Positions 1-51,641 of a DNA stretch of 51,641 nucleotides are shown here, piece by piece (position 1 is the stretch's first letter; every line of letters starts with the position of its first letter). The notes beneath the pieces were generated by a model. That model did not search any database. It worked only from the letters and a program-made list of their open reading frames with translations, and was not told the origin of the DNA. Source of the stretch: an uncultured Lachnospiraceae bacterium (GTDB lineage Bacteria; Bacillota; Clostridia; Lachnospirales; Lachnospiraceae); the NCBI GenBank assembly GCA_949740535.1, contig CATJHO010000119.1:1-51641 (forward strand). The letters are read 5' to 3'. The position numbers and the translations under genes were made by a program.

Positions 1-1463
1 AGCTGGTAGACATTCAGTATGACCGGAACGACATGGATTTCAAACGTGGAACCTTCCGGGTAAGAGGGGACGTTCTGGAGATTATACCGGCCAGTGAGAT
101 GGAGACCGCCTTCCGTGTAGAATTTTTCGGGGACGAGATTGACCGCATCTCCGAGATTGATGTACTGACCGGAGAGATCAAAGGCTCACGTGAACATGTG
201 GCGATTTTCCCGGCCTCTCATTATGTGGTGCCGGCAGAGCAGATCCGCAGAGCCGCCAAGGATATAGAGGAAGAGCTTGAAGAACGCATCCGCTACTTCA
301 AGGGAGAGGACAAGCTCCTAGAGGCACAGCGAATCTCCGAGCGAACCAACTTTGACATCGAGATGCTCAAAGAAACCGGCTTTTGTTCTGGCATAGAAAA
401 CTATTCCCGGCATCTGTCAGGTCTGGAGCCGGGCGTGCCCCCAAGCACACTGATAGACTATTTTCCCGATGATTATTTGATCATCATTGATGAGTCCCAC
501 AAGACCATTCCTCAGATTCGGGGTATGCACGCAGGAGACCAGTCCAGAAAATCAGCTTTGGTGGACTACGGCTTCCGCCTGCCTTCAGCCAAGGACAACC
601 GGCCCTTGAATTTCGGAGAGTTTGAAAGTAAAATAGATCAAATGCTCTTTGTGTCCGCCACTCCCGGAATCTATGAGGAGGACCACGAGTTTCTCCGCGC
701 GGAGCAGATTATCCGCCCCACGGGACTTTTGGATCCCAAGGTAGAGGTGCGGCCCGTGGAGGGACAGATAGACGATCTGATAAGTGAAGTAAATAAGGAG
801 ACGGCTGCCGGGCATAAGATACTGATTACTACACTGACAAAACGGATGGCGGAGGACTTAACCGATTATATGCGCGAGCTGGGTATCCGTGTGAAATACC
901 TTCACTCCGATATCGACACTCTGGAGCGCACCCAGATTATCCGGGATATGCGCCTGGATGTCTTCGACGTACTGGTGGGAATCAACCTGCTGCGTGAGGG
1001 ACTGGACATTCCGGAGATTACCCTGGTTGCTATCCTGGATGCAGACAAGGAGGGCTTCCTTCGCTCGGAGGTATCGCTGATTCAGACCATCGGTCGTGCC
1101 GCCCGGAATTCCGAAGGACGTGTAATTATGTATGCGGACACCATCACAGATTCCATGCATCTGGCCATTGATGAGACAGACCGCCGCCGGGAGATTCAGG
1201 AAAAATATAATCAGGAGCATGGGATTACGCCCCAGACGATCCAAAAATCTGTCCGGGATCTGATCAGTATTTCTAAAGAAATTGCGCAGAAGGATCTGCA
1301 GTTCGAGAAAGATCCGGAGTCCATGAGCAGAAAAGAGCTGGAAAAGCTGACAGCGGATTTGGAGAAGAAGATGAAGAAGGCAGCCGCGGAACTGGACTTC
1401 GAGACGGCGGCAGAGCTGCGTGATCGTATGATAGAACTGAAAAAGCAGGTTCATGATATGTGA
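1..1463 (+). CDS. uvrB: UvrABC system protein B, 3' part (5' end outside window)
   Basis: This is the damage-verifying helicase-like subunit of nucleotide excision repair. It is loaded on DNA by UvrA and recruits UvrC. The reading frame is open from the first bases (codons from base 3), so the gene is cut by the window edge. About 486 residues are visible against a usual length near 660; the Walker A region and most of the beta-hairpin lie upstream. Visible motifs in order: the DESH helicase motif II (IIIDESHKT), FVSATPG (motif III), [20 protein letters not shown], and QTIGRAARN (motif VI). The C-terminal UVR domain ([20 protein letters not shown]) contacts UvrC/UvrA. uvrA follows after 179 bases in the same direction, the common Bacillota pairing. 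Identification is secure. Confidence 0.97.
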
Positions 1464-1642
1464 TTACAAAAAGAATATTCTTCTACAATTGCAGCTATGG
1501 AAACGGTACTTGGATATGGGTTAGAAACCGGATACATGAGCGGCCAGGCTGCTGGAATCTTCCTGTGATTGGGAACAGGGTATCAGAAAACCAAAGAAAA
1601 GTCATAATGAACAATATTATGAAAAAATGAAAGAGGAGCAGT

Positions 1643-4486
1643 ATGAAAAATTATATTCGCATTCGAGGTGCAAACGAGCATAATCTGCAGGACTTGAGCA
1701 TTGATATCCCCAGAGAGGAATTCGTAGTGCTGACAGGCTTAAGCGGTTCCGGGAAATCTTCACTGGCTTTTGATACCATCTACGCAGAGGGACAGCGCCG
1801 GTATATGGAGTCTCTTTCTTCCTATGCACGACAGTTCCTGGGGCAGATGGAAAAGCCGGATGTGGAAAGCATTGAGGGTTTATCTCCGGCTATTTCAATT
1901 GATCAGAAATCAACAAACCGCAATCCGCGTTCTACGGTAGGAACAGTGACGGAGATCTACGATTATTTCCGTCTGCTTTTTGCACGGGTGGGAATTCCCC
2001 ATTGCCCGAAGTGCGGGAAAGAGATCAAAAAACAGAGCGTGGATCAAATGGTGGATCAGATTATGGCCCTGCCGGAACGCACGCGGATTCAGCTTCTGGC
2101 GCCTGTTGTAAAAGGACGCAAGGGAGAACATGTGAAGGTATTGGAGCAGGCCAGAAAAAGCGGTTTTGTCCGAGTGAAAATTGACGGGAATCTCTATGAG
2201 CTTTCGGAAGAGATCAAACTGGACAAGAACGTGAAGCACCTGATCGAGATTGTGGTGGACCGTCTCGTTGTGAAAGAGGGAATAGAGCGCCGCCTGACCG
2301 ACTCCATTGAGACGGTTATGAATCTGTCAGAGGGACTGCTGGTAGTGGATGTGGTTGATGGAGAAACGTTGACCTTCAGCTCCAGTTATGCCTGCCCGGA
2401 CTGCGGGATCAGTATGGAAGAGATAGAGCCCAGAAGTTTTTCCTTCAACAATCCCTTCGGTGCCTGTCCGGACTGCTTTGGTCTGGGTTATAAAATGGAA
2501 TTTGATGAGGACCTGATGATACCGGACAAGTCCCTCAGCATAGCAAAGGGGGCAATTGCAGTGACCGGATGGCAGTCCTGTACGGATCCTTCCAGTTTTA
2601 CGTATGCGGTTCTCAAGGCGCTGACAGAGGAATATGATTTTGATCTGGATACACCTTTTGAGGAGCTGAAACCAGAGGTACAGCAGGCCCTGATTCATGG
2701 TACGGGCGGAAAGAATCTGAAGGTCCGCTATAAAGGACAGCGGGGAGAAGGTGTCTATGATGTTACCTTTGAGGGACTGATTAAAAATGTAGAACGCCGT
2801 TACCGGGAGACCGGTTCGGAGATTATGCGGCAGGAATATGAGAGTTTTATGCGGATTACTCCCTGCAAGACCTGCGGAGGCCAGAGGTTAAAAAAGACAT
2901 CCCTGGCAGTAACCGTGGCAGATAAGAATATTTATGAACTTACAGCCATGTCTGTTTTAAAGCTTCGTGATTTCCTATGGGATTTGAAGCTGACTCCGCA
3001 CCAGGAGCTGATTGGAGCTCAGATTCTCAAGGAAATCCGGGCGCGCATCGGCTTTCTTAATGATGTGGGATTGGAATACCTTACCTTGGCCAGAGCTACG
3101 GGAAGCCTTTCCGGCGGAGAGGCCCAGCGGATCCGTCTGGCCACACAGATCGGATCCGGCCTGGTGGGAGTGGCTTATATTCTGGACGAGCCCAGCATTG
3201 GACTTCATCAAAGAGACAATGACAAGCTTCTGGCTACTCTTAAACGTCTGCGGGATTTGGGAAATACACTAGTGGTGGTAGAACATGACGAGGATACCAT
3301 GTATGCGGCGGACTATATTGTGGATATCGGACCAGGAGCCGGCGAGCATGGAGGAAAAGTGGTAGCAGCGGGAACCGCAGAGGAGATTATGGCCTGCCCG
3401 GAGTCCATTACCGGCGCCTATTTAAGCGGAAGACTGCAGATCCCTGTGCCCAAAACACGCCGCAGTCCTGCAGGATGGATTTCAGTAAAAGGTGCCCAGG
3501 AAAATAATCTCAAAAAAATAGATGTGGATTTTCCTTTGGGAGTAATGACCTGTGTGACAGGTGTGTCCGGCTCCGGGAAAAGTTCACTGGTAAATGAGAT
3601 TTTGTATAAGACACTGGCGAAGAAGCTGAACCGGGCCAGAACGATTCCCGGCAGGCATAAAGGAGTTACGGGAATAGAACAGCTGGATAAGGTGATTGCC
3701 ATCGACCAGTCTCCCATTGGACGGACGCCCCGGTCCAATCCGGCTACTTATACCGGGGTTTTCGATCAGATACGGGACCTTTTTGCCTCTACGGCAGATG
3801 CCAAGAGCAAAGGCTATAAAAAAGGCCGGTTCAGTTTTAATGTGAAGGGAGGCCGCTGTGAAGCCTGTGCCGGAGATGGAATCATTAAAATAGAAATGCA
3901 CTTCCTGCCCGACGTATATGTGCCCTGTGAAGTATGCCAGGGAAAGAGGTATAACCGGGAGACTCTGGAGGTGAAATATAAGGGAAAGAGTATTTTTGAT
4001 GTTTTGGACATGACGGTAGAGGAGGCTTTGGGCTTCTTTGAACATGTGCCCTCGATTAAGAGGAAGATAGAGACTCTTTATGATGTAGGGCTTTCCTATA
4101 TTAAGCTGGGGCAGCCTTCCACAACGCTTTCCGGCGGAGAGGCCCAGCGGATTAAGCTGGCCACAGAGCTGAGCCGCCGCAGTACGGGCAGGACCATTTA
4201 TATTCTGGATGAACCTACAACAGGTCTGCATTTTGCAGATGTTCATAAGCTGACGGAGATCCTTCAGCGTCTGGCAGAAGGGGGCAATACCGTTGTGGTG
4301 ATCGAGCATAATCTGGATGTAATTAAGACAGCAGACTATATTATTGATATGGGACCGGAAGGAGGAGACCGGGGCGGAACAGTGATAGCCAGGGGAACAC
4401 CCGAAGAGGTGGCAGAACAGACCATTTCTTATACAGGCCAATATTTAAGAAAATACCTGAAGGGGAAGGAAACACATGAGGCATAA
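1643..4486 (+). CDS. uvrA: Excinuclease ABC subunit A
   Basis: UvrA is the dimeric DNA-damage sensor ATPase of nucleotide excision repair and hands lesions to UvrB. At 947 residues it has the normal family length. Two ABC ATPase modules are visible: Walker [10 protein letters not shown] near residue 35 and GVSGSGKSS near residue 640, with signature LSGGEAQRI near residues 488 and 828. The zinc-binding Cys pairs are present: CPKC in the first insertion, CPDC twice, and CEAC with CEVC in the second half. The ATG is preceded by AGAGGAG at 1630-1636, which fixes the start. The preceding gap (1464-1642) contains no recognisable gene. It is probably transcribed with or just after uvrB; no clear promoter was seen between them. 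Confidence 0.98.
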
Positions 4487-4614
4487 TCACCCAGGAAAAA
4501 CGGCATAGATACGGGAAAAACGTCTGTAAGGGCGGAGAATAACGAAAAATAGCCGGAAAAAAACGATTTATCAAGCGCAGACCTTGGGCAGCCTGCTGGA
4601 AAAATGGAAAGGGG

Positions 4615-4643
4615 TTGTACTTTCCGAAAATTTCGCATATACT
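4615..4643 (+). promoter_or_regulatory. Sigma-A-type promoter for the murB operon
   Basis: TTGTAC (4615-4620), a 17-base spacer and TATACT (4638-4643). It lies 43 bases upstream of the chosen murB start and downstream of an in-frame ATG at 4584, which therefore cannot be the real start if this promoter is used. Confidence 0.65.
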
Positions 4644-4685
4644 AAAAGCAAGAATGAAGCAGGAGTAACAGGCAGGAGCGGGTTC

Positions 4686-5600
4686 ATGGAGCGGGAATTT
4701 TATCAAAGACTGTGTGAGATTCAGAGGGAAGAGGGCCAGGTTCTGACAGAAGAGCCGCTGAGCAGCCACACTACATTTCGAATCGGAGGACCGGCAGAAT
4801 ATTTCTGTATTCCCAGGACCGTTGAGCAGTTGTCCGCAGTGATTGACGCCTGCAGAGAGTATCAGAAAGAATATTATATTTTGGGAAATGGAAGCAATGT
4901 CCTGGCGGCAGACGAGGGCTGTAAGGGTGTTGTGATTCAGCTTTTTCAGAACTGGAATGAGATTCGGATAGAAGGGACCACATTATACGCCAGGTCCGGA
5001 GCACTGCTTGTAAAAGCAGCGCATCAGGCGGCAAAAAAAGGGCTTTCCGGGCTGGAGTTTGCATCGGGGATACCTGGTACAATAGGCGGCGGTCTTGTTA
5101 TGAATGCAGGGGCCTATGGCGGAGAGATGAAAGATGTAGTGCAGAAGGTACTGGTTCTGAAAGAGAATGGCGTGCAGCAGTGGTACTCCAAAGAAGAGCT
5201 GGAACTGGGATACCGGACCAGCAGAATAGCCAGAGAACACGACATTGTGCTGGAGGCAGTGCTGGAACTTAACAAAGGTGATAGGGAAGCTATTGAGGCA
5301 CGGATGCAGGAATTGAAGGAAGCGCGTACAGGAAAACAGCCTCTGGAATATCCCAGTGCAGGAAGTACCTTCAAGAGGCCGGAGGGATATTTTGCAGGAA
5401 AGCTGATTATGGATGCAGGTCTTCGGGGATATCAGACAGGGGGCGCTCAAGTGTCAGAAAAGCACTGCGGCTTTGTGATCAACCGGGGTGGAGCTACGGC
5501 ACGGGATGTAATGTCTTTGGTTTCCCATGTTCAGAAAGAGGTTTACAGGCAGTTTGGCGTGAACCTGGAGCTGGAAGTGAAATTGCTGGGACATCCATAA
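4686..5600 (+). CDS. murB: UDP-N-acetylmuramate dehydrogenase
   Basis: MurB is the cytosolic FAD enzyme that reduces UDP-GlcNAc-enolpyruvate to UDP-MurNAc with NADPH in peptidoglycan precursor synthesis. From ATG 4686 it has 304 residues, the usual length. Visible motifs are RIGGPAEYF and LGNGSNVL (FAD binding), GIPGTIGGGLVMNAGAYGGE, and PSAGSTFKRP, which carries the proton-donor Ser of the short (Bacillus-like) MurB class. The frame is open upstream to 4584, but AGGAG at 4674-4678 with 7 bases to ATG 4686, plus the promoter at 4615-4643, support the later start. It heads the murB-rapZ-whiA-HPr cluster. Confidence 0.96.
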   Translation: MEREFYQRLCEIQREEGQVLTEEPLSSHTTFRIGGPAEYFCIPRTVEQLSAVIDACREYQKEYYILGNGSNVLAADEGCKGVVIQLFQNWNEIRIEGTTLYARSGALLVKAAHQAAKKGLSGLEFASGIPGTIGGGLVMNAGAYGGEMKDVVQKVLVLKENGVQQWYSKEELELGYRTSRIAREHDIVLEAVLELNKGDREAIEARMQELKEARTGKQPLEYPSAGSTFKRPEGYFAGKLIMDAGLRGYQTGGAQVSEKHCGFVINRGGATARDVMSLVSHVQKEVYRQFGVNLELEVKLLGHP

Positions 5601-5645
5601 GAGGACAGAGTACCAGTGTTTTAGGCAGGAGTCAGGAGGCAGAGT

Positions 5646-6524
5646 GTGCGTTTCGTAATCGTAACAGGCATGTCGGGAGCAGGGAGGGGAACTTCCCTTC
5701 GGATGTTGGAGGATGCGGGATATTTTTGTGTAGATAATCTGCCAATTTCGCTGATGGGGAAGTTTTTGGAGCTGGTGTATTCCGGAACAAGCGAGATTTC
5801 CAAAGTGGCTCTTGGCATAGATGTGCGCAACGGCCAGGCTTTGAGCGATCTGCAGCATTCCCTGGAAGAATTAGCGGTAGCCGGTTACACTTACGAGATT
5901 CTGTTTCTGGATGCAAGCGACAGTGTTTTAATAAAAAGATATAAAGAAACCAGGAGAAACCATCCTCTGGCCGGAGACGGGCGGATTGCCCAGGGGATTG
6001 AGAAGGAGCGGGAACGCCTGACATTCTTGAAAAAGCAGGCGGACTACATTATAGATACCAGCAGTCTTCTTACAAGAGAATTGAAAGTAGAGCTGGATAA
6101 GATATTTGTACAGAACAGACAGTTTAAAAATCTGGTTATCTCTGTTCTCTCATTTGGGTTTAAGTTCGGAATTCCCAATGATGCAGATCTGGTTTTTGAT
6201 GTGCGATTTCTTCCGAATCCATATTATTATGAGGAGCTGCGCCGGCTGAATGGAAATGACAGAGAAGTCCAGGATTTTGTTATGGGCTTTGAAGCGGCAC
6301 ATCAGTTTCTGGACAAACTGGTGGATATAATACAGTTTCTCATTCCAAATTACGTGCTGGAGGGAAAGAACCAGCTGGTGATAGCAGTAGGATGCACAGG
6401 AGGAAAGCACCGATCGGTCACTCTGGCGAATCAACTGCAGGAATTCCTGAAGGAAAACGGCGATTACGTGGTTCGGTGTGAGCATCGGGATATTGAAAAA
6501 GATGCCATTGTAAAAGCTCACTGA
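5646..6524 (+). CDS. rapZ: RapZ/YvcJ family nucleotide-binding protein with altered P-loop
   Basis: In this family E. coli RapZ is an RNA adaptor that controls GlmZ/GlmS, and B. subtilis YvcJ hydrolyses nucleotides. At 292 residues the length is normal. The start is GTG, with AGGAGG at 5634-5639 six bases upstream. The C-terminal half is well conserved (SFGFKFGIPNDADLVFDVRF, CTGGKHRSVTLA). The N-terminal Walker A normally reads GMSGAGKS/T. Here it reads GMSGAGRGTS, so the invariant Lys is Arg and the following Ser/Thr is Gly. Nucleotide binding may be reduced, while the C-terminal domain, the RNA- and sugar-binding part in RapZ, is intact. It sits between murB and whiA as in many Clostridia, but yvcK, present between them in Bacillus, is absent here. 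Confidence 0.93.
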   Translation: MRFVIVTGMSGAGRGTSLRMLEDAGYFCVDNLPISLMGKFLELVYSGTSEISKVALGIDVRNGQALSDLQHSLEELAVAGYTYEILFLDASDSVLIKRYKETRRNHPLAGDGRIAQGIEKERERLTFLKKQADYIIDTSSLLTRELKVELDKIFVQNRQFKNLVISVLSFGFKFGIPNDADLVFDVRFLPNPYYYEELRRLNGNDREVQDFVMGFEAAHQFLDKLVDIIQFLIPNYVLEGKNQLVIAVGCTGGKHRSVTLANQLQEFLKENGDYVVRCEHRDIEKDAIVKAH

Positions 6525-6548
6525 ACGGTGGATACTATGAGGTAACAG

Positions 6549-7448
6549 ATGTCTTTTTCCAGCGAAATCAAAGAAGAACTGTCCAGACAGATACCGGCAG
6601 CCCGGCACTGCAGGCTGGCAGAGACTGCGGCAATACTGGAATTCTGCGGCCGGGTGACAGCAGGCGCAAAAGGACCGGACTGCATGCGGATGCATACGGA
6701 AAATCTGGCGGTTGCAAGAAAATACTTTACATTGTTGATAAAAACCTTTAATATAAGACTGGATGTATCCGTCAGACAGAGCAAAGGTCTGCGGGGAGGC
6801 CACAGCTTTGAGGTTGTTTCTTATGAGAATCTTTCTGCACTCCGCCATGTGCTGATACAGAATCTCTGCTGTAAGCGCGCATTTATCAGAGGAGCCTTTC
6901 TGGCGGCTGGTTCGGTAAGCGATCCGGAGAAGGGATATCACTTTGAGATTGTATGTAACAGCCCTGAGAAAGCAGAGCAGCTGTGCGATATGATTGGAAG
7001 CTTTGGGATTGAAGCAAAGATGACCATGCGGAAAAAGAATTATATCGTATATATCAAGGAAGGGGCTCAGATTGTGGATATTTTGAATGTCATGGAAGCA
7101 CATGTGGCTTTGATGAATTTTGAAAATGTCCGTATTCTGAAGGAAATGCGCAATTCTGTAAACAGGCAGGTAAATTGTGAGACTGCCAACCTGAATAAGA
7201 CCGTTTCTGCAGCGGTAAAGCAGATTGAAGATATACAATATATCCAAAGGACAATCGGGTTTGACCAGCTTCCGGAAGGATTGGCCGAGATAGCGGAACT
7301 TCGCCTGGAACAGCCGGAAACCACATTGAAGGAGTTAGGACAGATGCTGACGCCTTCTGTGGGAAAATCCGGAGTAAACCACAGGCTGAGGAAACTGAGT
7401 CTCATTGCAGAGGAGCTAAGGGAGCACAAGGAGGAAAGTTTATTATGA
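6549..7448 (+). CDS. whiA: Sporulation/cell-division regulator WhiA
   Basis: WhiA is a DNA-binding protein with an N-terminal LAGLIDADG-homing-endonuclease-like fold and a C-terminal helix-turn-helix. It is needed for sporulation septation in Streptomyces and affects division in Bacillus. The protein has 299 residues, slightly shorter than most members. Visible family sequence: MSFSSEIKEELSRQ at the N-terminus, KRAFIRGAFLAAGSVSDPEK in the middle, and a C-terminal HTH with LAEIAELRLEQPETTLKELG and GKSGVNHRLRKL. TGAGGT at 6538-6543 serves the ATG. Its stop overlaps the next start by four bases (ATGA, 7445-7448), so it is translationally coupled with the HPr-like gene. Confidence 0.95.
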   Translation: MSFSSEIKEELSRQIPAARHCRLAETAAILEFCGRVTAGAKGPDCMRMHTENLAVARKYFTLLIKTFNIRLDVSVRQSKGLRGGHSFEVVSYENLSALRHVLIQNLCCKRAFIRGAFLAAGSVSDPEKGYHFEIVCNSPEKAEQLCDMIGSFGIEAKMTMRKKNYIVYIKEGAQIVDILNVMEAHVALMNFENVRILKEMRNSVNRQVNCETANLNKTVSAAVKQIEDIQYIQRTIGFDQLPEGLAEIAELRLEQPETTLKELGQMLTPSVGKSGVNHRLRKLSLIAEELREHKEESLL

Positions 7449-7699
7449 TCAAGCAGGAAATCACGATTCAGATTCCAAATGGTCTGGAAGCCAGGCCGGT
7501 GGCGCTGCTGGTACAGGTAGCTAGTCAGTACGGCAGTGAGATTTATGTGGAAAGTGATAACAAGAAGGTAAATGCCAAAAGCATTATGGGTATGATGACC
7601 CTTGGCCTTTATGCAGGGGAGACGGTGACTGTTTCCGCTAATGGAGAGGACGAGGAAGAAGCCATGGCCAACATAGAGAAGTTTTTGAGCAGTAACTAA
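7445..7699 (+). CDS. Crh-like HPr-family protein (Glu15, Ser46)
   Basis: This 84-residue protein has the HPr fold signature, but the active-site motif GLHARP reads GLEARP: residue 15, the His that accepts phosphate from PTS Enzyme I, is Glu. The regulatory serine is kept (NAKSIMGMM, Ser46), which HPr kinase/phosphorylase phosphorylates in Bacillota. This pattern is that of B. subtilis Crh, which has Gln15 and Ser46 and acts only in CcpA-dependent catabolite control, not sugar transport. The position directly after whiA also matches crh in Bacillus. I infer a regulatory, non-transport role. A second, canonical HPr (ptsH) should exist elsewhere if the cell uses the PTS. The gene overlaps whiA by four bases and is followed by a strong terminator. 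Confidence 0.9.
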   Translation: MIKQEITIQIPNGLEARPVALLVQVASQYGSEIYVESDNKKVNAKSIMGMMTLGLYAGETVTVSANGEDEEEAMANIEKFLSSN

Positions 7700-7706
7700 G
7701 ACCACA

Positions 7707-7747
7707 AAGACAGCCTCAGATTTCCCATCGAGGCTGTCTTGTTTTTT
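7707..7747 (+). terminator. Rho-independent terminator after the HPr-like gene
   Basis: A perfect 11-base-pair stem (7707-7717 with 7730-7740) with a 12-base loop is followed by GTTTTTT. It ends the murB-rapZ-whiA-HPr transcript. Confidence 0.93.
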
Positions 7748-7767
7748 GGAAAAAAATTTGCTATGAT
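7739..7767 (+). promoter_or_regulatory. Probable promoter for the methyltransferase-hslO-nadE-degV cluster
   Basis: TTGTTT (7739-7744), 17 bases, TATGAT (7762-7767). The -35 element overlaps the tail of the preceding terminator; the coding start is 52 bases downstream. Confidence 0.5.
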
Positions 7768-7819
7768 GATACGAAGGATAAAATAAAGAAGAGATTGAAT
7801 GCAGGATTGAGGGAGAGCT

Positions 7820-8584
7820 TTGGACACATACGCTGGATTTGCAGAAGTTTATGATTTATTTATGGATAACGTGCCCTATAGAAAATGGTGCCGGCGTATT
7901 ACAGCATGGCTGAAGGAATTTGGCATTGACAGCGGCCTGGTACTGGATCTGGGCTGTGGAACAGGAACCCTGACGGAGCTGCTGGCTGAATCAGGCTATG
8001 ATATGATAGGCGTGGATGCCTCAGAGGAAATGCTGGAGCTGGCCGTGGAAAAGAAGAACCAGTCCGGCAGTGATATTTTATACCTTCTTCAGGATATGCG
8101 GGAGTTTGAGCTGTATGGAACGGTGCGCGCAGCTGTCAGCGTCTGTGATTCCATCAATTATATCACGGAAGAGGAAGATCTTCTGCAGGTGCTCCGTCTG
8201 GTAAATAATTATCTGGATCCCGGCGGGATCTTCCTTTTTGACATAAATACCGTTTATAAATATGAGACCTTACTGGCAGACTGCACGATTGCGGAGAACC
8301 GGGAAGAGGGAAGCTTTATCTGGGAAAATTATTTTGATCCAGAGGAAGGGATCAACGAATACAATTTGACCCTGTTTATCCGGCAGAAAGGCGGGCTTTA
8401 TCGGAAGTATCAGGAGACCCATTTTCAGCGGGCATATCCGGTGGAACAGATACAGGAGCTTATAAGAAAAGCAGGCATGGAGCTTTTGAAAATTTGTGAT
8501 GCGGATACCGGGAAGGAGCCTAAGGAAGACACAGAAAGAATCTATGTAATTGCCAGAGAACACGGAAAAATGCTCAAATTATGA
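7820..8584 (+). CDS. Class I SAM-dependent methyltransferase
   Basis: A soluble 254-residue protein with the Rossmann-like methyltransferase fold. Motif I is LDLGCGTGTLTELL near residues 43-55, followed by the acidic motif II (MIGVDASEEML) and a motif IV region with VCDSINYI. The start is TTG, preceded by GGGAG at 7811-7815. The substrate cannot be read from the sequence. The family includes small-molecule and tRNA/rRNA methyltransferases, and the gene regularly sits upstream of hslO in related bacteria. The next gene starts 37 bases downstream, which suggests co-transcription. Confidence 0.85.
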   Translation: MDTYAGFAEVYDLFMDNVPYRKWCRRITAWLKEFGIDSGLVLDLGCGTGTLTELLAESGYDMIGVDASEEMLELAVEKKNQSGSDILYLLQDMREFELYGTVRAAVSVCDSINYITEEEDLLQVLRLVNNYLDPGGIFLFDINTVYKYETLLADCTIAENREEGSFIWENYFDPEEGINEYNLTLFIRQKGGLYRKYQETHFQRAYPVEQIQELIRKAGMELLKICDADTGKEPKEDTERIYVIAREHGKMLKL

Positions 8585-8621
8585 AAACAGTGTGAAGAAG
8601 AAGGTGAGGAGACACAAAACT

Positions 8622-9503
8622 ATGTCAGATTATATTGTAAGGGCAATGGCAGCAGATAACCAGATTCGGGCCTTTGCCATAACTTCCAGAGATCTGGTGG
8701 AAAAGGCCCGCCAGATTCATAATACCAGCCCGGCAGCAACAGCGGCTTTGGGGCGGCTTCTGAGTGCAGGAGCAATGATGGGCTCGATGATGAAGGGAGA
8801 GCAGGATCTATTGACTCTTCAGATCCGGGGAGACGGCCCCCTGGGGGGAATTACTGTTACAGCCGATTCCAGAGCGCAGGTGAAAGGCTATGTAAACGAA
8901 CCGGCAGTACTCATTCCCGCAAACGCAAAGGGGAAGCTGGATGTTTCAGGCGCCATTGGAAAGGGAATGCTTCAGGTAATCCGTGACCTGGGTATGAAAG
9001 AGCCCTATGTTGGGCAGACAGAACTGCAGACAGGAGAGATTGCAGAGGATCTGACCTATCATTTTGCAGCTTCTGAGCAGATTCCTTCCTCTGTGGGGCT
9101 GGGAGTGCTGTTGAACCGTGACAACACCGTGCGTCAAGCCGGCGGATTTATCCTGCAGCTGATGCCCTATACAGAGGATAAGGTGATTGAGCAGCTGGAG
9201 AAATGTCTTGCCAGGGTACGCTCGGTCACAGAGCTTTTGGATCAGGGCCTGACGCCGGAGGGGATTTTGGAGGAGCTATTAGGGGAGCTGGGATTGACCA
9301 TCAACGATACAATACCGGCCGCATTTGCCTGTAACTGCTCTAAGGAGCGGGTAGAAAAAGCCATAATCAGCATTGGAAGCAGGGAAATCCGGGAAATGAT
9401 CCGGGATGGAAAGCCCATAGAGGTCAAATGTCATTTCTGTAATCAGGCTTATACTTTTGATATAGAAGAATTAAAGAATATTCTCAGCAGGGCGAAGCGC
9501 TAG
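8622..9503 (+). CDS. hslO: Redox-regulated chaperone Hsp33
   Basis: Hsp33 is a cytosolic holdase activated by oxidation of a C-terminal zinc centre. It has 293 residues, the usual length. The N-terminal family sequence is MSDYIVRAMAADNQIRAF, and the C-terminal zinc motif is present as CNC followed about 30 residues later by CHFC, the classic CXC...CXXC redox switch. The frame is open upstream to 8550, but that would overlap the methyltransferase gene. ATG 8622, behind TGAGGAG at about 8605-8611, gives the canonical N-terminus. Confidence 0.96.
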   Translation: MSDYIVRAMAADNQIRAFAITSRDLVEKARQIHNTSPAATAALGRLLSAGAMMGSMMKGEQDLLTLQIRGDGPLGGITVTADSRAQVKGYVNEPAVLIPANAKGKLDVSGAIGKGMLQVIRDLGMKEPYVGQTELQTGEIAEDLTYHFAASEQIPSSVGLGVLLNRDNTVRQAGGFILQLMPYTEDKVIEQLEKCLARVRSVTELLDQGLTPEGILEELLGELGLTINDTIPAAFACNCSKERVEKAIISIGSREIREMIRDGKPIEVKCHFCNQAYTFDIEELKNILSRAKR

Positions 9504-9562
9504 AAGTATAAGGCGGTGCTGCCTGTCATTGTAAAACGGGAATAAAGAAAAGGAGACGGGAC

Positions 9563-11488
9563 ATGAAGCATGGATTTGTAAAAACAGCGGCAGTTACACC
9601 AAGAATCCGGGTAGCTCAGCCGGAATATAATGCCGGAGAAATTATACGACTGATGAAGGAAGCGGCCGGAAGGGGTGCAAAACTCATTGTTTTCCCGGAG
9701 CTGTGCATTACAGGCTATACCTGCGGGGACTTATTTCTGCAGGAGAGTCTTTTGAAAAGTGCCAGAGAGGCGTTGTTTCAGATAATGGAGTCAACCAGAG
9801 AACTGGATGCTCTGGTGTTTGTGGGGCTTCCCTGGGAGAAAGAAGGAAAGCTCTATAATGTGGCGGCGGCCCTGAACCGGGGAGAGATTCTGGGAATGGT
9901 CCCCAAAACCAATCTGCCCAATTACGGAGAATTTTATGAACTGCGCTATTTTGCGCCGGGAAATCAGGAGACGGACAGCGTATGGATAGGCCAGGGAGCA
10001 CTGGAAGGCGGCTATGTGCTGTTTGGGACAGACATGGTATTTGCCTGTGCGGAACTGCCGGAGCTGGTCGTTGCAGCGGAGATATGTGAGGATCTGTGGG
10101 TACCGGAGCCGCCCAGCGTGCGCCATACGCAGACAGGAGCTACGGTAATTGTCAACTGTTCGGCAAGTGATGAAACAGTAGGAAAAGAGCATTACCGGGA
10201 GGAGCTGCTGCGCAGTCAGTCTGCAAGACTGGTATGCGGCTATGTGTATGCCAATGCAGGAGAGGGAGAGTCCACGCAGGATTTAGTATTCGGAGGACAG
10301 AATCTGATTGCGGAGAACGGAGTCATTCTCAGCCGCTCCAGGCGTTTTGAGAATGGGATTACTTATGGCGATCTGGATGTGTGCCGCCTGTCCGGAGAGC
10401 GCAGAAGGATGAATACGATTAAGTCAAAAAGTAATGAAACTTATACAGAAGCAGGTTTCCATCTAAATCTGGAGGAAACAGTGCTGGAGCGTCAGGTGAA
10501 CCCTCATCCCTTTATTCCGGATGGCAGAGAAGAACGGGAACAGCGCTGTGAGGAGATATTTTCCATTCAGGCTATGGGGCTGAAAAAGCGGCTGGAGCAT
10601 ACGGGCTGCTGGTCTGCAGTTGCAGGGATTTCCGGCGGACTGGATTCCACACTGGCTCTGCTGGTAACAGCAAGAGCATTTGATCTGCTGTCTCTGCCAA
10701 GAGAACAGATCATCGGCGTGACCATGCCCTGTTTTGGCACGACAGACCGCACCTATGAGAATGCCTGCAAGCTCACAAAGAAGCTGGGAGTGACTCTTCG
10801 GGAGATCGATATCCGTGAGTCAGTGATGGCACATTTCTGGGATATCGGCCAGGATCCGGAGAACCATGATATTACTTATGAAAATGCTCAGGCCAGAGAG
10901 CGGACACAGGTTCTGATGGGAATTGCCAACCAGAACGGAGGTCTGGTAGTGGGAACGGGAGATATGTCAGAGCTTGCCCTTGGATGGGCTACTTACAACG
11001 GGGATCATATGTCCATGTATGGAGTAAACAGCGGCGTGCCAAAGACACTGGTACGTCATCTGGTGTACGGTTATGCGGATACATGTGAAGATCCGGAGCT
11101 CTCAGAGGTGCTTCTGGATATATTGGATACACCGGTAAGTCCGGAACTGCTTCCGCCCAAGGATGGAGGTATTTCCCAGAAGACAGAGGACTTGGTGGGC
11201 CCCTATGAACTGCATGATTTCTTCCTGTACTATGTGCTGCGGTTCGGATTTTCGCCATCCAAGATTTACAGGCTGGCGAAGGCGGCCTTTGCCCGGACTT
11301 ATGAGGATGAAGTGATTTTAAAGTGGCTTCGGACCTTTTACCAGCGGTTCTTTGCACAGCAGTTTAAACGCTCCTGTCTGCCGGACGGACCAAAGGTGGG
11401 AAGTGTGGCAGTGTCTCCCAGAGGTGATCTGCGGATGCCCAGCGATGCCTGCAGTGATATCTGGCTGAAAGAACTGGAACAACTATAG
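9563..11488 (+). CDS. nadE: Glutamine-dependent NAD+ synthetase
   Basis: This enzyme converts nicotinic acid adenine dinucleotide to NAD+ using ATP and glutamine. The protein has 641 residues in two domains. The N-terminal nitrilase-type amidase shows the Glu-Lys-Cys triad in FPELCITGY, VPKTNLPNYGEFYE and AEICEDLW. The C-terminal synthetase has the PP-loop SGGLDSTLAL, followed by the GTGDMSELALGWATYNGDHM signature. The two-domain form makes ammonia internally from glutamine. ATG 9563 follows AAAGGAGA. It lies between hslO and degV in one direction with gaps of about 50-60 bases. Confidence 0.97.
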   Translation: MKHGFVKTAAVTPRIRVAQPEYNAGEIIRLMKEAAGRGAKLIVFPELCITGYTCGDLFLQESLLKSAREALFQIMESTRELDALVFVGLPWEKEGKLYNVAAALNRGEILGMVPKTNLPNYGEFYELRYFAPGNQETDSVWIGQGALEGGYVLFGTDMVFACAELPELVVAAEICEDLWVPEPPSVRHTQTGATVIVNCSASDETVGKEHYREELLRSQSARLVCGYVYANAGEGESTQDLVFGGQNLIAENGVILSRSRRFENGITYGDLDVCRLSGERRRMNTIKSKSNETYTEAGFHLNLEETVLERQVNPHPFIPDGREEREQRCEEIFSIQAMGLKKRLEHTGCWSAVAGISGGLDSTLALLVTARAFDLLSLPREQIIGVTMPCFGTTDRTYENACKLTKKLGVTLREIDIRESVMAHFWDIGQDPENHDITYENAQARERTQVLMGIANQNGGLVVGTGDMSELALGWATYNGDHMSMYGVNSGVPKTLVRHLVYGYADTCEDPELSEVLLDILDTPVSPELLPPKDGGISQKTEDLVGPYELHDFFLYYVLRFGFSPSKIYRLAKAAFARTYEDEVILKWLRTFYQRFFAQQFKRSCLPDGPKVGSVAVSPRGDLRMPSDACSDIWLKELEQL

Positions 11489-11540
11489 AGGGCTGGAGCG
11501 CCAAAAGGAGCTGCGGTACTGGAATAAGAGGAGAATAAAG

Positions 11541-12425
11541 ATGGCTTTTAAGATTATTACAGATTCAGCAACGGATCTGCCGAAAGAAATCATTGATCGA
11601 TATCAACTGCATGTGATCCCAACACCGGTCACTATCAATGGAACGGATTACTTTGACGGGAAAACAATTCTGCCCAAGGATTTTTACCGTATCCAGGCGG
11701 AGGGCGCAGATATTAAAACCTATCATATCAACCAGTTTATGTTCCGGGAGAATTTTGAGCCTTATGCAAAGGCAGGGGATGAAGTACTTTATCTTTGTTT
11801 TTCCACAGGGATTGCAGGTACGTTTAATGCAGCCAATCTGGCAAAAGAGGAGCTTTTGGAGGAGTATCCGGATTTTCAGATTACCATTGTGGATTCCAAA
11901 TGCGCATCCATGGGGTTTGGTCTGGGCGTAATCAAGCTTCTGCGGATGCAGGAAAACGGTGCATCCAGGGAACTGCTTGTGGAGGCGGCCCGGTATTTCT
12001 TTGACAATATGGAGCATATTGTGACAGTGGATACCCTGGAATATCTATACAAGGGCGGACGTCTGAGCAGAACCTCTGCAGTGCTGGGAGGCGTGCTGGA
12101 TATCAAACCTATTATTGAAGTCAATGATGACGGGGCCCTTGTGGCCTTTGAGAAGGTGCGGGGGCGGATGAAATCTCTGAAGCGCTGCGTGGAAATTGTG
12201 GGAGAACGAGGCGTGGATCTGGATAAACAGGAGATCGGCATTGTTCATGGCAATGATCCTGAGACCTGTGCCAGGGTCAGGGAAATGCTGGAGGAGAAAT
12301 ATCACTGTAAAGGAATTATAGAATCCCAGGTGGGCTGTGCCATAGGCGCCCACACAGGTCCGGGAATTATCGGAATCGTATTCCTGAGTGCAGGCGAAGA
12401 GAAGTATGCAGAATACCTGAAATAA
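11541..12425 (+). CDS. DegV family fatty-acid-binding protein
   Basis: A 294-residue cytosolic protein of the DegV (FakB-like) family. Members bind a fatty acid, and FakB members present it to the kinase FakA for phosphorylation. The N-terminal signature is KIITDSATDLPKE, the fatty-acid pocket motif is STGIAGTFNAA, and later family motifs are VDSKCASMGFG and YLYKGGRLSR. Whether it works with a FakA cannot be judged here because no DhaK-like kinase gene is in the window. ATG 11541 follows AGAGGAG. It is the last gene of the hslO-nadE cluster and is followed by an inverted repeat at 12464-12507. Confidence 0.92.
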   Translation: MAFKIITDSATDLPKEIIDRYQLHVIPTPVTINGTDYFDGKTILPKDFYRIQAEGADIKTYHINQFMFRENFEPYAKAGDEVLYLCFSTGIAGTFNAANLAKEELLEEYPDFQITIVDSKCASMGFGLGVIKLLRMQENGASRELLVEAARYFFDNMEHIVTVDTLEYLYKGGRLSRTSAVLGGVLDIKPIIEVNDDGALVAFEKVRGRMKSLKRCVEIVGERGVDLDKQEIGIVHGNDPETCARVREMLEEKYHCKGIIESQVGCAIGAHTGPGIIGIVFLSAGEEKYAEYLK

Positions 12426-12463
12426 ATATCTGTAAGTGCTCCTTAAGTGCAAAACTGCAACAT

Positions 12464-12508
12464 AAAGCCATGAGACAGTTCTGATTTCTGAAGTGTTTCA
12501 TGGCTTTT
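12464..12508 (+). terminator. Hairpin, probable terminator after degV
   Basis: A 14-base stem (12464-12477 with 12494-12507) has one G-U pair and a 16-base loop. The stem is rich in A on the 5' side and T on the 3' side, but only a short T run (CTTTT) follows, so termination may be imperfect. Confidence 0.65.
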
Positions 12509-12524
12509 GGTATTACCCTCAGCA

Positions 12525-12562
12525 GACAAGGCGGGTATTCCCCCGCCTGCAAAGCGCAGTAC
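12525..12562. repeat. Small intergenic palindromic element, possible relative of the 15912-15945 hairpin
   Basis: A hairpin pairs AGGCGGG (12529-12535) with CCCGCCT (12542-12548). GACAAGGCG (12525-12533) recurs directly at 15918-15926, and GCGCAGTAC (12554-12562) recurs inverted at 15926-15934. The two elements flank the two-component pair. They may be diverged copies of a dispersed palindromic repeat, but two copies are weak evidence. Confidence 0.3.
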
Positions 12563-12591
12563 GGATCCTTACCATGCTTGGCAAACTAACA

Positions 12592-12605
12592 AATTCTTAA
12601 GAATT
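12592..12605. promoter_or_regulatory. 14-base palindrome upstream of the two-component promoter
   Basis: AATTCTTAAGAATT is perfectly self-complementary and centred about 36 bases upstream of the -10 box. It could be an operator for an activator or for autoregulation. CTTAA recurs at 12619-12623. No regulator is identified. Confidence 0.35.
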
Positions 12606-12631
12606 CCCCACAGGAGAACTTAAAAAAGCCT

Positions 12632-12640
12632 TGTTATAAT
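12632..12640 (+). promoter_or_regulatory. Extended -10 promoter of the two-component operon
   Basis: TGTTATAAT is a perfect extended -10 (TGnTATAAT), 40 bases before the response-regulator start. No good -35 is seen 17 bases upstream, as expected for extended -10 promoters. A 14-base perfect palindrome lies 30 bases further upstream (12592-12605). Confidence 0.65.
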
Positions 12641-12679
12641 CATCAGGAATCGGTAAAATGGGAGCAGAGGTGATGAAAG

Positions 12680-13378
12680 ATGAATACGAGTACAATTTTA
12701 GTATGTGATGATGACAGGGAAATAGTAGATGCCATTGAGATCTATCTGTCCCAGGAGGGCTGCCATGTTCTGAAAGCCTATGACGGTCTGCAGGCGGTAA
12801 GCATGATGGAGAAGCATGAGATCCAGCTCCTGATTATCGATATTATGATGCCCAAGCTGGACGGTCTTCGAGCTACACTGAAGATTCGGGAAAAAAGCAG
12901 TGTTCCGATTATTATTCTGTCGGCCAAATCCGAGGATGCGGATAAAATACTGGGCCTGAATATCGGAGCGGACGATTATGTGACCAAGCCGTTTAACCCG
13001 CTGGAACTGACAGCAAGGGTGAAATCACAGCTGAGGCGGTACACGAAGCTGGGAAATGTGGCAGAAGAAAGCCAGAAGGTGTACCAGACCGGCGGTCTGG
13101 TGATGAATGACGATCTGAAGGAAGTTACGGTAGACGGCGAACTGGTAAAACTGACGCCCATTGAGTATAACATTCTGCTTCTGCTGGTGAAAAATCAGGG
13201 GAAGGTATTTTCGATCAATCAGATTTACGAAAGTATCTGGAATGAGGATGCCATTGGAGCAGATAATACAGTGGCGGTGCATATCCGTCATATTCGTGAA
13301 AAGATTGAGATTAATGCAAAGGAGCCCCGCTACCTGAAGGTGGTGTGGGGAATCGGCTATAAAGTGGAGAAGCTGTAA
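12680..13378 (+). CDS. OmpR/PhoB-family response regulator
   Basis: A 232-residue two-domain regulator. The receiver domain (about 1-120) shows the acidic pocket CDDDRE at residues 9-14, the phosphoacceptor Asp54 in LLIIDIMMPKLDG, and Lys in YVTKPFNP. The C-terminal winged helix DNA-binding domain (about 140-232) includes LTPIEYNILLLLVKNQGKVFS and VAVHIRHIREKIE. It resembles the VanR/WalR-like group common in Clostridia, but its target is unknown. Its stop is two bases from the start of the histidine kinase, so the two are surely co-expressed. Confidence 0.94.
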   Translation: MNTSTILVCDDDREIVDAIEIYLSQEGCHVLKAYDGLQAVSMMEKHEIQLLIIDIMMPKLDGLRATLKIREKSSVPIIILSAKSEDADKILGLNIGADDYVTKPFNPLELTARVKSQLRRYTKLGNVAEESQKVYQTGGLVMNDDLKEVTVDGELVKLTPIEYNILLLLVKNQGKVFSINQIYESIWNEDAIGADNTVAVHIRHIREKIEINAKEPRYLKVVWGIGYKVEKL

Positions 13379-13380
13379 AA

Positions 13381-15870
13381 ATGAGACGATGGGAATACTC
13401 CAAGGGATGGAAAGCGCTGGCCCTCATTTTAAATCAAGTCTGTGCGGTAATACTGGTATTGTCCATTGCCGTATGTATGTTTTATGCGGGAAATAACGGC
13501 TTCCGGCTTCTTCGGGAAGATGACTCCTTTGAGAGCACAGCTTATTTTCAGAGAGAGGTCATGGAGCAGATCCGCCGCTGTATCCGGGCTGCCAGCCGGG
13601 AGAGTAAGTTTGAAGAAAAGGGTGTATACGATGCATCTTTAGTGGTGGATATCCGGGAGTATGCTGAGGATAACCAAATACTTCATACAAAACAGGGAAA
13701 CAGCGGGCTTTGTTATAAACTGACGGATCTGGTGAACTGGTCTCTGGATGGCTGTGAATATAATACGCTGTTGAAAATAACTTATAATGACGGAAAGGCA
13801 GGATATATTGCCAAGGGGGCTCAGGATTATACAGATCCGGCGGCAGTTGACAGCAGCTCAGAAGGATCCGGGCAGGCAGTGGTACAGAATGTGGAAGAAA
13901 TTCAGGCTCTGGTGGAGCGGTATGCTCCGGCAGAATATCCGGACATTATTTCCTATGCAGAGGAGCAGGGATTATCCACACAGGAACTGCATGAGACTTA
14001 CGGCGCGCTGGAAACAACTTTGTCCAATATTTATAATGATTTCTATTCTTACAAAGAGAATCTGGAGCTCTTCAGCCCCAGCATGACCAACATGAGGTAT
14101 CTGGTACTTCCGAAAGATGTCGTCTGGGTGAATAAGGATGATTACGAGCAGAAAACAGTTACCAATATTAAGAGCTTTGGCAAGGCAGAGATTCTGGATC
14201 GCAACAGTCTGCTGGAGTATATACGCGGGCACCGGGACTACCTTATCTTTGACAGTGCGGATATGAGCCTGGAGTCAAATCATATGCCGGTTTCCTTAAG
14301 TGAGCTCAGCAGTTACCTGAAGGAATATCCCATGTCCATGGAGGACGGTTATGTTTTTGTGGCTGCTATTGATCCCAATTATGCTGCCAGCGACAATCTG
14401 CGGATGTATAAACAGCAGTATGAAGAGATAAAGCCTATCAGCCAGATGGCTGTATACGGTGTGATTCTGGGCGGCTTTCTGTATCTCCTGACACTGGTTT
14501 ACCTTACGTCGGCAGCAGGGCGGGGAACTGACGGGGATGACAGAAGCATTTCCCTTACCAGATTTGACCGGATTCGTACAGAGGGAGCAGTACTGCTTCT
14601 TATCATTCCTGCGTGGGCAGTGCTTCTGGCTGGGGCTATGGCGTATCATCGGGTATCTGGAATCCTGGAGGCAGGAGTTTTCGGAGGAATTCTTACGTTC
14701 TCGTTGAATTTTATCTTTCTCTTTGGATACTTAAGCCTGGTTAAGCGCATTAAGACGAGAACGCTGTGGTGTAACAGCCTGCTTTGTTCGCTTCTGCATA
14801 GTTTTTATCAGATAGTGGGAAACTGGAAAGTGACTACAAAAGTAATGCTGTCATATGTGAGCTTCCTGCTGGTTAATGGTTTTCTGCTGTTCCTTGGTAT
14901 TTTTGGTATTCTGGCGGTAGTTCTGCTGGATTTTGCAGTGGGGACGCTGTTACTTCAGAAGGCCCGTCAGCAGAAACAGATTCTGGAAGGAATTAAGCAG
15001 ATTTCCGAAGGAGATTTGACACACCAGATTATAGCCGAAAAGCTGTCCGGAGATAGTCTGCTGATGGCTGAGGCTGTGAACAACATTCGAGAGGGGCTTT
15101 CGGCCGCAGTGGAACAGGGCGTGAAGGATGAGCGTTTGAAAACAGATCTGATTACCAATGTGTCTCATGACATTAAGACGCCTCTGACATCCATTATCAA
15201 TTATGTGGATCTGCTGAAGCGGGAAGATATTCAAAATGAACGGGCGCGGAACTATATTGCAATCTTAGAGGATAAGTCTCAGCGTCTGAAGCATCTGACG
15301 GATGATCTGGTGGAAGCATCCAAGATTAGTTCCGGAAATATCAAGCTGGAGCTTGTACGTATTAATTTCCAGGAATTGATCAACCAGACCAATGGAGAAT
15401 TCAATGAAAAGTTTGAGGAGCGGGAGCTCCAGCTTGTGGTAAATATGCCCAAGGAGCCGGTTGTGATCGAGGCGGACGGCCGCAGAGTCTGGAGAATTCT
15501 TGAAAATCTCTATGGAAATGTGGCAAAGTATGCTATGCCGAGAACCAGGGTTTATGTGGAGCTGACCGTGGTGGGGCATATGGTACGGTTCCACATCAAG
15601 AATATTTCAGAACAGCCTCTGAATATCGAGGCAGGGGAACTGACAGAGCGGTTTATCCGCGGAGACGTGGCCAGAAGCACGGAAGGCAGCGGGCTGGGAT
15701 TATCTATTACCAGAACACTGACGGAGCTTCAGAAGGGAAGCTTTGATATTTATCTGGACGGAGATTTGTTTAAGGTGACGATTATTTTCCCGGAGGCGCC
15801 AAAAGAAAGTATGGGTGTGAAAACGGAAGAGCAGGAAGAGATTTTGGGGGAAGAATTTTTACCGGAATAA
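13381..15870 (+). CDS. Large multi-pass sensor histidine kinase
   Basis: An 829-residue membrane kinase, far longer than a typical sensor kinase. One N-terminal TM (about residues 14-36) is followed by a large extracytoplasmic region (about 37-355). Four or so further TM segments follow between about 358 and 525 (for example GVILGGFLYLLTLVYLT, LLLIIPAWAVLLAGA and LNFIFLFGYLSLV). Then come a HAMP-like linker (about 530-580), the dimerisation/phosphoacceptor box NVSHDIKTPLTSI with His596, and a HATPase domain ending GSGLGLSI. The ATG is two bases after the regulator's stop. The ligand is not evident. The sensor region has no domain I can name, and its helical, acidic character gives no direct clue. 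Confidence 0.93.
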   Translation: MRRWEYSKGWKALALILNQVCAVILVLSIAVCMFYAGNNGFRLLREDDSFESTAYFQREVMEQIRRCIRAASRESKFEEKGVYDASLVVDIREYAEDNQILHTKQGNSGLCYKLTDLVNWSLDGCEYNTLLKITYNDGKAGYIAKGAQDYTDPAAVDSSSEGSGQAVVQNVEEIQALVERYAPAEYPDIISYAEEQGLSTQELHETYGALETTLSNIYNDFYSYKENLELFSPSMTNMRYLVLPKDVVWVNKDDYEQKTVTNIKSFGKAEILDRNSLLEYIRGHRDYLIFDSADMSLESNHMPVSLSELSSYLKEYPMSMEDGYVFVAAIDPNYAASDNLRMYKQQYEEIKPISQMAVYGVILGGFLYLLTLVYLTSAAGRGTDGDDRSISLTRFDRIRTEGAVLLLIIPAWAVLLAGAMAYHRVSGILEAGVFGGILTFSLNFIFLFGYLSLVKRIKTRTLWCNSLLCSLLHSFYQIVGNWKVTTKVMLSYVSFLLVNGFLLFLGIFGILAVVLLDFAVGTLLLQKARQQKQILEGIKQISEGDLTHQIIAEKLSGDSLLMAEAVNNIREGLSAAVEQGVKDERLKTDLITNVSHDIKTPLTSIINYVDLLKREDIQNERARNYIAILEDKSQRLKHLTDDLVEASKISSGNIKLELVRINFQELINQTNGEFNEKFEERELQLVVNMPKEPVVIEADGRRVWRILENLYGNVAKYAMPRTRVYVELTVVGHMVRFHIKNISEQPLNIEAGELTERFIRGDVARSTEGSGLGLSITRTLTELQKGSFDIYLDGDLFKVTIIFPEAPKESMGVKTEEQEEILGEEFLPE

Positions 15871-15872
15871 TC

Positions 15873-15901
15873 TTGCAATCTTTGGCGAGGGTATTTATAA
15901 T
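15873..15901 (+). promoter_or_regulatory. Sigma-A promoter for the aconitase gene
   Basis: TTGCAA (15873-15878), exactly 17 bases, TATAAT (15896-15901). The predicted start is near 15908, leaving a leader of about 74 bases that begins with a strong hairpin. Confidence 0.8.
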
Positions 15902-15911
15902 GAACTTAGTG

Positions 15912-15945
15912 TTGCCGGACAAGGCGTACTGCGCCTGTCCGGCAA
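15912..15945 (+). promoter_or_regulatory. Stable hairpin at the 5' end of the aconitase mRNA
   Basis: TTGCCGGACA pairs with TGTCCGGCAA, and GGCG with CGCC, with one bulged A and a loop of about 5 bases, so about 14 base pairs, mostly GC. No T run follows, so it does not look like a terminator. It starts about four bases from the predicted transcript start and ends 36 bases before the coding start. It could protect the 5' end, bind a protein, or be a copy of a dispersed palindrome. Confidence 0.6.
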
Positions 15946-15981
15946 AATTGATGAAAAAGAGATTAGAACAGGAGGAACAAT

Positions 15982-18267
15982 ATGGTTCAATTATTTGAAG
16001 GTGGAGCCTATGTGCTGAATGGAACAGAGATTATTCCGGACAGTAAGGATGCCGTAAGCGTTCTGGAGAGCAGGCTTGGGACCGCCCCTTCTAAAGAGGA
16101 GGCAGGAAAACAGACCATTGCTTATGGTATCTTAAAAGAACACAATACATCCGGCAGTATGGAAAAGCTGGAGATTAAATTTGATAAACTGACTTCCCAC
16201 GACATTACTTTTGTGGGAATTATTCAGACGGCCAGGGCATCAGGGCTTGAGAAGTTTCCGATTCCCTATGTACTGACTAACTGCCACAACAGTCTCTGCG
16301 CGGTGGGAGGAACCATCAACGAAGACGATCATATGTATGGACTGACCTGTGCAAAGAAGTACGGCGGCATATATGTTCCGCCTCACCAGGCAGTGATTCA
16401 TCAGTTCGCCAGAGAGATGCTGGCGGCCGGCGGAAAGATGATCCTCGGATCGGACAGCCATACCCGTTACGGAGCGCTGGGCACCATGGCCATGGGCGAA
16501 GGCGGACCGGAGCTGGTCAAGCAGCTTCTGGGAAAGACCTATGATATTCCTAAGCCGGGCATTGTAGGCGTTTATCTGACTGGAGAGCCGCAGAAAGGTG
16601 TAGGGCCTCAGGATGTGGCTCTGGCTGTTATTGGAGCTGTATTTGAGAAAGGCTATGTAAATAACAAGGTAATGGAATTTATTGGGGACGGCGTGGAGAA
16701 TCTGAGCGCTGATTTCCGAATCGGCATTGATGTCATGACCACAGAGACCACCTGCCTTTCCTCTATCTGGAAGACGGATGATGTAATCCGGGAGTTCTAT
16801 GAGATTCATGGACGGGAAGAGGATTACCGGGAGCTGAAACCAGGCAGCGTGGCTTACTATGATGGTATGATCTATGTGGATCTGAGTGCTGTGAAGCCTA
16901 TGATTGCCATGCCCTTCCATCCCAGCAATACCTATACCATTGAAGAGGTAAAAGAGAATCTGGAAGATATTCTCCGGGATGTGGAGAAGAAGGCGCTGGT
17001 AAGCCTGGGAAGCGCGGTGGATTTCCATCTGACTGATAAGATCCGGGATGGGAAATTATATGTGGATCAGGGGATTATTGCAGGCTGCGCGGGCGGCGGA
17101 TTTGAGAATATCTGTGCGGCGGCAGATATTCTGAAAGGCGCCAGCATTGGACCGGATGAGTTTACCTTAAGTGTTTACCCGGCCAGTATGCCGGTTTATA
17201 TGGAACTGGTGAAGAACGGTGCAGCCGCAGCGCTGATGGAGACAGGCGCGGTGATGAAGACGGCATTCTGCGGTCCCTGCTTTGGTGCCGGAGATACGCC
17301 TTCTAACAATGGCTTCAGTATCCGCCACTCAACCAGAAACTTCCCCAACCGGGAAGGCTCCAAGCTTCAGAGCGGCCAGATTGCGTCTGTGGCATTGATG
17401 GATGCCCGATCCATTGCGGCTACCGCGGCCAACAGAGGGTATCTGACCGCAGCCACAGAGCTGGATGTAAAGCATACCAATCCCAGATATTTCTTTGATC
17501 GTAAGATTTATGAAAATCGTGTATTTGACAGCAAGGGCGTGGCAGATCCTTCTGTGGAGATTAAATTTGGTCCCAATATTAAGGACTGGCCGGCGATGTC
17601 AGCCCTTCCGGAGCATATGATTCTGAAGGTGGTATCAGAAATTCACGATCCGGTAACCACCACAGATGAACTGATTCCCTCAGGAGAGACCTCTTCTTAC
17701 CGCTCGAATCCTCTGGGGCTTGCAGAGTTTACGCTTTCCCGCAAGGATCCTGCCTATGTGGGCCTGGCAAAAGAGATTCAGGCAGCACAGAAAGCCATTG
17801 AGGCAGGGAACTGCCCGGCAGAGGCAGTGCCGGAGTTAAAATCAGTATTCCATGCACTGAATACCTGGTATCCAGATGTGGACAAGACGAACCTGGGTGT
17901 GGGAAGCACCATCTTTGCCGTGAAGCCGGGAGACGGATCGGCCAGAGAACAGGCAGCTTCCTGCCAGAAGGTACTGGGAGGATGGGCCAATATTGCCAAT
18001 TCCTATGCCACTAAGCGTTACCGCTCCAATTTGATCAATTGGGGTATGCTGCCCTTCCTGATTGAGGAGGGAGAACTGCCTTTTGAGAAAGGAGACTATC
18101 TCTTCATACCTTCTGTCCGCAAGGCTGTGGAGGAGAAGCAGGAAGAGATCCGGGCATATGTGAACGGCGAGCAGGAGCGTGAAGTGATTTTGAGGCTGGG
18201 AGCATTGACGGATGATGAGCGTGAGATTATTTTAAAGGGATGTCTCATCAATTATTATAAGGGATAA
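15982..18267 (+). CDS. Aconitate hydratase (aconitase family)
   Basis: Aconitases isomerise citrate and isocitrate with a [4Fe-4S] cluster. The protein has 761 residues. The three cluster cysteines are visible as Cys369 in AGCAGGG, and Cys430 and Cys433 in CGPC, with the family's usual spacing. The C-terminal swivel domain contains [19 protein letters not shown]. It belongs to the Bacillota/clostridial aconitase group often annotated only as hydratase. No citrate synthase or isocitrate dehydrogenase gene is near, so it may serve glutamate synthesis; that is inference. The start ATG lies behind GGAGGAA. It has its own promoter and leader hairpin and a strong terminator, so it looks monocistronic. 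Confidence 0.92.
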
Positions 18268-18317
18268 ATCATTTTTTGAATTTTAGAAATAGTTCTCCTC
18301 TTTTGAAGGGGATAAGC

Positions 18318-18360
18318 AAAAAGAACGAACAGCCGGCTTTTCTGACTGTTCGTTCTTTTT
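18318..18360. terminator. Bidirectional terminator between aconitase and the DUF885 gene
   Basis: A perfect 15-base stem (18318-18332 with 18346-18360) with A5 at one end and T5 at the other works for both convergent transcripts. Confidence 0.93.
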
Positions 18361-18405
18361 CGGTTACCATTATGATAGGGAGGTGGAAAGCTGTTTCACA
18401 CAGCG

Positions 18406-20160
18406 CTATTTTTGCTCTGCCATCCAAAGATCCATTCGATCCGCAACGATCTCAAACTGGGCAGGTCCCAGCTCCAGAAGGAAGGTGTGGAATTCCTTCA
18501 GATTAAATTTGTCTCCCAGAGTCCGTTCTGCCTTTTCCCGCAGATCCATAAATTCCAGATAACCGCCGTAATAGGCCAGATACAGGCCCGGTTCCTCTAC
18601 CAGAATTTCATAGATTTCCCTGCAGGTTTCTTCGTCCAGGGCAAGGAAATCCTGGGTGTCCTCAAAGGTCCAGCCCTCATAGTTGATTCCAATGTCGGCC
18701 AGACAGTATAGGGCGAAAGAATACCGCTTGTTCAGCTGGTTCAGCTGAAGAGATGTGTCGTCAATTCCTGCCAGCTGATAGGCATACATTTCCGCATAGG
18801 TTCCCCACCCTTCCGTATACCCGGAAAAGCCGAAAAGTTTTCGGATATTAGAAGAATTCTGGCCATAGAAAAAGGTGGTCTGATACAGGTGGCCGGGAAA
18901 ACCTTCATGAGCCAGTGTGACGAACTGCTCAATGTCGTCCGTTGAATGAGTTTTGTTAATATAGATTATATTATTTTCCAGATAATCAATAGGCGGAAGT
19001 ATATAGTAGGCAGGATTCATATATTCCTCCATGGAAGGGGGAACATAATTGACTTCAAAGGGCAGATCGCTGGGGGCTGGAAAATCCTTGGCGATTCCGT
19101 CCTTAAGAACATTCAGAACCTGATAGGGATCGCTTAGATCCACCGGACATTCCATCATTTTGTCAAAATCCTCATCAGATGGCACCTGCTCCCAGATGGA
19201 TTCCATATCCTTCTGAAGCTGCTCCAAAATCATATCCTGAATCTCGCTGACAGATTTGTCAGAACCTAATTTGTCCCGTACAAGCAGTTCATAAAATTTC
19301 CGGCCATCCTCAAAATAATACAGGCCCGCATCATTGACGGAAGAGCCTTTCAGCTTTTCCAGCTCTTCCACCAAAAATTCATAGGCGGGAATAACCATCT
19401 CTTTTATTAACTGCACGTTTTCTTCCCGATAAGCAGCCTTATCTTCTTCCGAGAGGAAATCCGTTTTATCCAGATTCCGGTTAAAGGTGTCAATCAGATA
19501 GTGGTTTTCCGGATCGGCCATAAACTGCTGGCATTGATCGATGGTTTTGTCCACTTCAAAGTCGGGCATAAAGAAACCTGCTTCGGCCTGTTCCTGTTCA
19601 AAAGCAATCAGATCCACAAAGTAGTCCGGGAAACAGCGCAGGGTATCCAGATAATCATCCACATCCCTCTGCTTATAGAATTTGTATTCTGCCAGAAGGG
19701 TGGGAAGGTAGGACTGAACCCCATTGGTGGGGGACAAAAAATCATAGTAGAGCCGGTAATCTTCGGATGCCAGACTGTCTTCACTGTAGGTTTTCAATAT
19801 ATCATAGATCAACTGTTGATTTTCGGTCAGCAAATCGTAATCATATTTTTCCAGTTCTTTCAGGATCTCCCGGAGTTCTTCACAGGCTTCCAAGGTATCC
19901 TCTTCAGAGAAACTCCCAAGAGACACTTCATAGTCTTCAATTCCGTAATTCTCAGGAAAAGCTGCAGTCCAGTGCAGATTTAAGATATTGTCTGACAGGT
20001 CCGTAACAAAGATCTCATCCATATAGGCATCAAAACGGGCCTGCTGCTCCTGGGCTTTTTTCTTTGGGTTACATGCGGACAGAGAAACGAGAAGAGACAG
20101 CATGAGAAGCAGAGCTGTCAGGCGCCGAAAAGAATTCCGGCCGGCAATGTGAACATTCAT
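18406..20160 (-). CDS. DUF885 family lipoprotein, probable zinc peptidase
   Basis: A 584-residue protein with a lipoprotein signal: a hydrophobic stretch LTALLLMLSLLVSLSAC with lipobox LSAC around residue 30, so it is probably anchored on the outer face of the membrane. The DUF885 motif LAHEGFPGHLYQ (HE...GH, a metallopeptidase-like HExxH variant) and a downstream E (YTEGWGTYAE) are visible. DUF885 proteins are thought to be metallo-carboxypeptidase-like, but the substrate is unknown. The ATG follows AAGGAGG with 9 bases. The gene begins 30 bases after the histidine kinase stop, so it is the last gene of the mutS2 cluster and could be an effector or modulator of that two-component system. Confidence 0.9.
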   Translation of the reverse strand: MNVHIAGRNSFRRLTALLLMLSLLVSLSACNPKKKAQEQQARFDAYMDEIFVTDLSDNILNLHWTAAFPENYGIEDYEVSLGSFSEEDTLEACEELREILKELEKYDYDLLTENQQLIYDILKTYSEDSLASEDYRLYYDFLSPTNGVQSYLPTLLAEYKFYKQRDVDDYLDTLRCFPDYFVDLIAFEQEQAEAGFFMPDFEVDKTIDQCQQFMADPENHYLIDTFNRNLDKTDFLSEEDKAAYREENVQLIKEMVIPAYEFLVEELEKLKGSSVNDAGLYYFEDGRKFYELLVRDKLGSDKSVSEIQDMILEQLQKDMESIWEQVPSDEDFDKMMECPVDLSDPYQVLNVLKDGIAKDFPAPSDLPFEVNYVPPSMEEYMNPAYYILPPIDYLENNIIYINKTHSTDDIEQFVTLAHEGFPGHLYQTTFFYGQNSSNIRKLFGFSGYTEGWGTYAEMYAYQLAGIDDTSLQLNQLNKRYSFALYCLADIGINYEGWTFEDTQDFLALDEETCREIYEILVEEPGLYLAYYGGYLEFMDLREKAERTLGDKFNLKEFHTFLLELGPAQFEIVADRMDLWMAEQK

Positions 20161-20190
20161 AATTATAACCTCCTTTTCCGGTTGAAGTAT

Positions 20191-21624
20191 TTACGTGGTT
20201 TCCGGTTCAGATACATGGGGAAGCGTGAAAATAAATTCAGTTCCTACACCCTCTGTAGAGATGGCATTGATATGTTCTCCATGGGAAGTGATGATTTCTT
20301 TTACAATGGACAGCCCCAAACCGGTTCCGCGCTTGTCTTTTCCCCTGGAAGAGTCTGTTTTGTAAAAACGCTCCCAGATTTTCTTCATACTGTCTCTTGG
20401 AATTCCGATACCTTCATCCTTCACAGAAATGAAGACCTTTTCATGACGCAGGGTGGTCTCAATGAAAATCTCAGAGTTGTTGGAGCTGAACTTGATGGCA
20501 TTGTCCAGAAGGTTGTATAGAACTTGCTGGATTTTGCCCATGTCAGCGCTTACAAACTGCTGCTTTGCGTCAAAGAGAAGTTCAATGGTAATATGGCGAT
20601 CCCGGCATTGGCCTTCAAAGGAAGAGACTGTGTTTTTGATCACGCCGTTGATATCGAAATCAGTCATATCCAGCATACTGCGCTTAGTGTCAAAGGAATT
20701 CAGAGCCAGCAGACCGCTGGTAAGCTTGTTCAGACGCTCTGTTTCCATAAGCACAATATTCAGATATTTTTCCTGCATTTCCACTGGGATCGTTCCGTCC
20801 AGCATGGCTTCCAGATAGCCTTTGATGGAGGTCAGAGGCGAGCGGAAGTCGTGGGAGATATTGGCAACGAATTTTTTCTGATATGCATCCATTTCCCCCA
20901 GCTCATGGGCCATATAGTTCAGCGTATCTGCCAGCTGTCCGATTTCATCCTCCTCATACACTTCCAGCGCGTATTTGAAATTTCCCCCGGCATATTGGCG
21001 GGCGGCTTCTGTAATCTTCATAAGAGGACGATATACGGTAAGCGTAAAAACGGCCAGGACCAGCAGAGAGAGAAGGAAGACCAGAAGAACAGTCAAATAA
21101 GTAAAATTCAGGAGCTGATCCCGTTCATGCTCGATCTGGATCAGAGGGATATGAATCAGCACATAGCCCCGGATGCGGAAATTATAAGTGATGGGAGCTG
21201 CTACGGAAAGCATTTCTTCTTCAAAGGTGTCATAAAAACTTCCGATCATATAGTAGCGGTTTCCCATATCGGTGGGATCAAAAGGGCTGATACTGGAAAC
21301 CGACTCTTCCGAGAAGCTTACATCGGAATTGACCAGAATACTTCCATCAAAATTCAAAAGCCAGATAGAAGCGCCCAGGTACGTATCCAGGGCCTGAAAC
21401 TGGGAATGGATGGTCCGCAGAGAATCTGTGTCCTGGCTTTTGGAATAGTAGTTCCGTACAAAGTTGGTAGAGATATAGTTCGCTTCCTTATATAAGCTTT
21501 CAGCCCGTTCGCTGATCAGATGATTCAGGGTCATCTGGGAACTGAAGGTGGCAATAATAAAGAAGCTTAAGAAACCGAACACCACATAAGTAAGGATAAA
21601 TTTCAGATAAAGGGAATGTTTCAT
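20191..21624 (-). CDS. Membrane sensor histidine kinase
   Basis: A 477-residue kinase of classic design. TM1 spans about residues 8-28, the extracytoplasmic sensor about 29-172, and TM2 about 173-197. A HAMP domain covers about 198-250. The phosphoacceptor box FVANISHDFRSPLTSIKGY has His258, and the HATPase domain has N-box LYNLLDNAIKFS and GTGLGLSIVKEI. The sensor region resembles a small dCache/PAS-like extracellular module (GASIWLLNFDGSILVNSD). It begins 6 bases after the response regulator stop. Its ligand is not evident. Confidence 0.94.
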   Translation of the reverse strand: MKHSLYLKFILTYVVFGFLSFFIIATFSSQMTLNHLISERAESLYKEANYISTNFVRNYYSKSQDTDSLRTIHSQFQALDTYLGASIWLLNFDGSILVNSDVSFSEESVSSISPFDPTDMGNRYYMIGSFYDTFEEEMLSVAAPITYNFRIRGYVLIHIPLIQIEHERDQLLNFTYLTVLLVFLLSLLVLAVFTLTVYRPLMKITEAARQYAGGNFKYALEVYEEDEIGQLADTLNYMAHELGEMDAYQKKFVANISHDFRSPLTSIKGYLEAMLDGTIPVEMQEKYLNIVLMETERLNKLTSGLLALNSFDTKRSMLDMTDFDINGVIKNTVSSFEGQCRDRHITIELLFDAKQQFVSADMGKIQQVLYNLLDNAIKFSSNNSEIFIETTLRHEKVFISVKDEGIGIPRDSMKKIWERFYKTDSSRGKDKRGTGLGLSIVKEIITSHGEHINAISTEGVGTEFIFTLPHVSEPETT

Positions 21625-21630
21625 AAAGCG

Positions 21631-22332
21631 TCAGCCCCTGACTTCAAATTTGTAACCGATTCCCCACACGGTAGACAGGCTCCAGGTGGGATGATCCTTG
21701 ATCTTTTCACGGAGGCGCTTGATATGAACGTCCACGGTCCGGGTATCCCCAATGTATTCGTAACCCCAGATATGATCCAGAAGCTGCTCCCTGGTGAATA
21801 CCTGATTGGGAGAGGAGGCGAGAAAATAGAGAAGCTCCAGCTCTTTGGGCGGCATGTCCACGGATTCCCCCCGGTAAAGAACAGAATAGTTGGTCTGATT
21901 GATCACAAGCTCCGGATATTCGACTACTTTGGCAGAGGAGTTCCGGGTTTCCGGTTTGGCGGGCTGATAGCGGCGCAGGACCGCCTTTACACGGGCAACC
22001 AGCTCCTTGGAATCAAAAGGCTTGATGATATAATCGTCGGCACCCAGCTCCAGACCCAGCACCTTGTCAAAAACTTCTCCTTTGGCAGAGAGCATGATTA
22101 TGGGTGTGGATGACTTGGCCCGGATTTCCCGGCAGACCTGATAACCGTCAATTCCTGGGAGCATCAGATCCAGAAGAATCAGATTGGGCTGAAAGCTGTC
22201 GAAGACGGACAGAGCTTCCTCGCCGTCAGCCACCATCATGGTTTCGAAGCATTCCTTGGTCAGATAGAGGGAAATGAGCTCTGCGATATTGGTATCATCA
22301 TCTACGATGAGAATTTTCTGTTTTGCTGCCAT
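21631..22332 (-). CDS. OmpR/PhoB-family response regulator
   Basis: A 233-residue regulator. The receiver has acidic residues LIVDDDTNI, phosphoacceptor Asp55 in LILLDLMLPGIDG, and the Lys in YIIKPFDSKE. The winged-helix domain contains MPPKELELLYFLASSPNQVFT and RTVDVHIKRLREKI. It lies 13 bases after mutS2 and 6 bases before its kinase in one direction. Its targets are unknown; the downstream DUF885 lipoprotein is an obvious first candidate. Confidence 0.95.
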   Translation of the reverse strand: MAAKQKILIVDDDTNIAELISLYLTKECFETMMVADGEEALSVFDSFQPNLILLDLMLPGIDGYQVCREIRAKSSTPIIMLSAKGEVFDKVLGLELGADDYIIKPFDSKELVARVKAVLRRYQPAKPETRNSSAKVVEYPELVINQTNYSVLYRGESVDMPPKELELLYFLASSPNQVFTREQLLDHIWGYEYIGDTRTVDVHIKRLREKIKDHPTWSLSTVWGIGYKFEVRG

Positions 22333-22345
22333 TTGTCAAATCTCC

Positions 22346-24724
22346 TTATTTGAATTCCGCTATGGTGACACCGGCATCGCCTTCTCCAAATTCACCCAGA
22401 CGGAATGATTTTATATATCTGCAGCGCTTCAGATGACTGTGGACAGCTTTCCGAAGGGCGCCGGTTCCCTTGCCATGTACGATCCGGACAGAGGGGAGAT
22501 GAGCCAGCGAAGCGTCATCCAGATATTTGTCCAGATGGGCAAGGGCTTCATCCACAGTCATACCAATGAGGTTGATTTCCGTACTTACACTGGCGGACTT
22601 GCCCATTTTGATTCTGCCAGCCCCGCTTTTGCTGAAATGCTTTCCGGTAATCACAGGTTCGTCAATCAGCTCCAGATCTGAAATATTCACCTGAGAACGG
22701 AGGATACCCATCTGTACAAACAGATTGCCTCTGGCATCCGGCAGAGAGGAGACAGAGCCTTCCAGGTTGAGGCTCAGAACCCGCACGGCATCGCCTAAAT
22801 GGAGAGACGAGGGCTTGAGCTGTTTTTTGGGAGCCTGTTCTTTCTTCAAAGACAGATGCTCTTCGGTCTTCTGAATGCGTTCCCGCAGGCGTGCCCGTTC
22901 CGCTTCCATTTCGCTGACGGAGATATTGGACTTCCCGAACTTGTGAAAGTCCTTCATGGTCTGATCTGCATAAGCCTTGGCTTCCTTGAGAATTTTTCTT
23001 GCCTGTTCATTGGCTTCACGCAGGATACGCTCCCGCTGATCCTCCAGCTTCTCCTGTTTCTTTTCCAAAGCAGCCCGAAGGCGTTTGATCTCTTCTTTGT
23101 GAAGCCGGATCTCTTCCTGCTCCTGAATACTGGTCCGGCGGCTGATTTCCAGATCAGCCAGCAGATCCTCAAAGCTTTCGCTCTGTTCACTCAAGTGTTT
23201 TCTTGCCTCTTCAATGAGGAAATCAGGCAGACCCAGCTTGGCGGAGATGGCAAAAGCATTGCTTTTCCCCGGAATTCCGATAAGCAGCCGGTAGGTAGGG
23301 CTTAAGGTATCTACATTAAATTCACAGGAGGCATTTTCCACCCTGGGCGTAGAGAGAGCGAAGACCTTCAGCTCACTGTAATGGGTAGTGGCCATGGTGC
23401 GGATGCCCATCTTGTGAAGATGGGAGAGGATGGAAATGGCAAGAGCCGCTCCTTCCGTGGGATCCGTACCGGCACAGAGCTCATCAAAGAGCACCAGGGA
23501 GTTCAGGGAAGCCTCATTTAAAATGCGGATGATATTGGTCATATGAGAGGAGAAGGTACTTAAGGACTGCTCGATACTCTGCTCATCGCCGATATCTGCG
23601 TATACTTCCTCAAACAGAGCCAGCTCTGAATGGGCGGCGGCAGGTATCTGAAGTCCCGCCTGCCCCATCAGGGTCAGAAGTCCGACTGTTTTCAGAGATA
23701 CCGTCTTTCCACCCGTGTTGGGTCCTGTTACGATGAGAAGATCAAACTCCCGGCCCAGACGAATCGTGACAGGAACCACATGACGGACATCCAGAAGGGG
23801 ATGACGGGCATCTTTGATCTGGATCTGTCCCTTGGTATTAAAGGAAGGCCGGGAGGCTTTCAATTCTCTGGCCAGAGATGCCTTGGCAAAGATAAAATCC
23901 AATTCTGTCAAAAGCTCATAGTCCTGCAGAAGAGCTTCAGCACACAGAGAGGTCTCTTCACTTAAATGCTCCAGAATATGCTGAATCTCTTCCTGCTCCT
24001 TGAGATATAATTCTTTCAAATCATTGTTCAGCCGTACCACGGCCATAGGTTCAATAAAAAGGGTAGAGCCCGTGGAAGACTGATCGTGTATCATGCCGGG
24101 AACCTGGCTCCGGTATTCGGCCCGTACCGGAACACAGTAGCGGCCATTTCTCTGAGTGATTACAGCGTCCTGCAGATAACTGCGGGAAGAGCCGTTGACC
24201 AGGCCTGAGAGGGTAGAATGGATCCGTCCGTTAGCCGTCTGGATACCTCTGCGGATCTGGCGCAGTCCGGGGCTGGCGTCATCGCTGAACTCTTCTTCAG
24301 ACAGGATACAGCGGCGTATCTCCGCGGACAGCGGGAAGCAGGGCTCCAAGGCGGAAAACAAGGGAGTCAGGCAGTCTTGCGTTCCTTCCTCTGACTCGGC
24401 ATTCCGGGCATAGCGTTTGGCGCGCCCGGCCGTCTCCAGAAGACTGCATATCTGAAGAAGCTCCACAGCGTTCAGGGAACCGCCGATTTCCAGACGCTTT
24501 AGAGAAGCCCGGACATTCTGTGTGCCGGAAAAAGAAATGCTTCCGTTTCGATAGAGACGTTTCAGCGCGTCATCCGTTTCCTTCTGAGCCTGAAGAACTT
24601 CCTCCAGAAGATGGCTGGGCACAAGGGCCAGACAGCGCTCCCGGCCTCCCGGACTGGAGGCCAGCTGGGCCAGCTGTTCTATAATTTTGTCATATTCCAG
24701 TGTTTTTAATGTTTTCTCGTTCAT
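22346..24724 (-). CDS. mutS2: Endonuclease MutS2
   Basis: MutS2 is a MutS homologue with an ATPase and a C-terminal Smr nuclease domain. It is linked to suppression of recombination and, in B. subtilis, to rescue of collided ribosomes. The protein has 792 residues, the normal length. Visible motifs are the Walker A TGPNTGGKTVSLKT (around residue 335), the ABC-like DEQSIEQSLSTFSSHM, Walker B LVLFDELCAGTDP, and the long coiled coil at about 515-640. The Smr domain ends with the signature RIVHGKGTGALRKAVHSHL. It is first in a cluster with a two-component system and a DUF885 lipoprotein. The ribosome site is weak (AAGG about 13 bases upstream). Confidence 0.96.
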   Translation of the reverse strand: MNEKTLKTLEYDKIIEQLAQLASSPGGRERCLALVPSHLLEEVLQAQKETDDALKRLYRNGSISFSGTQNVRASLKRLEIGGSLNAVELLQICSLLETAGRAKRYARNAESEEGTQDCLTPLFSALEPCFPLSAEIRRCILSEEEFSDDASPGLRQIRRGIQTANGRIHSTLSGLVNGSSRSYLQDAVITQRNGRYCVPVRAEYRSQVPGMIHDQSSTGSTLFIEPMAVVRLNNDLKELYLKEQEEIQHILEHLSEETSLCAEALLQDYELLTELDFIFAKASLARELKASRPSFNTKGQIQIKDARHPLLDVRHVVPVTIRLGREFDLLIVTGPNTGGKTVSLKTVGLLTLMGQAGLQIPAAAHSELALFEEVYADIGDEQSIEQSLSTFSSHMTNIIRILNEASLNSLVLFDELCAGTDPTEGAALAISILSHLHKMGIRTMATTHYSELKVFALSTPRVENASCEFNVDTLSPTYRLLIGIPGKSNAFAISAKLGLPDFLIEEARKHLSEQSESFEDLLADLEISRRTSIQEQEEIRLHKEEIKRLRAALEKKQEKLEDQRERILREANEQARKILKEAKAYADQTMKDFHKFGKSNISVSEMEAERARLRERIQKTEEHLSLKKEQAPKKQLKPSSLHLGDAVRVLSLNLEGSVSSLPDARGNLFVQMGILRSQVNISDLELIDEPVITGKHFSKSGAGRIKMGKSASVSTEINLIGMTVDEALAHLDKYLDDASLAHLPSVRIVHGKGTGALRKAVHSHLKRCRYIKSFRLGEFGEGDAGVTIAEFK

Positions 24725-24784
24725 GTATTCTATTTTACCTTAATTCTGCCGGAAAAGAAAGGGGTTTTTCGTCTTCGGAAAATG

Positions 24785-24813
24785 TGGACAGAAAAGATAA
24801 AATGTATTAAAAT
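24785..24813 (+). promoter_or_regulatory. Promoter for the HtrA-like gene cluster
   Basis: TGGACA (24785-24790), 17 bases, TAAAAT (24808-24813). The coding start is 51 bases downstream; mutS2 diverges on the other strand. Confidence 0.6.
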
Positions 24814-24864
24814 AAATATAGTTTTACGGTGGTCAGTAGATTTCAGTAATTATGGAGGAATCTC

Positions 24865-26139
24865 ATGGCGGAAGAAAAGAATCGTGAAGAAGAATTTTCC
24901 TTTGTGAAGGAGAAGATTAAGCCCCAGCGCTTTTATCAGAATAAGACATTCCGCAGAGTCATAATCCAGCTTATTCTGGCGGCAGTCTGTGGTCTGACAG
25001 CGTGCTTTGTGTTTGTGGTGTCCCTCCCCTGGATGGAGGAGCGTTTTCACAAGGAAGAGCGCACAGAGATCAGCTTTCCCAAAGAGGAGGAAGAGGGAGA
25101 AGGAGAGGAGGAACAGCCTGAGCCGGAACCGGAGCCCCCGCAGGAGCCGATTGTGATTACGGAAGAACTGGAGCTGGAGGATTACCGGAAGCTTCATGCA
25201 AAGCTTCGAAATGTGGCGGATGCCTGCACAAAGAGCCTGGCAACTGTAACCGCTGCCAGCAGTGATACGGACTGGTTTAATGAAACCTACGAAAGCCGGA
25301 AACAGAGCAGCGGGCTTCTGGTGGGAAATAACGGCGTGGAGCTGTTGGTTCTTACGGTCTATTCCCGTGTAGAGGCTGCCGATCACCTGCAGGTGACGCT
25401 GGTGGACCATTCCAGCGTGGACGCTGTTTTGAAGAATTATGACATGGTAACAGATCTGGCGGTACTCAGCGTGAACCTTGCGGATATACCGGAGGAAACC
25501 ATGGCGCAGATAGAGATGGCAGATTTGGGAAGCTCCAGAAATATGCGGCCGGGAGAAATGGTGATTGCGGTGGGAAGTCCTGCGGGCATATCCGGTTCTA
25601 TTGTATACGGCAGTCTGGTTTCGTCCGGCTATACCGTCAGCGTCATTGACGGGGAATACGATCTGCTTCTTACAGATATGCCAAAAGCTTCTGAGAGCAG
25701 CGGCGTTCTGGTAGATCTGGACGGACGGATCGTGGGTTTGATTGAAAATGAATATCAGGGGCCCGGCGGCGGTGATATGCTGACGGCTTACGGGATTTCC
25801 GGAGTGAAGAATGTGATTGAACATCTGTCGAACAGCCAGGATCTGGTGTACATTGGGATCATGGGGGCCGATGTCACAGAGGAGAGGTCGCAGGCCCAGT
25901 CGATTCCGGCAGGTGTCTATGTGACGGGGGTAGAGATGAATTCTCCGGCTATGGATGCAGGTATACAGCAGGGAGATGTGATTACGGAAATCAGCGGGCA
26001 GACCATCCGGTCTGTTTCGGAAATTCAGGAGATGCTGCTTAAATTTTCCCGTGATCAGGTAATTCAGGTCCGGGTGATGCGCCTGGGGAAAGAAGGGTAC
26101 AAAGAGATTCCCTGCAGTGTCACCTTGAAACGGCTGTAA
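24865..26139 (+). CDS. HtrA/DegP-like PDZ protein, likely pseudoprotease
   Basis: A 424-residue membrane-anchored protein: cytoplasmic N-terminus, one TM (about 31-53), an acidic Pro/Glu-rich linker (about 68-95), a trypsin-like domain (about 105-325), and a C-terminal PDZ domain (about 330-424, with AGIQQGDVITEISGQTI). The fold matches HtrA, but the triad is broken. The NHVV position reads YSRV, so the catalytic His is replaced by Ser167; Asp197 (TDLAVL) is kept. GNSGGP reads ESSGVL, so Ser279 is kept but the oxyanion-hole Gly is Glu. Proteolysis is therefore unlikely, and a binding or scaffold role at the cell surface is my inference. ATG 24865 follows GGAGGAA. First gene of a five-gene run. 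Confidence 0.88.
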   Translation: MAEEKNREEEFSFVKEKIKPQRFYQNKTFRRVIIQLILAAVCGLTACFVFVVSLPWMEERFHKEERTEISFPKEEEEGEGEEEQPEPEPEPPQEPIVITEELELEDYRKLHAKLRNVADACTKSLATVTAASSDTDWFNETYESRKQSSGLLVGNNGVELLVLTVYSRVEAADHLQVTLVDHSSVDAVLKNYDMVTDLAVLSVNLADIPEETMAQIEMADLGSSRNMRPGEMVIAVGSPAGISGSIVYGSLVSSGYTVSVIDGEYDLLLTDMPKASESSGVLVDLDGRIVGLIENEYQGPGGGDMLTAYGISGVKNVIEHLSNSQDLVYIGIMGADVTEERSQAQSIPAGVYVTGVEMNSPAMDAGIQQGDVITEISGQTIRSVSEIQEMLLKFSRDQVIQVRVMRLGKEGYKEIPCSVTLKRL

Positions 26140-26207
26140 ATGTATCTGTATCTGTATAAAAGAAGTACAGATTGAAAGCAGCTGGATTGGAATATGAGGA
26201 GGGTGTG

Positions 26208-27161
26208 ATGAAATATATTGAAAGTTTTCGGGAGGGCGAACGGATTTCCGGCATTTACCTGTGCAAGTATAAGCAGTCAGCCATGACAAAGAATGGCAAA
26301 GCATATGAAAATCTTATTATGCAGGATAAGACGGGAACCGTGGATGCCAAGATCTGGGATCCCAATTCTCAGGGTATTGAGGATTTTGAGGCTTTGGACT
26401 ATGTGGATATCATGGCAGAGATCACCAGCTTTCAGGGGACACTGCAGCTGAACGTGAAGCGGGCCAGAAAAGCCAGGGAGAATGAATACCAGCCCTCAGA
26501 TTATCTTCCGGTCAGTGAGCGGGATATTGAAGAAATGTATGAAGAGCTGATGCAGTTCGCAGGCCGGGTGCGGGAGCCCCATCTGCGGGCACTGCTGGAA
26601 GACATTTTCGTAAAGGATACTTCCTTTGTCCAGGCCTTTAAACTTCACTCTGCGGCCAAGAGCGTGCATCACAGCTTTGCAGGAGGGCTTCTGGAGCATA
26701 CTTTGGGTGTGTGCAAGCTCTGCGGGTACTATGTGGAGGCTTATCCGGTTCTGAACCAGGACCTGCTGTTCGCGGCGGCTATGTGCCATGACATTGGCAA
26801 GGTCTATGAGCTGTCGGATTTTCCGGAGAATGATTATACAGATGCGGGACAGCTTCTGGGTCATATTGCCATGGGCAGTGAGATGGTAGGCGAGCGGGCG
26901 CGGAAGATTCCGGGGTTCCCCAAAATGCTGGAGCGGGAATTGAAGCATTGTATACTGGCCCACCATGGGGAGCTGGAATATGGGTCTCCCAAGAAACCAG
27001 CTTTGGCGGAAGCAGTTGCACTGAATATGGCAGATAATACGGATGCCAAGATGGAGATCTTAAAAGAAATCTTCAAATCTGCAGGCACAGGACAGGAATG
27101 GCTGGGATATAACCGCCTGTTTGAATCCAATATCCGTAAAAGCAGTTCCTGTACGAACTAA
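26208..27161 (+). CDS. 3'-5' exoribonuclease of the YhaM family
   Basis: A protein of 317 residues, the usual YhaM length. An N-terminal OB-fold (about 10-95, with KTGTVDAKIWDP) is followed by an HD phosphohydrolase domain with metal ligands HSFAGGLLEHTLGVC, MCHDIGK and LAHHGELEYGSP. B. subtilis YhaM is a Mn-dependent 3'-5' exoribonuclease for RNA (and ssDNA). The frame is open upstream to a TTG at 26172, but GAGGAGGG at 26196-26203 and the family N-terminus (MKYIESFREGERISG) support ATG 26208. The next gene starts 15 bases after its stop. Confidence 0.93.
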   Translation: MKYIESFREGERISGIYLCKYKQSAMTKNGKAYENLIMQDKTGTVDAKIWDPNSQGIEDFEALDYVDIMAEITSFQGTLQLNVKRARKARENEYQPSDYLPVSERDIEEMYEELMQFAGRVREPHLRALLEDIFVKDTSFVQAFKLHSAAKSVHHSFAGGLLEHTLGVCKLCGYYVEAYPVLNQDLLFAAAMCHDIGKVYELSDFPENDYTDAGQLLGHIAMGSEMVGERARKIPGFPKMLERELKHCILAHHGELEYGSPKKPALAEAVALNMADNTDAKMEILKEIFKSAGTGQEWLGYNRLFESNIRKSSSCTN

Positions 27162-27176
27162 AGAGCGGGGCGGAAG

Positions 27177-28541
27177 ATGAAGAAGAATGATTTGTTTACA
27201 GTAAAGATAGAAGGAATGGGAAACGAAGGGGAAGGCATCGGGAAGGTGGATGGCTTTCCTTTGTTCATTAAAGATGCGCTGCCTGGGGATACGGTATCAG
27301 TTAAGGCTGTTAAGATAAAAAAAACCTATGGATATGCCAGACTGATGGAGATTCAGGAGGCTTCGCCGGATCGTACAGAACCTGGATGTCTCCTTAACCG
27401 GGCCTGCGGAGGCTGTCAGATACAGGCACTTTCTTATGAAAAACAGTTGGAATTTAAATGGGAGAAGGTGCGGAACCAGCTGGTGCGGATTGGAGGATTT
27501 ACGGATCCTCTGGTGCTGCCGGTTATTGGAATGGAGGAGCCTTATCATTATCGGAATAAGGCACAGTTTCCGTTTGGAAGAGATCGGGATGGAAAGAATG
27601 TGACCGGTTTTTATGCGAGCCGGACCCACAGGATCATTCCCAATACAGACTGCGCACTGGGGGTGCCGGAGAATCAGCAGATTCTGAAGATTATCCTGGA
27701 GTTTATGGACAAAGAGGGAATTGCAGCTTATGAGGAGACTTCCGGGGAAGGCCTGCTGCGTCATGTATTGATCCGTAAGGGGTTTGCCACGGGAGAACTG
27801 ATGGTCTGTCTTGTCATAAATGGGGAGGAAATGCCAGGAATAGAAGCACTGGCGGACTCGCTTTTTGAGATTCCGGGTATGACCAGTGTGACTCTGAATA
27901 TAAACCAAAAGAATACCAATGTGATTATGGGAGAACAGCTGATACCTGTAAGAGGAAAGACGTTTATCACAGATCGGATTGGCCCGATTCAGTATCAGAT
28001 TTCTCCGCGGTCTTTTTATCAGGTGAATCCCGTACAGACAAAGCGGCTCTATGAGACGGCTTTGGAATATGCAGGACTTACGGGAACCGAGAATGTCTGG
28101 GATCTGTACTGCGGGATAGGAACCATCTCACTGTTTCTGGCTCAGCGGGCCGGGAAGGTGTATGGGGTGGAAGTGGTGCCGGAGGCTGTGGCGGACGCAG
28201 AAAAGAATGCGCAGCTGAACGGAATCCGCAATGTGGAATTTTATCTGGGGAAAGCTGAGGAAGTTCTGCCGGATAAATACAAAAAAGAGGGAATCCGGGC
28301 TGATGTGATTGTGGTGGATCCGCCCCGGAAGGGATGTGATGCTGCCTGCCTGGATACGATGATTCGTATGAAGCCAAAGCGTATCGTTTATGTGAGCTGT
28401 GATTCGGCTACTCTGGCGCGGGATCTGAAGATTCTGTGTGAGGGCGGATATGAGCTTGTGAAGGTGCAGCCGGTGGATATGTTTCCTCAAACAGCGGGGA
28501 TTGAGAATACTGCCCTTTTGAAATGGAGAGAAGAGAAATGA
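27177..28541 (+). CDS. rlmD: 23S rRNA (uracil-C5)-methyltransferase, RlmD/TrmA family
   Basis: A 454-residue RNA methyltransferase that adds C5-methyl to a uracil in 23S rRNA using SAM; the Bacillota members act on U747 and/or U1939 (RlmCD), so the exact site is not certain. An N-terminal TRAM RNA-binding domain (about 1-60) is followed by the Fe-S cysteines in NRACGGCQIQ. The catalytic half has motif I DLYCGIGTISLFLA, the DPPRKGCD motif, and the nucleophile Cys in YVSCDSATLARDL. The gene lies 15 bases after the YhaM-type gene and overlaps the next start by four bases (ATGA at 28538-28541). Confidence 0.93.
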   Translation: MKKNDLFTVKIEGMGNEGEGIGKVDGFPLFIKDALPGDTVSVKAVKIKKTYGYARLMEIQEASPDRTEPGCLLNRACGGCQIQALSYEKQLEFKWEKVRNQLVRIGGFTDPLVLPVIGMEEPYHYRNKAQFPFGRDRDGKNVTGFYASRTHRIIPNTDCALGVPENQQILKIILEFMDKEGIAAYEETSGEGLLRHVLIRKGFATGELMVCLVINGEEMPGIEALADSLFEIPGMTSVTLNINQKNTNVIMGEQLIPVRGKTFITDRIGPIQYQISPRSFYQVNPVQTKRLYETALEYAGLTGTENVWDLYCGIGTISLFLAQRAGKVYGVEVVPEAVADAEKNAQLNGIRNVEFYLGKAEEVLPDKYKKEGIRADVIVVDPPRKGCDAACLDTMIRMKPKRIVYVSCDSATLARDLKILCEGGYELVKVQPVDMFPQTAGIENTALLKWREEK

Positions 28542-29320
28542 ATCGAGAAGAATTTCAGAAAAAGCTGAACAGACTGGGCGGATTGGCCGGAAGGAAGCAG
28601 AACCGCCTTACGGTGGAGGAAGTGAAGGATTTTTTTGATGGAATGGAACTGGCTCAAGAACAGTTTGAATTGATATATGCTTATCTGGCGTCGCGGCAGG
28701 TGACAGTGGAAGGTTATGTTCCTGCTAAAAAGCCAGAGGAGCGGGGGCCGGATCCGCTCCCGCTGACAGCAGAGGAGGAAAATTTTCTGCGTAGTTACCA
28801 GGGAGACTTAGACAGGCTGGAACTGCTGGAAGAGGCAGAGCTTCTGGCTCTGTGCAGGCAGGTGGAGGAAACGGGAGACGGATTTGCCAAGGCCAGGCTT
28901 ACGGAACAGCTTCTGCCGGAGGTTCTCAAGCTGGCAGAAGGGTTTCGCGGCAGGGAGGTTCTTCTGGGGGATCTGGTGCAGGAGGGAAACATCGGCCTGA
29001 TGCTTGCCATGGAAACACTGGGAATGCGGGAGCCGGAATGCTCAGCCCTGGAATATCTGCGCAGACAGATCTGCCGCGCAATGGCCCAGGCAGTAGAGGA
29101 TAACCGTTCTGAGAAAGAGGCCGGGAATCTGCTGGCAGGACGGCTGAATCATCTGCGTGATGAGATAAAAAAGCTTACGGATGAACTGGAGCGGGAGATT
29201 TCCGTGGAAGAGCTTGCGGTATATTTGGATATGCCGGCAGAAGAGATCTTGGATCTGCTGAAGCTGGCGGGAGAGGGAACCGGTGGTGAGGCCGGTGAGC
29301 CTTCAAAAGGAGAGGAGTGA
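28538..29320 (+). CDS. Sigma-70-like protein lacking region 4
   Basis: A 260-residue soluble protein resembling the N-terminal two thirds of RpoD. Residues 1-62 look like region 1.1 (KKLNRLGGLAGRKQNRLTVEE). Residues 75-140 look like regions 1.2/2.1 (LTAEEENFL, ending LPEVLKLAEGF), followed by the region 2 signature LVQEGNIGLMLAMETL. Residues 215-240 look like region 3 (EISVEELAVYLDMPAEEIL). The aromatic melting residues and the RTIRIP-like -10-reading segment are not visible, and there is no region 4 (-35 recognition); the protein ends in a low-complexity GEAGEPSKGEE tail. I infer an RNA-polymerase-binding or sigma-mimic role rather than a working sigma factor. An alternative start exists at 28523, but ATG 28538 overlaps the rlmD stop (ATGA) and is better placed for GGAGAGAAG. 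Confidence 0.72.
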   Translation: MNREEFQKKLNRLGGLAGRKQNRLTVEEVKDFFDGMELAQEQFELIYAYLASRQVTVEGYVPAKKPEERGPDPLPLTAEEENFLRSYQGDLDRLELLEEAELLALCRQVEETGDGFAKARLTEQLLPEVLKLAEGFRGREVLLGDLVQEGNIGLMLAMETLGMREPECSALEYLRRQICRAMAQAVEDNRSEKEAGNLLAGRLNHLRDEIKKLTDELEREISVEELAVYLDMPAEEILDLLKLAGEGTGGEAGEPSKGEE

Positions 29321-29328
29321 ACCTGCAG

Positions 29329-30222
29329 ATGAAAAAATGGCTGAGTGTAGTTCTGATTTTCACCCTGTTGCTTTCGGGATGTTCTTCCCAAAAGAGTGAG
29401 GGAATCCGGGAGGAAGAATTCACCACGCCGGGCGGCGAGACAGGGTGGATCTATCTGCCGGAGGGGATAAAAACAGATACGGATCAGAAAAAGCCTCTGG
29501 TGCTGATGACATGCGCTGTGGGAGAGGAGCCTGCAGAGAAGGTGAAGGAAGCCGGCTGGTTCAAGCAGGCAGAGGAGGCTGGCTTTATGGTGCTGGTGCC
29601 GAAGTATAAAACTACGGAGACCTTCAGCCAGACAGGAAGAATCATGGATGTCGTAAATTATGCCATCCAGCACTATCCGGTGGACACCACCCGGATTTAT
29701 GCCACGGGATTTTCCAATGGCGGCGGTGCCGTGTCAGCACTGGCCAACGACTATCCGGAAGTTTTTGCGGCTGTCAGCTGTATGAGCTGGATGATACCGC
29801 TTAAGAACCCGGATATGGACTATGAGATGCCGTTTCAGGTCATTCAGGGCAGCGAGGATCTGACCCTGGAAATGGATTCTGGTTCCATGCGGGTGATGGA
29901 TGATGTGGTCTGGGGCATTGAGTCCATGATGCGGTACAATCATCTTCTGGAAAAGGGTGAGGCCAAGGATTTTGACAAGACAGAGTACTGGGGGTATGAG
30001 CCCGACAAAGTAGAGACCGGGACAATTGATGGAAGAGTCTGGACCTTCAGCAATTATTATAAAGATGGCTACACAGCACCCTTTGCCCAGTTTGTGCTGG
30101 TTGAAGGAGCCAAGCATGAATTGAATGAATATAAGGCTTTTGCGGCCTGGGAGTTTTTGCGGCATTACACACGAGGAGAGGATGGAGCGCTTGTAGAAGT
30201 GGAAGAAACAGTCACTGAATAG
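29329..30222 (+). CDS. Alpha/beta-hydrolase (PHB-depolymerase/feruloyl-esterase-like) lipoprotein
   Basis: A 297-residue exported lipoprotein with an N-terminal hydrophobic segment and lipobox LLSGC (Cys18). The hydrolase domain shows the nucleophile elbow GFSNGG (Ser129) and a late His in GAKHELNE, with GSEDLTLE a candidate for the acid region. The overall layout is that of the PHB depolymerase/LpqC-type esterase family. The substrate is unknown; plant-wall esters or other acyl esters are possible. ATG 29329 gives a classic lipoprotein start; GTG 29317 is a possible alternative just behind AGGAGAGGAG, so the exact start is uncertain. It is the last gene of the HtrA-like cluster. Confidence 0.82.
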   Translation: MKKWLSVVLIFTLLLSGCSSQKSEGIREEEFTTPGGETGWIYLPEGIKTDTDQKKPLVLMTCAVGEEPAEKVKEAGWFKQAEEAGFMVLVPKYKTTETFSQTGRIMDVVNYAIQHYPVDTTRIYATGFSNGGGAVSALANDYPEVFAAVSCMSWMIPLKNPDMDYEMPFQVIQGSEDLTLEMDSGSMRVMDDVVWGIESMMRYNHLLEKGEAKDFDKTEYWGYEPDKVETGTIDGRVWTFSNYYKDGYTAPFAQFVLVEGAKHELNEYKAFAAWEFLRHYTRGEDGALVEVEETVTE

Positions 30223-30250
30223 TGGAAAATGCGAATGGTGTATAGAAAAG

Positions 30251-30293
30251 GAGCATCCCATGTGCCAGACGACATTTGGGGTGCTCTCTTCTT
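30251..30293. terminator. Bidirectional terminator between esterase and csp genes
   Basis: A 10-base stem (30251-30260 with 30277-30286, one G-U pair) is flanked by T-rich sequence on both strands (TCTTCTTT on the plus strand, CTTTTC on the minus). It serves the convergent esterase and cold-shock transcripts. Confidence 0.85.
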
Positions 30294-30324
30294 TGTGAAA
30301 CTTAAACCTTTGTGAAACTCAAAC
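30291..30324. repeat. 17-base tandem duplication just after the csp stop codon
   Basis: Two copies (30291-30307 and 30308-30324) differ at one base and abut the cold-shock gene's stop codon. They are probably a local slippage duplication. Confidence 0.7.
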
Positions 30325-30531
30325 TTAAGCGACAACAACTACGTTGGTTGCCTGGGGTCCGCGATTGCCCTCTGTGATGTCGAAGGTTACGGTCTGGCCC
30401 TCTTCCAGTGTCTTGAATCCTTCGGCTACAATGCCGGAGAAGTGTACGAATACGTCCTCGCCAGTTTCGGAGTTGGTAATGAAACCATATCCTTTTGTGC
30501 CGTTGAACCATTTTACTGTACCTTTGTTCAT
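30325..30531 (-). CDS. Cold-shock protein (Csp family)
   Basis: A 68-residue single-domain nucleic-acid chaperone of the CspA/CspB type. It starts [18 protein letters not shown], with RNP1 (KGYGFI) and RNP2 (VFVHF) visible. These proteins bind single-stranded RNA and DNA and melt secondary structure, and some act as transcription antiterminators. AGGAGG lies 9 bases upstream of the ATG at 30531. The frame is open further upstream, but that sequence is the untranslated leader. The leader is long (about 136 bases) and holds a terminator-like hairpin, suggesting leader-mediated control. Confidence 0.97.
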
Positions 30532-30580
30532 TAAAAGATACCTCCTAATTAAGTACTCTTCCGCATATCTTCTCCGAGAT

Positions 30581-30634
30581 AAAAAAACATGTTCTGCAAG
30601 CATCATGTATAGAATGATTACTTACAAAACATGT
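30581..30634 (-). promoter_or_regulatory. Terminator-like hairpin (attenuator candidate) in the csp leader
   Basis: On the minus strand a 14-base-pair outer stem (30634-30621 with 30600-30587) contains two G-U pairs. It encloses an inner 5-base stem (ATCAT with ATGAT) and is followed at once by a run of six or more T. It sits about 33 bases downstream of the predicted transcript start and 50 bases before the coding start. It therefore looks like an intrinsic terminator inside the csp leader. Confidence 0.7.
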
Positions 30635-30673
30635 GAATCAACCTTCATCAAAAATATACTTCAATGCACTTTC

Positions 30674-30702
30674 ATAGTAGCCTATTTGGGAAGAAATGTC
30701 AA
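30674..30702 (-). promoter_or_regulatory. Consensus sigma-A promoter of csp
   Basis: On the minus strand: TTGACA (30702-30697), exactly 17 bases, TACTAT (30679-30674). The predicted start near 30667 leaves a leader of about 136 bases. Confidence 0.85.
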
Positions 30703-30785
30703 GTAAAAATAATGGAATTTTATGGGATTTTGTTAAAAAATTGTTACTTTTTGAGTGTATAACAAGTTAAAAAGCGGGGAGAACC

Positions 30786-31751
30786 TTATGAAACCGAGGG
30801 GTTCCACTGCTTATTTACTGCATTCAATACCTCAATGGCACTTACGGTCATATCTTCTGTCATAACAGGGCTTTCACACAGATGCTTCCGAATACACTGC
30901 TCAGCATGGAGTATCTCATAGACCAGTTCGTATTCGCAGGGATATTCCAATATAACAGGATCCCGGCTGGGATAATGAAGAACTGCTCTGCGGGCTTTCC
31001 AGTATTCAGGGATTTCAATAAATCCCTTTTCCCCGTACAGATAAGCTGTGTGGGTGGTGGTTACAGAAGTGCTTGTCTTATTGGTAAATAAGAGACCATT
31101 TTCCATCAGCATGGAAACTGCAAACTGGCTTTCTACAGAGGTATGGCTTCTGGTGCAGAGCCCGGTCCACTCCACAACCTTGCAGTCGAAGAGATACTGC
31201 ATAAGCTGAAGACTGTAAATAGCGTTTCCGTAGAGGGGACCGCCGCCCTTTTCGGGATCAAAGAACCAGGTGTTGTACCCTGGATCAAAGGAACTTGAAA
31301 AATCTGCCATTTTCACGGCGCCCAGAGATCCATCCTGAAGAATTTTTTTGATGCGCTGGATGACAGGCAGAAAGAGAACCTTCTGGGTTTCCATGATAAA
31401 AAGCCCCTTTTCACGGGCAAGAGCGAATAATTCACGAGATTCTTCGGCATGCAGGGTAAAGGGTTTTTCACAGAGAACATGCTTGCCCTGCTCCAAAGCC
31501 ATTTTGGCATACCGGTAATGCTGGCTGTTGATCATGGCCACATAGGCAGCATCAATTTCGTCAGAACAGAGAAGCTCCTCATAGCTTCCGTAAGCCTTTG
31601 GGATATTCCAGAGAGCGGCCTTTCCGGCTGCACGTTCCGGATTCCGTGATGCCAGGGCGGCAGCCTGACAGCCTGGAACAGATTGAACGGCACGGATAAA
31701 GCGGGGAGCAATCGAGGAAGTGCTTAAAATTCCAAAACGCAGTTTTTCCAT
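30786..31751 (-). CDS. Gfo/Idh/MocA family oxidoreductase
   Basis: A 321-residue NAD(P)-dependent oxidoreductase. The N-terminal Rossmann domain starts KLRFGILSTSSIAPRF. The family motif CEKPF (Glu95-Lys96-Pro97) carries the conserved Lys of the active site. The C-terminal alpha/beta domain (about 130-321) binds the sugar or other substrate. The nearest relatives I recognise are the dihydrodiol-dehydrogenase-like branch, but the substrate cannot be read. It begins 21 bases after the murF stop, the last gene of a run that otherwise makes cell-envelope precursors. Confidence 0.88.
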   Translation of the reverse strand: MEKLRFGILSTSSIAPRFIRAVQSVPGCQAAALASRNPERAAGKAALWNIPKAYGSYEELLCSDEIDAAYVAMINSQHYRYAKMALEQGKHVLCEKPFTLHAEESRELFALAREKGLFIMETQKVLFLPVIQRIKKILQDGSLGAVKMADFSSSFDPGYNTWFFDPEKGGGPLYGNAIYSLQLMQYLFDCKVVEWTGLCTRSHTSVESQFAVSMLMENGLLFTNKTSTSVTTTHTAYLYGEKGFIEIPEYWKARRAVLHYPSRDPVILEYPCEYELVYEILHAEQCIRKHLCESPVMTEDMTVSAIEVLNAVNKQWNPSVS

Positions 31752-31772
31752 AAAGGATTCCTTTCAGTAGAC

Positions 31773-33152
31773 TTATGCATTCCCGGTTTTCTTTAAATAT
31801 TCCACGATTTCTTCAAATTCCATAAAGTGAGAGGCCTTGACCAAAATGGAATCACCCTGGGAGAGCAGGAGAGGAAGAGCATCCAGCAATTCCTGCTTTG
31901 TATCAAAATGGCGGAAGATTATATCCGGGTTCTTAGCTTCAATGCCGCGGGCCGTTTCTTTGGATAGTTCGCCTACCAGAAATACGGCATCCACACCGGC
32001 ATCCGCCGCATGACATCCTACATTGTAGTGGAGAAGCTTTTCGTTTTGCCCCAGCTCGCCCATATCACCCAGGATGGCAGTCTTCCGGCCCAGAGCACAG
32101 CTGAGTACATCCAGAGAGGCACACATGGAAACGGGATTGGCATTGTAGCAGTCATCCAGAATATCCCATTTTGGGGTGTGAATAAGATTGTTGCGCCCGC
32201 TGACCGGAGTAAGGCTTTCAATACCAGCCTTAATTTCATCCAAAGACAGATTAAGCGCAAGCCCCACGGCGGTTCCGGCCAGAGCATTGTAAACCATATG
32301 GCGGCCGGGAATGGGAATGAGAGCCTGAAAGGATCCGGCTTTTGTGACAAAGGTACAGCGGGTTCCGCCAAGACCGAGATTTTCGATGTCTTCGGCATAG
32401 AGATCATGGCAGGAATCAAGGCCGAAGAAACAGGGTACAGGAGTACGGTTTTCTTTCAGGGTAATAAGCTTATCGTCATCGCCGTTTAAAATAATTCTGG
32501 CTCCCGGCTGAGCCTCCTGGAACATTTCAGTCTTTGCCTTTAGAATTCCGTCCCGATCGATGAGATTTTCCAGATGGCAGAGGCCAATATTGGTGAGAAC
32601 GCAGATATTGGGTTTGGCCATTCGTCCTAAACGGGTCATTTCTCCAAAATCGCTGATCCCCATTTCCAGCACTGCGGCTTCATGTTCTTCCCGGATGCGG
32701 AAAATGGTTAAGGGAAGTCCGATCTCATTGTTGAAGTTTCCCTCGGTCTTTAATACGCTATATTTCTGTGCCAGAACAGCGGCGATCATTTCTTTGGTGC
32801 TGGTTTTTCCCACACTGCCGGAGATTCCGATTACGGGGATGGATAAGGTATTACGGTAATATTCAGCCAGACTTTTTAAAGCCTGCAGACAGGAATCCAC
32901 CAGAATACAGGGGCCGGCGGGATGTTCCGGAAGCTGTTCACAGAGGACACAGGCGGCGCCCTTAGCGAAAACTGAGGGGATAAAGCTGTGGCCGTCTGCC
33001 CGTTCTCCCTTTATGGCGGCGAAAAGACAGCCGGGCTCCGCCTTGCGGCTGTCAATGACGACACCGGTTACCTCCAGAGTCCGCTTGGAATCTTCTCCGA
33101 TATAAGTTCCCCCGCAGGCGAGGGCGATTTGATTTAAAGACATCTCTTTCAT
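31773..33152 (-). CDS. murF: UDP-N-acetylmuramoyl-tripeptide--D-alanyl-D-alanine ligase
   Basis: MurF adds D-Ala-D-Ala to UDP-MurNAc-tripeptide, the last cytoplasmic step in pentapeptide synthesis. From ATG 33152 it has 459 residues. Visible are the Mur-ligase P-loop GISGSVGKTSTKEM, the following EGNFNNEIGLPLT, the ALEMGISDFGEM-like central domain, and the C-terminal DDCYNANPVSM motif. The chosen start overlaps the ddl stop by four bases (ATGA) and follows AAAGGAA; the frame is open upstream to 33206, inside ddl. Being coupled to ddl makes sense because Ddl produces its dipeptide substrate. Confidence 0.95.
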   Translation of the reverse strand: MKEMSLNQIALACGGTYIGEDSKRTLEVTGVVIDSRKAEPGCLFAAIKGERADGHSFIPSVFAKGAACVLCEQLPEHPAGPCILVDSCLQALKSLAEYYRNTLSIPVIGISGSVGKTSTKEMIAAVLAQKYSVLKTEGNFNNEIGLPLTIFRIREEHEAAVLEMGISDFGEMTRLGRMAKPNICVLTNIGLCHLENLIDRDGILKAKTEMFQEAQPGARIILNGDDDKLITLKENRTPVPCFFGLDSCHDLYAEDIENLGLGGTRCTFVTKAGSFQALIPIPGRHMVYNALAGTAVGLALNLSLDEIKAGIESLTPVSGRNNLIHTPKWDILDDCYNANPVSMCASLDVLSCALGRKTAILGDMGELGQNEKLLHYNVGCHAADAGVDAVFLVGELSKETARGIEAKNPDIIFRHFDTKQELLDALPLLLSQGDSILVKASHFMEFEEIVEYLKKTGNA

Positions 33153-34210
33153 AGACGGGTTTCCTTTTCGTATCCGGACAGAGAAACAGCGATCAGTTTT
33201 TCGCACAGTGCTTCAAAGGACATGCCGATGGCGGCAGCTTCCTGGGGCAGCAGGCTGGTGGGGGTCATGCCCGGAAGCGTATTGGCCTCCAGACAGTAGA
33301 AGGACTGATCCTGGGTGTCCATCATAAAATCAATACGGGCATAAGAAGTAAGCTTCAGTGCTTCAAAAACCTGTTCTGCATAGGTTTGTAACTGCAGGGT
33401 TAATTCTGCGCTCAGATCTGCCGGACAGGTTTCGATGGTACTGCCGGGCTGATACTTGTTCTTATAATCGTAAAAGCCCTGAATAGGTGCAATTTCTATG
33501 ACGGGAAGAGCTTTGCCGTCAATGACACCCACGGAAAATTCGCGTCCGGTAATAAACTGTTCAACAATGACATCTTCCTCGAAAGTATAAGCTTCCTGAA
33601 GGGCGCCCGGCAGATCCTCTGGCCGGTCTACCCGGTAAGCGCCCACGCTGGAACCGCCGCAGACTGGTTTTACCATACAGGGATAGGGAACAGAAGCTGG
33701 ATCCACAGTCTGGCCGTACTTGAGAGAAATGCCGGCAGGAGCGGGGATTCCTGCTTCCCGGAATAGTTGCTTTGAGAGGCTTTTGTCCATGGCCAGGGCG
33801 CTGCTTAAATAACCTGAGCCGGTGTAACGGATGCCCATAAGATCGAAGGCTGCCTGAATGCGGCCGTCTTCTCCATTAGCGCCGTGAAGTCCCAGAAATA
33901 CAATGTCAGCCAATTCGCAGAGAGCCAGTACGTTGGGGCCGAACATGCTCCGCCCGCCATCTTTACGCTGATTTTTAAGGTTGGACAGATCCGGATGGGA
34001 TTCAGAAACAGCCTGAATATCTGCGGCCCAGTCGACAGGCGATTCAAAGAGCGCGTCCGTGACAGGAGCTTCTGTCTCCAGACCCAGATAGACATCCAGA
34101 AGAATGGCATGGTGTCCACAGGCTTTCAGGGCATAGTATATCTTGCTGCCGGAACTTAGTGAAACATCCCGCTCGGTACTGGTACCTCCGGCTAAAACTA
34201 CAATTTTCAT
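33149..34210 (-). CDS. ddl: D-alanine--D-alanine ligase
   Basis: Ddl is an ATP-grasp enzyme that joins two D-alanines for the peptidoglycan stem. From ATG 34210 it has 353 residues. Visible motifs are VVLAGGTSTERDVSLSSG at the N-terminus, HGANGEDGRIQ, the ATP-grasp lid PCMVKPVCGGSSVGAYRV, and the C-terminal metal-binding EANTLPGMTPTSLLPQ. The frame extends to ATG 34228, but the ribosome site GAGGAG lies between the two ATGs, which fixes the start at 34210. It overlaps murF by four bases and is followed by it in the same pathway. Confidence 0.96.
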   Translation of the reverse strand: MKIVVLAGGTSTERDVSLSSGSKIYYALKACGHHAILLDVYLGLETEAPVTDALFESPVDWAADIQAVSESHPDLSNLKNQRKDGGRSMFGPNVLALCELADIVFLGLHGANGEDGRIQAAFDLMGIRYTGSGYLSSALAMDKSLSKQLFREAGIPAPAGISLKYGQTVDPASVPYPCMVKPVCGGSSVGAYRVDRPEDLPGALQEAYTFEEDVIVEQFITGREFSVGVIDGKALPVIEIAPIQGFYDYKNKYQPGSTIETCPADLSAELTLQLQTYAEQVFEALKLTSYARIDFMMDTQDQSFYCLEANTLPGMTPTSLLPQEAAAIGMSFEALCEKLIAVSLSGYEKETRL

Positions 34211-34243
34211 AATTATTTCACTCCTCATATGCCTGTATACGGA

Positions 34244-34975
34244 TTACAGCAGGTTTTTGTTTTTATCCAGCATTTCCTGGATCCGGTCTCTGGTATAGGA
34301 ACCTAAGAATTTCCGCTCTTCTTTGGGCAGTTCGTTGGGAAGAATGGGGGTCCCGTATTCCAGTATCACATGGCAGGAACGGACAAAAGGCAGATGATTT
34401 TCAAAGATTTCCGCAGAATTGGTGATGGCCATAGGAATAATGGGACATCCAGTCTTCTCTGCAATCTTCATACTGCCCTCCTTAAAGGGAAGCATTTCGT
34501 CCGTGCGGTTTCTCGTTCCCTCCGGGAAAATACAGATGGAGATTCCTCTTTTAATATATTCAATTCCCTGCAGGATGGTTTTTAATCCGGCCTTAATATC
34601 CTCCCGATCCAAAAACAGACAATAAAGAGCTTTCATCCAATCCCGCAGGAGCCAGTAGCGGAGCATCTCTACTTTGGCCACATAGCCGGTGAGACGTGGA
34701 CAGCGGGAATAGGTGAGAAGAATATCAAAATAACTGCGGTGGTTTCCGATATAAAGGACAGCCTGATCTTTGGGGACATTTTCTTCGCCAATGACCGTCA
34801 GACGTACACCGGCAGTCTTCAGCATCAGCTTGAAAGCGGTCTGTACCATGCGCAGACAGCTGTAATCCTTTGCCTGCTGATTAAACTTTCCGATCACCCA
34901 TTCTATCAAAAGAACAGGAATTCCCAAAAGCAGGTAAAGAAAAAGCATTAATACTATAATGATAAATCGAATCAT
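34244..34975 (-). CDS. plsC: 1-acyl-sn-glycerol-3-phosphate acyltransferase
   Basis: A 243-residue membrane-bound acyltransferase making phosphatidic acid from lysophosphatidic acid. An N-terminal hydrophobic helix (about 2-28) is followed by the HX4D catalytic motif in GNHRSYFDI, the FPEGTRNR substrate-binding motif, and PIIPMAITNS. It starts 10 bases after the malQ stop and ends 33 bases before ddl, so it is embedded in an operon with glucan and cell-wall genes. Confidence 0.93.
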   Translation of the reverse strand: MIRFIIIVLMLFLYLLLGIPVLLIEWVIGKFNQQAKDYSCLRMVQTAFKLMLKTAGVRLTVIGEENVPKDQAVLYIGNHRSYFDILLTYSRCPRLTGYVAKVEMLRYWLLRDWMKALYCLFLDREDIKAGLKTILQGIEYIKRGISICIFPEGTRNRTDEMLPFKEGSMKIAEKTGCPIIPMAITNSAEIFENHLPFVRSCHVILEYGTPILPNELPKEERKFLGSYTRDRIQEMLDKNKNLL

Positions 34976-34985
34976 GGACGGCCTC

Positions 34986-36506
34986 CTATCTTCCGAACAG
35001 CTCCGTCATCTGGCGAAGGCCGGAAGCCATGCCGGTGTTCAGATCGCCGCTGCGAAAACGCCATTCCCAGTTGCCTAAGGCCACTCCCGGAGTGTTCATG
35101 CGGGCTTCACTTCCCAGCTTCAGCACATCCTGAATGGGGAAAATGGCATAACGGGCAATGGTTCCAAGGCAGATCCGGATAAAGTCCCAGCTGATGCTGG
35201 AACCGTCCGTATTCATATAGCGGCGGACCTTATCACGAGAGTACTCGGAAGTGTTTTGATACCAGCCGGTGCTGGTGTCGTTATCATGAGTGCCGGTATA
35301 ACAGATACAGTTGCGTGTATTTAACTGGTGGGGAAGGAAGGTGCTTTCACCGCCCTCGAAGGCAAACTGGAGAATCCGCATACCAGGAAAGCCCAGGGTG
35401 TCACGCAGATGCTCTACCTCTGGTGTGATAAGGCCCAGATCTTCAGCAAAAATGGGCAGATTATCACCCAGCTCTGCCTGGATGGCCCGGAACAGATCTT
35501 CTCCCGGCCCTTTTTTCCAGGTTCCATTGATGGCCGTCTCCTCTTTGGCGTCTACCTCCCAGTAAGCCTCGAAGCCCCGGAAATGATCGATACGCAGATA
35601 ATCCACCTGATCAATCTGATTGCGGATACGGGCAATCCACCACTTATATCCTTCCTTTTTATGAGCATCCCAGTCATAGAGAGGATTGTTCCACTTCTGA
35701 CCGGTGGCGCTGAAATAATCAGGCGGTACGCCGGCCACAGAGTCCGGGTATCCATCCTCATTGACCTGGAAGAGGCTGCGGCTGGCCCATACGTCTGCGC
35801 CGTCAGGTGATACAAATATAGGAATATCGCCGATGACGGCTATTTCTTTATCGTTTGCATACTGCTTTAAATCATACCACTGAATATAGAATAAATACTG
35901 CAGGAACTGCTGGTAAGCGATGCCGTCAGAGAGCTTTTCTTCCCAGTACGGCCGGTCTTTCTCGGAAAGACTGCGCAGTTCTTCCGGCCATTCGGTCCAG
36001 GGCGTTTCTCCCTGATCTTCCCGGATCGCCATAAAAAGACAGTAATCAGACAGCCAGAAGGCATTGGCCTCACAGAAGGAGTTATATTCCTCCAGGAAAT
36101 TCTTATCTGCCGTGTGCCGGAATGCCTCATAGGCCTTTTTGTACAGGCCGTATTTGTAAATCCGTACTTTTTCATAATCAACCCGTATGGGGTCAAAGTC
36201 AGGAATATTCTGCAAATCAGCCTGGGTCAGCAGCTCCTTCTCCATCAGCAGTTCCGGACTGATCAGCAGAGGTTCACCGGCAAATACAGAATAGCCCTGA
36301 TAGGGGGAATTGCCATAGGAGGTAATGGGAACCAAAGGGAGAATCTGCCAGAGATGCTGTCCGGAGGCTTCCAGAAAATCAATAAATTCGTAGGCGCCTT
36401 TTCCAAAATCGCCAATTCCATAGGGAGAGGGGAAGGAAGTCGGGTGCGCCAGAATGCCGCTGTACCTGTGGTTTACATGGTCATCGGCAGAGGTTTTAAA
36501 ACGCAT
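34986..36506 (-). CDS. malQ: 4-alpha-glucanotransferase
   Basis: A GH77 disproportionating enzyme that transfers alpha-1,4-glucan segments. From ATG 36506 it has 506 residues. N-terminal family sequence is RYSGILAHPTSFPSPYGIGD; catalytic regions are YLRIDHFRGFEAYW (Asp nucleophile), IFAEDLGLIT (acid/base Glu) and TGTHDNDTSTGWY. The frame is open upstream to 36611, but AAAGGAGA seven bases before 36506 and the promoter at 36596-36568 place the start here. It heads the operon with plsC, ddl, murF and an oxidoreductase. Confidence 0.95.
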   Translation of the reverse strand: MRFKTSADDHVNHRYSGILAHPTSFPSPYGIGDFGKGAYEFIDFLEASGQHLWQILPLVPITSYGNSPYQGYSVFAGEPLLISPELLMEKELLTQADLQNIPDFDPIRVDYEKVRIYKYGLYKKAYEAFRHTADKNFLEEYNSFCEANAFWLSDYCLFMAIREDQGETPWTEWPEELRSLSEKDRPYWEEKLSDGIAYQQFLQYLFYIQWYDLKQYANDKEIAVIGDIPIFVSPDGADVWASRSLFQVNEDGYPDSVAGVPPDYFSATGQKWNNPLYDWDAHKKEGYKWWIARIRNQIDQVDYLRIDHFRGFEAYWEVDAKEETAINGTWKKGPGEDLFRAIQAELGDNLPIFAEDLGLITPEVEHLRDTLGFPGMRILQFAFEGGESTFLPHQLNTRNCICYTGTHDNDTSTGWYQNTSEYSRDKVRRYMNTDGSSISWDFIRICLGTIARYAIFPIQDVLKLGSEARMNTPGVALGNWEWRFRSGDLNTGMASGLRQMTELFGR

Positions 36507-36567
36507 ATGATATCTCCTTTCACGGTACAGCAAAAAGGCAGGGCTGTAACCGGCTTCGTCTTTCATT

Positions 36568-36596
36568 ATTATAATAAAGTCCCGATGAAAAAACAA
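36568..36596 (-). promoter_or_regulatory. Promoter of the malQ-plsC-ddl-murF operon
   Basis: On the minus strand: TTGTTT (36596-36591), exactly 17 bases, TATAAT (36573-36568). The malQ ATG is 62 bases from the -10. Confidence 0.75.
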
Positions 36597-36644
36597 GGAT
36601 AATACAAGCATTTTCCACGTAAGTATAATAAAGAGGTGATGAAA

Positions 36645-37046
36645 ATGTGGAAACGGATTTTGCTTATCGGAAGCATCCTGATTTTTCTTTCCGGGTGCAG
36701 CATTCAGACAAATGAACGGGAAAAGCTCAAGGATCTGGAATATACCATTGTAGAAGAAGAAAAAGCACCGGAGGGACTTAAGACAATTCTGGACGAGAAA
36801 CGAATGGGAGAATTCAAGCTTACTTATGAGGAGGAGGGACAGCTCTATCTGTGCATCGGGTATGGACCCCAGAATACAAGCGGATACAGTATAGCGGTAA
36901 ATGAACTGTATCTGTCAGAAAATGCCATTTATTTTGATACCAGTCTGATTGGCCCCAGCAAGGAAGAGCAGGTTGCCGAGGCTCAGAGTTATCCACTGCT
37001 GGTGGTTCAGACAGAATATGTGGATAAACCGGTAGTATTTCAGTGA
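36645..37046 (+). CDS. PrcB-type domain lipoprotein
   Basis: A small exported lipoprotein of 133 residues: MWKRILLIGSILIFLSGC has a lipobox LSGC around Cys18. The C-terminal domain (about 70-130) has the pattern GYSIAVNELYLSENAIYFDT followed by QSYPLLVVQ, which matches the PrcB C-terminal domain described in the spirochaete PrcB-PrcA protease complex; in Clostridia these are single-domain lipoproteins of unknown role. The start could be 36639 or GTG 36636; ATG 36645 leaves a usable spacing from AGAGGTG. It overlaps, or nearly touches, the next gene. Confidence 0.75.
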   Translation: MWKRILLIGSILIFLSGCSIQTNEREKLKDLEYTIVEEEKAPEGLKTILDEKRMGEFKLTYEEEGQLYLCIGYGPQNTSGYSIAVNELYLSENAIYFDTSLIGPSKEEQVAEAQSYPLLVVQTEYVDKPVVFQ

Positions 37047-37114
37047 GCACGGGCATAAGTTCCAAATCTGTGCATAGATTGGTAGAAAAGAAATTGGGAA
37101 AGCAGGTGTATGTT

Positions 37115-38680
37115 GTGGAGCTAGTTCGCAGAAATATACATATGAACCGGCAAAAAGGAAAAGCAGTCAGCCAGATGACGCTGGATGATGACTATAATAT
37201 TCCGGACAACATGCCGGATGCCGGTATGATTATTCAGGAAAAGGGAAGCATTGAGATTGGAGAGGTCCGGGTGGAAGCAGGGCGGGTAAAGGTGAAAGGC
37301 GCTCTGAACTTTTCTGTGCTTTATCTGGAGGATGGTCCGGAGACCGGATTACATAGTGTACAGGGGCAGATTCCCTTTGAGGAAATGATGAATGTGGAGG
37401 ACGCCAAGGATGGAGACAGTCTGCAGCTGAAATGGATGCTGGAGGACGTGTCCTCGGCGCTCATCAACTCCAGAAAACTGAGCATCAAAACCATTGTGAC
37501 TCTGGAACTGGCAGTGGAGGAGCTCTTTGATGAGGAAGTGCCGGTAGATGTGGAGGAGCCGGACAGTGTTCAGATCAAGACCTGCCATGTGTCAACAGCC
37601 GGTCTGGCCGTGCGCAAGAAGGATACCTGCCGGATTAAGGATGAAATTATCCTGCCGGCCAATAAGCCCAATATCCGTCAGATTCTCTGGCAGGATACAG
37701 CCATGCAGGGGACAGAGCTGCGGCTGGGAGAGGGAGAGATTTTGGTAAAAGGGGAGCTGTTGATCTTTGTTCTCTATGAGGGCGAGGAGGACAGCGGAAA
37801 GGCGTACTGGATTGAGCAGGTGCTTCCCTTTAACAGCCATGTGGATGTGAGCGGATGTCAGGAAGGAATGCTGGGAAATCTGGGTTTGAGTCTGGCACAC
37901 AGCGATCTGGAGCTGAAGCCGGATTATGACGGGGAACTGCGGGTGCTGAATCTGGATGCAGTACTGGAATTGGATATCCAGATTTATGAAGAGGAGCATT
38001 TGAATATGATCTGCGATCTCTACAGCCCTGTGAGGGAGCTGGAACTGATCACGGCCCCGGCAGTCTACGAAAGCCTTCTGGTATGCAACGCATCCAAGTG
38101 CCGGGTGGCAGACCGTATGAAGACAGGAAGCCCGGATGTACAGATTCTGCAGATCTGCCACAGCCACGGGGAAGTGAAAGTGGACGACAGCACGGTAACG
38201 CCGGAAGGACTGCTGGTGGAAGGCGTAATCTCTTTGCAGGTTCTTTATGTAACATCAGACGATAATCATCCCTTCCTCTGCATGAAGGGTGTGGTTCCGT
38301 TTGAACATTTGATTGAAGCGCCGGGCATTGAGAAGAATAGTATTTATTATCTTCAGACGTCTCTAGATCAGCTTACGGTGAATATGGTGAACAGTGGAGA
38401 ACTGGAAGTAAAGGCGGCGGTTCAGATCAATGCGCTGGTACTGAACCGGGTGTCCATGCAGCATATTTCCGGGGTGCAGGAGCGGCCGCTGGATATTGAG
38501 ACAGTTAAAAAGCTGCCGGGATTTTTGATTTATACTGCACAGCCCTCGGATACGCTGTGGGATGTGGCGAAGGCTTATCATACGACGATGGAACAGATCT
38601 GTCAGCTGAATGAGATCAGCGGGGAGCAGATAAAGCCGGGGCAGAAACTGTTGCTGGTGAAGCAGATGGGGAATTTGTAG
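37115..38680 (+). CDS. SPOCS (DUF3794) domain protein with C-terminal LysM
   Basis: A protein of about 521 residues. It begins with the family sequence VELVRRNIHMNRQKGKAVSQ and contains at least two SPOCS/DUF3794 repeats (PFEEMMNVEDAKDGD in the first and PFEHLIEAPGIEKNS in the last). The C-terminal LysM peptidoglycan-binding domain is YTAQPSDTLWDVAKAYHTT ending GQKLLLVK. SPOCS proteins are found in the spore coat or cortex of Bacillus and Clostridium, so a role in spore envelope assembly is likely. The frame is open from GTG 37043, which overlaps the lipoprotein stop; GTG 37115, with AGGTG six bases upstream, gives the family N-terminus. The start is not certain. Confidence 0.85.
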   Translation: MELVRRNIHMNRQKGKAVSQMTLDDDYNIPDNMPDAGMIIQEKGSIEIGEVRVEAGRVKVKGALNFSVLYLEDGPETGLHSVQGQIPFEEMMNVEDAKDGDSLQLKWMLEDVSSALINSRKLSIKTIVTLELAVEELFDEEVPVDVEEPDSVQIKTCHVSTAGLAVRKKDTCRIKDEIILPANKPNIRQILWQDTAMQGTELRLGEGEILVKGELLIFVLYEGEEDSGKAYWIEQVLPFNSHVDVSGCQEGMLGNLGLSLAHSDLELKPDYDGELRVLNLDAVLELDIQIYEEEHLNMICDLYSPVRELELITAPAVYESLLVCNASKCRVADRMKTGSPDVQILQICHSHGEVKVDDSTVTPEGLLVEGVISLQVLYVTSDDNHPFLCMKGVVPFEHLIEAPGIEKNSIYYLQTSLDQLTVNMVNSGELEVKAAVQINALVLNRVSMQHISGVQERPLDIETVKKLPGFLIYTAQPSDTLWDVAKAYHTTMEQICQLNEISGEQIKPGQKLLLVKQMGNL

Positions 38681-38700
38681 GGGACGGACGGATGACGGGG

Positions 38701-38742
38701 AAAAAGGGGCCCAGGTTATTTCCATATCCTAGGCCACTTTTT
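38701..38742 (+). terminator. Terminator after the SPOCS/LysM gene
   Basis: A 15-base arm pair (38701-38715 with 38728-38742), with 13 paired bases and two mismatches, ends in T5. It separates the SPOCS gene from the ispE operon. Confidence 0.7.
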
Positions 38743-38765
38743 CCTCTTATCCTGATTTTTGGCGG

Positions 38766-38794
38766 TTGCGTTTTTGGGGGGAGTTTGATATACT
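38766..38794 (+). promoter_or_regulatory. Promoter of the ispE-gntR operon
   Basis: TTGCGT (38766-38771), exactly 17 bases, TATACT (38789-38794). The predicted start is near 38801, in the middle of an 18-base palindrome. Confidence 0.65.
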
Positions 38795-38811
38795 TTTTTG
38801 TATACAAAAAA
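38794..38811. promoter_or_regulatory. Perfect 18-base palindrome, candidate GntR operator
   Basis: TTTTTTGTATACAAAAAA is fully self-complementary and covers the predicted transcript start of the ispE operon. Its core TTGTATACAA matches what I recall as the core of the B. subtilis GntR operator. The operon itself encodes a FadR-type GntR regulator two genes in, so autorepression is the simplest reading. Confidence 0.65.
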
Positions 38812-38851
38812 CATGGGAAGTACACGTGAGAAATGACAGAGGGTATTGAAG

Positions 38852-39760
38852 ATGGACAGGATGCAGTTGAAGGCTTTGGCGAAAATTAACTTGGGGCTTG
38901 ATGTGCTGAGGCGCCGGGAGGACGGGTATCATGAGGTCCGGATGATTATGCAGACCGTACATATTTTTGATCAGATTCAGATGGAGAAAAGCCGGGAGGA
39001 TGGGATCCGGATTCGGACAAACCTGTATTATCTGCCGGAGAATGAGAATAATCTGGCGTATAAGGCGGCGAAGCTTCTCTGGGAGGAGTTTGGCCTGACC
39101 GGAGGAATCTCGATTGAGCTGAAGAAGTATATTCCGGTGGCGGCAGGCATGGCGGGGGGGAGCTCGGATGCGGCTGCTGTGCTGTTTGGGATGAACCGTA
39201 TGTATGATTTGGGGCTGTCTCTGGAGGAGCTGATGCAGCGGGGGGTAAAGATTGGAGCGGATGTTCCTTACTGTATTATGCGGGGAACAGCTCTGGCAGA
39301 GGGAATCGGAGAGATCTTAAGTCCGCTGCCTCCTATGCCGCCCTGTACGATTCTTGTGGCCAAGCCTGGGATTGGGGTGTCTACCCGGTTTGTTTTTGAG
39401 AACCTGAAGGCGGATGAGCTTGCGTTTCATCCAGACATAGACGCAATGACAGAGGCGTTGAAACATCAGGATCTGAAGGCTCTGGCCGGGTGTATGGAAC
39501 CGGGCAATGTGCTGGAGACGGTGACCGTACCGGCTTATCCGGTGATTCAGAAATTGAAGGATGTAATGAAGGAATGCGGGGCGATGGCTTCTCTGATGAG
39601 CGGCAGCGGCCCCACGGTGTTTGGGATTTTTGAGAGCAGACAGGCGGCCAGGAAGGCTTATGGGCTGTTGAAACGGGGGCATCTGGCAAAACAGATATTC
39701 CTGACAACTCCTTATAATCGAAGAAATGGGGAGCAGAGAAATGCATACAGTGATCAATGA
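38852..39760 (+). CDS. ispE: 4-diphosphocytidyl-2-C-methyl-D-erythritol kinase
   Basis: IspE is a GHMP-family kinase of the non-mevalonate (MEP) isoprenoid pathway. It has 302 residues. The N-terminal substrate motif is LKALAKINLGLDVL, the GHMP ATP-binding loop is PVAAGMAGGSSDAAA, and the C-terminal motif is LMSGSGPTVFGIF. ATG 38852 follows AGAGGG; a TTG six bases earlier is too close to that site. It overlaps the next gene (start 39741) by 20 bases. A promoter and a GntR-type palindrome lie 40-85 bases upstream. Confidence 0.95.
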   Translation: MDRMQLKALAKINLGLDVLRRREDGYHEVRMIMQTVHIFDQIQMEKSREDGIRIRTNLYYLPENENNLAYKAAKLLWEEFGLTGGISIELKKYIPVAAGMAGGSSDAAAVLFGMNRMYDLGLSLEELMQRGVKIGADVPYCIMRGTALAEGIGEILSPLPPMPPCTILVAKPGIGVSTRFVFENLKADELAFHPDIDAMTEALKHQDLKALAGCMEPGNVLETVTVPAYPVIQKLKDVMKECGAMASLMSGSGPTVFGIFESRQAARKAYGLLKRGHLAKQIFLTTPYNRRNGEQRNAYSDQ

Positions 39761-40403
39761 ATATCTTCCCCTGCGGGACGTGGTTTTTCAGACGCTTAGA
39801 CAAGCGATCCTGCATGGGGATTTAAAGCCGGGTGAGCGTCTGATGGAAATTCATCTGGCAGAACGGCTGGGTGTAAGCCGCACGCCGATCCGGGAGGCGA
39901 TCCGGAAGCTGGAGCTTGAAGGGCTGGTGGTAATGATTCCCCGCCGCGGCGCCATGGTGGCCAGCATTACGGAGAAGGATCTGAAGGATGTACTGGAAGT
40001 GCGCCTTACCCTGGAAATGCTGGCAGGCGAGGTGGCCTGCGAGCGGATTACGCCGGAGCTTTTAGAGGAGCTCAGAAGAGCCGGAGAGGAATTTGAGCGC
40101 CTTCAGGAGACGGAAGATGTGAACGGTCTGGCGGCGGCAGACGTGAGCTTTCATGAGATTATCTATGCGGCAACGGGAAATGCCCGGCTTATCAGCATTT
40201 TAAATAATCTGCGGGAACAGATGTACCGCTACAGGCTGGAATATCTGAAGGATAAGGACAGCCATGAGCAGCTGAACCGGGAGCATCAGGCGATTTATGA
40301 CGGAATCAAAAACGGAGACAAAAAGGCGGTAAGGGCGGCTGTCTGCGGACACATTCATAATCAGGAGAAAGCAATACTGGCAGGAATCCGGGAACACGCA
40401 TAA
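39741..40403 (+). CDS. GntR-family (FadR/FCD subfamily) transcriptional regulator
   Basis: A 220-residue regulator. The N-terminal winged helix (about 8-72) includes LRQAILHGDLKPGERL and ERLGVSRTPIREAIRKLELE. The C-terminal FCD domain (about 80-215) has metal/ligand residues in DVSFHEIIYAATGN, REHQAIYDGI and CGHIHNQ. ATG 39741 follows GGGGAG with 8 bases; an in-frame ATG at 39726 precedes that site. It is inside the ispE operon, whose start carries a GntR-type palindrome. The effector is unknown; a link to isoprenoid or cell-wall metabolism is only positional. Confidence 0.9.
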   Translation: MHTVINEYLPLRDVVFQTLRQAILHGDLKPGERLMEIHLAERLGVSRTPIREAIRKLELEGLVVMIPRRGAMVASITEKDLKDVLEVRLTLEMLAGEVACERITPELLEELRRAGEEFERLQETEDVNGLAAADVSFHEIIYAATGNARLISILNNLREQMYRYRLEYLKDKDSHEQLNREHQAIYDGIKNGDKKAVRAAVCGHIHNQEKAILAGIREHA

Positions 40404-40463
40404 AACAGGAAAATTATGGGAATCCTTCTGACAGGAACATTAAAAGAGATCAGGAGGAAAACT

Positions 40464-40727
40464 ATGAGTAAGAAAATGCGTATAAAAATGCTGCTTTTAG
40501 CACTGTCACTGCTGCTGGGAACTGCGGGGACGTATGTCTTCGCTGATTATCTGCCTGTATGCAGTCCGGCGCCTTTAGCCCAGATGGCCTGGTGGGGCGG
40601 CATGTACCCGGAATACTGTCTGCCCGGAGCCATGGAGGCTGTGGGAGAAGAAGCAGAAGATGGCGGCAAAGAGAGCAGTGAGCCTCAGGTAAAAGTGTGT
40701 TTTAAATATCTGACATTTTTAAATTAG
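40464..40727 (+). CDS. Small secreted protein of unknown function
   Basis: An 87-residue protein behind a perfect AGGAGG (40452-40457). An N-terminal signal peptide (KKMRIKMLLLALSLLLG) has a likely cleavage around TYVFA-DY, leaving about 60 residues. The mature part has three Cys, a WWGG segment (AQMAWWGGMYPEYC) and an acidic middle (GEEAEDGG). I do not recognise a family. It lies 60 bases after gntR and 20 bases before murI in the same direction, so it is probably an operon member. It could be a surface peptide, a signal precursor or a small cell-wall-associated protein; the sequence does not decide. Confidence 0.75.
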   Translation: MSKKMRIKMLLLALSLLLGTAGTYVFADYLPVCSPAPLAQMAWWGGMYPEYCLPGAMEAVGEEAEDGGKESSEPQVKVCFKYLTFLN

Positions 40728-40747
40728 AGATAGAACTGGAGAAGTTT

Positions 40748-41572
40748 ATGAATGAGATGAGAGAAGCCCCCATAGGAGTCTTTGACTCCGGCGTGGGAGG
40801 CCTGACGGTTGTGCGGGAGATTATGCGGCAGATTCCGCAGGAACGGATCGTGTACTTCGGAGATACAGCCAGGGTTCCCTACGGAACCAAGTCCAGGGAA
40901 ACGGTTATCCGCTACTCCAGGCAGATTGTCCGTTTTCTGAAGACCCGGAATGTAAAGGCCATTGTGATCGCCTGTAATACGGCCAGCGCTTATGCCCTGG
41001 AGACGCTGCAGAGGGAAACGGATCTGCCGGTGATCGGAGTAGTAAAACCGGGGGCAAGGGTGGCGGCCAGAGAGACAAGCGGCGGGAATATCGGCGTCAT
41101 CGGAACAGAAGGCACGGTAGGAAGCCATATCTATCGAACATACATACAAAGCCTGCGGCCAGATACCCAGGTGTTTGAAAAGGCCTGTCCTCTCTTTGTC
41201 TCCCTGGCGGAAGAAGGATGGTGGAAGGATCCCATCACAGAAGCGGTAGCCCAGAGGTATCTGCAGGAAATGAAGGATCGGGGGATCGACACCCTGATTC
41301 TGGGCTGCACGCATTATCCGCTGCTGCGGTCTACGGTGAGAAAAGTAATCGGAGAAAATGTGACGCTGGTAAATCCGGCCTATGAGACAGCCATCAGTCT
41401 GCGGGAGCTTCTGAAAGAAGAGGGAATAGACAATCAGGGCCATAATAAGACAGAGGAAAATCCATATGAATTCTTTGTCAGTGATGCGGCGGAGCGGTTT
41501 AAGGCATTTGCCAATTCCATCCTGCCCTTTGATATTACCACCACACGCCAGATACAGATAGAGGAGTTTTAG
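40748..41572 (+). CDS. murI: Glutamate racemase
   Basis: MurI makes D-glutamate for peptidoglycan. It has 274 residues. Visible are PIGVFDSGVGGLTVVREI at the N-terminus and the two catalytic Cys motifs, IACNTASAYALE and ILGCTHYPLL, with the YFGDTARVPYGTKS loop. It belongs to the ispE-gntR-murI-DUF1934 run; the next gene starts six bases after its stop. Confidence 0.97.
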   Translation: MNEMREAPIGVFDSGVGGLTVVREIMRQIPQERIVYFGDTARVPYGTKSRETVIRYSRQIVRFLKTRNVKAIVIACNTASAYALETLQRETDLPVIGVVKPGARVAARETSGGNIGVIGTEGTVGSHIYRTYIQSLRPDTQVFEKACPLFVSLAEEGWWKDPITEAVAQRYLQEMKDRGIDTLILGCTHYPLLRSTVRKVIGENVTLVNPAYETAISLRELLKEEGIDNQGHNKTEENPYEFFVSDAAERFKAFANSILPFDITTTRQIQIEEF

Positions 41573-41578
41573 GGAACC

Positions 41579-42025
41579 ATGACAAATAAAGTGTTATTGA
41601 CCATTGCCGGTCTGCAGGTGATGGACGGAGATCAGGAGGTTCCGGTAGAAGTAGTGACGGCCGGGAATTATTATCACCGGAATGGGAAACATTATATTCT
41701 GTATGATGAAGTTACAGAAGGGTGTTCGGAACATACCCGCAATACGGTTAAAATTGGAGAGGACAGTCTGGAGGTCATCAAGAAAGGCCTGTCTAACGTA
41801 CACATGGTATTTGAGAAGAACCGCAAGAATGTGACCAGCTATACCACTCCCTTTGGGGATTTGACCGTTGGGATTACGGCTCATCAGATCAAGATAGAAG
41901 AAAGTGATACGGATATTGACGTTCAGGTAAGCTATTCGCTGGATGTAAATGATGAGTATCTGGCTGACTGCTCCATTCAGCTGAATGTGAAGTCCAAGGA
42001 TGCAGGGAGCTTCCGGCTCCAGTAG
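41579..42025 (+). CDS. DUF1934 domain protein (YwiB family)
   Basis: A 148-residue protein, about the full length of the DUF1934 family, predicted to be a small beta-barrel (calycin-like) fold. Characteristic sequence: KHYILYDEVTEG, NTVKIGEDSLEVIKKG, and TTPFGDLTVGITAHQIKI. No enzyme motif is visible and the family function is not established. It starts six bases after murI and is the last gene before a hairpin at 42077-42118. Confidence 0.9.
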   Translation: MTNKVLLTIAGLQVMDGDQEVPVEVVTAGNYYHRNGKHYILYDEVTEGCSEHTRNTVKIGEDSLEVIKKGLSNVHMVFEKNRKNVTSYTTPFGDLTVGITAHQIKIEESDTDIDVQVSYSLDVNDEYLADCSIQLNVKSKDAGSFRLQ

Positions 42026-42071
42026 TATAAGCAGGCTGTATGCCGGCCCTGCTGCAGACGTGGGTTTTGAA

Positions 42072-42118
42072 TAAAAAGGCCGTCCTGCCACAGAAAGTTC
42101 TCTGCTGCAGGGCGGCCT
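42072..42118. terminator. Terminator shared by DUF1934 and the convergent membrane-protein gene
   Basis: A 12-base GC-rich stem (42077-42088 with 42107-42118, one G-U pair). On the minus strand it is followed by T5, so it is a full terminator for the minus-strand gene; on the plus strand no T run follows, so it may be less efficient there. Confidence 0.85.
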
Positions 42119-42141
42119 GAGTGTTCCTTACGTATATGGTT

Positions 42142-42582
42142 TTATTTTTTGAACAGGCGTTTAAAGAAGCTTTTCTTGGGCGGCGGGGTCTCAAGACCGC
42201 CTCTTGCGCTCTTGATGCCGCTGATGTAAATGCCGCTGACAACCGCCTTGATCTCACGTTTTACAGGGATCAGCTCAAAAACCTTTTCATCGCAGACCAT
42301 AGTCATAATTCTGGGTCCAACCTTGGCCTTTACAATGGGAAGCTTGCTGCGCCGCAAAAGCTTGGGCGTCTGATCGATAACCTGCTGGGGAAGCCCGGAC
42401 TGATTGACTCTCATGCGCTTCTTGTCAATCACAAGCATGCTGACGGTCTGAGCCATGGCCTCCATCTGTTCCTGCTGAAGAGCCTGCTTTTTCTGTGCCT
42501 TTCTTCCGAAGAAAATCAAACCTGCAAGTATAGCTATTAGAACAACAATGATAACAATTAAAGTAATGGCGACTGGTGACAT
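42142..42582 (-). CDS. Single-TM anchored cytoplasmic protein of unknown function
   Basis: A 146-residue protein with one N-terminal TM (about residues 4-26, PVAITLIVIIVVLIAILAGL). A short coiled-coil (KAQKKQALQQEQMEAMAQTV) is followed by a compact domain (about 50-130) with MLVIDKKRMRVNQSGLP, PIVKAKVGPRIMTMVCDEKV and LIPVKREIKAVVSGIYI. The C-terminus is basic (PPPKKSFFKRLFKK). The topology resembles small membrane-linked proteins common in Lachnospiraceae, but the function is unknown. ATG 42582 (AGGAGG 11 bases upstream) is preferred over TTG 42591, which would sit on the ribosome site. A strong promoter drives it; cls diverges from the same region. Confidence 0.82.
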   Translation of the reverse strand: MSPVAITLIVIIVVLIAILAGLIFFGRKAQKKQALQQEQMEAMAQTVSMLVIDKKRMRVNQSGLPQQVIDQTPKLLRRSKLPIVKAKVGPRIMTMVCDEKVFELIPVKREIKAVVSGIYISGIKSARGGLETPPPKKSFFKRLFKK

Positions 42583-42655
42583 ATGGTTCAAATCCTCCTA
42601 AGTACATTACAAAAGCAGGGAAGCATCCGGCCTCACTGCAAAGATTGTAGAATGT

Positions 42656-42684
42656 ATTATAACAGTTTTTCTGGTAAAGCGCAA
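42656..42684 (-). promoter_or_regulatory. Promoter of the membrane-anchored protein gene
   Basis: On the minus strand: TTGCGC (42684-42679), exactly 17 bases, TATAAT (42661-42656), with TG at the extended -10 position. Confidence 0.75.
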
Positions 42685-42691
42685 GGGAAAA

Positions 42692-42700
42692 TGATATACT
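42692..42700 (+). promoter_or_regulatory. Extended -10 promoter of the cardiolipin synthase gene
   Basis: TGATATACT is an extended -10 box; the -35 (TGGTAA at 42672-42677, 17 bases upstream) is weak. It is divergent with the promoter at 42684-42656. Confidence 0.55.
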
Positions 42701-42736
42701 AGCACATAAGGGTTATTACGGGAGAGGAGAAGCAGG

Positions 42737-44221
42737 ATGCTGGCAGTTCTGGAAGGGTTGTGGAGTGGTTTGGTTTATCTGTTCAGATTTTGGATGGACC
42801 ATCTGCTCTTCATTAATATTGTATTATCCGTTATGATCGTATTTTTTGAACGCCGGGAACCGCGGACTGTCTGGACCTGGCTTCTTCTGCTGTACTTTAT
42901 TCCTGTACTTGGAATTTTTCTTTATTTTATGATTGGACATGATTTCCACCGGCAGCATATGTTCCGGACCAAGGAGATTGAGGATGCCATGTATTCCGCC
43001 ATCAGCAGGCAGGAAGAGAAGATTATCCGGGATGAGTTTGAGCCGGAGGACCAAAGGCTTCGGAAGTTCTCGGATGTGGTTTTGATGAATCTGGAGGCAG
43101 CGGACGCGGTCTACAGTGCCGATAATGAGGTGGAGATTTACACGGACGGGCGGGAGAAGTTTAAGGCTCTCTATGAGGAAATACAGAAAGCAGAGGAATA
43201 TATACACATTCAATATTATATTATCCGAAATGACGAGCTCTGGCAGCCTTTTGAAAAGCTTCTGATCGAAAAGGTGCAGCAGGGAGTGGAGGTACGCCTG
43301 CTTTATGACAGTATGGGAAGCCGTGCAATGAAGCGGAGCGACTGGAAGCGTCTGAAGGCGGCAGGCATTCAGGTGGGAGAATTCTTTCCGGCTCTTCTGG
43401 GGCGTCTGCAGCTGCGCATGAACTACCGCAATCACCGGAAAATTGTGGTGATTGACGGGAAGACTGCTTTTGTGGGAGGATTTAATATTGGAAAGGAGTA
43501 TGTGGGGCTTAACCCTAAATTTGGTTACTGGCGGGATACACACCTTATGTTCCGGGGGTCGGCGGTGCTTTCCCTGCATATCCGCTTTATTCTGGACTGG
43601 AATTATACCACCAAGCAGAATCTCTTTATGACAGATCGGTATTTCCAGGAGTACCAGGGGAAACGGCCTGGCAAGGATGCGGTACAGATTGTGGCCAGCG
43701 GCCCGGACTCCAAATGGCAGAATATCCGGAACGTGTATCTGAAAATGATCAGTAAGGCCAGAAAGAATATTTACATTCAGACACCCTATTTTATTCCGGA
43801 TGAAACCATTATGAGTGCGATCCGCATTGCTGCTCTGTCCGGTGTGGATGTGCGTGTTATGATTCCCTGCAAGCCGGATCATCCCTTTGTCTACTGGGCC
43901 ACCTACTCGTATATTGGAGATCTGCTGGCGGCAGGAGCAAAGTGCTATACCTATGACAATGGATTTCTTCATGCCAAAGGCATGGTGGTGGATGGACTGG
44001 TGAGCTGTTATGGAACGGCTAATATGGATATCCGCAGTTTCTGTCTGAATTTTGAAGTGAATGCTGTGATTTACAGCGTGGAGACGGCAGAGCGGCTGGA
44101 AGAGCTGTTTCTGGATGATTTGAAGCACTGTACCAGGGTGACCCAGTATCTTTACGGGAAGCGCTCTTATCTGATACGCATAAAGGAACAGTTTTCCAGA
44201 CTGTTTTCCCCATTGCTGTAG
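42737..44221 (+). CDS. cls: Cardiolipin synthase (phospholipase D family)
   Basis: A 494-residue membrane enzyme that joins two phosphatidylglycerols to cardiolipin. Two N-terminal TM segments (about 21-37 and 48-66) are followed by two HKD motifs: NHRKIVVIDGKTAFVGGFN and HAKGMVVDGLVSCYGTANMD. The latter ends in the usual NMDIRS region. ATG 42737 follows GGAGAGGAG. It is probably monocistronic; a promoter lies 37 bases upstream. Confidence 0.96.
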   Translation: MLAVLEGLWSGLVYLFRFWMDHLLFINIVLSVMIVFFERREPRTVWTWLLLLYFIPVLGIFLYFMIGHDFHRQHMFRTKEIEDAMYSAISRQEEKIIRDEFEPEDQRLRKFSDVVLMNLEAADAVYSADNEVEIYTDGREKFKALYEEIQKAEEYIHIQYYIIRNDELWQPFEKLLIEKVQQGVEVRLLYDSMGSRAMKRSDWKRLKAAGIQVGEFFPALLGRLQLRMNYRNHRKIVVIDGKTAFVGGFNIGKEYVGLNPKFGYWRDTHLMFRGSAVLSLHIRFILDWNYTTKQNLFMTDRYFQEYQGKRPGKDAVQIVASGPDSKWQNIRNVYLKMISKARKNIYIQTPYFIPDETIMSAIRIAALSGVDVRVMIPCKPDHPFVYWATYSYIGDLLAAGAKCYTYDNGFLHAKGMVVDGLVSCYGTANMDIRSFCLNFEVNAVIYSVETAERLEELFLDDLKHCTRVTQYLYGKRSYLIRIKEQFSRLFSPLL

Positions 44222-44324
44222 AGAAGAGCTGTTCGATGGAGGGGATGCTTCTTTTGGCTATGCGTGTTCTTGTCAGGAGAAGACAGATATAAAATCAAAA
44301 TCATAAAAACGGAGGAGTATGAAC

Positions 44325-45437
44325 ATGAAAAAGAGATGGATGGCGGCGTTAGCCCTTACGGCTGTTGTGGCTGTGACTGCAGCCTGTGGAGGAAAAAAGG
44401 CGGAAGGAAATGAGAACCCGGAGGGCGTGCAGGAGGAGACTGCAGCAGAGGATGCAGGGAGCAGCGGATATGAGAGCAAGGTTATAAAGCTGGGCAGTTA
44501 TAAAGGGATCAAGGCAGAGGCAGTCAGTACCGAGGTGACAGAGGAGGAACTGCAGGCTGAAATCAATGCCCTGCTGAATTTCTATCCGGGTACAAAGCCG
44601 GTTGAGGGGAAGACGGTTATCGAAGAAGGGGATACCGTCCACATTGATTTTACAGGGCGGATGGACGGCGAGCTCTTTCCGGGCGGAAGCTCCGAGGGCC
44701 GGGGGTATGATCTGACCATCGGTTCCCATTCCTTTATTGAGGGGTTTGAGGAAGGACTTGTGGGAAAAGAGATTGGAAATACCTACGAACTGGATCTGGC
44801 ATTTCCGGATCCCTATGACCCGAATCCGGATTTGTCCGGCAAGCCGGTGGTGTTTGAAGTGGAGGTCCATGAGATCATAGAGTATGTCGACGCAGAGTGG
44901 ACAGATGAATTCGTACAGAAGAATACAGAGTATGATTCCATAGAGGCTTACCGGGAAGGCACCATGGCCCTGCTTCAGGAGGAAAAGATTCAGAATCAGC
45001 CGGCCCAGTGGCAGCAGCGGGTTATTCAGGCCGTCATTGATGAGACGGAATTTGACTGTAAGGAATCAGAGCTGGAAACACTCAAATCCAATATGATACA
45101 GGAATATGAGACATATGCTGCGTTTTTAGGCGGATCCTTAGAGGACTTTGTAGAGTCTTACATGGGAGGTGTTTCCATGGAGGAGTTTGAGCGGCAGATT
45201 GGGGAGCAGGCTGAGTACCAGCTGAAGAGCCAGCTGGTAATTGACGCCATAAGAGAGGCAGAAGCCATCAGCCTGACAGAGGAGGAGTATCAGGAGAGTT
45301 TAAAAGACCTTGCCCAGCAGTATCAGGCAGAAAGTCCGGAGGCATTTGAAACACAGTATGGACGGGAGGTTATAGAGAACAATCTGCTTCAGGACAAGAC
45401 CATTGCTTTTGTTCTGGAACAGGCAGTGGAGATTTAG
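44325..45437 (+). CDS. FKBP-type peptidyl-prolyl isomerase lipoprotein, trigger-factor-like
   Basis: A 370-residue exported lipoprotein: signal MKKRWMAALALTAVVAV with lipobox TAAC near residue 21. An FKBP domain of the trigger-factor type (about 85-185, GDTVHIDFTGRMDGELFPGG and SHSFIEGFEEGLVGKEIG) is followed by a helical SurA/trigger-factor-like C-terminal region (about 190-370). It lacks the ribosome-binding N-terminal domain of true trigger factor and is placed outside the membrane, so it most likely assists folding of exported proteins, like PrsA. ATG 44325 has GGAGG nine bases upstream; ATG 44319 is too close. Confidence 0.88.
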   Translation: MKKRWMAALALTAVVAVTAACGGKKAEGNENPEGVQEETAAEDAGSSGYESKVIKLGSYKGIKAEAVSTEVTEEELQAEINALLNFYPGTKPVEGKTVIEEGDTVHIDFTGRMDGELFPGGSSEGRGYDLTIGSHSFIEGFEEGLVGKEIGNTYELDLAFPDPYDPNPDLSGKPVVFEVEVHEIIEYVDAEWTDEFVQKNTEYDSIEAYREGTMALLQEEKIQNQPAQWQQRVIQAVIDETEFDCKESELETLKSNMIQEYETYAAFLGGSLEDFVESYMGGVSMEEFERQIGEQAEYQLKSQLVIDAIREAEAISLTEEEYQESLKDLAQQYQAESPEAFETQYGREVIENNLLQDKTIAFVLEQAVEI

Positions 45438-45445
45438 AAACCCTT

Positions 45446-45475
45446 GGAATAATCCCCTTTTTTTACACATAAGAT
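45446..45475 (+). promoter_or_regulatory. Candidate sigma-E promoter upstream of spoIIID
   Basis: GGAATA (45446-45451), 16 bases, CATAAGAT (45468-45475), which fits the CATAnnnT -10 of sporulation sigma-E. spoIIID is a sigma-E gene in Bacillus. The region also forms an inverted repeat pairing TAATCCCC (45450-45457) with GGGGATTA (45493-45500), and an inner TTTTTTACA/TGTAAAAAA pair. Confidence 0.45.
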
Positions 45476-45502
45476 GTAAAAAACGTTCTCAGGGGGATTA
45501 CC

Positions 45503-45760
45503 TTGAAGGAATATATCGAGGAACGGGCGGTGGCTATCGCAAATTACATTATAGAGAACAATGCTACAGTGCGGCAGACGGCGAAGCGGTTTGGGATCAG
45601 CAAATCCACCGTACATAAAGATGTGGCAGAGCGTCTGGCTCATATTAATCCGTCGCTGGCAAAGCAGGCGCGGATTGTGCTGGATATCAACAAATCGGAG
45701 CGGCATATCCGGGGCGGCATGGCAACGAAGGAAAAATATCTCCACCAGAAAAATGGATAA
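45503..45760 (+). CDS. spoIIID: Sporulation transcriptional regulator SpoIIID
   Basis: SpoIIID is a small mother-cell DNA-binding regulator that modulates sigma-E genes and helps activate sigK. The protein has 85 residues, normal for the family. Visible are KEYIEERAVAIANYIIENNA, the helix-turn-helix TVRQTAKRFGISKSTVHKDV, and the basic tail KSERHIRGGMATKEKYLHQK. The start is TTG behind AGGGGGA (45491-45497). Its presence shows that the organism is a spore former. A promoter-like and inverted-repeat region lies directly upstream. Confidence 0.97.
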   Translation: MKEYIEERAVAIANYIIENNATVRQTAKRFGISKSTVHKDVAERLAHINPSLAKQARIVLDINKSERHIRGGMATKEKYLHQKNG

Positions 45761-45769
45761 GAAAATCCG

Positions 45770-45797
45770 TTGACATTTGTATGAAAGCTGCTAGAAT
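45770..45797 (+). promoter_or_regulatory. Promoter of the MATE transporter gene
   Basis: TTGACA (45770-45775), 16 bases, TAGAAT (45792-45797). The leader is about 70 bases. Confidence 0.75.
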
Positions 45798-45875
45798 AGA
45801 GGGATGAAGTTTTGCGGGTGCGGCTTATAGTCAGCAAACCGTAATTCTCAGGGCACGAATGAGGAGTGAAGACGA

Positions 45876-47198
45876 ATGTTTACCAAGCAGGATTTGAAAA
45901 GGCTGATTCTGCCGCTGATTATTGAGCAGATTCTTCTGGTGGCAGTGGGAATGGCAGACACGATTATGATATCCAGCGTGGGAGAGGCGGCCGTATCAGG
46001 CGTTTCTCTGGTGGATACCGTCAATGTGCTTCTGATTAACCTGTTCACAGCTTTGGCCACTGGCGGCGCTGTGGTGGCAGGCCACAGTCTGGGCCAGGGC
46101 TCCGGAGAGCGGGCATCGGAGGCGGCTGAACAGCTTCTGCTGTTTACCTCTCTGGCTTCGATTGTGATTATGCTTGTGCTTCTGGGAAGCCGTACCTGGA
46201 TTCTGACCCATGTTTTTGGGAAAATTGAAGCAGATGTTATGGCAGACGCCAGACTTTATCTGTTGATCACAGCTTTTTCCATCCCATTTATTGCTGTTTA
46301 CAATGCGGGAGCAGCCATTTTCCGTGCCATGAGCGATTCCAGAACATCCATGATTGTCTCGATGATCATGAATGGCGTGAATATTGCGGGAAATGCGCTC
46401 CTGATTTATGGTATGAGAAGAGGTGTGGAAGGGGCAGCGATCCCCACGCTGGTATCCCGCATGCTGGCGGCTGTGATGATTACAATGCTTCTTCGGAATC
46501 CCAGGCGGGAAATTCATCTGCGATCCGGACAGAAGCTGCGGTTTCAGAAAAATATTATCAAGAGAATCTGTTTTATCGGCATTCCAAACAGCATAGAGAA
46601 CAGCGTATTTCAGCTGGGAAAGATCCTGGTCCTGAGCCTGGCTGCCGGATTTGGAACAACGGCGCTGACCGCGAACGCGGTAGCCGGCAATATTGCCATG
46701 TTTCAGATTCTTCCGGGTATGGCCATAGGTTATGCGGTTGTGACAGTTGTTTCCCAGTGTGTGGGAGCAAGAAATTATGACCAGGCAAAGTATTATACAA
46801 AGCTTCTGGTAAAATATATGTATGTGGGAATGTGGCTTGTGAATCTGATTGTTATTTTCACCTGTCCTCTGATTGTACAGGCCTATCATTTGTCGCCGGA
46901 AACAGGCACGCTGACGACACAGCTTCTGATCTACCATGCTGCGGCCTGTATGACAATCTGGATTCCGTCTTTTGGTCTGCCCAATACCCTGCGGGCTTCG
47001 GGGGATGTGAAGATAACCCTGGTGGTGAGCCTTTTGTCCATGTGGATATTCCGGATCGGTTTTAGTTTCTTTCTGGGGAAATATCTGGGCTGGGGCGTCT
47101 TTGGAATCTGGGTGGCCATGACCATCGACTGGCTGTTCCGGGCAGTTTTATTTGTTATCCGGTACTGGAGCGGAAAGTGGCAGGAAATCCGGTTTTGA
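45876..47198 (+). CDS. MATE family efflux transporter
   Basis: A 440-residue integral membrane protein with about 12 TM helices, expelling organic cations or drugs in exchange for Na+ or H+. Visible family stretches are PLIIEQILLVAVGMADTIMI, TALATGGAVVAGHSLGQG and FGTTALTANAVAGNIAMFQ. The substrate is not predictable. ATG 45876 follows TGAGGAG. It lies 115 bases after spoIIID with its own promoter. Confidence 0.92.
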   Translation: MFTKQDLKRLILPLIIEQILLVAVGMADTIMISSVGEAAVSGVSLVDTVNVLLINLFTALATGGAVVAGHSLGQGSGERASEAAEQLLLFTSLASIVIMLVLLGSRTWILTHVFGKIEADVMADARLYLLITAFSIPFIAVYNAGAAIFRAMSDSRTSMIVSMIMNGVNIAGNALLIYGMRRGVEGAAIPTLVSRMLAAVMITMLLRNPRREIHLRSGQKLRFQKNIIKRICFIGIPNSIENSVFQLGKILVLSLAAGFGTTALTANAVAGNIAMFQILPGMAIGYAVVTVVSQCVGARNYDQAKYYTKLLVKYMYVGMWLVNLIVIFTCPLIVQAYHLSPETGTLTTQLLIYHAAACMTIWIPSFGLPNTLRASGDVKITLVVSLLSMWIFRIGFSFFLGKYLGWGVFGIWVAMTIDWLFRAVLFVIRYWSGKWQEIRF

Positions 47199-47375
47199 AA
47201 GTAAGTTTTCAGTGTCAATGTACCAGGACGATAAAATAGATTGTAATTACATATAATTAGCAGGGTAAATCAGTTACTCAGCATGACAGGATTTTGAATG
47301 GCGGGAGAAGATGCTTTCTTTTCGTGCGGATTTGTAAAATGACAATAAAATGAGTGTACACAGGAGGAAAATGGG

Positions 47376-48917
47376 TTGAACAGAGAGATGATCATTGTAC
47401 TGGATTTCGGCGGTCAGTACAATCAGTTGATAGCCCGGAGGATCAGAGAGTGTGGTGTGTACTGTGAAGTGTATCCTTATACTGTAAGCCTGGATGAGAT
47501 CAAAAAAATGGATCCGAAAGGGATTATTTTCACAGGGGGGCCTAACAGCGTTTATGAGGAGACTTCGCCGCATTATCAGAAGGAGATCTTTGAACTGGGC
47601 GTGCCGATACTTGGCATTTGCTATGGCTCACAGCTGATGGCATATACACTGGGCGGTGTAGTGAAGACGGCTCCGGTCAGTGAGTATGGCCATACAGAGG
47701 TTCAGGTGGACAAGTCTTCGGTGCTGTTTCGGGATGTGGAGGAAACCACGGCTGTGTGGATGAGCCATACGGATTATATCGAGACGCCGCCGGAGGGCTT
47801 TCGGATCTCGGCACATACGTCGGTCTGTCCGGCGGCAGCCATGGAATGTCCGGAGAGAAAGCTGTATGCGACACAGTTTCACCCGGAGGTGATGCATACC
47901 AGAGAGGGGCAGAAAATGCTCCGGGCCTTTGTGTATGAGGTGTGCAGATGCGCCGGAGACTGGCGCATGGAGTCTTTTGTGGAGGAAACGATCCGGCAGA
48001 TCCGGGAAAAGGTCGGAGCAGGAAAGGTGCTCTGCGCTCTGTCCGGCGGCGTGGATTCTTCGGTGGCGGCAGTTATGCTTTCCAAGGCAATCGGGAAGCA
48101 GCTGACCTGTGTGTTTGTGGATCACGGCCTTCTTCGGAAAAATGAAGGAGATGAGGTGGAAGCTGTCTTTGGACCGGAGGGACCATATGAGCTGAACTTT
48201 ATCCGGGTGAATGCGCAGCAGAGATATTATGAGAAGCTTAAAGGCGTGACGGAGCCGGAGGCCAAGCGGAAGATTATCGGTGAGGAGTTTATTCGTGTCT
48301 TTGAGGAAGAGGCGCGGAAAATAGGGGCCGTGGATTTTCTGGTGCAGGGGACGATTTATCCCGATGTGATTGAGTCCGGGCTTGGAAAGTCGGCGGTGAT
48401 TAAGTCCCACCATAATGTGGGCGGCCTGCCGGGGGTTGTGGACTTCAAGGAGATTATTGAGCCGCTTCGGATGCTGTTTAAGGATGAGGTGAGAAAAGCC
48501 GGGCTGGAGCTTGGGATTCCAGAGTATTTGGTGTATCGCCAGCCTTTCCCGGGGCCGGGACTTGGCGTGCGGATCGTGGGCGAGGTTACAGAAGAGAAGG
48601 TGCGCATTGTGCAGGACGCGGACGCGATTTACCGGGAAGAGATTGCCAGGGCCGGACTGGATAAGGGACTTGGGCAGTATTTTGCCGGATTAACCAATAT
48701 GCGGTCGGTGGGGGTTATGGGGGATTTTCGTACCTATGACTATGCGGTGGCGCTCCGGGCGGTGAATACCAGTGACTTTATGACAGCGGAGTGTGCTCAG
48801 ATTCCTTATGAGGTTTTGTTTCGGGTGACGAGCAGGATTATTAATGAGGTGAAGGGTGTGAATCGGGTTATGTATGATTTGACTTCTAAGCCGCCTTCGA
48901 CTATAGAACTGGAATAA
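47376..48917 (+). CDS. guaA: GMP synthase (glutamine-hydrolysing)
   Basis: GuaA converts XMP to GMP. It has 513 residues. The glutamine amidotransferase domain (about 1-190) shows the Cys nucleophile in [11 protein letters not shown] and the His-Glu pair in QFHPEVMHT. The ATP pyrophosphatase domain has the PP-loop [11 protein letters not shown], and the dimerisation domain ends KPPSTIELE. The start is TTG at 47376, eight bases after AGGAGG (47362-47367). The 177-base upstream gap has no guanine-riboswitch core that I can find; a TATAAT at 47252-47257 lacks a good -35. The region just after the stop changes to AT-rich accessory DNA. Confidence 0.97.
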
Positions 48918-48975
48918 GGAGCGAAATGCCGGAACAGGCAGAAATAAAGGGTTTTGAGGGCTAAAGGTTCTATTT

Positions 48976-48993
48976 GATAACAAAATGATAACA
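48976..48993. repeat. Direct repeat GATAACA x2, with an inverted GGTTATC nearby
   Basis: GATAACA at 48976-48982 and 48987-48993 (11-base period), and GGTTATC at 49028-49034, lie just downstream of guaA. Short spaced repeats like these occur at recombinase arm-type sites; without an integrase gene in view this remains a suggestion. Confidence 0.3.
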
Positions 48994-49078
48994 CTGGCAG
49001 AAAAGCGGTTATTCAGAGCGTGCCGGTGGTTATCAGGTAGATAGGGCTTTAAAGCCGGAGTTATTTGTTTTTGAAACA

Positions 49079-49110
49079 TGGAGCGCGACAGTTGTTGCGC
49101 CCTTGTTTTT
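49079..49110 (+). terminator. Terminator downstream of guaA
   Basis: A hairpin around 49080-49102 (GCGC arms extended by ACA with TGT) is followed by a T-rich stretch (TTGTTTTT). It ends transcription from guaA before the accessory segment. Confidence 0.7.
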
Positions 49111-49134
49111 AAGTGGTAAATTAAGAAATCGAAG

Positions 49135-49143
49135 TGATATAAC
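49135..49143 (+). promoter_or_regulatory. Possible extended -10 promoter for the small membrane protein
   Basis: TGATATAAC resembles an extended -10. It lies 36 bases before GTG 49179 and too close to ATG 49146 to serve that start. Confidence 0.4.
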
Positions 49144-49178
49144 AAATGAACAAATCAAGAATTGAAAGAGGGGATACT

Positions 49179-49340
49179 GTGAAAAAAGCGGCTTTGGCAT
49201 TAAGCATTATATTTATTATTTTAACTTTTGTTGGTGCTGGGTATGTTTTATATAACAGAGGTCGGGTAAATGCAGGGTATGCCGTTATTCCTTTCATATT
49301 TGCTCTTGTCAGCGTTGCCTTTTATCGAAATAGAAAATAA
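49179..49340 (+). CDS. Tiny two-TM membrane protein
   Basis: A 53-residue protein beginning with a hydrophobic helix (KKAALALSIIFIILTFVG), a short basic loop (YNRGRVNAGYA), and a second hydrophobic helix (VIPFIFALVSVAFY) ending RNRK. I recognise no function; similar tiny two-helix proteins are common in Clostridia. GTG 49179 follows AGAGGGG by about five bases; ATG 49146 is an alternative start giving 64 residues but with no clear ribosome site. It is the first gene of the AT-rich segment after guaA. Confidence 0.65.
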   Translation: MKKAALALSIIFIILTFVGAGYVLYNRGRVNAGYAVIPFIFALVSVAFYRNRK

Positions 49341-49493
49341 CAATCCAGCTAATGTAGGTTTATCAAACATTTGTTACGCTGACAGCAGATACTCCGTTAA
49401 TACTTGATTGGGAGAACACCAGCCCAGTGACAGCATAGGAAGCAATTGCAATCTTACAAAAAAATGATGCGTCAGGATAAAGGTGGTTGACAT

Positions 49494-50468
49494 ATGAAAA
49501 AATTTAAAGAATCAAAAAGCACTTCAAACAGAAAGATTTTGAAATGGATAATAATTGTATTTACTTTTGCTCCCTTGTTAATTAATGTGGGATTGGTAAT
49601 TACAGATACTATATATGAACATACAGGATTTACACTAACTGCATATGGATTGAATAATGTATACTGGCTAGATTTTTGGAAACAATATCTGGCTGTTTCA
49701 ATTTCGTTTCTTGGGATATATTTAGTGTATCTTTCGTCAAGTGAGGATAGAGAAAAGCAACTATATGAAAAAAATGCAGAACAGTATTTAGAAGAGGTAA
49801 GGAGAGAAGAAATAATTTTAGTCGAAGTTGCACAAAGCTTTAATACGGGCATAGTTTATGATGCCTTATTGCAACAAGCAAAATCTAATATCTATGATGG
49901 TAGAAAAGTTTTATCTGATTCAAGAGCACAAATGAGCCAATCACATATAAAATTTGAGATATTAACAAACTTGTGTGATGATTTCAAAAAATGCGAAACG
50001 TGTTCATTTTCGCCTTGTGTGGATAAATCAATAATGGTTCAATTAAGAGATTTGTTTTATGATATTGAAAAACATTATTTTGATATGTTAGAGTCCAGTG
50101 AAATATTTCTTGAACGATTAGCTCAAGAGCAAAGACGAATGAATTCATTAAATATAGAAAATAGTCTATATAGTAACACGAATAGTCTTACTAATTTATA
50201 CAGGGATAGAGGTTTGTATAAGCAAGAACATGAGTCAAAAAGAGAATTAGAACATATTAGGGAAAGGATACAAAGACTAGAAAAATCAAAATTAGAAGCA
50301 GAAGAATTAAATAAATTTGTTGAAATGATACAAAAAGAAAAAAATTACATAGACAAAGAAATGCGTCCGAAATTTATTAGATATTGTAAAGCATACATAG
50401 ATATAAAAAAAGCTCATGCTATGGATTTGAGAACAGTAGGATATATTATATATAAAAAGACAAGTTGA
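49494..50468 (+). CDS. Two-TM coiled-coil protein of unknown function, AT-rich
   Basis: A 324-residue protein whose base composition is clearly more AT-rich than the rest of the window. Two N-terminal TM helices (about 14-37 and 64-80) are followed by a long cytoplasmic, mostly helical region. It contains a Cys cluster (CDDFKKCETCSFSPC, about residues 161-175) that could bind zinc, then strongly charged coiled coil (about 200-290, HESKRELEHIRERIQRLEKS). I recognise no domain. Two TM helices plus a cytoplasmic helical domain is a layout seen in some phage-defence and membrane-effector proteins, but nothing here proves such a role. AGGTGG precedes the ATG. It is probably acquired DNA. Confidence 0.7.
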   Translation: MKKFKESKSTSNRKILKWIIIVFTFAPLLINVGLVITDTIYEHTGFTLTAYGLNNVYWLDFWKQYLAVSISFLGIYLVYLSSSEDREKQLYEKNAEQYLEEVRREEIILVEVAQSFNTGIVYDALLQQAKSNIYDGRKVLSDSRAQMSQSHIKFEILTNLCDDFKKCETCSFSPCVDKSIMVQLRDLFYDIEKHYFDMLESSEIFLERLAQEQRRMNSLNIENSLYSNTNSLTNLYRDRGLYKQEHESKRELEHIRERIQRLEKSKLEAEELNKFVEMIQKEKNYIDKEMRPKFIRYCKAYIDIKKAHAMDLRTVGYIIYKKTS

Positions 50469-50566
50469 ATTCCGGTTACAGTATCTTTGTCCTAAGTTAC
50501 AGATACAATCAATGTTGATTTAATTACAACAACAAAGCATAATCCAAGATTACAGATGAAATATAG

Positions 50567-50752
50567 GTGGGAATCGACTATCAAATCAGGAAAATGAAAG
50601 ATAATGAATACACCTTAATACTCGATTTTCTGTATCAGTATGTATTTATCCAAATGAGAATGAATAAACCCGTCAGAACTGCAGTTATGCATTACGGCTC
50701 ATGGCAAAGCAGATGGCCCATGTTTCATTGCAGAACGAAAAGAGAACTATGA
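50567..50752 (+). pseudogene. Fragment of a GNAT-family acetyltransferase
   Basis: The 61-residue frame starts like a GNAT acetyltransferase N-terminus (YQIRKMKDNEYTLILDFLY). After about 35 residues it loses similarity, and the acetyl-CoA-binding core is missing. The sequence just after it (HVSLQNEKR, in the next frame) resembles the end of such enzymes. An internal deletion of a GNAT gene, with the remains fused to the 5' end of the methyltransferase region, is the likely explanation. Its stop overlaps ATG 50749 by four bases. Confidence 0.5.
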
Positions 50753-51576
50753 ATTTTAATAGAAATAAAGATAGATTAAATCCACAGTCAGCCTTGATTT
50801 CAAATAAAAACATAGATGACGGAAAACCTTTCGACTGGGGAAAGATATCCGATGACTATGCGAGATACCGTGATATTTATCCACAGGAATTTTATGATAA
50901 AATTGTAAGCCGTCATTTATGCATAAATGGCCAAGAGGTGCTGGATCTGGGAACGGGAACGGGAGTTCTGCCTAGAAATATGTACCGTTATGGCGCAAAA
51001 TGGACGGGCACAGATATCTCGGAAAATCAAATTAAACAGGCAAAGGCTCTGTCAGAGGGAATGGATATTGATTACCATATACAGCCGGCGGAAGCGGTTG
51101 ATTTTCCGGATAAGACTTTTGATATTATTACTGCCTGCCAATGCTTCTGGTATTTTGATCATGAGCAGATTATGCCGGAATTATACCGTATGCTTAAGCC
51201 GGGTGGGTGTATCCTTGTGCTATATATGGCATGGCTGCCTTATGAGGATCGGATTGCGGGAGCAAGTGAAAAGCTTGTGCTCAAATACAGCCCTAAGTGG
51301 AGTGGAGCAGGAGAAGTCATGCATCAAATCGCAATACCAGATTGTTATCATGACAGATTTAAATTGGTTTATCATGAGGAATATCCTTTAAACGTGCATT
51401 TTACCCGTGAAAGCTGGAATGGAAGGATGAAAGCCTGCCGGGGGATCGGCGCTTCCCTTACAGAAGAAGGAATCCTTGCGTGGGAAGAGGAGCACAGAAA
51501 ACTCCTTGCAGAAACTGCTCCGGCAGAGTTTGACATTCTGCACTATGGAGCGCTTGCGGAGCTTAGAAAGAGATAA
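50749..51576 (+). CDS. Class I SAM-dependent methyltransferase
   Basis: A methyltransferase of about 275 residues. Motif I is VLDLGTGTGVLPRNMYRYG, followed by TGTDISENQIKQAKAL, a motif IV region with ITACQCFWYFDHEQ and the post-core LKPGGCILVLYMAWLP. Its N-terminal extension (FDWGKISDDYARYRDIYP) is typical of a group often found alone in Clostridia. The substrate is unknown. The frame is open upstream to ATG 50701, inside what looks like acetyltransferase remnant; ATG 50749 or a later start is more likely. The gene sits at the end of the AT-rich accessory segment. Confidence 0.82.
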   Translation: MNFNRNKDRLNPQSALISNKNIDDGKPFDWGKISDDYARYRDIYPQEFYDKIVSRHLCINGQEVLDLGTGTGVLPRNMYRYGAKWTGTDISENQIKQAKALSEGMDIDYHIQPAEAVDFPDKTFDIITACQCFWYFDHEQIMPELYRMLKPGGCILVLYMAWLPYEDRIAGASEKLVLKYSPKWSGAGEVMHQIAIPDCYHDRFKLVYHEEYPLNVHFTRESWNGRMKACRGIGASLTEEGILAWEEEHRKLLAETAPAEFDILHYGALAELRKR

Positions 51577-51641
51577 CAGCGGAAAACAGCAGTGAGCGGT
51601 AAAATACTGTTAGTAAATGATGAAATGGTATCGTAGATCTG

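Follow-up and report, generated by a model that had tools for sequence, protein, structure and literature searches.

In Bacillota, attenuators built on an intrinsic terminator comprise the riboswitch, T-box, PyrR and LicT types. The cold-shock protein (csp) leader described here resembles them in its order of promoter, leader, terminator-form hairpin with U-tract, and gene, and differs from them in that no competing antiterminator, conserved peptide, or matched known sensor domain was found in it. Regarding csp genes themselves, an earlier note on this locus had placed their classical control at translation and RNA stability, an account that is incomplete, since E. coli CspE reportedly regulates cspA transcription negatively, according to the title of a 1999 paper.

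The csp genes of several bacteria are described as translational thermoswitches, whose ribosome site is exposed in the cold (PMC8079631, PMC8155936); these include cspA of E. coli (RF01766), cspA of Listeria, and cspB and cspC of S. aureus. They share with the present case a structured csp leader. Contrary to them, the ribosome site is not predicted to open with temperature here, and the leader alone does not match RF01766, either in the window or in locus L100. The cspA mRNA of S. aureus carries a long 5'UTR hairpin (starting at -113) in which RNase III, as reported in PMC3386247, cleaves at -53 and -88, resulting in a stabler mRNA and more translation. Finally, the cold-shock boxes of B. subtilis cspB and cspC are conserved 5'UTR stretches of csp genes, as is our element, and suppressor point mutations are reported in or near them, one of which doubled a cspC-lacZ fusion; unlike our element, and as far as a comparison by description alone can go, they are presented as boxes and not as a terminator (PMC8307031).

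The earlier note had drawn attention to a terminator-like hairpin inside the leader of a csp gene and had interpreted it as a possible Csp attenuation switch. We confirm here that the observation is real and larger than first described, whereas the interpretation is partly supported.

The csp locus and its leader

What we call here the window is the whole stretch of DNA analysed, namely contig CATJHO010000119.1 of an uncultured Lachnospiraceae bacterium (assembly GCA_949740535.1; 51,641 nucleotides). The features of its csp locus are collected in Table 1. The promoter that had been proposed upstream of the hairpin is confirmed: its two hexamers are separated by a spacer of 17 nt, match the consensus at 10 of 12 positions and make up the best of six promoter-like sites in a scan of 29500-31500. 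Judging from the -10 box, csp transcription would be expected to start near 30667 and, since the csp ORF starts at 30531, the leader would be about 136 nt long, in agreement with the earlier estimate. The stem was also rightly placed in the leader, but its geometry was not the 14-bp stem with an inner hairpin first described; it is a continuous stem of 20 bp with one bulge.

Table 1. Features of the csp locus in the window.
Feature	Position	Strand	Basis
-35 hexamer TTGACA	30697..30702	minus	promoter scan
-10 hexamer TACTAT	30674..30679	minus	promoter scan
P1 outer stem, 5' strand	30650..30659	minus	minimum-energy fold; pairs with 30572-30563
P2 long hairpin, 20-bp stem, one bulged base, 7-nt loop	30587..30634	minus	folding; compensatory changes
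U-tract, 7 T, the first paired, abutting the stem	30581..30587	minus	sequence
P1 outer stem, 3' strand	30563..30572	minus	minimum-energy fold; outer pairing enriched across leaders
Shine-Dalgarno AGGAGG	30541..30546	minus	sequence
csp gene, 68-aa cold-shock protein	30325..30531	minus	ORF; Pfam CSD, E = 1.6e-29

The gene upstream of csp encodes a GFO/IDH/MocA oxidoreductase in the same orientation, and the hairpin lies between both genes. A second csp gene of the same genome (contig C172) is found without such a hairpin, and the covariance model R1, whose wider matches are given below, detects a single copy of the element in this genome at E <= 10.

The same anatomy could be followed across a set of 124 leaders, for which a T-rich tail was required, and which was reduced to 118 by the removal of six non-element members (L049, L054, L056, L059, L062 and L109). 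A promoter match of at least 9/12 lies upstream of the stem in 109 of the 111 leaders with enough upstream sequence, compared with 25% of shuffles, and downstream of the stem in 21 of the 118; the controls for promoter, P1 and prefix were single-base shuffles. The distance from the end of the -10 box to the stem is 28-38 nt in the middle 80% of the 118 leaders, the stem measures 16-27 pairs (median 23, about two helical turns), and its end is separated from the ATG by a median of 51 nt. These csp leaders have the layout of an attenuator, with the promoter upstream, on the same strand, and the gene downstream. Among the 59 loci left after removing six non-element rows, a longest-ORF heuristic gave 26 upstream neighbours in the same direction as csp and 31 divergent ones, with 2 unclear. 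Such frequent divergence indicates that the hairpin is not part of the upstream gene. The outer stem P1 joins the 5' end of the leader to the stretch between the U-tract and the ribosome site, with an expected pair count of 8 or more in 91 of 108 leaders versus 48% of 540 controls in which the stretch after the U-tract had been shuffled.

Conservation of the hairpin as an RNA

When 61 genomes were searched at the DNA level with the leader, a match was obtained in each of the 16 belonging to the genus (G000-G015, the window's own genome included), and among the other 45 there was one weak 28-base match. In the 16 genus loci, the leader precedes a csp orthologue and resembles that of the window in its 5' stretch, its hairpin and its T-rich tail, the exception within the genus being L010, whose T-rich tail is broken (TTTATTATTT). 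Two other loci have peculiarities of their own. In L006 (G011:C113) the csp frame ends after 42 codons although the leader is intact, and the leader of L015 is some 75 nt longer than that of L014, through additional GC-rich hairpin sequence that separates the ribosome site from the element, itself unchanged.

Within the family, csp loci were collected by protein similarity (80) and from those listed via the CSD family in 150 family genomes (30). Many of them show the same leader architecture in different letters, and two sequence types of the element can be distinguished, A (TCACATATTTTTGTAAGTCATTA...) and B (TCACTAGTTATTAGAGATTATA...). Conservation of the stem with compensatory changes had been set beforehand as a refutation test, and such changes are abundant in the two alignments built from hand-picked hairpin-bearing leaders, which share 11 sequences and exclude hairpin-less leaders. 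In alignment A1, with 32 sequences including that of the window, 94.0% of the cells pair and 16 of 19 pairs show double-sided changes, and none of 500 shuffles equalled it on a single measure; when the partner was shifted by 1-3 columns, 31-57% of the cells paired and 2-5 pairs were double-sided. In A1, the window's own subclade apparently has its 3' arm misplaced by MAFFT, the shift amounting to roughly one column. In alignment A2 (type B, 24 sequences), 98.1% of the cells pair and double-sided changes occur in 9 of 20 pairs, and at most 2 of 500 shuffles reached these values (2/500 for the double-sided changes). The slid controls fell well below the true pairing.

The exceptions to Watson-Crick pairing reveal which strand is under selection, as G-U cells outnumber A-C cells by 64 to 5 in A1 and by 49 to 0 in A2. 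The element is therefore an RNA of the csp sense strand rather than a DNA palindrome, and an operator of that kind is ruled out by this one-strand excess. It is as an RNA on the csp sense strand that the stem is kept by selection.

The hairpin and its U-tract have the form of a terminator

The 56-nt segment containing the window hairpin folds with -17.5 kcal/mol versus -6.8 +/- 2.3 for its shuffles (z = -4.57), and the whole csp leader of the window has a folding z of -5.44; in both cases, none of 200 shuffles was as good. With a stable stem and a U-tract directly after it, the hairpin has the form of an intrinsic terminator, as had been noticed from the T run, and, of the 398 candidates considered over the two strands of the whole window, has the second-best score on a d'Aubenton-Carafa-type terminator scale. 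The top score corresponds to position 42077 on the minus strand (GGCCGCC...GGACGGCC then TTTTTATT), within the predicted ORF 41594-42091 and close to its start. A simple terminator scan of the window did not return the csp-leader hairpin, probably because the bulge interrupts its gap-free stem.

The association between hairpin and U-tract was also examined in 108 csp leaders taken without regard to hairpins (77 of them belonging to the similarity set and 31 from the CSD-family loci and L001), where a strong hairpin is present in 40 leaders versus 19 of 540 shuffles. By shape only, with no tail criterion, 32 element-shaped hairpins were picked from these leaders, and a U-tract (at least 5 T in the next 8 bases) follows 31 of them, in a scanned stretch that leaves out L079 with its poor T-run. 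Once six non-element hairpins are removed (L047, L049, L056, L059, L062 and L109), the count is 26 of 26. The 8 bases preceding the 32 hairpins contain at least 5 A in 5 cases and at least 5 T in 9, and 16% of all 8-mers in the 108 leaders are equally T-rich.

Some leaders depart from this form or approach it from elsewhere. The T-run is poor in the csp leader of L079 (on the same contig as L191), where a type B hairpin has come close to losing its U-tract in nature; a repeated GC-richer hairpin insert lies between this hairpin and the ribosome site. The Bacillaceae-type csp leaders L049, L054, L056, L059 and L062 have, at a comparable position (about -133 to -61), a hairpin whose sequence is unrelated, of the form GTCGTAGCTGC...GCTGCGAC, followed by a T-run, as if csp leader terminators had arisen repeatedly.

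Regarding the means by which such a hairpin could be opened, the earlier note had proposed a cold-shock protein or another fold, as a feedback or cold switch. The predicted stability of the window stem rises from -21.1 kcal/mol at 37 C to -33.7 kcal/mol at 10 C, and between 10 and 55 C the stem remains stable. Since it is only stabler in the cold, thermal melting alone cannot be the switch. Nor did the folding of 108 csp leaders reveal a conserved competing antiterminator fold, which leaves the proposal of an opening by another fold without support; the segment from the start site to the end of the 5' arm has little structure beyond that of its shuffles, with a mean z of -0.35 and values below -1.5 in 14 of 108 leaders.

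Distribution and linkage to cold-related genes

The covariance model R1, run with strict filters that lose weak matches, matched 81 of 397 family genomes at E <= 0.001 and left 316 without a match. Among the matches listed, 99 of the 100 loci examined have csp directly downstream: 90 of 90, plus 9 of 10 others, where eight were flagged and L286 was assigned from its downstream DNA, the tenth (L292) lying at a contig edge. The window's own element has a low R1 score (46.8 bits). Several copies may be present in one genome, with model matches reaching seven in G089, a genome with eight CSD matches, and six in G218, both strands counted.

At the phylum level, model R2 matched 3 of 398 genomes and R1 matched 5 of 299, the window's own included in the latter. 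Seven loci from five families were examined outside the family, and six of them precede csp. The seventh (L224) stands before a gene, unrelated to csp, whose product matches the Pfam family YdjO ('Cold-inducible protein YdjO', E = 1.2e-23). According to PMC6449464, YdjO is cold-shock-induced and functionally uncharacterised. In the genus concerned (g556, family f112), the same hairpin with its T-run stands before the 65-aa copy of ydjO, the only copy that this count covers, in 7 of 7 genomes searched (ydjO-side loci L224, L250, L251, L254, L270, L271, L274-L278, L296 and L300), five of which R2 also matched at E <= 0.05. In a sister genus with a longer YdjO, the hairpin is present in none of the 11 judgeable loci (of 12, L269 lying near a contig end).

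Family f112 contains four further weak non-csp matches of the model (E above 0.002), which resemble ordinary gene-end terminators; the model is therefore unspecific at low scores. A stronger match in the same family, L301 (G855:C1:645396), places the element before a csp-like frame that is seemingly degraded.

Relation to catalogued RNAs

At curated thresholds, Rfam 15 finds nothing in the window. Searches with the leader only, for the window and L100 at a permissive threshold, gave scores far below the curated cut-offs, the best being bglG-cis-reg for the window (21 versus 80 bits) and mir-2329 for L100 (30.6 versus 90 bits), the latter being a chance likeness of the long stem. Even though csp loci match RF01766, these matches span the coding region, and L100 alone is above the cut-off, the others falling below. 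An already catalogued RNA family is thus ruled out by the leader-only searches.

In the open-access literature, which was the scope of our search, no description of a conserved terminator in Lachnospiraceae csp leaders was found. A term search of PMC11109978 returned no mention of csp or cold shock, and the temperature-dependent attenuation of Acetobacterium acetogenesis genes, not clearly seen as far as PMC6239172 describes it, has no bearing on the csp leader. As a hairpin with a U run that is kept by compensating mutations, is terminator-like and also occurs before ydjO, the csp leader hairpin is likely to be a control element not described before.

Alternative explanations

The main rival of a leader terminator, less probable than it but deserving serious weight, is a hairpin for processing or stability: RNase III would cut the stem, or P1 and P2 would build a 5'-terminal fold protecting the mRNA, the csp mRNA would be better translated, and the U-tract would be secondary. 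The stems, with the lengths given above for the 118 leaders, are long double-stranded stems in a csp 5'UTR (20 bp in the window), and P1 ties the 5' end of the leader to the stretch before the ribosome site. The S. aureus cspA leader is similar in its long hairpin and its length, and its processing is placed about 50 nt before the AUG (PMC3386247), so that both the length of our stems and their distance from the ATG are comparable to those in S. aureus. Contrary to that hairpin, the element described here has a U-tract and a conserved 5' arm; L088, from Mammaliicoccus sciuri and not from S. aureus, has neither. As this one staphylococcal relative is without a comparable single long stem and U-tract, a shared origin of our element and that of S. 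aureus is left without support. Furthermore, RNase III needs no U-tract at the 3' foot of a stem, and in our leaders one is nearly universal at that position. Processing by RNase III would thus not be the whole story, and termination and processing may both act on one hairpin.

A translational thermoswitch of the kind known from E. coli, Listeria and S. aureus, in which the ribosome site would be exposed in the cold, has the control of csp genes in several bacteria as its precedent, and is very unlikely here. In predictions for the free RNA, the main hairpin is already formed at 37 C (mean lower-stem pairing of 0.98), and the openness of the ribosome site in 108 leaders changes in the wrong direction, from 0.63 at 37 C to 0.53 at 15 C, the site being more open at 15 C in only 17 of the 108. 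No opening of the ribosome site in the cold is therefore predicted.

Ribosome-mediated attenuation through a leader peptide is more improbable still. Part of the window's genus (L003, L010-L018) does have an AUG with an SD-like stretch and a frame of 3-4 codons (MFL or MFCK) in the 5' arm, but a start codon with an SD-like stretch is present in only 28 of 118 leaders, and the peptides (first 25) differ. The 5' arm reads CACATA, with no AUG, in 64 of 124 leaders, and has an AUG (CACATG, or CATG at its start) in 26 of 124, so that a conserved short frame with its own ribosome site is not found.

The least credible reading, a terminator of the upstream gene, would suit the co-directional oxidoreductase gene of the window, with the hairpin in between, and is contradicted by the conserved promoter upstream of the hairpin (109/111) and by the divergent neighbours in 31 of 59 loci.

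A probable leader terminator for csp transcription

What we consider somewhat better than an even bet is a conserved leader terminator that attenuates csp transcription, to which a control by Csp or by cold may be added. According to this model, the element would act in cis, as a leader RNA conserved in one class of csp genes. Transcription would start about 22 nt (33 in the window) ahead of a hairpin that mostly measures 21-24 bp (20 bp in the window), with the U-tract at once after it. RNA polymerase would partly terminate at this U-tract, releasing a leader RNA of about 85-90 nt (about 87 nt in the window), and csp would be carried by read-through transcripts only. The start site, termination in vivo and the adjustment of read-through are those steps of the model that we infer.

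The factor adjusting read-through may be the free Csp pool or low temperature, with homeostasis as the most plausible scheme: abundant free Csp would increase termination, whereas cold-structured RNAs would absorb Csp and let read-through rise. Our preference for this direction of the feedback is a guess and should be given little weight. Csps are the natural candidate factors because they alter intrinsic termination, even though the reports differ on how. In E. coli, CspA, CspC, CspE and CspD are reported to lower intrinsic termination at some terminators (PMC11648934, PMC9765468). In B. subtilis lacking CspB and CspD, read-through is described as going up at several terminators and down in the pyr operon, and both proteins are presented as favouring termination, not antitermination (PMC8307031), which lends no support to the proposed opening of the hairpin by Csp.

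Termination alone is not a sufficient explanation and may not be the whole story, given that the stem exceeds what a terminator needs and is conserved over its full length, partly in sequence. A broader proposal, which we regard as doubtful but possible, is that of a Csp-responsive leader terminator, an RNA family outside Rfam 15 common in Bacillota to csp and to one or more cold-induced genes unrelated to it, ydjO among them, by which the free Csp pool would tune the transcription of a small cold regulon via read-through at a common element.

If real, a leader terminator kept across a large family of gut bacteria and re-used before ydjO would place csp feedback at transcription elongation. 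In the papers cited here, the way in which csp genes sense the cellular RNA state is known chiefly from E. coli, Listeria, S. aureus and B. subtilis. With the reports from E. coli and B. subtilis at variance, the element would offer a natural substrate to settle whether Csps promote or prevent termination.
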